Below are positions 1 through 38,783 of a stretch of DNA of 38,783 nucleotides, piece after piece (position 1 is the first letter of the stretch; each line of letters begins with the position of its first letter). Both the position numbers and the translations under genes were made by a program. The DNA comes from Nitrospirota bacterium (GTDB taxonomy: Bacteria > Nitrospirota > Thermodesulfovibrionia > Thermodesulfovibrionales > JdFR-88): assembly GCA_021813405.1 (NCBI GenBank), contig JAKAKS010000047.1, forward strand, positions 1-38,783. The letters run 5' to 3'. The notes below the pieces were generated by a model, which saw nothing but the letters and a program-made list of their open reading frames with translations, was not told where the DNA came from and searched no databases.

Positions 1-20
1 CAATCAACCTATTAGGGCTT

Positions 21-90
21 TGGGAGGCAGGGGACACACAGTACTCAGGATTCTTAGACCCAGGACGCACTAAGTCCTCCTGCCTTTTTC
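21..90 (+). repeat. Long inverted repeat followed by a T-rich tract
   Basis: The left arm AGGCAGGGGAC (25-35) pairs with GTCCTCCTGCCT (74-85), with one bulged base and a ~38-nt loop, and is followed by a T/C-rich tract (85-100). It could be a rho-independent terminator for a plus-strand gene outside the window, or a REP-like palindrome; the GGGGACAC-type arm resembles elements mobilised by REP-associated transposases. No transposase is present. Confidence 0.45.
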
Positions 91-285
91 CCTTTCTTTT
101 ATAACATACAGTGCGGGTAGGTGGACGTTATATTGACCGGCGCATTTTCGTGGAAGGTGGCATGTGTCTCCCTGCAAAGAAAATTCCCCAAAGCATCAGG
201 GAGGTTCTAACTGACGGGGATGCAGCGCGGAGGTCTATTTTGGGGCAATCTGAAGAGTAAATGCTTCTGGCCTCTACCCAGTCCT

Positions 286-377
286 GTCCGGAATCAGTTG
301 GAACAAGTGTCTGGAATCCACTGGAATATGTGTCTGGAATGGCTCGGAACAGGCGTCCGGAATGGGCTGGAATTTGC
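286..377. repeat. Four tandem 23-bp degenerate repeats
   Basis: Four consecutive units of exactly 23 bp begin at 286, 309, 332 and 355. Each starts with GTCYGGAAT and carries a second GGAA core 14-15 bases into the unit. The units have no spacers and 23 is not a multiple of three, so this is neither a CRISPR array nor a coding repeat. Regularly spaced GGAAT cores about two helical turns apart suggest a protein-binding array, such as the internal transposase-binding repeats near IS21-type ends. That interpretation is inference. Confidence 0.7.
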
Positions 378-440
378 ACAAGGGTTTTTACGTTTTTTTC
401 CCGCATCAAACTTTCTGAATTCAATGCCCCCAGAAAACCG

Positions 441-544
441 TGACATCAATTTCATGACACATGACATATGGACAATGTCATGGATGGGCAGGTTAATATG
501 GCCAGGCACTCAGAATAATGGGCGCTCCAAATGCTCTTTGAAAA
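441..544. repeat. Dispersed intergenic repeat, copy A, with boxA-like motif
   Basis: Bases 441-483 match 28986-29028 at 37 of 43 positions and contain arms CATGACA and TGTCATG that form an inverted repeat. About 50 nt further on is TGCTCTTTGAAAA (532-544), resembling the boxA antitermination element. It is also found downstream of copy B and, in part, in the 16S leader. Both copies lie beyond the 3' end of a minus-strand operon. Confidence 0.6.
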
Positions 545-661
545 GATGGCAAGGAAGGATTCCGTACAGCCGGAATAACCGCGGGAAGATTGAACAGATT
601 GAACAAACAAACCCTGAAAATTCTTTAAAAACAGTAATTTATGAATTTCAGTTTGAACACT

Positions 662-690
662 AAAAAAAGAGGCCGGTCAATGGGGCCAGG
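662..690 (-). terminator. Weak possible terminator after purF
   Basis: Read on the minus strand, a short GGCC/GGCC stem (671-674 with 684-687) is followed by CTC and a run of seven T. The stem is only 4 bp, so the call rests on position just after the purF stop codon and on the T-run. Confidence 0.3.
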
Positions 691-707
691 CGGTTCCGGG
701 GCAGGTT

Positions 708-2111
708 CTAAAAGAGAAGTTCCAGCTGCATCTTCTGCCCGGGGAAGCTGATGGGGTAGCTGCCGTCGAAGCAGGCGGAACAGAAATCCTCCGGGTTGGG
801 CACTGTGGTAAACAGGCCCTCCTGGCTAAGATAAGAAAGGCTGTTTGCCGTTGTGTATCGCTTTATCTCTTCAACGCTGTGGCTGGAGGCTATAAGTTCC
901 TGCCGGGTAGGGGTGTCTATGCCGTAATAGCATGGGCCGGTTGTGGGCGGGGAGCTTATCTTCATATGCACCTCGGCCGCGCCGCCCTGTTCGCGCAGCA
1001 TTTTTACTATCTTCTTGCTGGTGGTGCCTCTTACGATGGAGTCATCCACAACTATAACGCGCTTGCCTTCCAGAAGCTCCCGTACGGGGTTCAATTTTAT
1101 CTTTACGCCGAAGTGCCTGATGCTCTGCTTGGGCTCTATGAAGGTGCGCCCTATATAGTGGTTGCGGATAAGCCCGAACTCAAACGGGATGCCGCTTTGC
1201 TCGGAGTAGCCAAGGGCCGCCGGCACGCCGGAGTCCGGCACCGGGATTACAAGGTCCGCATCCACCGGGTTTTCTATTGCAAGCCGCCTGCCCTGTTTTT
1301 TGCGCACCATGTTTACGGTGATGCCGCCGAATATGCGGCTGTCCGGACGGGCGAAGTATATGAACTCGAATATGCAGAAGGCCTTTCTTGGGGCCGACAG
1401 CGCCTGCATGGTTTCTATTCCGTTTGCGCTTATCTCCACCATCTCGCCTGGCTCTATGTCCCTGTCGTAGGTGGCGCCGATAAGGTCCAGCGCGCAGGTC
1501 TCTGACGCTACAACGTAAGCGCCTTCAACGCGCCCTAAACATAGAGGCCTAACGCCAAACGGGTCACGCACGGCGTATATCTTTTTTTCGGTCTGAAGTA
1601 TCAGGCTGTAGGAGCCGCTTACTTCCCGGAGGGCCTCGATAATGCGGTCCCTTAATTCAGGCTCCTTGGAATGTGCTATAAGGTGAATGAACACCTCGCT
1701 GTCTGAGGTGGACTGGAATATGGCCCCCTGGTCCTCAAGCCTTTTCCGGAGCTCGAAGGCGTTTACCAGGTTGCCGTTATGCGCTATTGCAAGCTGGCCC
1801 ATTGAATAATTGGCCAGTATGGGCTGGGCGTTTTTGGGATTGTTGCCACCGGCTGTGGAATACCTGTTATGGCCAATGGCGGCATAGCCGGGCAGCCGCT
1901 TCAGTCTTTTTTCGTTGAAGATGTCGGCCACAAGGCCTAGGGACTTTTCCAGATGGAGCTGTTTCTCATCAGAGGAGCATATGCCTGCGCTCTCCTGGCC
2001 GCGGTGCTGGAGGGCGTATAACCCAAGATATACAAGGTTTGCGGCTTCGGGATGGCCGAACACGCCGCATACCCCGCACTCCTCTCTGAACTTATCCTCG
2101 GCAAGGCACAT
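708..2111 (-). CDS. purF: Amidophosphoribosyltransferase PurF
   Basis: First committed enzyme of purine synthesis: it transfers glutamine amide nitrogen to PRPP, giving 5-phosphoribosylamine. The protein has 467 residues. A short propeptide precedes the catalytic Cys12 (EECGVCG), and an Ntn-type glutaminase domain fills the N-terminal half. The PRPP loop [13 protein letters not shown] lies at about 352-364. Cys246, Cys394, Cys444 and Cys447 match the spacing of the 4Fe-4S ligands of the Bacillus-type enzyme, so this is the iron-sulfur, propeptide-processed form. Its start codon overlaps the purL stop (TAATG), implying translational coupling. Confidence 0.97.
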
Positions 2112-4324
2112 TATTTTTCCCGCGAAAGCGCTCCCTTGTGGGCCTTTTCAAGTTCCTTCACGGTCACATCCATAAACCCATTTATCTTCAGCCTGTCCCC
2201 GCCGGTTGCGCCAAGCACCGTAATGGCAACGCCGTGCTTTTTTGCCGCGGCTTCCAGCGCCGGAAGGTTTTTCTTATCAAGCGACACAACGGCCCTGGAC
2301 GCGGATTCCCCGAAGAGCAGGGCGTCTTTACGCATTAAGGGCATTTTATCAAGATTTATCTGCGCGCCTGTATGGCCGGATATGCAGGATTCGGCCAGCG
2401 CAACCGCAAGCCCGCCTTCAGAGCAGTCGTGCGCGGAAGACAGCAGCGTAACTGCCTCATGCAGAAGTCCGTGCAGGGCCTTTTCCTTTTCAAGGTCCAG
2501 TGAAGGGGGCATCCCTTTTTCGGTTTTGTGAATAAGGGCCAGGTATTCGGTGCCGCCCAGTTCCTCCTTTGTTTCGCCAAGGATGGCAACAACGCCCCCG
2601 GCCTTCTTGAAAGACTGCGTCAGGCGTTTTTCAACATCGTCAAGCACGCCCACCATGCCGATAGTGGGGGTAGGGTAGATGGCAGAGCCTTTGGTCTCGT
2701 TATAGAAGCTTACGTTTCCGCCTATTACCGGAGTGGAAAGCGCGCGGCAGGCCTCGCCTATGCCCTTCACGGCGTTTATGAACTGCCACATTACTTCCGG
2801 CTTTTCGGGATTGCCGAAGTTCAGGTTATCGGTTATGGCCAGCGGTTTTGCGCCGGAGCAGGCCACGTTTCTTGCGGCCTCGGCCACGGCGTGCATGCCG
2901 CCAAGGTAAGGGTCCAGGTAGCAATACAGGCTGGAGCAGTCCACCGACATTGCTATGCCTTTTTCCTTGCCGTCCTTAAGGGTTTCCTTTACCCGGATAA
3001 CGGCGGCATCGGAGCCGGGCAGCACAACGGTATTTGTGCGCACCATATGGTCGTATTCGGTCCAGATGGATTCCTTGGATCCTATGTTTGGCGATCCAAG
3101 GAGTTTCAGAAGCGTCTTGCCGTAATCCGATGGCAAAGGTATGGACGCCAGGTCCAGGGTTTGAAGGGCGTCCTGCCAGTCCGGCCGTTTTGAAGGCCTG
3201 TCGTACAGGGGGGCCTCGCTGGATATCTTGGCTGCCGGTATCTCGGCTACAGTATCGCCGTGCCACTTTATCCTCAGGAACCCGTCGGAGGTCACCTTGC
3301 CTATCACCACCGCTTCCAGGTCCCATTTTTTGAATATCGAGAGCAGCTCTTCCTCTTTGCCCCTGGCCGCCACTATGAGCATGCGCTCCTGGCTTTCAGA
3401 CAGCATGAACTCGTAAGGTATCATGCCCTCTTCGCGGGGCGGTACCTTGTCTATTTCTATCTCTACGCCGGTGCCGGCCCTCCCGGCCATCTCCGAGGAT
3501 GAGGACGTAAGCCCGGCGCCACCCATGTCCTGGATGCCTACTATCAGTTCCTTGCTCATGGCTTCCAGGCAGGCCTCCAGCAGCAGTTTTTCCGTGAACG
3601 GGTCGCCCACCTGAACTGCCGGTTTTTTCTGGTGGGCATCGTCCGTGAATTCCTCCGAGGCCATGGTAACGCCGTGTATGCCGTCACGCCCGGTTTTTGA
3701 GCCAACGTATATCACGGGGTTGCCCACGCCCGCGGCAAGCCCCTTGAAGATGCGGTCCTTTTTCACCAGGCCAAGATTGAATACGTTTACAAGGATGTTG
3801 CCTGAGTAGCACGGGTGGAAGTAAGCCTCGCCGCCCACGGTGGGCACGCCTATGCAGTTTCCATAACCGGCTATGCCATCGACCACGCCTGCCAGCAGAT
3901 GCTGCTGAAGGGGATCCTCTATGGGGCCGAATCTAAGCGAGTCCAGGCTGGCAACCGGCCTTGCCCCCATCGTAAACACGTCCCTTAGAATGCCGCCCAC
4001 ACCGGTAGCGGCGCCCTGATAAGGCTCTATGAAGGAGGGGTGGTTATGGGACTCCATCTTGAAGACGGCGCACAGCCCGCCGCCAATGTCTATTACGCCG
4101 GCGTTTTCGCCAGGCCCCTGCACTACCCATGGGGCCGAGGTGGGGAAATTCCTGAAATGAATGCGGGAGCTTTTATAAGAGCAATGCTCCGACCACATGA
4201 CGGAGAATATGCCCAGTTCGGTGAATGTGGGCTTGCGGCCCAGTATCTCCTGGACCCTTGCGTATTCCTCTGCGGTAAGGCCGTGCTCGCTTACAAGTTG
4301 CTGGGTTATCTCGGGCTCTCTCAA
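2111..4324 (-). CDS. purL: Phosphoribosylformylglycinamidine synthase subunit PurL
   Basis: Synthetase subunit converting FGAR to FGAM with ATP and ammonia. The 737-residue length is that of the small PurL, which works with separate PurQ (glutaminase) and PurS; neither is in the window. Visible motifs are [10 protein letters not shown] (45-54), the ATP/Mg-site ESHNHPS (91-97), [10 protein letters not shown]-like glycine loops and the internally duplicated AIRS-type domains. The frame begins with TTG at 4324 and the first residues fit the family N-terminus. Upstream is an A/T-rich stretch with a possible -10 (GATAAA) but no clear -35. It is first in the purL-purF operon. Confidence 0.96.
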
Positions 4325-4431
4325 TTAAGTCCGCCGGAATTTTTAGGATTTTTTATTTTATCACAGGGGCCGCTTTTTATGCTTGAATCTGGGTCGCCGG
4401 ACGTCAGGCCGGAACCGGTTTTAGGCAGGCC

Positions 4432-4881
4432 CTAATGCGGATATGTAAAGGGGCTGCCTTTAAGCACCCGGTTCAGTTTTGGGGGGTTGCCTGTCATCTC
4501 GAAAACGGCCATCCCCTGTTCCTTGTCCTTTTTCCCGTCCTTGGTCCATACGCCGTCCCATGCCACATTGATGTCGATTGTGCCGTCCGCGGCCATGTCC
4601 ACCCATTTTGGATAAAACTTCAGGGTGGCGGAATCGAACTGGTCAAAGGAATCTGTAACGTCCGGGAAACCCGTGCTGGTGGTTGCCTCTTTTGCGGCGG
4701 CGGCGTTCTTGGCCTCATAGGCCTTGCGGAGGTGCTCGATAGCCAGGAAGGCCTGGCTGGTTATTTTGACCTCCGAGGGCTCCGGTTTTACCTGCTTTTT
4801 AGAGCAGCCGCAGATAAACGCAGACAATATCAGAAATAATACGGCCGCCATGATCCGGGATTTCCGGGAAAAAAGATCCAT
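4432..4881 (-). CDS. Putative lipoprotein of unknown function
   Basis: A 149-residue protein whose N-terminus is a lipoprotein signal: Arg/Lys-rich start, hydrophobic stretch (11-23) and a lipobox ending Ile-Cys-Gly-Cys with Cys26 as the lipidation site. Cys26 is followed by Ser-Lys-Lys, which in enterobacteria would favour the outer membrane. The mature part is small and charged, with a helical segment (about 43-65) and a beta-rich C-terminal half. I do not recognise a named family. A good GGAGG lies 9 nt before the ATG. The gene diverges from the PhoU-like gene and is separated by 107 nt from purL. Confidence 0.75.
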   Translation of the reverse strand: MDLFSRKSRIMAAVLFLILSAFICGCSKKQVKPEPSEVKITSQAFLAIEHLRKAYEAKNAAAAKEATTSTGFPDVTDSFDQFDSATLKFYPKWVDMAADGTIDINVAWDGVWTKDGKKDKEQGMAVFEMTGNPPKLNRVLKGSPFTYPH

Positions 4882-5058
4882 TAAACAAGGCCTCCAGGTT
4901 GCTGGTTGTTTTGATATTTGAACATATCGGGGCGTTGCCGGTCAATATTAGTGCGTAGCATGCAAGTATTACGGAGAGCTCTGGAATGTCCCATCCGGGC
5001 CATACCGGTGCTGTACTGAATGTGTTAAATTGTATCAAAGAGGAGGGAGGAGTGGCGC

Positions 5059-5652
5059 TTGAGAGAGATCCTGATTATAGTAAAGGGTGTTTTCCCTGAT
5101 ATGATCGAGTCCCTCGATTGCCTGCGGGAAGGCGCCCGAAGCGGCGTATACGGCCCACTGGAGTCGGCAGTGGCCAGATGCCGGAACATACGCGTAAGCG
5201 AGAAAGCGCTTGCCAGTATGGCCGGATACGCCAGGGCTGTACCGGCTGCGGCTGACTTTGCCTCCATCCCCGGGCATATAGGGCGCATAAGCGGGTATCT
5301 GCAGGTGATCGCAAATGCCATAGCTGTAAAAAACAGGGAAAATATCCTTTTCAGCGAGAAGGCCATGGATGAGATAGACCTGCTGTTTGCGCGCCTAAGG
5401 GAGTTGATGGAAATGGCCCTGACCGCCGTTTGCGGTGTTTCCGGTGAAGTTGCAGGCGGTATTTCCGGTGTGGAACGGGCCGCCGCAGTCCTGGATGCCA
5501 GCGCCGGAGAGTTCCTTGTATTTCACGAGGAGCGTCTTCTGGAGGGCCTCTGCCTTCCGAAGGCATCTTCTCTGTATGTGGAAATGGTTGACGGGTTCAA
5601 GGCCATATCCTGGCATTTAAAGGAGATGGCCCGTAAGGCAGCAGGCGTTTAA
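5059..5652 (+). CDS. PhoU-like helical protein
   Basis: A 197-residue, almost entirely helical protein without signal peptide. Periodic acidic and hydrophobic residues across roughly six helices, and a C-terminus like that of PhoU/DUF47 proteins, suggest a PhoU-type bundle of the kind linked to phosphate transport control. This is a fold-level impression, not a motif match. The start is TTG at 5059, chosen because a repeated GGAGG (5041-5051) ends about 7 nt upstream and an in-frame stop lies at 5026-5028. It stands alone on the plus strand between two minus-strand genes and converges on the terminator at 5653-5689. Confidence 0.6.
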   Translation: MREILIIVKGVFPDMIESLDCLREGARSGVYGPLESAVARCRNIRVSEKALASMAGYARAVPAAADFASIPGHIGRISGYLQVIANAIAVKNRENILFSEKAMDEIDLLFARLRELMEMALTAVCGVSGEVAGGISGVERAAAVLDASAGEFLVFHEERLLEGLCLPKASSLYVEMVDGFKAISWHLKEMARKAAGV

Positions 5653-5689
5653 AATAAAAAGCGGCAGTACGGCACTTCCGTACTGCCGC
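5653..5689 (-). terminator. Strong rho-independent terminator
   Basis: A perfect 12-bp stem (5661-5672 with 5678-5689) closes a 5-nt loop. On the minus strand it is followed by TTTTTATTTT, so it ends the mannose-related operon whose last gene stops at 5706. On the plus strand the hairpin also lies just after the PhoU-like gene but has no T-run. Confidence 0.9.
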
Positions 5690-5705
5690 CAACTTCAGCT
5701 CAGCT

Positions 5706-7718
5706 CTATTTCAATTCGCCCGCGTGGCGCATCTGGTCCATTATGCTGTACTCTTCGCGGTCCGCGGCGGAGAAGTTGCTGTAAATCTCCTGGGCCTGGG
5801 CGTTCATCCCAAGGGCGGCAAGGGCATCGGCCTTGTTTATATTAAATATCGGATTGTCAGGCTGGCTGTAAAGCAGTATGTTCTCCGTGTTAACTATCTC
5901 CCTGAAGATGTTCTGCTTGTCCAGGCCGTATTTCTTTATCAGCTGGTTGTTTTCAGGGGCATTCTTTACGAATATCGCCTGGTTGTCCGCGATGAATATC
6001 AGCTTCCAGTTATCATCGTATGCAAGCGATATGGCCAACGGTATCGCGTGCCCGGATTCCCTGAACACCACCGGTATGAATATGAAATTTATTCCGAAGG
6101 AGTTCAGCATATCCTGCCAGCCCGGATAACATTTCAGAATTGCATCGGCCATCCTGCTTACATTGTCGCTAAGCGCCCTGCCGTCTATGAATACCTTGTA
6201 ATCCGGGTACAGACTCCAGATTAAAAACCCGCCCCATGTGTAAAAATTATACATGGGCGGGGCAGGACGCACCTGCTTCAGAAACTGCACCCCTTCCGAC
6301 GGGTACCACGGGCTTACCCATTGCTTGGTTATGCCAGGTTTCAGCGCGAAGCCAAGCGGCCTTACTATCGTTGAATTGAAAAAGGAAACAGCAAGCAGCA
6401 GGGACACGCCGGCCATGAAGGCCGCCGTGTCCTTGACCATTCTGGCCCTGAACGCGTTGATGCCAAAAATCACTGCCCCAAGGGCAAATATTCCGAAAGA
6501 GACGGCAAGTACGCTGGATGCCGCCATCTTGTAGATGGCAAAATTCCTGAAAGCCATGAACATAAACAGGATTGCTACCAGCAACATCAAAGTGCCCATT
6601 ATCTTTTTCGGCTTTTTCTCTATCTGCTGCAATTCCATCAAAGTCTTGCCGAAATACAGGCAGAACAATATTATCGAGAACATGAGCCCCCTGGCGTAAT
6701 AATTGGCGAAAAACCCAACGAACAGAACTGTCAGAAGCTCACTCATGTCCACTTTTTTCCGCAGTATGTATTTCACCGCAAGCGCCGCCAGCAGCAGGGC
6801 GGTGAAGTACCAGTAAAAGAGAAGCCATTTATAGAAGAGCACTCTGTAAAAATATATAAGCGGCTTGTACTCCAGCACCACGTTTGCTACCCAGCCCTGG
6901 CGCCCCCCTATCGAAAGCGAGTGCGAAAGGTCCGTGATGAACATGCCCAAAAGCCCGTGCAGATAGTTGTAAAGGAGATCGTATTTATTGGGGTTCAGTC
7001 CGGTTGCGGCAATGCCAAGCAGCGCGCCCGCAAAAAAGATTTTGTTGAAGGCCGGCCGCCTCTTGCGGGCAGCGCTGTATAAAAAGGCCAGCAACTCCCC
7101 GGTTATATAAATAGCAATTATTACCACTCCAACTATGAAGCCGGCATGCACGTTTGCCCAGAAGGCCATCATAACTGGCAGGATATAAAACGAAATCTTT
7201 CTCTTTTCCTTGAGACCCTCCAGAAGAAAGACAAGGAAGGCCGAAAGCAGGAATGAAATGCCCTGGGGCCGCTCGAAGGCGTAGAACAGCTCCGTGGGCA
7301 GTATCAGCGCGCCCAGTGATATGGCGCAAAGGGCGATCCATGGCTTTGCCTTCCGTTCTACAAGCCACAGGTAGATCGCAAGCATTGGGAAAACGATCAG
7401 CATGCCCCTGAACAGGCCAACCCCAAGCAGGCCCGCGGCCTTGTAGGCCGAATAATATATCACCTGCCCAAGCCAATGGGCCCTCAGCCCCTCCAGTTTA
7501 TTATGGTTCAGCTGCGGAGGGGATGTGTAGTTGAACGGGTCCGAATGCGGCAGCGTTTTTGTCATGGCGGTGTATTCGCCTGTTTTCAGATGCCACCACA
7601 GGTCCGGATCGTTTAGGCTGAAATTTGTTGATATGCTGAACAGATACGCGAAAAAGAGCAGGGCCAGCAGGTGCCAGGCCCATTGTTTATACCGTGTTTC
7701 GGCCGTAGATGTCGTCAA
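5706..7718 (-). CDS. Multi-pass membrane protein, GT-C glycosyltransferase-like
   Basis: A 670-residue protein with about a dozen hydrophobic spans, then a soluble C-terminal part from about residue 480. After the first span an acidic motif NDPDLWWHLKTGEY (36-49) sits where GT-C transferases carry catalytic acidic residues in the first extracytoplasmic loop. I infer a lipid-linked-sugar-dependent transferase because the two genes upstream make GDP-mannose and polyprenyl-P-mannose. The extreme C-terminus looks like one TPR-type helix pair. The start is TTG at 7718, overlapping manC by 32 nt, with GAGGAGGA about 11 nt upstream; no in-frame ATG precedes the conserved region. Confidence 0.7.
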   Translation of the reverse strand: MTTSTAETRYKQWAWHLLALLFFAYLFSISTNFSLNDPDLWWHLKTGEYTAMTKTLPHSDPFNYTSPPQLNHNKLEGLRAHWLGQVIYYSAYKAAGLLGVGLFRGMLIVFPMLAIYLWLVERKAKPWIALCAISLGALILPTELFYAFERPQGISFLLSAFLVFLLEGLKEKRKISFYILPVMMAFWANVHAGFIVGVVIIAIYITGELLAFLYSAARKRRPAFNKIFFAGALLGIAATGLNPNKYDLLYNYLHGLLGMFITDLSHSLSIGGRQGWVANVVLEYKPLIYFYRVLFYKWLLFYWYFTALLLAALAVKYILRKKVDMSELLTVLFVGFFANYYARGLMFSIILFCLYFGKTLMELQQIEKKPKKIMGTLMLLVAILFMFMAFRNFAIYKMAASSVLAVSFGIFALGAVIFGINAFRARMVKDTAAFMAGVSLLLAVSFFNSTIVRPLGFALKPGITKQWVSPWYPSEGVQFLKQVRPAPPMYNFYTWGGFLIWSLYPDYKVFIDGRALSDNVSRMADAILKCYPGWQDMLNSFGINFIFIPVVFRESGHAIPLAISLAYDDNWKLIFIADNQAIFVKNAPENNQLIKKYGLDKQNIFREIVNTENILLYSQPDNPIFNINKADALAALGMNAQAQEIYSNFSAADREEYSIMDQMRHAGELK

Positions 7719-9126
7719 ATCTTACAATGTCCTCCTCTCCAAGGTGCTCGCCGCTCTGTATTTCTATGATCTTAAGCGGTATCAGCCCGGGGTTTTCAAG
7801 CCTGTGCTTAACGGTTGGCGCTATATATGTGCTCTCGTTCCTGTGCACGTAAAATACTTCTTCGCCGCGCTGGACTTTAGCTGTGCCGGAGACCACTATC
7901 CAGTGTTCGCTCCGGTGATTGTGGGCCTGAAGGCTCAGCCTGGCCTTGGGCTTAAGGCATATGTGTTTTATCTGGTAGCTTGGCCCCTTCTCCAGCACGG
8001 AGAAATGTCCCCAGGGCCTTTCCTCGGTCCTTGGCAGTATATATTCCTCCCTGCCAGCGGACTTTAGCAGGTCCACCACCTTTCTTACATCCTGGGCGCG
8101 GTCCTTGGGGCATACCAGGATGGCATCTGCCGTGTCTATCACAACCATGTCCTCCAGCCCCAGCGACGCTATCAGCCGTCCGGAGCTCATGAGTATGGAG
8201 CCTTTTGATCCTACCGCCAGCGCATTTCCAGAGATGACGTTCCCGTTTTCGTCTTTTCCCAGTATCTCCTCCAGCGCGTTCCAGCTGCCGATATCAGACC
8301 ACCCGAAATCCACGGCCTGCACCACCACCTTGCGCGATTGCTCCATCACGCCGTAGTCGATGGATTCCGGCTCCAGCGTTTTATAAAGGGCCTCCAGCGC
8401 GGCGGCCTCCTTTGCAGTGCCAAGGTGCTTTTCAATCTTCGCAAACGCGCTGTATAGGGCGGGCATATGCGCCTTCAGCTCGGAAAGTATTGCCTTTGAG
8501 GAGAACATGAATATGCCGCTGTTCCAGTAAACAGAGCCTTTCTTTATCAGGGCTTCCGCCGTTTCCCGGTCCGGCTTTTCTATAAAGCGTTCCACCTTGA
8601 ATGCGCCGCCCGGCATTTTTTTGCCGGCCTGGATATAACCGTAGCCGGTCTCAGGCCTGGTTGGCACCACGCCGAATGTGACAAGCGAGCCCTCTGCCGC
8701 GGACGGAGCGGCCTTGCGTACGGCATCTACAAAGCCATCCGGGTTTTTAATGTGGTGGTCTGACGGCATAACCAGCATTATCGCGTCCTTGTCCTTCTTG
8801 TGTATCCTGAATGCGGCAAGCGCTATCGCCGGGGCGGTGTTTTTGCCTTCAGGCTCTGATAATATGGCCGCGGGCGGCAGTACTCCGTCAGTCTGCCAGC
8901 GCACCAGTTCGTTCTGCTTGCCGGCGGTTATGATCATGAAATGCCTGGGCTGCACCAGCCCGCCCAGCCTTTCAACCGTATGCTGGAGAAGGGATTTTTC
9001 GCCCGTTATCCTCAAAAACTGCTTGGGGAAATTCTCCCTGCTTAAAGGCCAGAAGCGTGTTCCCTTGCCCCCGGCCATTATTACGGCGTAAAAATTTCTC
9101 TTCCCGCCGGCTGCGGTTTTTTTCAT
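7687..9126 (-). CDS. manC: Mannose-1-phosphate guanylyltransferase / mannose-6-phosphate isomerase
   Basis: Type II bifunctional enzyme (AlgA/ManC/XanB family, usually 460-490 residues; 479 here). It interconverts fructose-6-P and mannose-6-P and makes GDP-mannose from mannose-1-P and GTP. The N-terminal nucleotidyltransferase signature MAGGKGTRFWPLS is at 17-29. The C-terminal cupin isomerase domain begins near RPWGHF (about 368) and contains the metal-site segment HNHRSEHW. The start ATG overlaps the stop of the polyprenyl-P-mannose synthase gene by ATGA, so the two are translationally coupled. It is the central gene of a three-gene mannose operon. Confidence 0.95.
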   Translation of the reverse strand: MKKTAAGGKRNFYAVIMAGGKGTRFWPLSRENFPKQFLRITGEKSLLQHTVERLGGLVQPRHFMIITAGKQNELVRWQTDGVLPPAAILSEPEGKNTAPAIALAAFRIHKKDKDAIMLVMPSDHHIKNPDGFVDAVRKAAPSAAEGSLVTFGVVPTRPETGYGYIQAGKKMPGGAFKVERFIEKPDRETAEALIKKGSVYWNSGIFMFSSKAILSELKAHMPALYSAFAKIEKHLGTAKEAAALEALYKTLEPESIDYGVMEQSRKVVVQAVDFGWSDIGSWNALEEILGKDENGNVISGNALAVGSKGSILMSSGRLIASLGLEDMVVIDTADAILVCPKDRAQDVRKVVDLLKSAGREEYILPRTEERPWGHFSVLEKGPSYQIKHICLKPKARLSLQAHNHRSEHWIVVSGTAKVQRGEEVFYVHRNESTYIAPTVKHRLENPGLIPLKIIEIQSGEHLGEEDIVRFDDIYGRNTV

Positions 9127-9890
9127 TCGGGTCTCCTTTTGGCTTCAAACGCCCTGTTTTGAGGTGCGCCCTTCAGGCGTGCCTTGAACCGGGTGAATCT
9201 AATTCTCCAGGGCAGCAGGGCGGCCTCCCTGATTATGGTTTTGCTCATTTTGGATACCCCGGATGCCCTCTCGGTAAATATTATCGGCACTTCCTTGAGC
9301 TTCAGTCCGGAACTCCAGATCAGGTAGGCGATCTCTATCTGGAAGGAATAGCCTTCGGAATGGACGGCGTCCAGGTCCACGCTCTCCAGCGCCCTGCGGG
9401 AGAACGCGCGGTAGCCGCTGGTGATATCGCTGGCTTCCATCCCCAGAAGGGTGGAAGCATAGATGTTGCCGAACTTGGACAGCAGCAGCCGCTTGAAATC
9501 CCAGCCCACAACGCTGATGGTGCCGCCTATGTATCTTGAGCCTATAACCAGGTCGGCCCCGGCCTCTATCTCGCCGATAAGCCTGGGCAGGTCCGCCGGG
9601 TTATGAGATAGGTCCGAGTCCATCTCCACCATGCAGTCGAAGCCGTTTGCCAGCCCCCATTTGAAGCCGGCGATATAGGCTGTGCCAAGCCCCATCTTGC
9701 CGGGCCTTTTCATAAGGTGCACCCTGGGCTCCGTTTTCATAAGGCCCTCCACAAACTGGGCCGTACCGTCTGGAGAGTTATCGTCTATCACCAGCACCTG
9801 CGCGGGAACAGACGAGAGCACCTTCTCCAGAACGGAAGGGAGATTGTCTTTTTCCATGTAGGTAGGCATTATTATGAGGCTTCCAGGCAT
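9123..9890 (-). CDS. Polyprenol-phosphate mannose synthase (DPM1-like GT2)
   Basis: GT-A fold family 2 glycosyltransferase predicted to move mannose from GDP-mannose to polyprenyl phosphate at the inner membrane face. Motifs: N-terminal LIIMPTYMEKDNL, VIDDNSPDGT, the metal-binding region MDSDLSHNP, and GSRYIGG plus SGYRAFSR typical of DPM1. There is no C-terminal membrane anchor, as in the short catalytic DPM1 type. I use the ATG at 9890 (255 residues) rather than a TTG six codons earlier: family proteins start there, and a TATTAT/TATAAC -10-like stretch lies directly upstream. The manC partner follows with an ATGA overlap. Confidence 0.9.
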   Translation of the reverse strand: MPGSLIIMPTYMEKDNLPSVLEKVLSSVPAQVLVIDDNSPDGTAQFVEGLMKTEPRVHLMKRPGKMGLGTAYIAGFKWGLANGFDCMVEMDSDLSHNPADLPRLIGEIEAGADLVIGSRYIGGTISVVGWDFKRLLLSKFGNIYASTLLGMEASDITSGYRAFSRRALESVDLDAVHSEGYSFQIEIAYLIWSSGLKLKEVPIIFTERASGVSKMSKTIIREAALLPWRIRFTRFKARLKGAPQNRAFEAKRRPE

Positions 9891-9965
9891 CCCGTTATAA
9901 TATAACAAAAAGCCGTGTTTATAAAATGTTCAGGGCGGCCCGAGGCCGGCCGTGGACAAGTGCGG

Positions 9966-11489
9966 CTATTTCCGGGCAAGCGCCCATTGCTTTATAGCCG
10001 CGGCCAGGGATTCCATAGTTGCCTCGGCGGCCATTATCTGCACCTTAAAACCGGCTTCCTGCACCCTGCGGGCAGTAATAGGGCCTATCACCGCTATGGC
10101 AACATCCTGTAATAGTTCGGACGCTCCGTCCATCATCTCCATGAAGTTGGTGAAGGCGGCACCGCTGGCAAAAACTGCTATCGTTATCCTGCCTTCCTTT
10201 AAAAATCTTCTAAGCCGCTTTCCGTGCACTTCGGGTTTTACCGCCATGTACGCGGCAGGGGTTTCGATGTATCCGCCAAGCTCCCGGACCTTTTGCGGGA
10301 AAACATCCCTGGCCTCCTGCGCCCTGGGCAGCAATATTTTCAGTTCCCCGGGGTTTGTACCCATGCCGCTGAAAGCTTTTATCAGCCCTTCGGCCCTGAA
10401 TTCACCCGGCACCATATCCACCCGGAGGCAGAACTTTTCCACCGCAGCCGCGGTTTTTGGCCCGATGGCGCATATGCGCAGGCCGGAGAGCGCCCGGATG
10501 TCCACCTTTAAAAAACCAAGCCGCTGGAAAAAGTATTTCACCGCGTTGGCGCTGGTGAATACCAGCCAGTTGAACCGCCCCGTATTGTTCAGGCATTCGT
10601 CAAGCGGCGCAACATCATCAGGATGCCGCAGCTCTATCGATGGGAATTCCATTATCTCGGCCCCAAGCTCCTCCAGTTCGCTGAAGCCGCCTTTATCTTC
10701 TCTGGTGAGCAGTATGCGGTGGCCAAAGAGCGGCTTGTCCTCATACCACCTGAGAGTGTCCCTGAGTTTTACCACATCGCCCACAACCATCACGGCGGGC
10801 GGTTTTATCTCGTTTTCGGCCACAACGGAGGCGATATCGCGGAGGGTGCTTACGATTGTCTTCTGCTCCGGCCTTGTACCCCAGCGCACAACGGCAACCG
10901 GCGTGTCCGCGGGCCTGCCGTTTTCCATCAGCCTGGCTGTGACATCGTGAAGGTTTTTAACAGCCATCAGAAACACCAGCGTCCCCACGCCGGTGGCAAG
11001 CTGCTTCCAGTTGATTGCCGTAGCCCCGTTTTTTGCAAGGTCCTCATATCCGGGGATTACCGCGAAGGAGGATGAGTATTTCCTGTGGGTAAGCGGGATA
11101 CCGGCGTAGGCCGGGGCCGCAACGGATGAGCTTACGCCCGGCACCACCTCGAATTTTACTCCGGCAGCAACAAGGGCTTCTGCCTCCTCGCCGCCGCGCC
11201 CGAAGACAAAGGGGTCTCCGCCCTTGAGGCGGCATACAGTCTTGCCTGCAAGCGTCCTGTCCACCAGCAGCTTGTTGATATCTTCCTGCCCCATGGTGTG
11301 GTGCCCGCCGCGCTTTCCGGCGTAGATGAACTCGGCTTCCGGCCTCACGTAATTCAGCAGCTGGGCGTTTAGATGAAAATCGTAAACAACCACGTCCGCC
11401 TTCCTGAGGCATTCGGCGCCTTTGATCGTGAGCAGGCCGATGTCGCCCGGCCCTGCCCCTACAAGATATGCTTTCCCTTTTTTGTTCAT
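9966..11489 (-). CDS. cobA-hemD: Uroporphyrinogen-III C-methyltransferase / uroporphyrinogen-III synthase fusion
   Basis: A two-domain tetrapyrrole enzyme of 507 residues. The N-terminal ~245 residues are SUMT (CobA), with the SAM-site start LVGAGPGD and the motif RLKGGDPFVFGRGGEE; it makes precorrin-2 for siroheme, cobalamin or heme d1. The C-terminal half is HemD, which closes hydroxymethylbilane to uroporphyrinogen III. Such fusions are common in Firmicutes and Deltaproteobacteria. An ATG 21 nt upstream (11510) is less likely because it overlaps a TGTTAGAAT extended -10; the ATG at 11489 gives the normal CobA start. Confidence 0.94.
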   Translation of the reverse strand: MNKKGKAYLVGAGPGDIGLLTIKGAECLRKADVVVYDFHLNAQLLNYVRPEAEFIYAGKRGGHHTMGQEDINKLLVDRTLAGKTVCRLKGGDPFVFGRGGEEAEALVAAGVKFEVVPGVSSSVAAPAYAGIPLTHRKYSSSFAVIPGYEDLAKNGATAINWKQLATGVGTLVFLMAVKNLHDVTARLMENGRPADTPVAVVRWGTRPEQKTIVSTLRDIASVVAENEIKPPAVMVVGDVVKLRDTLRWYEDKPLFGHRILLTREDKGGFSELEELGAEIMEFPSIELRHPDDVAPLDECLNNTGRFNWLVFTSANAVKYFFQRLGFLKVDIRALSGLRICAIGPKTAAAVEKFCLRVDMVPGEFRAEGLIKAFSGMGTNPGELKILLPRAQEARDVFPQKVRELGGYIETPAAYMAVKPEVHGKRLRRFLKEGRITIAVFASGAAFTNFMEMMDGASELLQDVAIAVIGPITARRVQEAGFKVQIMAAEATMESLAAAIKQWALARK

Positions 11490-11500
11490 GGCAGATTTTG

Positions 11501-11509
11501 ATTCTAACA
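11501..11509 (-). promoter_or_regulatory. Extended -10 promoter of cobA-hemD
   Basis: TGTTAGAAT on the minus strand is an extended -10 (TGn plus TAGAAT). It ends 11 nt before the ATG at 11489, so the mRNA would have almost no leader. The same nine bases occur before the acyltransferase and cheY genes. Confidence 0.6.
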
Positions 11510-11549
11510 TATGGACGGTGGGCTGAGTTTTTTGCGGAGATGCCTTTTG

Positions 11550-12701
11550 CTATTCCCTGCCGGTTAAAACCCGCTCCGGTTCGCCCTGGCGCCCCGGTTG
11601 CGCCCATAACAAAAGCCTGTCGTACCCCTTTTGAACGGCATGCGCGGAAATAAGTGTAAGTGCAATCCCTAAAGAGCCCAGGTACAGCAGCCGGGCCTTT
11701 GGGCCATCAGGATAATGCAGATTAAGCAGCATCAGCCAGACCGGCCTGTGGAACAAATAAACGCAATATGATGAATAAGCCAGCCAGGTGAAATATTTTG
11801 CAAACCTGACGGCCTTATATGCCGCCAGCCGTACAAGCCATGCAAAGCTTGCAGCCATGCAGTTAATCAGCACAATGGCAGCGATGCAGCCTGTCATGGG
11901 CAGGGAAATAAAAAAATTATCTCCGTTTGTCATTAGGGCATATGGCTGATAAAAATCGCGGTAGAGAAACGGGATTAAGAAAGTAAAAGTAAAAGCGAAT
12001 ACGGACAAAATGAAAAAGACGGCCAGGCCGGCCATTTTTTTATGACTGGAGATGATAACTGAATAGAAATGATCACCCGCCAGGCCGAAAAGAAAAATAA
12101 AATAATACAAAATGAGGCGTATGTCGCCCATGCCAAATGCGGCCCTCAATAAAATCAGCGTTGAAGGTAAGGATAAAAGAGCAACTATATGCAGCGCCGT
12201 GTTGTTTTTCGCTTTTGCTATGAGGATTAACTGCCAGTAGTATACGGTGATCAGCCCGATATACCAGATTGTAAATATCGGCTGAAAACCTGGTGTGCTA
12301 AAAATAAGTTGAAGGCCAAGGGCCTGTATTATTATGCGCCTTGCGCCTGCATTGGATAAAACCGCAAACAAGGCCAGTGCCGCCCAGTATAAAGGAAAAA
12401 TGCGGAAAAATCTTTTTTTCAAATACTCCCGGACTTTACCGGGACGTGACATCTTCAGATAAGAATTTCTCAGGAGCACGCCGGAAATGTACACAAACAA
12501 ACCCAGGCCCAAATACGCATTTAGCCTGTTAAGGGGGGACAGGTCCAGGTTAATGCCGAAATTCCGGAGATCGAAAAAGTTGAACGTGACATCCGGCAGG
12601 TGATGGAAAATGATAATGGCGATGGCAATGGCCCGCATGATATCGAGCTCATACAACCGCTTGCCGGGCGCAGCGGCAATATTTAAACCATTTTCCTGCA
12701 T
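11550..12701 (-). CDS. Acyltransferase family 3 membrane protein (OafA/YrhL-like)
   Basis: A 383-residue protein with about ten membrane spans. The N-terminal segment YELDIMRAIAIAIIIFHH has the family's Arg-Ala-Ile-Ala pattern and the essential histidine pair (HH), followed by FVYISGVLL and KKRFFRIFPLYW, all hallmarks of acyltransferase 3 proteins that O-acylate envelope sugars. No SGNH domain follows. Base use is more A/T-rich than in the flanking cobA-hemD and argB genes, which may reflect transfer or membrane composition. A -10 hexamer lies 7 nt before the ATG. Confidence 0.9.
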   Translation of the reverse strand: MQENGLNIAAAPGKRLYELDIMRAIAIAIIIFHHLPDVTFNFFDLRNFGINLDLSPLNRLNAYLGLGLFVYISGVLLRNSYLKMSRPGKVREYLKKRFFRIFPLYWAALALFAVLSNAGARRIIIQALGLQLIFSTPGFQPIFTIWYIGLITVYYWQLILIAKAKNNTALHIVALLSLPSTLILLRAAFGMGDIRLILYYFIFLFGLAGDHFYSVIISSHKKMAGLAVFFILSVFAFTFTFLIPFLYRDFYQPYALMTNGDNFFISLPMTGCIAAIVLINCMAASFAWLVRLAAYKAVRFAKYFTWLAYSSYCVYLFHRPVWLMLLNLHYPDGPKARLLYLGSLGIALTLISAHAVQKGYDRLLLWAQPGRQGEPERVLTGRE

Positions 12702-12708
12702 GCGCTTG

Positions 12709-12717
12709 ATTCTAACA
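12709..12717 (-). promoter_or_regulatory. Extended -10 promoter of the acyltransferase gene
   Basis: TGTTAGAAT on the minus strand is identical to the motif before cobA-hemD. The hexamer TAGAAT ends 7 nt before the ATG at 12701 and no Shine-Dalgarno is visible, so the transcript probably starts at or next to the start codon. Confidence 0.6.
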
Positions 12718-12768
12718 CATGGAAACAGAGGGGGCGTTTACAATGAATGGCAAATAAAAAATGCCATT

Positions 12769-13647
12769 TTACCCTACTATTTCCGTCCCTACCCCTTCAT
12801 TGGTGAATATCTCCAGCAGCAGGCAATGGGGCTGGCGGCCGTCTACTATATGGGTTTTGCCCACGCCGCCTTCCAGCGCCTGAAGGCACGCCTGCACCTT
12901 GGGGATCATGCCGCCGGAGACCGTACCTTTGTCTATCAGGCCCAGGGCCTTGCGCGCATTCAGGGACGGGATTACCGTTTCCTTGTCCTTTACCCCAGGC
13001 ACATCCGTAACCAGAATAAGTTTTTCCGCTTGCAGTGCGGAGGCCACCGCTGAGGCCACGTAATCGGCGTTTATATTCAGCGTTTCGCCGTGCGGCCCGA
13101 TGCCTATGGGCGAGACTACGGTAACGAAATCCTCTTTCTGCAGTTTTATGACTATCTCCGGGTCTATGGATTTAACCTGGCCTACCAGCCCCAGGTCTAT
13201 TATCTCGTCCTCGCCGGTTTCGGGGGAGCGTTTTTTGGTGAGTTTTTTTTCGGCCTTTATCATGAAGCCGTCTTTCCCGCTGAGGCCTATGGCCTTTCCG
13301 CCATGGGTATTAATGAGCGCTACTATCTCCTTGTTTATAAGCCCGCCAAGCACCATCTCCACTATGTCCATAGTCTCGGCGTCTGTAACGCGCTGGCCGT
13401 GAATGAAGGCAGGCTCCTTGCCCAGTTTTTTCATCATCTCCGAAATCTTCGGCCCTCCGCCGTGCACTATCACCGGGTGGATGCCGATATAATTCAGCAG
13501 CACGATATCCTGGGCGAACGCTTCTTTCAGTTGCCCGTCCACCTGGGCCGCGCCGCCATACTTGATTACGAACGTTTTGCCGCTGAACTTCTTTATAAAG
13601 GGCAGGGCCTCTATAAGCGTGCCGGCCTTCTCTATCATCTTCTGCAT
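12769..13647 (-). CDS. argB: Acetylglutamate kinase
   Basis: Phosphorylates N-acetylglutamate in arginine synthesis. The 292-residue protein shows the amino-acid-kinase motifs FVIKYGGAA, IVHGGGPKIS, the FIHGQRVTD substrate-site segment and TDVPGVKD. The start is placed at the ATG at 13647 because GAGGGAG lies about 7 nt upstream and the protein then begins like other ArgB enzymes; an in-frame ATG ten codons earlier is less likely. The start lies inside the end of the FmdE-like gene (13-nt overlap), so the two are probably cotranscribed. No other arginine gene is present. Confidence 0.96.
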   Translation of the reverse strand: MQKMIEKAGTLIEALPFIKKFSGKTFVIKYGGAAQVDGQLKEAFAQDIVLLNYIGIHPVIVHGGGPKISEMMKKLGKEPAFIHGQRVTDAETMDIVEMVLGGLINKEIVALINTHGGKAIGLSGKDGFMIKAEKKLTKKRSPETGEDEIIDLGLVGQVKSIDPEIVIKLQKEDFVTVVSPIGIGPHGETLNINADYVASAVASALQAEKLILVTDVPGVKDKETVIPSLNARKALGLIDKGTVSGGMIPKVQACLQALEGGVGKTHIVDGRQPHCLLLEIFTNEGVGTEIVG

Positions 13648-14258
13648 TGCATCTCCCTCTCGAAACAAGGCGCGCAAAGCTGCCTGCCCCCGGCAAGCCT
13701 TATCCTTGTCTCCATGGTTTTTTCACCGCATTTATCGCATTTTACGCTCTGGAATATCCGTGCCTGGCACGGGGGAACGCCCCTGAATTTTTTAATGTCA
13801 AAAATATCCCCTGCGTCCGCTTCCATCAGGGATTTTATCTTTTCCGATTTCCTTTTGTGCACGCTTTTAAGCACGGCTGGTGAGCGGTCGCCTGCCGAAA
13901 ACCTGCGCCACATCTCTTTCTGGGCCGGGGTTTCGTCCGGGGCCCTCCAGTTGACGGCTATTCTTATGGCCCCGGCGGTTTTGCCCTTATTGCCCCGCTT
14001 GAAAAATGTATAGACCTGCTTTCCGTAATCCTTATGGACCAGGTTGCCTTTGCCAAACGTGCAGCCAAGAAGGGCCTGCACGGCATCAACCGCGCAGGAG
14101 TTGTTCTCCACAACTGCCACCAGTTCCTCGTCAGACGAGCGTAACGGAAAGAATTCTTCCATAACGTAACCGGCCACCCTTACGCCTATGGCAAGCCCCG
14201 GGCATGTATGGCCGTGGAATTCCGCCGCTTTTTTAAGAAGTTTTCCTGCGTTTTTCAT
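13635..14258 (-). CDS. FmdE-domain protein with C-terminal zinc ribbon
   Basis: A 207-residue protein. Its N-terminus carries the FmdE signature FHGHTCPGLAIGVR and further conserved Cys residues (NNSCAVDAVQALLGCTFGKGN). FmdE was named from methanogen molybdenum formylmethanofuran dehydrogenase operons; the bacterial role is unknown. The C-terminus has a four-Cys zinc ribbon (CDKCG ... CAPC). The open frame extends 90 codons further upstream, but that part is antisense to the DsrC-like gene and unlike the family, so I start at ATG 14258. It is divergent from the DsrC-like gene and overlaps argB. Confidence 0.85.
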   Translation of the reverse strand: MKNAGKLLKKAAEFHGHTCPGLAIGVRVAGYVMEEFFPLRSSDEELVAVVENNSCAVDAVQALLGCTFGKGNLVHKDYGKQVYTFFKRGNKGKTAGAIRIAVNWRAPDETPAQKEMWRRFSAGDRSPAVLKSVHKRKSEKIKSLMEADAGDIFDIKKFRGVPPCQARIFQSVKCDKCGEKTMETRIRLAGGRQLCAPCFEREMQCRR

Positions 14259-14313
14259 TATATTTTTATACCAGAAGACGGGAAATTTTTCAGGAGCTGC
14301 CAGGCCCACGCAG

Positions 14314-14342
14314 TTGACATCCGTTTTGACGCTGACTAGAAT
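14314..14342 (+). promoter_or_regulatory. Consensus sigma70 promoter of the DsrC-like gene
   Basis: A perfect -35 TTGACA (14314-14319), a 17-nt spacer and -10 TAGAAT (14337-14342). Transcription should start near 14349, leaving a ~22-nt leader with AAAGGAGG before the ATG at 14371. This is the best promoter match in the window and implies strong expression. Confidence 0.85.
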
Positions 14343-14370
14343 GCAGGCAATAAGGACAAAGGAGGCAGAC

Positions 14371-14721
14371 ATGCCGGTAATCGAGTGCGCTGGGAAAAAA
14401 ATAGAACTGGACGACGAGGGGTATTTAAAGAGATTTGAGGACTGGGACGAACACGTAGCCGCAGTGCTGGCCGCCAGGGAAAAAGTGGGAGAGCTTACCC
14501 GGGACAGGATGGATATTCTTAAGTTCATGCGCCAGTATTACAAGAATTACAATTTCTTCCCCATCCTGCGCCAGGTGTGCAAGAACATACATCAGCCAAA
14601 AGAGTGCGTAACGGAAAAATTCATAGAGCCGGTTGAGGCATGGAAGATAGCCGGGCTGCCAAACCCCGGCGAGGAGATCAATTTAAGGAAACAATGGAGC
14701 GTGGAGGCCAGCGGGTATTAG
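14371..14721 (+). CDS. DsrC/TusE-family protein lacking both C-terminal redox cysteines
   Basis: A 116-residue protein. Family features are an N-terminal DEEGYL-like turn (DDEGYLKRFEDWDE), ELTRDRMDILKFMRQYYKNY and the C-terminal motif KIAGLPNPG. DsrC and TusE carry persulfide on a penultimate Cys and, in DsrC, on a second Cys in CKIAGLP. Here that position is Trp (EAWKIAGLP), and the GC(V) end is replaced by GEEINLRKQW and a longer tail. Sulfur relay by the usual route is therefore impossible. Cys6 and the pair in QVCKNIHQPKEC remain, with unknown role. A strong promoter and an AAAGGAGG site precede it. A regulatory or adaptor role is inference. Confidence 0.88.
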   Translation: MPVIECAGKKIELDDEGYLKRFEDWDEHVAAVLAAREKVGELTRDRMDILKFMRQYYKNYNFFPILRQVCKNIHQPKECVTEKFIEPVEAWKIAGLPNPGEEINLRKQWSVEASGY

Positions 14722-14918
14722 AGCCTGCCCAATAAAACTGTCTGAAGCGGTTTTTGCGCGGCATTGGCCGTTTGCCTTATTCATGTAGGCCGCGCGGCTC
14801 AGACCTCAATTTATTGAAGCGAAACGAGGCCGAACGGAGGCGGACACCGCCCGCGAAAAAACACAATTTTAAGATTGGAAATTAAGGCATGCCGGCGAAC
14901 GGCGCAGGGGAGTGCAAT

Positions 14919-15788
14919 TTAAACCGCAATAAACCTTCCCGCAGCCGTCAGGCAGGTTATGGCCAGCGCGCAGACGTCGATGCTTCTTAATGCAAAGTCG
15001 AGGCGGTGGTTTTTTCGGCTGAATACGGCCGCCCCGCCGGCGATTATCCATGCGGCGGGCAGGGCGGAAAGGGCGCGGGTGAAGGGCCCCGTCTGATATA
15101 AGGCCGCAATCAGCAAGGCGGAGGCCGCGGTGCAAAGCTCCCACGCAAAAATTATCCTGCGCAAGCCAGGGCCGGAGAAAACCGTGGTGACCGAAGGCAG
15201 CCCGGCTTCTTCATACTGCCTGCCGTATCTCAGGAGGAAAATCCAGAAATGGGGTATTTGCCAGATATAGAAGAACAAGCAGAAGATGAACAGCCTGGGG
15301 CTTAAAAGGCTGCCGCCCCCGCAAACCCAGCCTATCGCGGGGGATACCGCCCCGGCCAGCGCGCCGGGCAACAGGGCAAACGGCGTCTTTTGTTTCAAGG
15401 GTGTGTAAACCACCCCGTACCAGAGGAACGCCGCGGCGCCCAGCGCAGCTGGCAGCGCCCCCCTTGTTACAAAAAGAACTGAAATGCCCGCCAGCAAAAG
15501 CCCAGCGGAAATCAAAAGCGCGTGGCCTTGTTTCATGCGGCCCGACGGGACTGGCCTTGTGCAAGTCCTGGGCATAAGGGAGTCGGTTTCCGCCTCGGCA
15601 AACTGGTTGAAAGCCGACGCGCCGCACGACAGAAAAAACACCCCGGCGGCAAGCCAGGCCATGAGCGGGAACGAAGGCGCGCCCGGGGAGATAAGATATC
15701 CGGCAATGGCCGATACGGCGATGAAAAGGGATATTCTGATCCTGCAAAGCTCTGCGGCGGCAATCAGCTTTTCAAAAAGCCTTCTCAT
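14919..15788 (-). CDS. ctaB: Protoheme IX farnesyltransferase (heme O synthase)
   Basis: UbiA-family membrane prenyltransferase that farnesylates heme b to heme O, the precursor of heme A for the oxidase encoded upstream. The 289 residues include about eight or nine spans. The first Asp-rich site is NQFAEAETDSLMPRT (Asn, Glu, Asp and Met-x-Arg-Thr as in CyoE/CtaB). The second family landmark YTPLKQKTPFALLPG is followed by AGAVSPAIGW. The start ATG overlaps the stop of the upstream cytochrome c gene by ATGA. It is last in the cox operon. No heme A synthase gene is seen here. Confidence 0.93.
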   Translation of the reverse strand: MRRLFEKLIAAAELCRIRISLFIAVSAIAGYLISPGAPSFPLMAWLAAGVFFLSCGASAFNQFAEAETDSLMPRTCTRPVPSGRMKQGHALLISAGLLLAGISVLFVTRGALPAALGAAAFLWYGVVYTPLKQKTPFALLPGALAGAVSPAIGWVCGGGSLLSPRLFIFCLFFYIWQIPHFWIFLLRYGRQYEEAGLPSVTTVFSGPGLRRIIFAWELCTAASALLIAALYQTGPFTRALSALPAAWIIAGGAAVFSRKNHRLDFALRSIDVCALAITCLTAAGRFIAV

Positions 15789-16177
15789 TTTAATGTTTTT
15801 AAATATGCGATGATGTCTGCAACTTCCTTTTTTGTGAGCGGCGTTTTTGGCATGATCGGCTTATAACCCTTTACCACCCATACGTCCGGGCTGGTTATCA
15901 TGAACCGCAGGTATTTTTCATCAACAGTCTTTACTTGGGGTTTCCCTTTCACCATTACGGTCACTTTCTTGCCGTATATCCCCTTGTAGCTGGGCCCAAC
16001 CAGCGGCTGGCCCGTGGTGGTATGGCAGCCAAGGCAGCCCTTGCTTTTAAGCAGGGTAAGGCCATCTGTTGCGGCAGAGCCAGCCTTTGATGCTGCCAAA
16101 GCCCCTCCGGCGGCAAACAAACCAAGAAAAATCGCGGCTGAAAATATGGTTGATAATGAAAGCCATCTTTTCCCCAT
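15785..16177 (-). CDS. Secreted class I cytochrome c, paralogue of the CoxB C-terminal domain
   Basis: A 130-residue monoheme cytochrome. A Sec signal peptide (about 1-28, ending ALA) precedes one heme site CLGCH, with a distal Met in PIMPKTPL. It is very similar over about 85 residues to the cytochrome domain fused to CoxB directly upstream, and the heme-site DNA matches at 60 of 61 bases, so it arose by tandem duplication or has undergone gene conversion. It probably shuttles electrons to the oxidase. It lies 26 nt after the coxB stop, has AAGGAG before the ATG, and overlaps ctaB by ATGA. Confidence 0.92.
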   Translation of the reverse strand: MGKRWLSLSTIFSAAIFLGLFAAGGALAASKAGSAATDGLTLLKSKGCLGCHTTTGQPLVGPSYKGIYGKKVTVMVKGKPQVKTVDEKYLRFMITSPDVWVVKGYKPIMPKTPLTKKEVADIIAYLKTLK

Positions 16178-16203
16178 TTTTTAAAAACTCCTTTCGAGCA
16201 TTT

Positions 16204-17124
16204 TTATTTCAGCGTTTTGATATACGCTATTATGTCGTCAACTTCCTTGTCCGTAAGCGGTATCGCAGGCATGATGGGCTGATAACCATGCACAACCCAG
16301 ATGTCCGGATGGGTTATCATGAACTCCAGGTATTTATCGTCCACCGTTTTTACCACCGGCTTGCCGTTTACCAGCACCGTCACTTTTGAACCGTAAATGC
16401 CTTTATAGCTGGGCCCAACCAGCGGCTGGCCCGTGGTGGTGTGGCAGCCAAGGCAGCCCTTGCTTTGAAGCAGTTTAAGTCCGTGGGCGGCATTGGCGCT
16501 CAGGGCGGGGGCCGCCGCTTTGGCCTGATACCATTTATCAAAATCAGCTTCCTGCATTGCCATCAGCTTAGCCCTCATGTCGGAGTGGCCCACCCCGCAG
16601 TATTCCGTTCAGAAGATATCGTATGTGCCGGGCCGGTCCGCCGTAAACCACATGTGCGTTTCCATGCCTGGCACCACGTCCTCCTTGAACTTGAAGGCCG
16701 GTATGAAGAAGCTGTGGATCACGTCGGAACTGGTCATTATCAGCTTCACAGGTTTTCCAACCGGCACCCGCAGATTGCCACTTTGCTTTCCGTTTGCGTA
16801 CAAAAAGCTCCATTTCCACTGCTTTCCATTTACTTTTATATTTATCGTGTCCGGCGGGGCGTTGCGGATGTTGTAAAAATTTGTTGTGCCTATGTAGAAC
16901 ATCCAGATCACAAGAAGCATTGGGATAACCGTCCAGGTTATCTCCAGCATTGGATGTTCCATGGTAGGCGAAGCCTTGGGGCTTTTCCGCTCGTTGTATT
17001 TGATAAGAAAATAGATCATGGGCAAAATCACCGCCAGCAACAGCAGGATGCAAACCCCGGTGATTAGCAGAAACGGCTTCTCCACCCAGGCTGCCGAATT
17101 GGATGGTTCCGCAGGGAAAAACAT
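16204..17124 (-). CDS. coxB: Cytochrome c oxidase subunit II fused to cytochrome c, with in-frame UGA at a CuA cysteine
   Basis: A 306-residue caa3-type subunit II if the UGA at 16609-16611 is read. Two N-terminal membrane spans (about 17-45 and 65-85) precede the cupredoxin domain, with the CuA His in SSDVIHSFFIP and the ligand loop, where homologues have C-T/S-E-x-C-G-x-x-H. Here it reads UGA-Thr-Glu-Tyr-Cys-Gly-Val-Gly-His-Ser-Asp-Met, so only the first Cys (residue 172) is replaced. The following 134 codons are open and encode a linker and a class I cytochrome (CLGCH, PIMPAIPL). Neighbouring genes use UGA as stop, so general reassignment is unlikely. Selenocysteine is my favoured reading; nonsense mutation or sequencing error is possible. 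The start overlaps coxD (TAATG). Confidence 0.88.
16581..16611 (-). promoter_or_regulatory. Candidate bacterial SECIS element in coxB
   Basis: On the minus strand the UGA (16611-16609) is followed by 11 nt, then a 17-nt stem-loop (16597-16581): CGGGGUG pairs with CACUCCG (one G-U) around the loop GGC. Bacterial SECIS elements are stem-loops just after the UGA with a guanine at the start of a small apical loop, and the E. coli fdhF upper stem-loop has similar size and spacing. The bulged U of fdhF is absent. Codon choice for Cys-Gly-Val-Gly-His-Ser could also create this hairpin by chance. Confidence 0.5.
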
Positions 17125-17417
17125 TATCCGGCCATCCTGTAAAAGACATCGGAATAGGTAAGTATTATTATCGACGTAAGGGCGAAGAGGGCCAGAAAGA
17201 TTATTGTCTTGAGAAAACGGTCTTCATGCCTTAAATCCATGAAGTAAAAAAGGTTCAATAACGCCATCGAGGTTGCAATCAGGAAATTCAATGCAACGGC
17301 CATCCTCACGTTCATCAGGGCGATTGCTATTGTGGCTGCCAGCAGGGCCGCAAGCGCTATCCATATAAAAAATAAAATCCCGTACCCCGTTGCTCCCTCC
17401 GGCACTTCCAGCTTCAT
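17124..17417 (-). CDS. coxD: Cytochrome c oxidase subunit IV (CtaF/CoxD-like)
   Basis: A 97-residue protein with three hydrophobic spans, matching the small bacterial subunit IV of aa3/caa3 oxidases. The landmarks are the helix around NFLIATSMALLNLFYFMDLRHEDR and a final helix ending SDVFYRMAG. It assists assembly or stability of the oxidase in the cytoplasmic membrane. GGAG lies 7 nt before the ATG. It sits between coxC and coxB and overlaps coxB by one base pair (TAATG). Confidence 0.88.
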   Translation of the reverse strand: MKLEVPEGATGYGILFFIWIALAALLAATIAIALMNVRMAVALNFLIATSMALLNLFYFMDLRHEDRFLKTIIFLALFALTSIIILTYSDVFYRMAG

Positions 17418-17444
17418 TTCATCTCCTTTGTCCCATTGGCAAAA

Positions 17445-18065
17445 TCACTTTGTAACAAGGTAAAAAAGCGGGAAAAGATATATCCACACTATGTCCACAA
17501 AATGCCAGTAAAGCCCGGCATTCTCAAGGCGCGCCGTGTTTTCCCTGTTGATGACGCCCTTGCGCGTGTAACGAAGCATGAACCCCACCACTACAATCCC
17601 AACAATAAGGTGCAGCGCATGAAGCCCGGTCAAGGCATAATAAAGCCCGAAATAGAGGATCTCTCCCTTGGGCAGTTTCAGCAGTACCGGTGAGTTGGGA
17701 TAAAGCCCCTTTGCAATCTTCCAGTGCCATTCGTAGTACTTGATTGCCAGAAAGACTACACCCAGCGCCATGGTAAGCATCTGAAGCCTTTCTGACACCT
17801 TCTGCTGGCCTCTTTTGATTGCGGAGACGGCCATGGCCAGAGTCATGCTGCTTGTAAGCAGCACCAGCGTATTGATGGAGCCGGTGTACAGGTTTTCCTC
17901 CTTTGCCCCCGCGTGGAAATCCAGGGGGAACCTGTAGCGGTAAACGGAATAAAGCAGGAACATGGCCCCGAAAAACAGCAGTTCAGTGTACAGGAAAAAC
18001 CACATCCCGTATTTGGCGGCCATCCTATTCTGCCTGAACTCCGCCGCAGTTTCCATTTCAGCCAT
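17445..18065 (-). CDS. coxC: Cytochrome c oxidase subunit III
   Basis: A 206-residue, five-span form of subunit III, which lacks the first two helices of the mitochondrial type. Landmarks: GMWFFLYTELLFFGAMF, the segment YYEWHWKIAKG, LTGLHALHLIVGI with conserved histidines, and C-terminal LYWHFVDIVWIYLFPLFYL. No redox centres are expected. I place the start at ATG 18065, overlapping the coxA stop by 8 nt; ATG at 18056 and at 18089 are alternatives. It is followed by coxD after a 27-nt gap. Confidence 0.93.
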   Translation of the reverse strand: MAEMETAAEFRQNRMAAKYGMWFFLYTELLFFGAMFLLYSVYRYRFPLDFHAGAKEENLYTGSINTLVLLTSSMTLAMAVSAIKRGQQKVSERLQMLTMALGVVFLAIKYYEWHWKIAKGLYPNSPVLLKLPKGEILYFGLYYALTGLHALHLIVGIVVVGFMLRYTRKGVINRENTARLENAGLYWHFVDIVWIYLFPLFYLVTK

Positions 18066-19689
18066 TCCCGCCCGCCTTGTAGCTGACATGTTTTATTACG
18101 GGTATTTCACCAGGGAAATTACGGGCAGGCGGCGGCGACGGCGTATGCCACTCAAGCGTTGTGCCCCCCCACGGGTTTTCAGGCGCGGCCTCTCCACGGA
18201 ATAAGGCCAGTATCAGGTTGCCGAAGATAATCAGAAGGCCAAGCGCCAGCACCCATGAGCCCGCTACGGATATCATCTGCCCGGTATGGTATTGCGCAGA
18301 ATAATCAAACCATCTCCTCGGCATGCCCTCCGCGCCCATTACGAACATGGGAAAATAAAGGAGGTTGAAGCCTATGAAAAAAATCAGCCAGCCCAGTTTT
18401 GCCGGGCGCTCCCTGTACATCCTGCCAAACATCTTGGGGAACCAGTAGTGGAGGCCGGCAAAAAGCGCGGTGCCTACGCCGCCGAAAACTATATAGTGGA
18501 TGTGCGCTACTATCCAGTAAGTGCCGTGCAGGTCCAGGTTAGGGGCCAGAGCGCCCTGTATGAGGCCGGAAAGCCCGCCTATGGAGAACAGGAATATGAA
18601 CGAGACCGCCCACCACATCGGGGCGTCCAGGCGGATGGAGCCTTTGTAAAGCGTGGCCACCCAGTTAAACACCTTCACTCCGCTTGGTATCGCAACAAAA
18701 AATGTGAGCAGTGAAAACGCCACCCTTGCTGTGTTGCTCATGCCGCTGGTGAACATGTGGTGCCCCCACACCCAGTAGCCCACGCCCGCGATGGCCAGGC
18801 TTGCAAATACCACCGCCTTGTATCCAAAGATGGCCTTTCTGGCGAATGTGGGTATCACCTCGCTGATTATCCCCATGGCGGGCAGTATCATTATATATAC
18901 CGCCGGGTGGGAATATGTCCAGAAAAGATGCTCGTACATTATGGGGTCGCCGCCCCTGGAAGGGTCGAAAAACCCTATGCCAAGCACCCTGCCCATGATT
19001 ATGAAAAGCAGCGTAATCGCAAGCACCGGCGTGGCCAGCATCTGCACCCAGCCGGTAGCGTAAAGCGTCCATACAAAAAGGGGCAGCCGCAGCCACGTCA
19101 TCCCCGGCCCGCGCATTGTGTGTATGGTGGTTACAAAGTTCAGGCCAGTAAGAATTGAGGAAAACCCCAGCACGAACACACCCGCCACCGCAAGTGAGAC
19201 GTTCGTTGGGGTGCGTATGCTGTAAGGGGCGTAAAAGGTCCAGCCGGTATCCGGCGGATGGCCGCTGATAAAAAGGGAGAGCACAACAATGCCTGCGCCG
19301 GTAAGGTATACCCACCAGGATAGCCGGTTTAACCGGGGGAATGCCACGTCCCTGGCCCCTATCATTATTGGCAGAAAGAAATTGCCGAAGGCCACGGGCA
19401 CGCCGGGTATTATCACAAGGAAAAGCTGGACAATCCCATGCACCGTAAAAAGCTCGTCGTACGTCTGGGCCTGCATGAGGGCCCCCGGATGCAGCATGTT
19501 CAGCCGCATTGCAAGCCCCAGGCTTACGCCCACCCAGAAAAAAGACAGCAGCGCCATGAGGTACATTACCCCTATGCGCTTGTGGTCCGTGGAGAGCATC
19601 CAGGAGGCAAAAACACCTCTTCTGCCCGGCGGGTTTTCAAGGTAGCTGGCCTGCCCGGCGGCAGCTGCGCTTTCATGTGCTGGCGTCAT
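18058..19689 (-). CDS. coxA: Cytochrome c oxidase subunit I (A2-type heme-copper oxidase)
   Basis: Catalytic, proton-pumping subunit with twelve spans (543 residues from ATG 19689). Ligands are visible: low-spin heme His in TVHGIVQLF, CuB His and the cross-linked Tyr region in WTYSHPAVYIMILP, the CuB pair in GHHMFTSG, and the heme a3/a histidines in AHIHYIVFGG. The YSHP motif in place of GHPE marks the A2 subfamily, as in Rhodothermus-type caa3 oxidases, which fits the cytochrome c fusion on CoxB. An in-frame GTG 54 nt upstream is possible, but the -10-like TATAAA at 19700-19705 favours 19689. It is the first gene of the operon. Confidence 0.95.
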   Translation of the reverse strand: MTPAHESAAAAGQASYLENPPGRRGVFASWMLSTDHKRIGVMYLMALLSFFWVGVSLGLAMRLNMLHPGALMQAQTYDELFTVHGIVQLFLVIIPGVPVAFGNFFLPIMIGARDVAFPRLNRLSWWVYLTGAGIVVLSLFISGHPPDTGWTFYAPYSIRTPTNVSLAVAGVFVLGFSSILTGLNFVTTIHTMRGPGMTWLRLPLFVWTLYATGWVQMLATPVLAITLLFIIMGRVLGIGFFDPSRGGDPIMYEHLFWTYSHPAVYIMILPAMGIISEVIPTFARKAIFGYKAVVFASLAIAGVGYWVWGHHMFTSGMSNTARVAFSLLTFFVAIPSGVKVFNWVATLYKGSIRLDAPMWWAVSFIFLFSIGGLSGLIQGALAPNLDLHGTYWIVAHIHYIVFGGVGTALFAGLHYWFPKMFGRMYRERPAKLGWLIFFIGFNLLYFPMFVMGAEGMPRRWFDYSAQYHTGQMISVAGSWVLALGLLIIFGNLILALFRGEAAPENPWGGTTLEWHTPSPPPARNFPGEIPVIKHVSYKAGGNG

Positions 19690-19699
19690 TTGATTTAAT

Positions 19700-19705
19700 T
19701 TTATA
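19700..19705 (-). promoter_or_regulatory. -10 element before coxA
   Basis: TATAAA on the minus strand ends 10 nt before the ATG at 19689; no Shine-Dalgarno is visible and the -35 is poor. If used, the coxA operon mRNA is nearly leaderless. A second TTTATAAAA stretch lies further upstream near 19760. Confidence 0.4.
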
Positions 19706-20021
19706 TGAATTACCATTGGCTGAAAAGATGAGAATAAGACCACCCGGTTAAGGTTTTTATAAACTGTGCCGCTTTTCAGTACATTTCATTTGGTTTTTGC
19801 CTTGGCCGTACCAGGGGATGCGGGGGCGGTTCCGTGAAGTGGCCGAGCGAGCCGTTTCGGGCCTTTGGCGCGGCGGTGGCCTTTTACCTTATTCAGCAGA
19901 TAGAGGATAAGACATACCGGCGAATGCCGCTGCACCCCGGCCAAGTTTGGCATATTTTCGCATCAACTCTTTATCAACGTCTTTTTCGCATGTTAGAAGC
20001 GCAAAACGTAGCCAGTCCCGT
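19706..20021. other. Intergenic region between coxA and the DUF4388 gene
   Basis: Holds the divergent promoters of the cox operon and the chemosensory-like operon. No gene is convincing. Bases 19861-19895 resemble 14750-14783, downstream of the DsrC-like gene (28 of 35 aligned positions with one gap), suggesting an old dispersed intergenic repeat. Confidence 0.5.
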
Positions 20022-20051
20022 TTGACAGCGCTTGATTTTGATTGATATACT
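20022..20051 (+). promoter_or_regulatory. Sigma70 promoter of the DUF4388-che operon
   Basis: TTGACA (20022-20027), an 18-nt spacer and TATACT (20046-20051). Transcription would begin near 20058, giving a ~24-nt leader with GGAGAG just before the ATG at 20082. Confidence 0.75.
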
Positions 20052-20081
20052 CGTTTAATTTGTGGGCGACTGGAGAGAGCC

Positions 20082-21236
20082 ATGGGCTTGGTTGGCAGGC
20101 TTGAAGACCTCGGAATTTCAGACATATTTCAGATACTGGGTATCGGTAAAAAAACCGGCACCCTGCTTATAAATACACATGGCGATGCAGCCCGGATACA
20201 GTTCAAGGACGGGTTCATCGTAAGTGCGGAGTCTACCATTTCAAAGACCCTCCTGTCCGAGGACCTGTTAAAGGCAGGCTTTTTAAAGGAATCCACGTTC
20301 AAGATGGCCAGGTCTGTCCTGGAGACGCTGCCAGGCAAGCACCTGTTTGACGTGCTGCTGGACATGGGGGCAGTTAAAAAGGACCTGCTGGAACGGGCCG
20401 CCAAAAAAAAGATAGAAAAAATTGTCTACAAGGTGATGCACTGGACGGAGGGTGATTTTCAGTTTGAGCTGGACGAGACGCCCCAGGGCGGAAACGGCAG
20501 CGCCATTCCGCAAGGGGAGGGCTGGATGCTTTCCAGGGGGCTGGCCCCCGAATACCTGCTTATGGAAGGGGCAAGGATATATGACGAGTCCTCGCGCGGG
20601 GGGCTTGACGTGGCCCAGGACGAGGACCTTGATTTTGGCGCCGAGGCCGGGGATGAGGAACAGCATGGCGAAGGCGATGACTGGGGCGGCGACTGGGGCG
20701 GCGGTGGTGCGGAGAGGAAAGACATCAGCTCCCTGAAGGCGCTTACGCAGGAGCTGCGGTTCCCCAATTCCACATCCGAAATTACACTTCTGATACTGAG
20801 GTTTGCAAGCGAGATATACCAGCGCGGCGTGCTCTTCATGGTTGGGCCTTCTGAGATAGCCGGGCTTGGACAGTTCGGGCTGGAGCTTGAAAGGGCGGAC
20901 GAGAGGGTGAGGCAGATACACCTTGGTTATCAGGAGAGCCCGTTTTTGTCCGGGCTTATAAGGCTTGCAAGAAATTTCAAGGGGGCTGTAACCAGGGATG
21001 CGGTTACGGAGGCCTTGTTCAGGGAGCTTGGCGGGGAATGGCCTGATGATGCGGCGTTTTTCCCTCTGGTGGCGGAAGGCGGCGTTGTTGCGCTGCTGTA
21101 CTGCGACAATGGCGGGGCCGCCGGGGAGGCGTCTAACAGTGAAGGCCTGGAGATTTTTATAAGCCATGCGGGGCTCGCAATCGAAAAGGCCCTGCTGCAA
21201 AGAAAGATTCAGGAGTTTGAGAGGGGAAATAATTGA
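20082..21236 (+). CDS. DUF4388 (PatA-like) protein with acidic linker and GAF-like C-terminus
   Basis: A 384-residue cytoplasmic protein. Residues 1-~150 are a DUF4388/PatA-type domain (start LVGRLEDLGISDIFQILG, then GTLLI and ARIQFKDGFIVSAE), common in gliding, Frz-like and other signalling proteins of Deltaproteobacteria and cyanobacteria. Residues ~185-215 form a very acidic, Gly/Trp-rich linker (for example DDWGGDWGGGG). The C-terminal ~150 residues look like a GAF-type fold without clear ligand residues. It is followed by CheY and CheA, so a role as regulator or output of that phosphorelay is likely. GGAGAG lies 5 nt before the ATG. Confidence 0.8.
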   Translation: MGLVGRLEDLGISDIFQILGIGKKTGTLLINTHGDAARIQFKDGFIVSAESTISKTLLSEDLLKAGFLKESTFKMARSVLETLPGKHLFDVLLDMGAVKKDLLERAAKKKIEKIVYKVMHWTEGDFQFELDETPQGGNGSAIPQGEGWMLSRGLAPEYLLMEGARIYDESSRGGLDVAQDEDLDFGAEAGDEEQHGEGDDWGGDWGGGGAERKDISSLKALTQELRFPNSTSEITLLILRFASEIYQRGVLFMVGPSEIAGLGQFGLELERADERVRQIHLGYQESPFLSGLIRLARNFKGAVTRDAVTEALFRELGGEWPDDAAFFPLVAEGGVVALLYCDNGGAAGEASNSEGLEIFISHAGLAIEKALLQRKIQEFERGNN

Positions 21237-21296
21237 GGGGGCCATTAAAAGGAATTCTTGATGGACGGCGGGCAGATGACTTTTGGGCCTGCTATC

Positions 21297-21305
21297 TGTT
21301 AGAAT
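21297..21305 (+). promoter_or_regulatory. Extended -10 promoter before cheY
   Basis: TGTTAGAAT occurs 19 nt before the cheY ATG and is identical to the motif before cobA-hemD and the acyltransferase gene. A poor -35 (TGACTT) lies 17 nt upstream. It suggests an internal promoter for cheY-cheA-ATPase, with a leader of about 12 nt. Confidence 0.45.
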
Positions 21306-21324
21306 TTTCTCAATTTCCGGTGCT

Positions 21325-21693
21325 ATGAAATCGATACTCATAGTTGAGGACTCATCCACAACCAGGTCGCTTATACGCGCCGTCATTGAAGACGCCGGGG
21401 ACTTTGAAATGGCCGAGGCTGCAACCGGCTTTGAGGCCCTGAAGCAGCTTCCGGCCGGCAAGTTCGACCTGATTATCACCGATATCAACATGCCGGACAT
21501 AAACGGCCTGGAATTCCTGAATTTCGTGAAAACCAATCCTTTGTACAGCAAAATCCCCGTAATGATAATAAGCACGGAGAAAAGCGACGAGGACATGAAG
21601 CGCGGCCTTGCCATGGGGGCCAGCTATTATATAACCAAGCCCTTCAAGGCCAAGGAGCTTCAGGACATGATAAAGCAGGTATTAGGCCCATGA
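21325..21693 (+). CDS. CheY-like single-domain response regulator
   Basis: A 122-residue receiver domain. The acidic pair is ILIVEDS, the phosphoacceptor is Asp53 in LIITDINMPD, the switch residues are Ser in MIISTE and Lys in TKPFKA. There is no output domain. I use ATG 21325, which gives the canonical start MKSILIVEDSS; an upstream TTG would add 14 unrelated residues. The last four bases overlap the cheA start (ATGA), so it is the likely phosphorylation partner of that kinase. Confidence 0.92.
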   Translation: MKSILIVEDSSTTRSLIRAVIEDAGDFEMAEAATGFEALKQLPAGKFDLIITDINMPDINGLEFLNFVKTNPLYSKIPVMIISTEKSDEDMKRGLAMGASYYITKPFKAKELQDMIKQVLGP

Positions 21694-23645
21694 AGTCGTC
21701 GGACAGGGAGTTCATAGCCGAATCCGAAGACATACTTGGCGAAGCGGCGCGCCTGCTTATCGAACTCCAGGAATCCGGTTTCAACCCAGACAGCATCAAC
21801 GCGCTCTTCAGGGCATTTCACACTTTAAAAGGTCTCTCCGGCCTCTTCGGGCACAAGCCCATAACCGATTTCAGCCACGCTCTTGAATCCGTGCTGGATG
21901 ACGTAAGGCTTGGGAAAATACATTTCTCCGATGAACTGATAGGCTTTCTTTTTGCCAACCTGGATGCTCTTAAAAAATCCATAGCCGGGCTCAAGGACGG
22001 GCAGGAGCCGGACCTTGCCGGCTTTGTTGAGGGCGTGGAGGATTTCAGGAAGCATTCGGCGGGGGGCCCGGTTGCAATCTCGCTTAAAGGCCTGATAGAC
22101 GAGGCGATATTGAAGGTGCTCTCGGAATACGAGGAGCACAGGCTGAAATCCAACGTGGCTGAAGGCAAGGGCGTTTACATCCTTGAAAAGAAATTCTCCA
22201 TCGCAGATTTCGACACGGGCCTGCAAGCGGCCTCAAAGGCAATAAAGTCCGTTGGGGAGCTGCTGAGCACACTTCCAACCTCTGAGGGCATGCCGCCGGA
22301 CAGCATAGGGTTCAATCTCCTTTTTGCCTCGTCCCTGCCGCAGGAGGAACTTGCCAGGGTGCTTGGCGAGCCGCCCAAGGAACTGCTGAAGCCCAAAATC
22401 ACGGAGGCCAGGCCAAAGGCGGCCCAGGATGCGCAGTCAATAAAAAGCGCGTCCACAACGGTCCGCGTGGATATAGAAAAACTGGACAGGATTTTAAACA
22501 CCATAGGCGAGCTTACCCTTACCAAATCCGCGGTGAAAAGAGTTGCCTCCGAACTGAGGGACCGTTTTGGCCATTCCACACTGGTGCTGGACGTTTACAA
22601 AATAAGCCAGAGCCTGGAACAGAGATTGCTGGAACTTCAGGGGCAGGTGCTTGAGATCAGGATGGTGCCGATAGGGCAGATATTCGGCAGGCTGTCCCAG
22701 GTGATAAAAAGATACAGCCGCGAGGCCGGCAAGCAGATAGAGCTTGCGATGTACGGAGAGGACACCGAACTGGACAAGTACCTTGCCGAGGAGGTTATAG
22801 ACCCGCTGGTCCATATCGTAAGAAACGCGATAGACCACGGCCTGGAGCTTCCCGAAGACCGGGTGAAAAAAGGAAAGCCGCCGCACGGCACAATCTCCAT
22901 GAAGGCCTTCCAGAGGGGGAATCACGTTGTTATAGAGGTCTCCGACGACGGCAGGGGCATAGATTTTGACGCCGTGGCCAGGAAGGCCGTGGAAAAGGGG
23001 ATTATAGAGAAAGGGGCCGTGCTTCAGAAAAGGGAGCTCCTTGAGCTTATATTTGCCCCCGGGTTCAGCACCAAGGATTCTGTCAGCGAGGTCTCCGGCA
23101 GGGGAGTGGGGCTGGACATAGTGCGCGACAAGCTTTCCTCCATGGGCGGATTTTCCGACGTGGATACGGTTTTTGACAAGGGCACCAAATTTGTCCTGAC
23201 CCTTCCGATAACCCTGGCCATAATCAAGGCCCTGATGATAAGGGTTGGGACCGGGCGGATGGCCATACCGCTTACGTCCATATCGGAAACGCACATGGTG
23301 GAGAACTCGGAGCTTAAAACGATAGAAGGGCGCAAGGTTTACAACCTCCGCAAGGAGATGCTGCCGGTAACGCGGCTTTCCGAGGTGTTCGATATCCCTG
23401 CCGATAACTCTGAACGCAGCTATGTGGTGATAGTCGGGTTTGGCGAACGGAGGATGGGCCTTATAGTGGACGAGCTTCTTGGGCAGCAGGAGATAGTCAT
23501 CAAGTCCCTTGGCGAATATTTCAGGGGGACCAGGGGGTTTGCAGGCGCGGCCGAGATAGGCAGGCACGAGGTGATACTGGTTGTGGACATAGAGTCCGTC
23601 ATAGAGGAGTCCCTTATAAGGCAGAAGGGCATGCTGCATGTTTGA
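21690..23645 (+). CDS. cheA: CheA-type chemosensory histidine kinase
   Basis: A 651-residue hybrid of the usual CheA domains. The Hpt domain has phospho-His44 in RAFHTLKGLSGLFGH. A P2-like spacer follows (about 130-240). The dimerisation domain starts near TTVRVDIEKLDRILNTIGEL, then the ATPase with the N box HIVRNAIDHG (375-384), G1 DDGRGID and G2 GRGVGLDIV. The C-terminal CheW-like domain starts near 515. Such kinases respond to receptor arrays through CheW, but no receptor, CheW, CheR or CheB is encoded here. ATGA overlap with cheY upstream and 8-nt overlap with the ATPase downstream. Confidence 0.93.
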   Translation: MKSSDREFIAESEDILGEAARLLIELQESGFNPDSINALFRAFHTLKGLSGLFGHKPITDFSHALESVLDDVRLGKIHFSDELIGFLFANLDALKKSIAGLKDGQEPDLAGFVEGVEDFRKHSAGGPVAISLKGLIDEAILKVLSEYEEHRLKSNVAEGKGVYILEKKFSIADFDTGLQAASKAIKSVGELLSTLPTSEGMPPDSIGFNLLFASSLPQEELARVLGEPPKELLKPKITEARPKAAQDAQSIKSASTTVRVDIEKLDRILNTIGELTLTKSAVKRVASELRDRFGHSTLVLDVYKISQSLEQRLLELQGQVLEIRMVPIGQIFGRLSQVIKRYSREAGKQIELAMYGEDTELDKYLAEEVIDPLVHIVRNAIDHGLELPEDRVKKGKPPHGTISMKAFQRGNHVVIEVSDDGRGIDFDAVARKAVEKGIIEKGAVLQKRELLELIFAPGFSTKDSVSEVSGRGVGLDIVRDKLSSMGGFSDVDTVFDKGTKFVLTLPITLAIIKALMIRVGTGRMAIPLTSISETHMVENSELKTIEGRKVYNLRKEMLPVTRLSEVFDIPADNSERSYVVIVGFGERRMGLIVDELLGQQEIVIKSLGEYFRGTRGFAGAAEIGRHEVILVVDIESVIEESLIRQKGMLHV

Positions 23646-24453
23646 GGAGTTTTTCGGCCTCAGCGCAAAGCCTTTTGCCCGCACCCCGGACCCGCGTTTT
23701 TTATATCTGAGCAGGGCGCACGAGGAGGCGCTTGCCAGGCTCCAGTATGCTGTTGACGAAAAAGAGACAATTCTCCTTACCGGCGAGGTAGGCTGCGGAA
23801 AGACCACTCTTACCCGCGCCCTCATAGATTCGCTTGGCGAGAAATACCGGGTAATCCTCATAATAAACCCGCGGCTTACCCCGGCGCAGTTTCTGCGGGT
23901 TGTGGCCAAGCGGTTTGATATAGAGGTGCCCAATAATTTCAAGGACGACCTGCTGGACGCCATCTATTCCAAAGTCTATGAGGACTACGAGGCCGGGATA
24001 ACCCCTGTGATAATAGTTGACGAGGCCCAGCTTATCCCCGGCAGGGATACCTTCGAGGAGATAAGGCTCCTCACCAACTTCCAGCTGGACGACACTAACC
24101 TTATAAGCCTTCTGCTTGTGGGACAGCCGGAACTAAGGAGGCGCCTGGACCACAAAAGCTACCTGCCACTGAGGCAGAGGATAGGGCTTTTCTATCATCT
24201 TGGCGCGCTTCCGGCCGGCGAGATGCGCGGCTATATGCGGCACCGTCTTTCCGTGGCGGGCAGAACAGAGCTGCTGTTTACGGACGAGGCGCTGGATATG
24301 ATTTACAGATACTCAGGCGGCGTGCCGCGGATAATAAACAGCATAGCCAACACCGCGCTTCTTGAGGCGTTAAGCTCCGGGGTTGCCATGATAGGCGTGG
24401 AAACCATCGAGGCCGCCGCCAGGGAGCTTGGCTTCATAGAATCGCATAATTAA
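23638..24453 (+). CDS. ExeA/GspA-type AAA ATPase
   Basis: A 271-residue ATPase. The start MFEEFFGLSAKPFARTPDPRF is typical of the ExeA/GspA and XrtA-associated ATPase family. Walker A is GEVGCGKTT (49-57), Walker B VIIVDEAQ (124-131), followed by the sensor segment LLLVGQPELRRRL. It lacks the transmembrane and peptidoglycan-binding C-terminus of full ExeA. Family members act in type II secretion, exopolysaccharide or transposition systems; the target here is unknown. The 8-nt overlap with cheA suggests joint regulation with the chemosensory kinase. Confidence 0.88.
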   Translation: MFEEFFGLSAKPFARTPDPRFLYLSRAHEEALARLQYAVDEKETILLTGEVGCGKTTLTRALIDSLGEKYRVILIINPRLTPAQFLRVVAKRFDIEVPNNFKDDLLDAIYSKVYEDYEAGITPVIIVDEAQLIPGRDTFEEIRLLTNFQLDDTNLISLLLVGQPELRRRLDHKSYLPLRQRIGLFYHLGALPAGEMRGYMRHRLSVAGRTELLFTDEALDMIYRYSGGVPRIINSIANTALLEALSSGVAMIGVETIEAAARELGFIESHN

Positions 24454-24614
24454 AGAGATCATAACTATTTCTTTTATATTGGTAGCCTTGCTGTGGCTGT
24501 TGCAAAGCATTTACGTGCGCTGCCCCGTTTTGCCAGGGTACGGCGAACTTCCGCTGGCCAAGTCTTATGACCTGCATCATGGCAAGATTCCCTCATCTGT
24601 TTTAACCTGTTTAC

Positions 24615-25118
24615 ATGAAGCCTGGCGTGCCCGAGACCGGAACGGTCCTGAATATAAACGGTGGCGATGCTGTAATTGCGCTAAATAGCGGCGGGCAGGC
24701 CTGCCGGAAATGCGGCGCACGCGCGATGGGCCTTTGCGGTGGTGCGGGCGCTGGGGTAATCAATGCCAGAAACGATGCCGGGGCCAGGGTTGGCGATACC
24801 GTGCTGATAGGCCTCAGCGGCAAGTCCGGGCCGGGTTTCCTGCTTGCCTATATTCTCCCGCTTTTTTCATTTGTGCTGGGCGCGGCATTGGGGCGGCTTG
24901 CCGGAATTTATTTTAACCTGCCGTTTCTTGACGTTGCCGCGGGGTTCGCTTCACTTTCCGTAACGCTTTTTTTTGCCCTTAAAAGATTGAGAAAACTGGA
25001 CTCTTCCAGCCGGATGGTGGTGAAAAAGGTCTTTGGCAGGGAGGCCTTCAATCCGGATGTGAAATCGGATGAGGAGTTAAGCATGAGCAATACGCAAGCC
25101 CCCTGTAAGACCGTTTAG
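24615..25118 (+). CDS. rseC: RseC/MucC-family membrane protein
   Basis: A 167-residue protein. A cytoplasmic N-terminal domain with the redox-type cysteine cluster CRKCGARAMGLC precedes two membrane spans (about 75-95 and 101-121), matching RseC/MucC proteins, which occur with the sigmaE system and with the Rsx/Rnf complex that reduces SoxR. No rseA, rpoE, rnf or rsx genes are nearby, so the partner is unclear. The start ATG has only a weak ribosome site. The C-terminal tail is longer than in E. coli RseC. Confidence 0.8.
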   Translation: MKPGVPETGTVLNINGGDAVIALNSGGQACRKCGARAMGLCGGAGAGVINARNDAGARVGDTVLIGLSGKSGPGFLLAYILPLFSFVLGAALGRLAGIYFNLPFLDVAAGFASLSVTLFFALKRLRKLDSSSRMVVKKVFGREAFNPDVKSDEELSMSNTQAPCKTV

Positions 25119-25221
25119 CACGCCAATACGCCTTCCTTTGTTATTGACACGTACTAATACAGCGATACCATTTAATCAGTAGGTAAACAGTCTGTCCGAT
25201 AAACCCGGAGGTGAAAAAGCC

Positions 25222-25620
25222 ATGAAAAACCTGAAGGCCAGAGACATAATGACAAAGCCGGTGGTTTCCGCGCGCAGGAACGCATCGGCAAGGGACATCG
25301 CCCTGCAACTGCTGTCCGGGCTGTACAGCGGCATGCCCGTTACGGACGATGACGGCAAGGTGGTAGGCATTGTAACGGAGTTCGACCTTCTTGGGCAGCT
25401 CTGTGAAAACAGGGAACTGGAAAAACTTACGGCGGCGGACGTTATGAGCAAACATTCGATAACCGTGGACGTCAACACGCCGGTAGAAGAGGTAATGAAT
25501 ACCATGATGGACAACCAGATAGTGCGCCTGCCGGTTACGGAAGAAGGCCGTCTTACTGGCGTCATCGCCAGATGCGACGTGCTCAGGGCGTACCTGGAGC
25601 CGGAGTTTGTGACGTATTAG
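25222..25620 (+). CDS. Stand-alone CBS-domain-pair protein
   Basis: A 132-residue protein made of two CBS motifs and nothing else. The repeats start at ARDIMTKPVVSARRNASARD and AADVMSKHSITVDVNTPVEE, each ending with the G-I/V-T/I-x-D pattern (GIVTEFDLL, GVIARCDVL). CBS pairs bind adenosyl nucleotides and act as energy or ligand sensors. A good GGAGGTG lies about 8 nt before the ATG. A TTGACA at 25144-25149 could be the -35 of its promoter, but the -10 is poor. The partner protein is not identifiable from context. Confidence 0.88.
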   Translation: MKNLKARDIMTKPVVSARRNASARDIALQLLSGLYSGMPVTDDDGKVVGIVTEFDLLGQLCENRELEKLTAADVMSKHSITVDVNTPVEEVMNTMMDNQIVRLPVTEEGRLTGVIARCDVLRAYLEPEFVTY

Positions 25621-25624
25621 GACC

Positions 25625-25647
25625 GGGCGTTTCGCCAGTATTTTTTG
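25625..25647 (+). terminator. Weak possible terminator after the CBS gene
   Basis: GGCG-TTT-CGCC (25626-25636) is followed by AGTATTTTTT. The 4-bp stem is short, but the position just after the stop codon and the T-run fit. Confidence 0.35.
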
Positions 25648-25750
25648 CAGGTAAAAGGACTACGTTTCTTGGCTGTTGGTTTGTCTTAACCAGGGGAAGC
25701 GGGTGGTAGGTGAGCGAAGTGTGGGCGGCGTGTCACTCTCGCCGTATCCT

Positions 25751-26458
25751 CTACAAATCCCCGTTCTCCAGAAAGCTGTAATACCCTTTCCGTGAGATTA
25801 TCAGGTGGTCGTGCACCTGTATCTGGAGGCTCTTGGCGGCCTGCTTGAGTGCGGCGGTAAGCACAATGTCCTCCTTGGAGGGCTTAAGGCTGCCGCTTGG
25901 GTGGTTGTGCACAAATATCATGGCCGATGCCTTGTACTTAAGCGCCTTCTCCATTATTTTCCTTGGATAGACAACGGACTGGTCCACCGTGCCTTCATGT
26001 ATAACCTCGTCGGCGATCACCTCGTTCTGGGAGTTCAGAAATATGGTCCTGAACTGCTCGTCCGTAAGCCCCGCCATCTCCAGCCTGCAATAATCCAGAA
26101 GCACCGAAGTGCCGGAGATCAGGTCTTTTTTCCTCAGTTTCTGCCTAAGGTACAGCCCGGCACAGGCCTTTAGAAGATTAAGGAATGTTGCCGAGTTCTC
26201 CTTTATGCCTTTTACCCGGACAATCTCCTCGAAAGGCGCGTCAAACACTCCCTGAAAGCTGCCGAATTTTTCTATAAGGGCCTTGGCGATTGGTTTTACA
26301 TCCTGGCGCGGTATGGTATAGGTCAAAAGCAGTTCAAGGGCCTCGTACTCCTGAAACCCTTCAAGCGACGCCCTCCGGAACCGCTCCCTCAGCCTCTGCC
26401 TGTGATGCAGATAATGTGGCTCATCCTTTTTTATCTTTTCTTTTTTGTCTTCAGGCAT
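25751..26458 (-). CDS. radC: RadC-family JAMM protein
   Basis: A 235-residue protein. An N-terminal helix-hairpin-helix-like domain (EALELLLTYTIPRQDVKPIAKAL, then GI-KE-NSA) is joined to the RadC/JAB domain with the metal motif HNHPSGSLKPSKED and a supporting Glu. It is historically called a repair protein, but its biochemical role is unsettled and a link to natural transformation is seen in some species; here comEC lies just upstream. I prefer ATG 26458 (three codons after the first ATG) because a perfect TATAAT directly abuts the first ATG. Confidence 0.92.
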   Translation of the reverse strand: MPEDKKEKIKKDEPHYLHHRQRLRERFRRASLEGFQEYEALELLLTYTIPRQDVKPIAKALIEKFGSFQGVFDAPFEEIVRVKGIKENSATFLNLLKACAGLYLRQKLRKKDLISGTSVLLDYCRLEMAGLTDEQFRTIFLNSQNEVIADEVIHEGTVDQSVVYPRKIMEKALKYKASAMIFVHNHPSGSLKPSKEDIVLTAALKQAAKSLQIQVHDHLIISRKGYYSFLENGDL

Positions 26459-26467
26459 TTGCCCCAT

Positions 26468-26473
26468 ATTATA
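26468..26473 (-). promoter_or_regulatory. -10 element before radC
   Basis: TATAAT on the minus strand ends 9 nt before the ATG at 26458 and directly touches the ATG at 26467. It indicates a near-leaderless radC transcript and decides the start codon. No -35 match is evident. Confidence 0.5.
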
Positions 26474-26478
26474 ACGCC

Positions 26479-28788
26479 TCAGGCTCTTGTGAAAAGCAAT
26501 TTTAAATTGCGCAGCTCCCCGGCAAGCCCGTCAGGATGCGCGGCCATTAAAAACTGGTTGTAAGCGCTTATCTTCAGCCCGCCGGGCCCCATTCGCAGTA
26601 TCACGGTGCCGTCCTTGTCGGTGCGGAAAACCTTTATCCCCAGCCCTGCCAGCGCGTCCAGTGTCTCTTTATGGGGGAAGCCCCAGATGTTTCCCTTCTG
26701 GCAGGAGATTACGGCGTATTCCGGCCTTACCATCTTCAGGAAGTCCAGATCGCATGCGCCTTTGCTTCCATGGTGCGGCACTTTCAGCACGTCGGACTTT
26801 AGCAGCCCCCCAAGTGCAAGCATGTCGTCCTGGGCCTCGTCTTCCACATCTCCGGTAAGGAGAACGCTGTGGCCTGCCTGGTCCTGCACCTTCAGCACAA
26901 GGCAATAATTATTTATCATGTCCTCCTGCGGTTTGCCCTGGGCGGGCATGAACTGCGGATATGGATGGAGCACGGTTATTTCATATCCGGCGCCGTTCAT
27001 CACGTCTCCGCGCGAGAGCTTTTCCCGTGGTATAGCGGCCATCGAGGGCGGATATATCAGCCGTCCATTGTCCCAAAGCCGGCCTATGCGGAATTTGTGC
27101 GCCAGGTACGGGCCGCCCCCCGCGTGGTCGCTGTGGGAGTGCGTAAACGCCAGGGCGTCTATCTTCGATATGCCTTCGTAATCCAGATAGCTTGCCGTGG
27201 CGCGTCCGTCCGGGCCGGAGTCCACAACGTATGTTTTATGGTCCGGCGTCTGGAGCACCTCGGATTCTCCATCGCCGGTATCTATAAAGGCCACTTTCAC
27301 ATCCCGCTTTGCCGGGGCCATGAAGTGCAGCGCCGCCCAAACGGTAAACGGGAGTATAGAAGCGGCAATTAATGCCCGGCTTTTCTTTGCAAACCCGGCC
27401 AGAAGAAGCGCATAAAACAGAATGACAAGCCCTGCCGGAAAGGCCGGTACCCGGATGGACGCGAACGGCATGCTGGCAAAGGCGTGCGCCATTCTGAGCG
27501 TGGCGGCCGCAAGCGCGCCGGTCAGTTCCGGCAGCGGATACCAGCCTGTAACCATAAAGACCACGCCGGAAAAAAAAGCGATTGGCAGCAGGACAAAACC
27601 CACAAACGGCACAACTATGATATTTGACACAACCGATATCACCGGCATCCGGTGAAAGTACCAGGCCGCAAGCGGGGCTATCCCCATTGTTAGCGACACA
27701 GTCAAAAGAGCACCCTGTTTGGCCCGGTAAAACGCCTTTTTTGCAAACGGGGCATCTTCAAGCTCCTCGGCCCCGGCTTTCCACCTCTCCGCAAAAAGCC
27801 CGATCAAAAGCACGCACGCAAATGACAACTGGAATGATATTTCCATTATGGCCGGGGGACTGAAAACCAATATTACAAAAGCAGCCAGCAGAACAGAGCC
27901 CAGCCAGGACCTGCCCCGGCCTATCAAAAGCCCGGTGATGAACAGGGATGTCATTAAAAAAGCCCTGATGGACGGCACCTGCATGCCGGACATAAGCAGG
28001 TATAAAAGCAGCACCGGGAATGCCGCCGCGGCCGCTATCTGCCTCGGGCTTGCGCGCAGGCTGATCTTTTCTATCCATCGCAGCGGCAGAAACCGGAAAA
28101 CCAGCATTACCATCCCGAATAAAAACAGGTTGAATATTCCGAAATGCGTGCCCGATATGCTTATAACATCGGCCAGCCCCGCCCTTGTAAAATCGTTCCA
28201 GATGCGCTGTTTTAAGAGGGAGCGCTCTCCGAGCGTAATCGCGCTCATCACAAAGGCTGCCTCGTCCGGCGGAAGGTTTTTAATGTAGTAATCCATCAAT
28301 CTTGCCCGCGCGCGCTCAAGCAAAGAGGCCGGTTTTTCCGAGATTACGTTAAGCAGCTTTGCCCTGGGCTTGGGGACAAAGGAGCCAGGATTGAAATGCC
28401 TGTCCAGCGGGAACACCTCTGCCTGTATAGAGCAGAGCCTGCCAAGCGGAAGCGGCTTGCGCACTGAAAGGCGCACTTGCCCCGCCGCCCCCTTTGCAGG
28501 GGATGAAATCTCCTTCACCCGTAATATCTGGTTGTACCCGTATCTGGCATGCACGGCGGGGGAGGGCAGGCCTGTTATCGTTGCCTCGCCCGGGTTTATC
28601 TGTGCCGGGGGCGTATATCTGAAGGCGGCCAAAGCGAACCCGGCCACAAGCGCCGCGGCTGCCCAGTATCTGCGCCCGTATAAAAGATACACCGCGGCAA
28701 TAGCCCCGATGGATAACGTGATAATGGGCAGATAAAGCCAGAACTCAAAAAGCGCCGCACCCGCTATAAAGGAGATGAGGCAGGTCAT
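26479..28788 (-). CDS. comEC: ComEC/Rec2 DNA uptake channel
   Basis: A 769-residue inner-membrane protein for passage of single-stranded DNA during transformation. The N-terminal spans are followed by an OB-like periplasmic domain (about 60-150). The competence domain of about ten spans starts near 190 and includes the family segment GLADVISISGTHFGIF. The C-terminal metallo-beta-lactamase domain has the metal motif THSHSDHAGG (about 549) and GDVEDEAQ, so the nuclease-like domain is present. A hairpin with a T-run lies 16-47 nt upstream of the start. Other competence genes are not nearby apart from radC. Confidence 0.95.
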   Translation of the reverse strand: MTCLISFIAGAALFEFWLYLPIITLSIGAIAAVYLLYGRRYWAAAALVAGFALAAFRYTPPAQINPGEATITGLPSPAVHARYGYNQILRVKEISSPAKGAAGQVRLSVRKPLPLGRLCSIQAEVFPLDRHFNPGSFVPKPRAKLLNVISEKPASLLERARARLMDYYIKNLPPDEAAFVMSAITLGERSLLKQRIWNDFTRAGLADVISISGTHFGIFNLFLFGMVMLVFRFLPLRWIEKISLRASPRQIAAAAAFPVLLLYLLMSGMQVPSIRAFLMTSLFITGLLIGRGRSWLGSVLLAAFVILVFSPPAIMEISFQLSFACVLLIGLFAERWKAGAEELEDAPFAKKAFYRAKQGALLTVSLTMGIAPLAAWYFHRMPVISVVSNIIVVPFVGFVLLPIAFFSGVVFMVTGWYPLPELTGALAAATLRMAHAFASMPFASIRVPAFPAGLVILFYALLLAGFAKKSRALIAASILPFTVWAALHFMAPAKRDVKVAFIDTGDGESEVLQTPDHKTYVVDSGPDGRATASYLDYEGISKIDALAFTHSHSDHAGGGPYLAHKFRIGRLWDNGRLIYPPSMAAIPREKLSRGDVMNGAGYEITVLHPYPQFMPAQGKPQEDMINNYCLVLKVQDQAGHSVLLTGDVEDEAQDDMLALGGLLKSDVLKVPHHGSKGACDLDFLKMVRPEYAVISCQKGNIWGFPHKETLDALAGLGIKVFRTDKDGTVILRMGPGGLKISAYNQFLMAAHPDGLAGELRNLKLLFTRA

Positions 28789-28803
28789 TTATACGGCTGG
28801 CCA

Positions 28804-28835
28804 TGCAATAAAATGCCCTGTGTTCCAACAGGGCA
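28804..28835 (-). terminator. Terminator or attenuator in the comEC leader
   Basis: A perfect 8-bp stem (28814-28821 with 28828-28835) around a 6-nt loop is followed on the minus strand by TTTTATT. It lies just before the comEC start (28788), too close for a normal promoter between, so it either insulates comEC from the repeat region or acts as an attenuator. Confidence 0.65.
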
Positions 28836-29202
28836 GGATTTTAAGACGCCCCCCCGCCATTTGTCCCCCCTCATCCGCGAATTTGTCTATATTACCTCAA
28901 TAATGGATACGGGGTATAGTTGCCAGAAAATAACCATATGGATTTCTGCCCTGGCCCAAACACGGTGGAATGAAATGCATTGCCATGACATGAACTTAAT
29001 GACATATGTCATATGGACGATGTCATGGCCGGATGTGGTATTAATCTGCTGGTGCGGTGGGGCCGCCCCGGCTTCCGGCCAACTCTCCGGGGAAAGGATT
29101 TTCCCTGTGCTCTTTGAAAACGCAGATGGAACAAATGGAACAAAAAAATCCAAGCCAACTCTTTGTAAATGCAAAGAAAATAGAAAACAGATGGAACATA
29201 TA
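28836..29202. other. Intergenic region between comEC and glmM
   Basis: No gene is convincing. It holds copy B of the dispersed repeat, a boxA-like motif, two GATGGAACAAATGGAAC-like direct repeats and tracts of C and A. A 229-residue open frame across it has no family resemblance and no ribosome site. Confidence 0.5.
28986..29120. repeat. Dispersed intergenic repeat, copy B, with boxA-like motif
   Basis: Bases 28986-29028 match copy A (441-483) at 37 of 43 positions and contain the perfect 14-bp palindrome ATGACATATGTCAT. TGCTCTTTGAAAA follows at 29108-29120, as in copy A, then short repeats of ATGGAACA. The spacing between core and boxA-like motif differs from copy A (79 against 48 nt), so only the two motifs are conserved. 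Confidence 0.6.
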
Positions 29203-29231
29203 AAAAGAAAGGGGGCCTGTGCCGCCCCTTT
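29203..29231 (-). terminator. Rho-independent terminator after glmM
   Basis: On the minus strand AAAGGGG (29231-29225) pairs with CCCCCTTT (29215-29208), with one extra base, and is followed by CTTTTT. It ends the cdaA-ybbR-glmM operon about 30 nt after the glmM stop. Confidence 0.85.
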
Positions 29232-29264
29232 ATGCCGCGCCGTTACGCGAAATCACGTGTGGCA

Positions 29265-30614
29265 TCATGCGGTATTGTCTTTTATGAACGATGCTATCTT
29301 TACCGCGATGCCGTTTACTTCCTGCTTGTGGCTGCCCTCCACCATTACCCTTATCTTTGGCTCCGTGCCGGAAGCGCGCACAAGTACGCGCCCGCTGTCA
29401 CCCAGCTGCTTCTCGCAGTCCTTCACCAAGTCCTCAAGCCCTGGTATCTTGGTGATGGCAACGGCTTTTTTGATCTCCACGTTTATAAGTTCCTGCGGGT
29501 AAATCCGGATGGATTCCCTCAAGGCGGAAAGCGGTTTTTCAAGCAGCCTTACCAGGCGGATGATGTGCAGGGCGGTTATAGGCCCGTCGCCGGTAGTGTT
29601 TAAAAGCAGGTTTATGATATGGCCGGACTGCTCGCCTCCAAGTATGTAATTGCCCTTCTGCATCTGTTCCGCCACGTACCTGTCGCCCACCTTGGCCCTG
29701 GTCATCTTTATTCCGTGGGAAGCAAAGAAATGCTCCAGCCCAAGGTTACTCATCACGGTTGCCACAACGGTGTCCCCGGCCAGCCTGCCCTCGTTCTTCA
29801 ACTGGACGCCCCATATGCCCATCATGTGGTCGCCGTCCACAACATTGCCTTTTTCGTCCACCAGGATGGTGCGGTCCGCGTCGCCGTCGTGTGCAACTCC
29901 CGCGTCGGCGCCATGCTCCAGAACGGCCTTTTTAAGGCTGGATATGTCCAGGGAGCCGCAGCCCTCGTTTATGTTGACGCCGTCGGGCCTGTCGTGAATG
30001 GTTATCACGTGCGCGCCCAGTTCCTCCAGCACCCACGGGGTTATCTTGTAGGCCGCGCCGTTTGCGCAATCAACCACAATCTTAAGCCCTTCAAGTGTCT
30101 CGCCTTTGGGAATAGTGGATTTTATGTACTCGATATACCTGCCCTTGGCGTCCTCAAGCCTGAAAGCCTTGCCTATGCCGGCGCCCGGGGCCCTTTTGGA
30201 GAAGGCTGTTTCGTCTGAAACAAGCTGTTCTATTTCCGTCTCAAGCGAATCCGGCAGCTTGAAACCTTCGGCGCCGAAGAATTTTATGCCATTGTCCTCG
30301 TAATGGTTATGCGAGGCGGAGATGACAACCCCGGCGTCCAGCCGCAGCGTCTTTGTAAGGAAGGCTATGCCTGGCGTGGGTATGGGGCCGGTGAGTGTAA
30401 CGTTCATGCCCATTGCACAGATGCCGGAGGTGAGGGCGCTCTCAAGCATGTATCCGGAAAGCCGCGTGTCCTTGCCTATCAGCACCATGTTCCTGCCGCG
30501 CTCCTTCTTGAGTACCATGGCGGCGGCCATTCCCACTTTTAGCACGGTCTCCGGGTCCATCGGATGGCGGTTTACCCGCCCGCGTATCCCGTCCGTGCCG
30601 AACAGCTTTTGCAT
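29265..30614 (-). CDS. glmM: Phosphoglucosamine mutase
   Basis: Converts glucosamine-6-P to glucosamine-1-P for UDP-GlcNAc, peptidoglycan and LPS. The 449-residue protein starts KLFGTDGIRG. It has the phosphoserine loop ISASHNHYEDNGIKFF with Ser101, the metal loop DGDADR (about 243), and the C-terminal phosphate-binding RASGTEPKIRVMVEG. CAGGAGG lies about 8 nt before the ATG. It closes the classic cdaA-ybbR(cdaR)-glmM cluster, in which GlmM can bind and restrain CdaA in Firmicutes. Confidence 0.97.
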   Translation of the reverse strand: MQKLFGTDGIRGRVNRHPMDPETVLKVGMAAAMVLKKERGRNMVLIGKDTRLSGYMLESALTSGICAMGMNVTLTGPIPTPGIAFLTKTLRLDAGVVISASHNHYEDNGIKFFGAEGFKLPDSLETEIEQLVSDETAFSKRAPGAGIGKAFRLEDAKGRYIEYIKSTIPKGETLEGLKIVVDCANGAAYKITPWVLEELGAHVITIHDRPDGVNINEGCGSLDISSLKKAVLEHGADAGVAHDGDADRTILVDEKGNVVDGDHMMGIWGVQLKNEGRLAGDTVVATVMSNLGLEHFFASHGIKMTRAKVGDRYVAEQMQKGNYILGGEQSGHIINLLLNTTGDGPITALHIIRLVRLLEKPLSALRESIRIYPQELINVEIKKAVAITKIPGLEDLVKDCEKQLGDSGRVLVRASGTEPKIRVMVEGSHKQEVNGIAVKIASFIKDNTA

Positions 30615-30715
30615 CAGCGTATCCTCCTGGCTGTTATCTCAAGCGTTGTCATTATCCAAAAATCCCCGGCGGGGCATTCCATCAGGACAATTTGCGGTCT
30701 TTGTACATTATCCAT
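30614..30715 (-). CDS. Candidate 33-residue small ORF coupled to glmM
   Basis: In the 112-nt gap between ybbR and glmM, an ATG-initiated frame of 33 codons ends with a TGA overlapping the glmM ATG (TGATG). The peptide is MDNVQRPQIVLMECPAGDFW and then a basic end. A weak AAGG lies about 8 nt before its ATG. The overlap would allow translational coupling, but glmM has its own good ribosome site, and the frame could be chance. Confidence 0.25.
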   Translation of the reverse strand: MDNVQRPQIVLMECPAGDFWIMTTLEITARRIR

Positions 30716-30726
30716 CAAAATGCCTT

Positions 30727-31152
30727 TTAACGGAAGTCCCGCGGCATCTCCTGCGGCCCGGGTTTTGCATTTTCAAGCACTACCCATATGCCCGACGGGG
30801 TGACGCTTACAACCCCCACATGCTGGGGCCTTTTAATGCGGTCTGATTTCGCCCGGACAAAAATCTTGCCAGGGCCGGCGTCTTTTAAATTTATCATGAA
30901 CTGGACGTCTGTGCTTTGCAATCTGCCCAGCAGGTTTGCGCTGCCTATTATGGTGACGGAAACGGACCGGGGTCTCGTTTCGGCCACCATCAGGCCGGCA
31001 GGCACGTTCCTGAATACGGGCTCCACGTTGATGTTCACCTCCACCTGGTTTCTGAAGATGACAAACGCCCAGAGCACCAGCGCTATCAGGACCGCGGCCG
31101 TCTTAAGCCACAGGTTCCTGGTGAATATCCCGGTTATGGCATTTGGTTTCAT
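30727..31152 (-). CDS. ybbR: YbbR-domain protein (CdaR-like)
   Basis: A 141-residue membrane-anchored protein. One N-terminal span (about 14-33, LWLKTAAVLIALVLWAFVIF) precedes a single YbbR beta-domain with VEVNINVEPVFRNVPAGLMV. Firmicute CdaR has up to four such domains, so this is a short form. In that group it sits outside the membrane and modulates the diadenylate cyclase CdaA. The ATG overlaps the cdaA stop by ATGA; the open frame extends upstream through cdaA, but that part is out of phase with any real protein. Confidence 0.9.
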   Translation of the reverse strand: MKPNAITGIFTRNLWLKTAAVLIALVLWAFVIFRNQVEVNINVEPVFRNVPAGLMVAETRPRSVSVTIIGSANLLGRLQSTDVQFMINLKDAGPGKIFVRAKSDRIKRPQHVGVVSVTPSGIWVVLENAKPGPQEMPRDFR

Positions 31153-31910
31153 TTCTTTTTTGCCGTGAATATCTCTGTGAGCATCTGTCTTAACGCGCCC
31201 ATCTCCAGCTGCTCCGTAAGCAGCCCGTTCATGGCCATCGAGATGGCCCCGGTCTCCTCTGACACGGCGATGGCCACGGCGTCCGTCTCCTCGGTAATCC
31301 CGATTGCCGCCCTGTGCCTTGTGCCAAGCGCCTTCCTGATTTCCGCGGTAAGTGTTATGGGCAGGAAGCACCCAGCGGCCGCCACCCGGTTGTTCCTGAT
31401 TATGGCTGCGCCGTCGTGCATTGGAGAAGTGGGGTGGAATACCGAAAGCAGAAGTTCCCTTGATACCCTTGCCTCAAGCGGTATTCCGATTTCTATGAAG
31501 TCCCGCAGGTCGGTCTCCCGTTCCAGCACTATCAGCGCGCCTATCTTCCTGTTGGCAAGCGACACCGTTGCCTTTACTATTTCTTCTATGGACTTAAGCT
31601 CCTCCGCGGTGGCAAAGCCCTTCAGGAAAGTGGCCTCGCCCATCTTGGCAAGCGTCCGGCGTATCTCCGGCTGGAATATAACTATAAGAGCTATGATGAT
31701 GTAGGCCCAGAAAGCCTGCAGCAGCCAGTCCAGCGTAAGCAGGTTGAACCGGCGCGCAACCAATGAAGCCGCAAGGAGCACCGCAAGCCCTATCAGCATC
31801 TGGGCGGCCTTGGTGCCCTTTATTATCAGCAGAAGCCTGTAAACGATAATTGCTACAAGGGCGATGTCCAGCAGGTCATACGGGCTTATCTGGCCGAAAA
31901 CGGAACTCAT
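31149..31910 (-). CDS. cdaA: Diadenylate cyclase CdaA
   Basis: Makes c-di-AMP from two ATP. The 253-residue protein has three N-terminal membrane spans (about 14-30, 37-52 and 65-80) and a DAC domain with the catalytic motifs Asp166-Gly-Ala (MHDGAAII) and Arg198-His-Arg (GTRHRAAIG). This is the CdaA/DacA membrane type. Its start overlaps the upstream dCMP deaminase stop (TGATG) and its end overlaps ybbR, so all four genes are probably one transcript. No c-di-AMP phosphodiesterase is in the window. Confidence 0.96.
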   Translation of the reverse strand: MSSVFGQISPYDLLDIALVAIIVYRLLLIIKGTKAAQMLIGLAVLLAASLVARRFNLLTLDWLLQAFWAYIIIALIVIFQPEIRRTLAKMGEATFLKGFATAEELKSIEEIVKATVSLANRKIGALIVLERETDLRDFIEIGIPLEARVSRELLLSVFHPTSPMHDGAAIIRNNRVAAAGCFLPITLTAEIRKALGTRHRAAIGITEETDAVAIAVSEETGAISMAMNGLLTEQLEMGALRQMLTEIFTAKKK

Positions 31911-32377
31911 CAGACCCTCTTTTTAAGCCAGTCCGCAGGGTTTACACTGCACACGCCTCCATTGCCGTCTGAATACACCACCATGGCCAGGCGGGCGTTC
32001 AGGATCATGCGCTTGCACATCATGCAGGGTTCCGAAAGGCATTCAGCGTTGGGCCCGCTGTCCACCCCGGAGATGTAGATTGTGGCCCCCTCAAGTTCCT
32101 GCTGCGAGGCCCCGATGATCGCGTTTGCCTCCGCGTGGACGCTATGGCAAAGCTCGTAGCGTTCGCCATGGGGTATCTGCAATTCCTGACGGGTGCACTT
32201 GCCCGCTTCCACACAGTCCTCCATGCCGCGGGGCGCACCATTGTAGCCGGTGCTTACTATTACCCTGTCCTTGGTTATGACCGCCCCGTACCTGCGCCGC
32301 AGGCAGGTGGCCCGGCCTGAAACGGCCTTGGCTATGCCGATGAAATATTCGTCCCAGCCGGGTCTTGTATAAATCAT
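31910..32377 (-). CDS. dCMP/deoxycytidylate deaminase (ComEB-like)
   Basis: A 155-residue zinc-dependent deaminase making dUMP for thymidylate synthesis. The catalytic HAE is at 81-83 (SVHAEANAI) and the zinc pair PCMMC at 117-121. Further cysteines (Cys55, Cys61, Cys77) fit the second structural zinc site of T4-type dCMP deaminases. YNGAPRG is the phosphate-binding turn. A slightly longer insert (GVDSGPNAECLSE) precedes the PCxxC. It leads the c-di-AMP operon and its stop overlaps the cdaA start. Confidence 0.92.
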   Translation of the reverse strand: MIYTRPGWDEYFIGIAKAVSGRATCLRRRYGAVITKDRVIVSTGYNGAPRGMEDCVEAGKCTRQELQIPHGERYELCHSVHAEANAIIGASQQELEGATIYISGVDSGPNAECLSEPCMMCKRMILNARLAMVVYSDGNGGVCSVNPADWLKKRV

Positions 32378-32510
32378 TATTGCTAAAACTTCCTTTCCGG
32401 TAAATTAAAATATTTTATCCCAAAGTAACGGGTAAATAACAGTATGAAATGGGCCGCTGCTGAAAAATTCTCTGCTTGGGAAGGGCTTGCGTTAAACGGA
32501 CTTAAAACCG

Positions 32511-32516
32511 TATTCT
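32511..32516 (+). promoter_or_regulatory. -10 element before the first TMTC-like gene
   Basis: TATTCT lies 7 nt before the ATG at 32524, with a possible -35 TTGCGT 18 nt upstream (32487-32492) and no Shine-Dalgarno, consistent with a leaderless transcript. Confidence 0.45.
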
Positions 32517-32523
32517 TATTTAG

Positions 32524-34200
32524 ATGAAATCCGGCCAGAAAACAGGCTTCAATCCGGTCCATGCAGCCATAATAGTCCTTTTTACATTTCTCATCTATTA
32601 CAACTGCCTGGGCAACGGTTTTGTGCGCGACGATACCACACAGATACTAAGGAACCCATGGATCAGAAGTTTTTCAAATTTCCCTGCGCCTTTCAAGGCG
32701 AACGTCTGGGCGTTCCAGGGGAAATTGTCGGCCTATTACAGGCCGGTGATGCACGTGGCCTATATGTTTACGTATGCTTTTTCTGGTTTGAAGCCGTGGG
32801 GTTACCACCTGGCCAGCGTGCTTATGCATGCGGCCAATTCCGTGCTTGTTTATGAAATAGCCGGCATGTTCACCGGCGGCATGGGCGCCCTTGCGGCCGG
32901 GCTGGTCTTTGCCGCGCACCCGCTGCATGCGGAGGCTGTGGACTGGGCGGCCGGATACCCGGATTTGCTGGCGGCTTTCTTCTCACTGCTGTCATTCCTG
33001 GTGTTTGCAAGATATTCAAGGCGGCAGGCCGAAGGCCGGTCCGGGTATGTCAAATACCTGGCGGTTGAATTTTTGCTGCTGATGGCCGCATTCCTCAGCA
33101 AGGAGCCTGCCTTTTTAATGCCGTTTATCTTTATCGCTTACGATATTTTTAATGCCGGCGGATTGAAAACACCCGCGGGGCTGGCCAGGAAATATCTGCC
33201 ATTCCCGGTGGCCTGGGCTGCATATCTTACTATGCGTGTTTATGCCCTTGGCAGCCTTTTGGGGCCGTCATACCATTCCGGGATAGGGCCTGGCGGCATG
33301 ATTTTAAATGCCATCCTTTTCTTTGCGGGGTACATCAGGAAATCCTTTGTACCTGTGCGATTGAATGCCAGGTACGATTATCACCTTGTCACTTCCGCGC
33401 TGGACCCGAAATTTATTCTGGCCGCAGTTGTGACCGCACTGTTTATTGTTTTTCTTGCGGTATCGTTTAAAAAGAGCAGGCGGCTGTTTTTCGCCGGATT
33501 TTTTTTCGCAGTCCCCATTTTGCCGGCCCTTTATGCGCATGGGCTGGTGGATTTTCTGTTTTGCGAAAGATACCTCTATCTTTCGCTTGCCGGTTTTGCC
33601 ATTTCTGCCGGAATTGTTTTGGAGAAGGGTTTGCAGACGGGGGGCAGATATTTTTTCACTGGAGCACTTGCCCTTCTGCTGGTCTTTTACGGGTATGCCA
33701 CTTTTCAGAGGAACACTGTATGGAGGAATGAAGTCACATTATGGGCGGATACGTTTGCCAAATCCCCGGACAATATAGTGGTGAAGACCCAGTATGCGGA
33801 CGCGCTGAGGAAAAGCGGGCGGTATGCTGAGGCGGCGGCGATGTACCGGAAGGCGCTTGCACAGATGCCTTATTCCATAAAGATACGCCAGTATCTGGGC
33901 GAAACCCTTATGATGCAAGGGGATAACGAAGGCGCTGTTCATGTATTGCAGGAGGCCGTTTCAATGAATTCCGCAATGCCCGGTATTCACTATGATCTTG
34001 CCCGTGCTTACCTGGCGCTGAATAATAAAGGCGCGGCCATAGCCGAATACAGGACAGGGCTTGCGCAAAGTCCTGATCCGGCGGCGTGCAGCCAGCTTGC
34101 CTCTCTGCTGTGCCGCTCGGGTGACAAGGCCGGGGCAGACGCGCTTTACAGGCAGGCGTTTTTAATGGACAACGTAGGGGGCCAGGTTATATGCAGGTGA
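32524..34200 (+). CDS. TMTC-like GT-C membrane O-glycosyltransferase with TPR tail (first copy)
   Basis: A 558-residue protein with about ten to eleven spans and a C-terminal TPR region (about 425-550). The first extracytoplasmic loop has the paired acidic residues Asp36-Asp37 in GFVRDDTTQI, then LSAYYRPVMHVAYM and AAHPLHAEAVDWAAGYPDLL. These closely parallel the animal TMTC1-4 protein O-mannosyltransferases (GT105), including the DD pair and HPxHxExV. It probably uses polyprenyl-P-mannose, whose synthase is encoded at 9123-9890. The acceptor is unknown. A near-homologue follows 6 nt downstream. Confidence 0.8.
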   Translation: MKSGQKTGFNPVHAAIIVLFTFLIYYNCLGNGFVRDDTTQILRNPWIRSFSNFPAPFKANVWAFQGKLSAYYRPVMHVAYMFTYAFSGLKPWGYHLASVLMHAANSVLVYEIAGMFTGGMGALAAGLVFAAHPLHAEAVDWAAGYPDLLAAFFSLLSFLVFARYSRRQAEGRSGYVKYLAVEFLLLMAAFLSKEPAFLMPFIFIAYDIFNAGGLKTPAGLARKYLPFPVAWAAYLTMRVYALGSLLGPSYHSGIGPGGMILNAILFFAGYIRKSFVPVRLNARYDYHLVTSALDPKFILAAVVTALFIVFLAVSFKKSRRLFFAGFFFAVPILPALYAHGLVDFLFCERYLYLSLAGFAISAGIVLEKGLQTGGRYFFTGALALLLVFYGYATFQRNTVWRNEVTLWADTFAKSPDNIVVKTQYADALRKSGRYAEAAAMYRKALAQMPYSIKIRQYLGETLMMQGDNEGAVHVLQEAVSMNSAMPGIHYDLARAYLALNNKGAAIAEYRTGLAQSPDPAACSQLASLLCRSGDKAGADALYRQAFLMDNVGGQVICR

Positions 34201-34206
34201 GGGATT

Positions 34207-35985
34207 TTGGCGCAAAATAACATCAAAAACAGTTTCAAGGGAAACCGCCAGGCGGGGACTGGCTTTGATCCCGTTCATGCGGCCATAATCGTTATTTTTA
34301 CGTTCATAATTTATTTTAACGCTATATTTAACGGCTTTATAAGGGACGATTACGCTGAAGTGCTGATGGACCCATGGATAAGGGATTTTGCCCACCTCAA
34401 GCCCATCTTCATGCTGAATTTCTGGGGGTTCATAGGCAAATTATCAAGCTATTACAGGCCCATGAAAGGTGTGGTCTATGTGCTGCTTTACAGCGTATTC
34501 GGCACAAGCCCGTGGGGCTGGCACCTTGTAAACATACTTTTACACGCGGTTAATTCTGTTTTGGTTTATGAAGTGGCGCTTTTGATTACCGCTGGCGCGC
34601 AGCCTGTAAATGCCCGCCCGGTCCGTTTTCTTCCGGACGCACGGAAAGCTGGCGCGCTTGCGACCGGGCTGATTTTTGCGGCGCATCCTGTGCATGTGGA
34701 ATCAGTGGCCTGGGTTGCCGGGTTTTCAGACACATTGCCCACATTTTTCCTGCTGTCCGCGTTTATCGTATTCATCAAATTATCGGGCAGGTCATCGGGC
34801 CGCAGCGGTTATTTTATATATTTCTTTTCGGAGTTCTTCCTCCTGCTGGCCGGCTTTTTAAGCAAGGAATCCGCATTTTTGGTGCCGGCCGGATTTATCG
34901 CTTACGGCCTCTTGATTAAAGACGGCGAGGGCGGCGATAGAACAGCAGCTGCGCTAATTAAAAAGTACTTGCCTTTTGCGCTGGCCTGGGCCGCGTACGT
35001 CGGCCTGCGTATCCATGCAGTGGGCAGTTTTACGGGGCCTGCACTTCATCCGCCAATTCCTCTGTCAACCAATGTATTTACCGTACTCTCCTTTTTTGCG
35101 CTATACGTGTTAAAGATTTTTTTCCCGTTTCGCCTGAACGCCGGATACAGCTATGGCTTTGTCAGTTCAGTTTTCAGCGCGCAATTTCTGATTTGCGCTC
35201 TGGTGGATGTGCTTTTTGCCGTCTGCATGTTTATTTATCTCAAGCGGGACAGGAGGTTCTTTTTATACGGACTGATTTTCTTCCTGGCCATCCTGCCCGC
35301 GCTGGACCTTTACGGGCTTTACGATTTATTGTTTGCAGACAGATATCTTTATATCCCGTCCATTGGTTTCGCCCTGGCGGCGGGGCTTGCAGTCCAGAAA
35401 TCTTTTCCCAGGTGGAACAGTGCGATAATTGCCGCGCTTGCCGCACTGCTTGTCTTTTATGGCGCATCAACAGTTATGAGAAACCTGGTGTGGAAAGATA
35501 ACCTTTCCGTATGGGCTGACGCCGCCTCCAAATCCCCGGAGGACCCTTACGTTCTTGAACAGTATGGCCAGGAACTGCAAAAAAAGGGTGACGTCGCCAC
35601 AGCCGTGAAGGTTTACGGCAGGGCGGCAGATAATCTCGGTTCCGGCCCCACTTTGAATTCAACCGTGATCCTGGATAAATACGGGCTGGCCCTGATGGAA
35701 AACGGCGATTTTGAAAAGGCAGTTGGCGTTTTTCTGAAGGCCATATCAATGAATCCGGGTATTCCTGAGCTCCATTATAACCTGGCGAAGGATTACGAGA
35801 TACTGAACGAGCCCGGCGATGCAATTGCCCAGTACAGGGTGGGCATAAAAGAAAAACCTTCCGCCGCGGCCTGCCGCGAGCTTGCGGACTTGTTATGCCA
35901 TTCGGGCGACAATGCCGGTGCGGACCAGTTTTACAGGCAGGCGGTTTCAATGGGCAATTCCGCCGGCCCCTCAAGCTGCAAGTAA
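34207..35985 (+). CDS. TMTC-like GT-C membrane O-glycosyltransferase with TPR tail (second copy)
   Basis: A 592-residue paralogue of the preceding gene, alike along its whole length: FDPVHAAIIVIFTFIIYFNA, Asp47-Asp48 in GFIRDDYAEV, LSSYYRPMKGVVYV, FAAHPVHVESVAWVAGFSD, and C-terminal TPRs ending in a similar SGDNAGADQFYRQA repeat. It has an extra loop of about 20 residues near 130-150. The start is TTG at 34207, with AGGTGAGGG across the previous stop codon as ribosome site. Divergence of the two copies suggests different acceptor proteins, which is inference. Confidence 0.8.
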   Translation: MAQNNIKNSFKGNRQAGTGFDPVHAAIIVIFTFIIYFNAIFNGFIRDDYAEVLMDPWIRDFAHLKPIFMLNFWGFIGKLSSYYRPMKGVVYVLLYSVFGTSPWGWHLVNILLHAVNSVLVYEVALLITAGAQPVNARPVRFLPDARKAGALATGLIFAAHPVHVESVAWVAGFSDTLPTFFLLSAFIVFIKLSGRSSGRSGYFIYFFSEFFLLLAGFLSKESAFLVPAGFIAYGLLIKDGEGGDRTAAALIKKYLPFALAWAAYVGLRIHAVGSFTGPALHPPIPLSTNVFTVLSFFALYVLKIFFPFRLNAGYSYGFVSSVFSAQFLICALVDVLFAVCMFIYLKRDRRFFLYGLIFFLAILPALDLYGLYDLLFADRYLYIPSIGFALAAGLAVQKSFPRWNSAIIAALAALLVFYGASTVMRNLVWKDNLSVWADAASKSPEDPYVLEQYGQELQKKGDVATAVKVYGRAADNLGSGPTLNSTVILDKYGLALMENGDFEKAVGVFLKAISMNPGIPELHYNLAKDYEILNEPGDAIAQYRVGIKEKPSAAACRELADLLCHSGDNAGADQFYRQAVSMGNSAGPSSCK

Positions 35986-36022
35986 GATTTTTTACCGGCT
36001 AAAGTGCGTTCCTTACTTCAGT

Positions 36023-36028
36023 TATAAT
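36023..36028 (+). promoter_or_regulatory. -10 element before murJ
   Basis: A perfect TATAAT ends 5 nt before the murJ ATG (36034). No Shine-Dalgarno or good -35 is visible. Transcription would start at about the A of the ATG. Confidence 0.5.
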
Positions 36029-36033
36029 CAACG

Positions 36034-37608
36034 ATGTCCCATAAAATAGCCAAGGCGGCGGGCGTGATGTCCGTTGCCACATTGATAAGCAGGATACTCG
36101 GTTTCGTCAGGGACATGGTGATGGCATTTTATCTGGGAGCCACCGGCCTATCCGATGCCTTCTACGTAGGATTCAGGATACCGAATCTCCTTAGGGACTT
36201 TTTTGCCGAGGGGTCCATGTCCTCGGCCTTTGTCCCAGTGCTTTCGGAATACCATTCCAAGGAAGGCACCGAAGGGGCAAACCGTCTGGTAAAGGTTGTA
36301 TTTGCCTTTATTCTGACGGTGGTTGGCAGTGTTTCCATTATCGGCATATTAGGAGCACCTGTAATAGTGGGGTTGCTTGCGCCCGGGTTCCTGCAAATAC
36401 CGGGCAAGTTTGCCCTGGCGGTTTTGCTTACCCGGATAATGTTTCCGTTTTTACTATTTGTGAGCCTCTCAGCGCTGGCCATGGGGTCGCTGAATACCAG
36501 GGGTGTTTTCTTTATACCTGCTTTGGCCCCGGCCGTACTGAACGTGGTAATGATAACCATAGCGCTTATGTTTGCCCGGATAAATGCCCCCCTGGCTGCT
36601 GCGTTTGGAATACTGATTGGCGGGATGACACAGTTTCTTTTTCAGCTTCCGTCATTTTTCAGGGCGGGCTACAGCCTGCGCCCGGTGCTTGCGTTCAAGG
36701 ACCCGGGATTAAGGAAAATCATGGGCCTGGTTTTGCCGGCAACGTTTGCGATGTCCGTGGCGCAGATCAACGTGGCGGTAAGCACCATTCTTGCGTCCTA
36801 TCTGTCTTCGGGCAGCATCACTTACCTCTATTATGCTATGCGCCTGATCCACTTCCCAATCGGCATATTCGGAGTGTCCATGGGGCTTGCCGTATTGCCG
36901 GCTTTGTCCGCGCATTTTGCTAAAGGCGATACTATCAGCTTGAGGAATGATTTTTCTTTTGCCCTCAGGCTGCTTTTTTTCTGGGGTTTGCCTTCAATGG
37001 CCGGGCTTATAGCCCTTCGGAAACCGATTATAAGCACTCTTTTTTTCCTGCACAGGGGCAAGTTCGATTACGCTGCGCTGACAGCCACATCCGCAGCGGT
37101 CCTTTTTTATGCAGTGGGGCTGTGGGCCATGGTTGGCGTCCGCGTGCTCAATGCCACTTTCTATGCAATGCAGGACACCAGGAAACCCGTCATTTCCGCA
37201 GTGGCCGCGCTAATCGTAAATATAATATTGAGCATAATCCTGCTTGGCCCGCTTAAATACAAGGGGCTGGCCCTGGCCAACTCGCTTGCCTCCTGCCTGA
37301 ATTTTACCGTGCTTGCTTATATGCTCCGGAAAAAGCTTGGCAGGATAGATGGCAGGCGGATATTGAAGTCCATAGCCAGGACAGCGCTTGCCTCTTTGGC
37401 CATGGGCATTGCGGGGTATGAGGCGCTTAAATCGGGCCTTTGGAATACCCCCGGCCATAATTTTTTGAAAGCGGGAATGCTTTTTGGCGGTATAACGCTT
37501 TGTGGTTTTGTGTATATAATCATATCGTACGCCCTTAAAAGCGAGGAGCTTGAATATGCAAAGGGTGTTTTCAAAAGGAAATTTGCCAGATTGAGTGGTG
37601 CAAAATGA
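36034..37608 (+). CDS. murJ: Lipid II flippase MurJ
   Basis: A 524-residue protein of the MOP superfamily with about fourteen spans, which flips lipid II across the inner membrane for peptidoglycan synthesis. The N-terminus is diagnostic: ATLISRILGFVRDMVMAFYLG, then SDAFYVGFRIPNLLRDFFAEG and SSAFVPVLSEY, containing the essential Arg residues of MurJ. Late spans lie near 430-515. The stop overlaps the next gene by ATGA. With glmM and cdaA nearby it adds to the cell-wall theme. Confidence 0.96.
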   Translation: MSHKIAKAAGVMSVATLISRILGFVRDMVMAFYLGATGLSDAFYVGFRIPNLLRDFFAEGSMSSAFVPVLSEYHSKEGTEGANRLVKVVFAFILTVVGSVSIIGILGAPVIVGLLAPGFLQIPGKFALAVLLTRIMFPFLLFVSLSALAMGSLNTRGVFFIPALAPAVLNVVMITIALMFARINAPLAAAFGILIGGMTQFLFQLPSFFRAGYSLRPVLAFKDPGLRKIMGLVLPATFAMSVAQINVAVSTILASYLSSGSITYLYYAMRLIHFPIGIFGVSMGLAVLPALSAHFAKGDTISLRNDFSFALRLLFFWGLPSMAGLIALRKPIISTLFFLHRGKFDYAALTATSAAVLFYAVGLWAMVGVRVLNATFYAMQDTRKPVISAVAALIVNIILSIILLGPLKYKGLALANSLASCLNFTVLAYMLRKKLGRIDGRRILKSIARTALASLAMGIAGYEALKSGLWNTPGHNFLKAGMLFGGITLCGFVYIIISYALKSEELEYAKGVFKRKFARLSGAK

Positions 37609-38237
37609 TATATAAAATCCTGGAAGTAGGGCCGCTTGGGGCCAACTGCATAATAGCCTGGGACAAAGACACTAAAAAAGGCATTGTTGCCGACCCCGGT
37701 GACGAGCCGGACCGGATAAGCGAGCTTATAAAAACGGAGCAGCTTCAGATATCCCATATTGTATGCACTCATGCGCATTTTGATCATATTGGGGCAGTTT
37801 CTGATCTGAAGGCTGAAACCGGAGCGGTTATTGCGGTGCACGAGGCCGAGATGGAAATTTACTACGGGGCCAGGGACCAGGCTGCGCTATGGGGATACGA
37901 GCTTGCAGACCTCCCCAAACCGGACCTGCTGCTCAAAGATGGTGATAACATAACATCCGGCGGGATCACGTTCAAGGTTATTCATACCCCCGGCCACAGC
38001 CCTGGCGGGGTCTGCCTTTACGGGCAAGGTATTTTGATTACAGGGGACACACTGTTTGCAGGCTCGATTGGGCGAACGGATTTTTACGGGGGAGATTCCG
38101 CGCTGATAATGGAGTCGCTCAGGAAATTGGCGGCTCTTCCGGGCAGTACTGTGGTGCTGCCCGGCCATGGCCCGGCTACCAATATGGCAAGGGAGATAAA
38201 AACTAACGTTTTTTATCAAGAATTGAGGCTTAAATAA
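37605..38237 (+). CDS. Metallo-beta-lactamase-fold hydrolase (glyoxalase II-like)
   Basis: A 210-residue cytoplasmic MBL protein of the YcbL/GloB-like type. Metal motifs are visible: THAHFDHIG (HxHxDH), His in TPGHSPGG, Asp in LITGDTLF and His in LPGHGPAT. Length and motif spacing fit the short glyoxalase II-like group, which lacks the C-terminal substrate domain of true GloB. The substrate is unknown. It overlaps murJ by ATGA and is the last protein gene before the RNA genes. A weak AAGGC/GCCTT hairpin follows at 38263-38279. Confidence 0.9.
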   Translation: MIYKILEVGPLGANCIIAWDKDTKKGIVADPGDEPDRISELIKTEQLQISHIVCTHAHFDHIGAVSDLKAETGAVIAVHEAEMEIYYGARDQAALWGYELADLPKPDLLLKDGDNITSGGITFKVIHTPGHSPGGVCLYGQGILITGDTLFAGSIGRTDFYGGDSALIMESLRKLAALPGSTVVLPGHGPATNMAREIKTNVFYQELRLK

Positions 38238-38384
38238 GTTTTTTAATGGATTTATTACTTCAAGGCTTCTTTTGCCTTTAACTGGTCCTTATTCGTCTTT
38301 TTCTAGACTTCTAATAGTTTCTCCAGATGTTATAATAAAATTGTGGCGGGGTTAAGATATGCCCCCAAAAGAAAAAAGTGATCT

Positions 38385-38412
38385 TTGATAGAACAGGCCA
38401 TGCTACTATAGG
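38385..38412 (+). promoter_or_regulatory. Promoter upstream of the 6S-like RNA
   Basis: TTGATA (38385-38390), a 16-nt spacer and TATAGG (38407-38412), or TACTAT at 38404. The predicted start near 38420 coincides with the first base-paired nucleotides of the RNA. As no better promoter is seen between it and the 16S gene, it may also feed the rRNA operon. Confidence 0.45.
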
Positions 38413-38423
38413 CGTGGCCTTAT

Positions 38424-38606
38424 CATCTCTGCGGCATGCTTGGGGATAAAGTGAGCCAGGGGAACAACTAGTGAGAGGGAGCCTGAGTATGGGCTGCGGT
38501 GTGATGCCGCAAGGCGTCCTGAAGCACCCATCGGGGCACCCACTTAGAAGAAGAGCCATTCTGGTTCGGTACTCCCCAAGATGCTGCGGAGAGGTTTTTT
38601 ATTTTC
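38424..38606 (+). ncRNA. ssrS: Probable 6S RNA
   Basis: A ~175-nt structured RNA. The ends pair through TTGGGGA/TCCCCAA, GCAT/ATGC and CTCTGCG/CGGAGAG (38425-38446 with 38570-38594), and the 3' side runs into TTTTTTATTTT. The long closing stem, the middle section with unpaired purine-rich strands, and the CACCCACTTAGAA ... GGTTCGG segment (compare the 6S CACCTTGAA ... GGTTCAAGG) fit 6S RNA, which binds the sigma70 RNA polymerase holoenzyme. It lacks the signatures of tmRNA, RNase P RNA and SRP RNA. A covariance-model search would settle it. Confidence 0.6.
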
Positions 38607-38608
38607 AA

Positions 38609-38620
38609 GTTCTTTGAAAA
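38609..38620 (+). promoter_or_regulatory. boxA-like motif in the 16S leader
   Basis: GTTCTTTGAAAA lies about 30 nt before the 16S 5' end and resembles boxA of rRNA antitermination (TGCTCTTTAACA). Ten of its bases, TCTTTGAAAA, recur in the boxA-like motifs at 532 and 29108. NusB/S10 binding here would help polymerase into the rRNA genes. Confidence 0.5.
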
Positions 38621-38651
38621 CTGTAAGCAGGCCCCGTTAAGTTAATGAGTT

Positions 38652-38783
38652 TTGGATGAGAGTTTGATCCTGGCTCAGAACGAACGCTGGCGGCGTGCTT
38701 AACACATGCAAGTCGAACGCTGAGCACTCAGCCACTGAGCCCGTTTAAAGAAAGCGGGTTGAGTGGTTGAGTGCTTGGAGTGG
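38652..38783 (+). rRNA. rrs: 16S ribosomal RNA, 5' part
   Basis: The universal 16S start AGAGTTTGATCCTGGCTCAG begins at 38659, followed by AACGCTGGCGGCGTGCTTAA and CACATGCAAGTCGAACG. By alignment with E. coli the mature 5' end is near 38652. The gene runs off the window in helix 6 (the variable V1 hairpin). Confidence 0.98.

Follow-up and report, generated by a model that had tools for sequence, protein, structure and literature searches.

A candidate selenocysteine codon at the CuA site of a caa3-type oxidase subunit II in Nitrospirota and neighbouring bacteria

Introduction

The CuA centre ranks among the most conserved metal sites of respiration, and to our knowledge its two bridging cysteines have been thought fixed. 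The locus described here raises the question of whether one of them can be encoded as selenocysteine (Sec), as the codon at its place in a Nitrospirota coxB gene is a UGA. This gene lies on the window, by which we mean the whole 38,783-nucleotide stretch of DNA analysed, and the genome from which the window comes (G000; 2.9 Mb in 56 contigs) is given as 100% complete. All genomes in which we found such a gene are metagenome assemblies, or look so.

The coxB gene and its internal UGA

The sequence-only reading of this DNA had claimed that the coxB frame has UGA at the first CuA cysteine as its sole stop, that it fits standard CoxB without a gap through the motif, and that it continues open past the UGA into a cytochrome c domain. 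Translation, alignment and profile searches bear this out in every part. The frame has one internal stop only, TGA at codon 172, and the read-through product scores 191.3 bits against TIGR02866 (CoxB; cut-off 147.7), with Pfam matches to COX2_TM, COX2 and Cytochrom_C. Its similarity to subunit II of the Thermus caa3 oxidase (2yev_B) is full-length, and alignment to solved CoxB chains is gap-free across the motif, placing position 172 at the first CuA cysteine. The gene and its copper-site codons are as follows.

16204-17124, minus strand: coxB, 306 residues with the UGA read through; transmembrane hairpin, CuA cupredoxin domain and C-terminal cytochrome c domain
16714-16716, minus strand: H137, CuA ligand, invariant in the alignment, its role taken from established CuA structures
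16609-16611, minus strand: in-frame UGA, codon 172, at the first bridging cysteine of the CuA motif U-T-E-Y-C-G-V-G-H-S-D-M
16597-16599, minus strand: C176, the retained second bridging cysteine of CuA, from translation and alignment
16585-16587, minus strand: H180, CuA ligand, from translation and alignment
16576-16578, minus strand: M183, CuA ligand, from translation and alignment

The five side-chain ligand positions (H137, C/U172, C176, H180 and M183), whose roles we take to be those of established CuA structures, are invariant in an alignment of 20 CoxB sequences. The UGA genes thus keep all five columns of the His, Cys, Cys, His, Met set, the first Cys being the UGA, which counts as a cysteine equivalent only if it is decoded as Sec.

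Operon context

The remainder of the cox operon had been described as intact, and apart from the UGA in coxB it is: coxA, coxC, the subunit IV-like gene, the cytochrome gene and ctaB are all open, in the order coxA-coxC-(subunit IV-like)-coxB-cytochrome c-ctaB.

18058-19743, minus strand: coxA, oxidase subunit I, open, with profile matches
17445-18089, minus strand: coxC, oxidase subunit III, open, with profile matches
17124-17417, minus strand: 97-aa membrane protein gene in the subunit IV position, its identity inferred from position and hydrophobicity
15785-16177, minus strand: separate c-type cytochrome, open, with 77% identity to the C-terminal domain of CoxB
14919-15788, minus strand: ctaB, heme O synthase (UbiA family), open, with profile matches

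The stop of the 97-aa protein gene overlaps the coxB start (TAATG), and coxA is the sole full-length heme-copper oxidase subunit I detected in G000. Elsewhere in this genome, a 144-aa frame carries a short partial COX1 match to the end of the profile (C17:13752-14024; 36.9 bits). The free cytochrome that directly follows coxB represents, at its 77% identity to the fused domain, a domain duplication. In another genome (G009), a 601-aa cytochrome b protein encoded on the minus strand in the region C9:7059-7376 carries a fused cytochrome c domain that shares 80% identity with that of CoxB, which suggests a cytochrome c domain common to the bc complex and the oxidase.

Selenocysteine machinery and genetic code

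A search of the genome for selA, selB, selD and tRNA-Sec had been proposed as a check, and all four are present in G000. SelA and SelB score 582 and 356 bits, respectively; the tRNA-Sec has the anticodon UCA (69.6 bits) and is also called by ARAGORN; and selD (C4:21832-22755) itself contains an in-frame TGA. Two formate dehydrogenase-type genes (C33:29009-31012 and C38:44358-45131) likewise have TGA at the active-site codon, in the context ARVUH, and the tRNA-Sec shares contig C38 with one of them. Reassignment of UGA to a sense codon is ruled out: UGA is the ordinary stop of 13 of the 30 window genes, and the code is therefore not reassigned.

Recurrence of the UGA across genomes

A lack of relatives with UGA at this site had been named as a refutation; such relatives were found, in separately assembled genomes. 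Among 101 near relatives, a coxB, full-length or partial, that contains a single TGA is present in G000, G001, G009, G010 and G011, always at the first CuA cysteine. A scan of 84,980 species with a CuA-motif pattern carrying TGA at this position gave six matches, namely G001, G009, G010, G011, FCS_M_Nitrospinota_09 (FCS; a Thermodesulfovibrionia MAG from another family of the class) and WY4.bin13 (WY4; a MAG that bears the label Deltaproteobacteria and that the tree tool assigns to Myxococcota). Each of the six is a coxB gene whose frame is open to either side of the TGA, with the CxxCH heme motif and C-terminal end intact; that of G010 starts at a contig edge and is open from the edge onward. 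Together with G000, this places the same codon in seven genomes and on three CoxB branches, all from a handful of environmental bacteria, most of them in the phylum Nitrospirota. When the pattern was relaxed to TRR (TAA, TAG, TGA or TGG) and run against 396 genomes of the phylum, all four matches had TGA, with no TAA, TAG or TGG at the first cysteine codon; the pattern scan of viral contigs gave no match. Recurrence in a separately assembled genome of the same genus and in more distant ones excludes a private sequencing error or a chance UGA.

SelB exceeds the cut-off in G001, G009, G011, FCS and WY4, and tRNA-Sec is also present in G009, FCS, WY4 and the Cys-encoding relative G006. In G010 (82% complete) tRNA-Sec is present and SelB is not over the cut-off, while in the fragmented or incomplete assemblies G001 and G011 tRNA-Sec was not found at E 1e-9. 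These gaps all concern assemblies that are fragmented or incomplete, and they are compatible with the Sec reading. The WY4 gene lies on contig JAKAJS010000166.1, from a sample series named like that of two Nitrospirota MAGs; its occurrence there could reflect horizontal transfer or misbinning, in the latter case of this contig into a Myxococcota MAG.

CoxB types and predicted Sec/Cys exchange

The UGA-containing genes fall into distinct lineages. Type 1 comprises G000, G001 and G010 (motif YDIFUTEYCG) and type 2 comprises G009, G011 and WY4 (motif YLG[AT]U.SFCGMGHA), whereas the FCS gene forms a third, separate long branch. The two types are only about 31–33% identical and differ in gene order, that of type 2 being coxB, coxA (overlapping at ATGA), coxC and a ctaG-like gene. 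Both nevertheless belong to CoxB: type 2 scores 178.1 bits against TIGR02866, and an operon with subunits I and III is present for the window gene and for type 2 alike.

Sec/Cys alternation is the usual hallmark of selenoprotein families, and its occurrence at the column of codon 172, another of the proposed checks, is evident among relatives. G006 (TGC, 65% identical) adjoins type 1 on the tree, and G127 (TGC, 78% identical) falls within the type 2 clade. The UGA stands at a column otherwise occupied by Cys, in a frame conserved both upstream and downstream. A maximum-likelihood tree built from 42 CoxB proteins needs four changes of the Sec label, at least three of them forced by well-supported branches. 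Since Cys forms are interleaved with the predicted Sec forms, these placements indicate that Sec and Cys have been exchanged at least three times in CoxB. G127 has no tRNA-Sec at threshold; as a C-terminal SelB fragment is present at a contig start, we dropped it as a candidate Sec-less host.

Selection downstream of the UGA

Between G000 and G001, assembled separately from the same genus, the region 3' of the UGA shows six synonymous and no nonsynonymous differences. Downstream of the UGA, dN and dS are 0.18 and 2.2 for G000/G010, and 0.15 and 0.83 for G009/G011, with ratios resembling those upstream. These substitution patterns place the codons after the UGA under purifying selection, which excludes a pseudogene; with dN well below dS, the C-terminal part is presumably translated and needed.

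A putative SECIS hairpin

Directly downstream of the UGA, the window gene can form a compact stem whose loop starts 18 nt past the codon (-10.2 kcal/mol).

16578-16599, minus strand: putative bacterial SECIS hairpin, UGCGGGGUG-GGC-CACUCCG(A)CA, with the apical loop GGC at 16588-16590

Published limits for bacterial SECIS elements are a loop of 3–9 nt with G within the first two positions, a distance of 16–37 nt from the UGA and an energy of at most -7.5 (PMC13188914). All six distinct UGA coxB genes, folded in context, fall within them (-7.9 to -18.2). Type 2 genes form a perfect CGGCAUG-GGG-CAUGCCG hairpin at the same place as in G000 (-10 to -13 kcal/mol), G010 forms GGGAA-GGUCA-UUCCC with its loop at 18, and FCS has a 4+6 bp stem with a mismatch at the loop closure and a CGGGC loop at 17. 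The hairpins of the two G000 FdhA genes have loops 18–19 nt past the UGA, one of them GGUCU at 18 nt. Compared with type 2, G000 keeps the register while two of its pairs differ in both bases (G-C where type 2 has A-U, and G-U where type 2 has C-G), the type 1 hairpin being the weaker.

The energy limit is loose, as 9 of 23 Cys genes also satisfy it, and pair contiguity is therefore the better discriminator. An uninterrupted run of five or more pairs is seen in 5/6 of the distinct UGA genes, compared with 1/36 of the Cys genes (Fisher p 4e-5, uncorrected for shared ancestry), and collapsing type 2 to one gene against 23 Cys genes gives p 0.005, both registers having been picked after the sequences were seen. 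In the type 2 Cys sister the stem is lost (-2.4 versus -10 to -13 kcal/mol). The type 2 Sec genes have Ala in place of the usual Ser of GHS, so that GCC can pair with GGC. The type 1 Cys sister G006 (TGC) can also form a hairpin there. Against synonymous shuffles, p is 0.05–0.16 per gene, with no gene clearly significant alone; the folding energy of the 47–61 nt after the window UGA carries no signal (z about 0), and Rfam gave no match in the window at the gathering threshold. With the whole-region energy near z of 0, the case for a hairpin rests on position, contiguity and comparison rather than on energy.

Proposed decoding and alternative explanations

Taken together, these findings are explained most economically, by a wide margin, by SelB-dependent decoding of the UGA as Sec, and we consider it very likely that this coxB is a selenoprotein gene, with UGA 172 decoded as Sec and a product that is most likely a Sec/Cys-bridged CuA subunit. 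Such a subunit had been proposed from the window sequence, and the Sec machinery, the Sec/Cys alternation and the recurrence across genomes all support it; actual Sec insertion, Se-copper ligation and any functional advantage are what we infer from sequence. SelB with Sec-tRNA(UCA) would decode UGA 172, guided by the coding-sequence hairpin just 3' of it, and the ribosome would proceed to the end of the CuA loop and on through the cytochrome c domain. This would yield the subunit II of a caa3-type oxidase. Given that all other CuA ligands are kept, established CuA structure makes it most likely that its centre is Se/S-bridged: binuclear copper held by the selenolate of Sec172 and the thiolate of Cys176, with His137, His180 and Met183 as the remaining side-chain ligands. 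Electrons would pass from the subunit's own cytochrome c domain to CuA and on to subunit I. Selenium may be of benefit by making the site more resistant to oxidative damage or by shifting its potential, two possibilities that we leave unranked.

That the UGA is instead a nonsense mutation, an assembly error or a sign of decay in an ordinary Cys CoxB gains some plausibility from the sequences all being drafts and from TGA lying one base from the TGC seen in relatives. Yet the same codon recurs in seven genomes and on three branches, the 396 genomes of the phylum have no TAA or TAG at the site, selection past the UGA is strongly purifying with the motif residues after it invariant, and the gene sits in the operon of the genome's sole full-length oxidase subunit I; we regard this explanation as very improbable. 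Equally hard to sustain is readthrough by a near-cognate tRNA (e.g. Trp, Cys or Arg) without selenium. FdhA and SelD alone would also retain the Sec machinery, but this account must contend with SECIS-like hairpins that keep a fixed distance from the codon in UGA genes and are rare among the Cys genes, with a column 172 that otherwise tolerates Cys only, and with the confinement of the UGA pattern, among the genomes tested, to those using Sec.

Two further readings accept Sec insertion and differ in its purpose. The UGA could act as a selenium-dependent switch, giving the full subunit when selenium is available and otherwise a truncated membrane-cupredoxin piece with a role of its own. Stopping is the default at UGA when selenium is scarce, and such a switch is compatible with Sec insertion; the truncated piece, however, would lack the heme domain and all but one of the five CuA side-chain ligands, and we identified no conserved alternative start for a useful second piece, which leaves this reading most unlikely. 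Alternatively, Sec172 could form a selenenylsulfide with Cys176 while copper is being loaded, or work as a redox switch, CuA then being lacking or modified, in keeping with the U/C pairs that act as redox couples in many selenoproteins (PMC13188914). Against this stand the invariance of the remaining CuA ligands in the UGA genes and the intact oxidase operons, and we judge it improbable.

Relation to known selenoproteins and copper sites

The sequence-only reading knew of no described selenoprotein family for the proposed subunit, and this agrees with the prokaryotic selenoprotein inventory of May 2026, which lists 119 families and subfamilies with neither CoxB nor any other oxidase copper subunit among them (PMC13188914 Table 1). 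A full-text search, with subscription papers and preprints largely outside its reach, returned no report linking Sec with CoxB or CuA, and the NCBIfam (June 2026) matches of types 1 and 2 include no selenoprotein CoxB model. On these three grounds we call the predicted Sec CoxB a new selenoprotein family and, within the openly readable literature, a new form of a known metal site. It would quite probably be the first selenium-containing terminal oxidase, with a natural mixed selenolate/thiolate CuA that Nitrospirota and their neighbours gained on no fewer than two or three separate CoxB branches.

A natural Sec/Cys pair, if true, would mean that evolution can swap a bridging atom of CuA; it would offer a native system in which to probe the effect of the bridging chalcogen on potential, delocalisation and electron transfer, and aerobic respiration would join the selenium-dependent processes. 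Standard annotation truncates such coxB genes at the UGA, so that the bacteria would be recorded with broken oxidases.

The closest known counterpart is the caa3-type subunit II (TIGR02866; Thermus thermophilus caa3, PDB 2yev chain B), which has the same domain order and aligns at all CuA ligand columns; unlike it, the window gene encodes the first bridging cysteine as UGA with a hairpin downstream. The FdhA genes of G000 (C33:29009 and C38:44358) share with coxB the in-frame UGA and a similar hairpin position. Sec is a metal ligand in FdhA, as is proposed for CoxB; FdhA, however, is a Mo/W enzyme, whereas the coxB product would hold a copper electron-transfer site. Sec proteins of copper handling include the SO_0444 Cu/Zn efflux transporter and a CopZ-family 2Fe-2S protein (PMC13188914 Table 1). 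As is proposed for CoxB, these link Sec to copper, but neither is a CuA site or a respiratory oxidase. Sec has been placed as a copper ligand in engineered azurins, by replacing Cys with Sec at a cupredoxin copper ligand. Those proteins are man-made and carry a mononuclear type 1 site, whereas the coxB case would be natural and binuclear.
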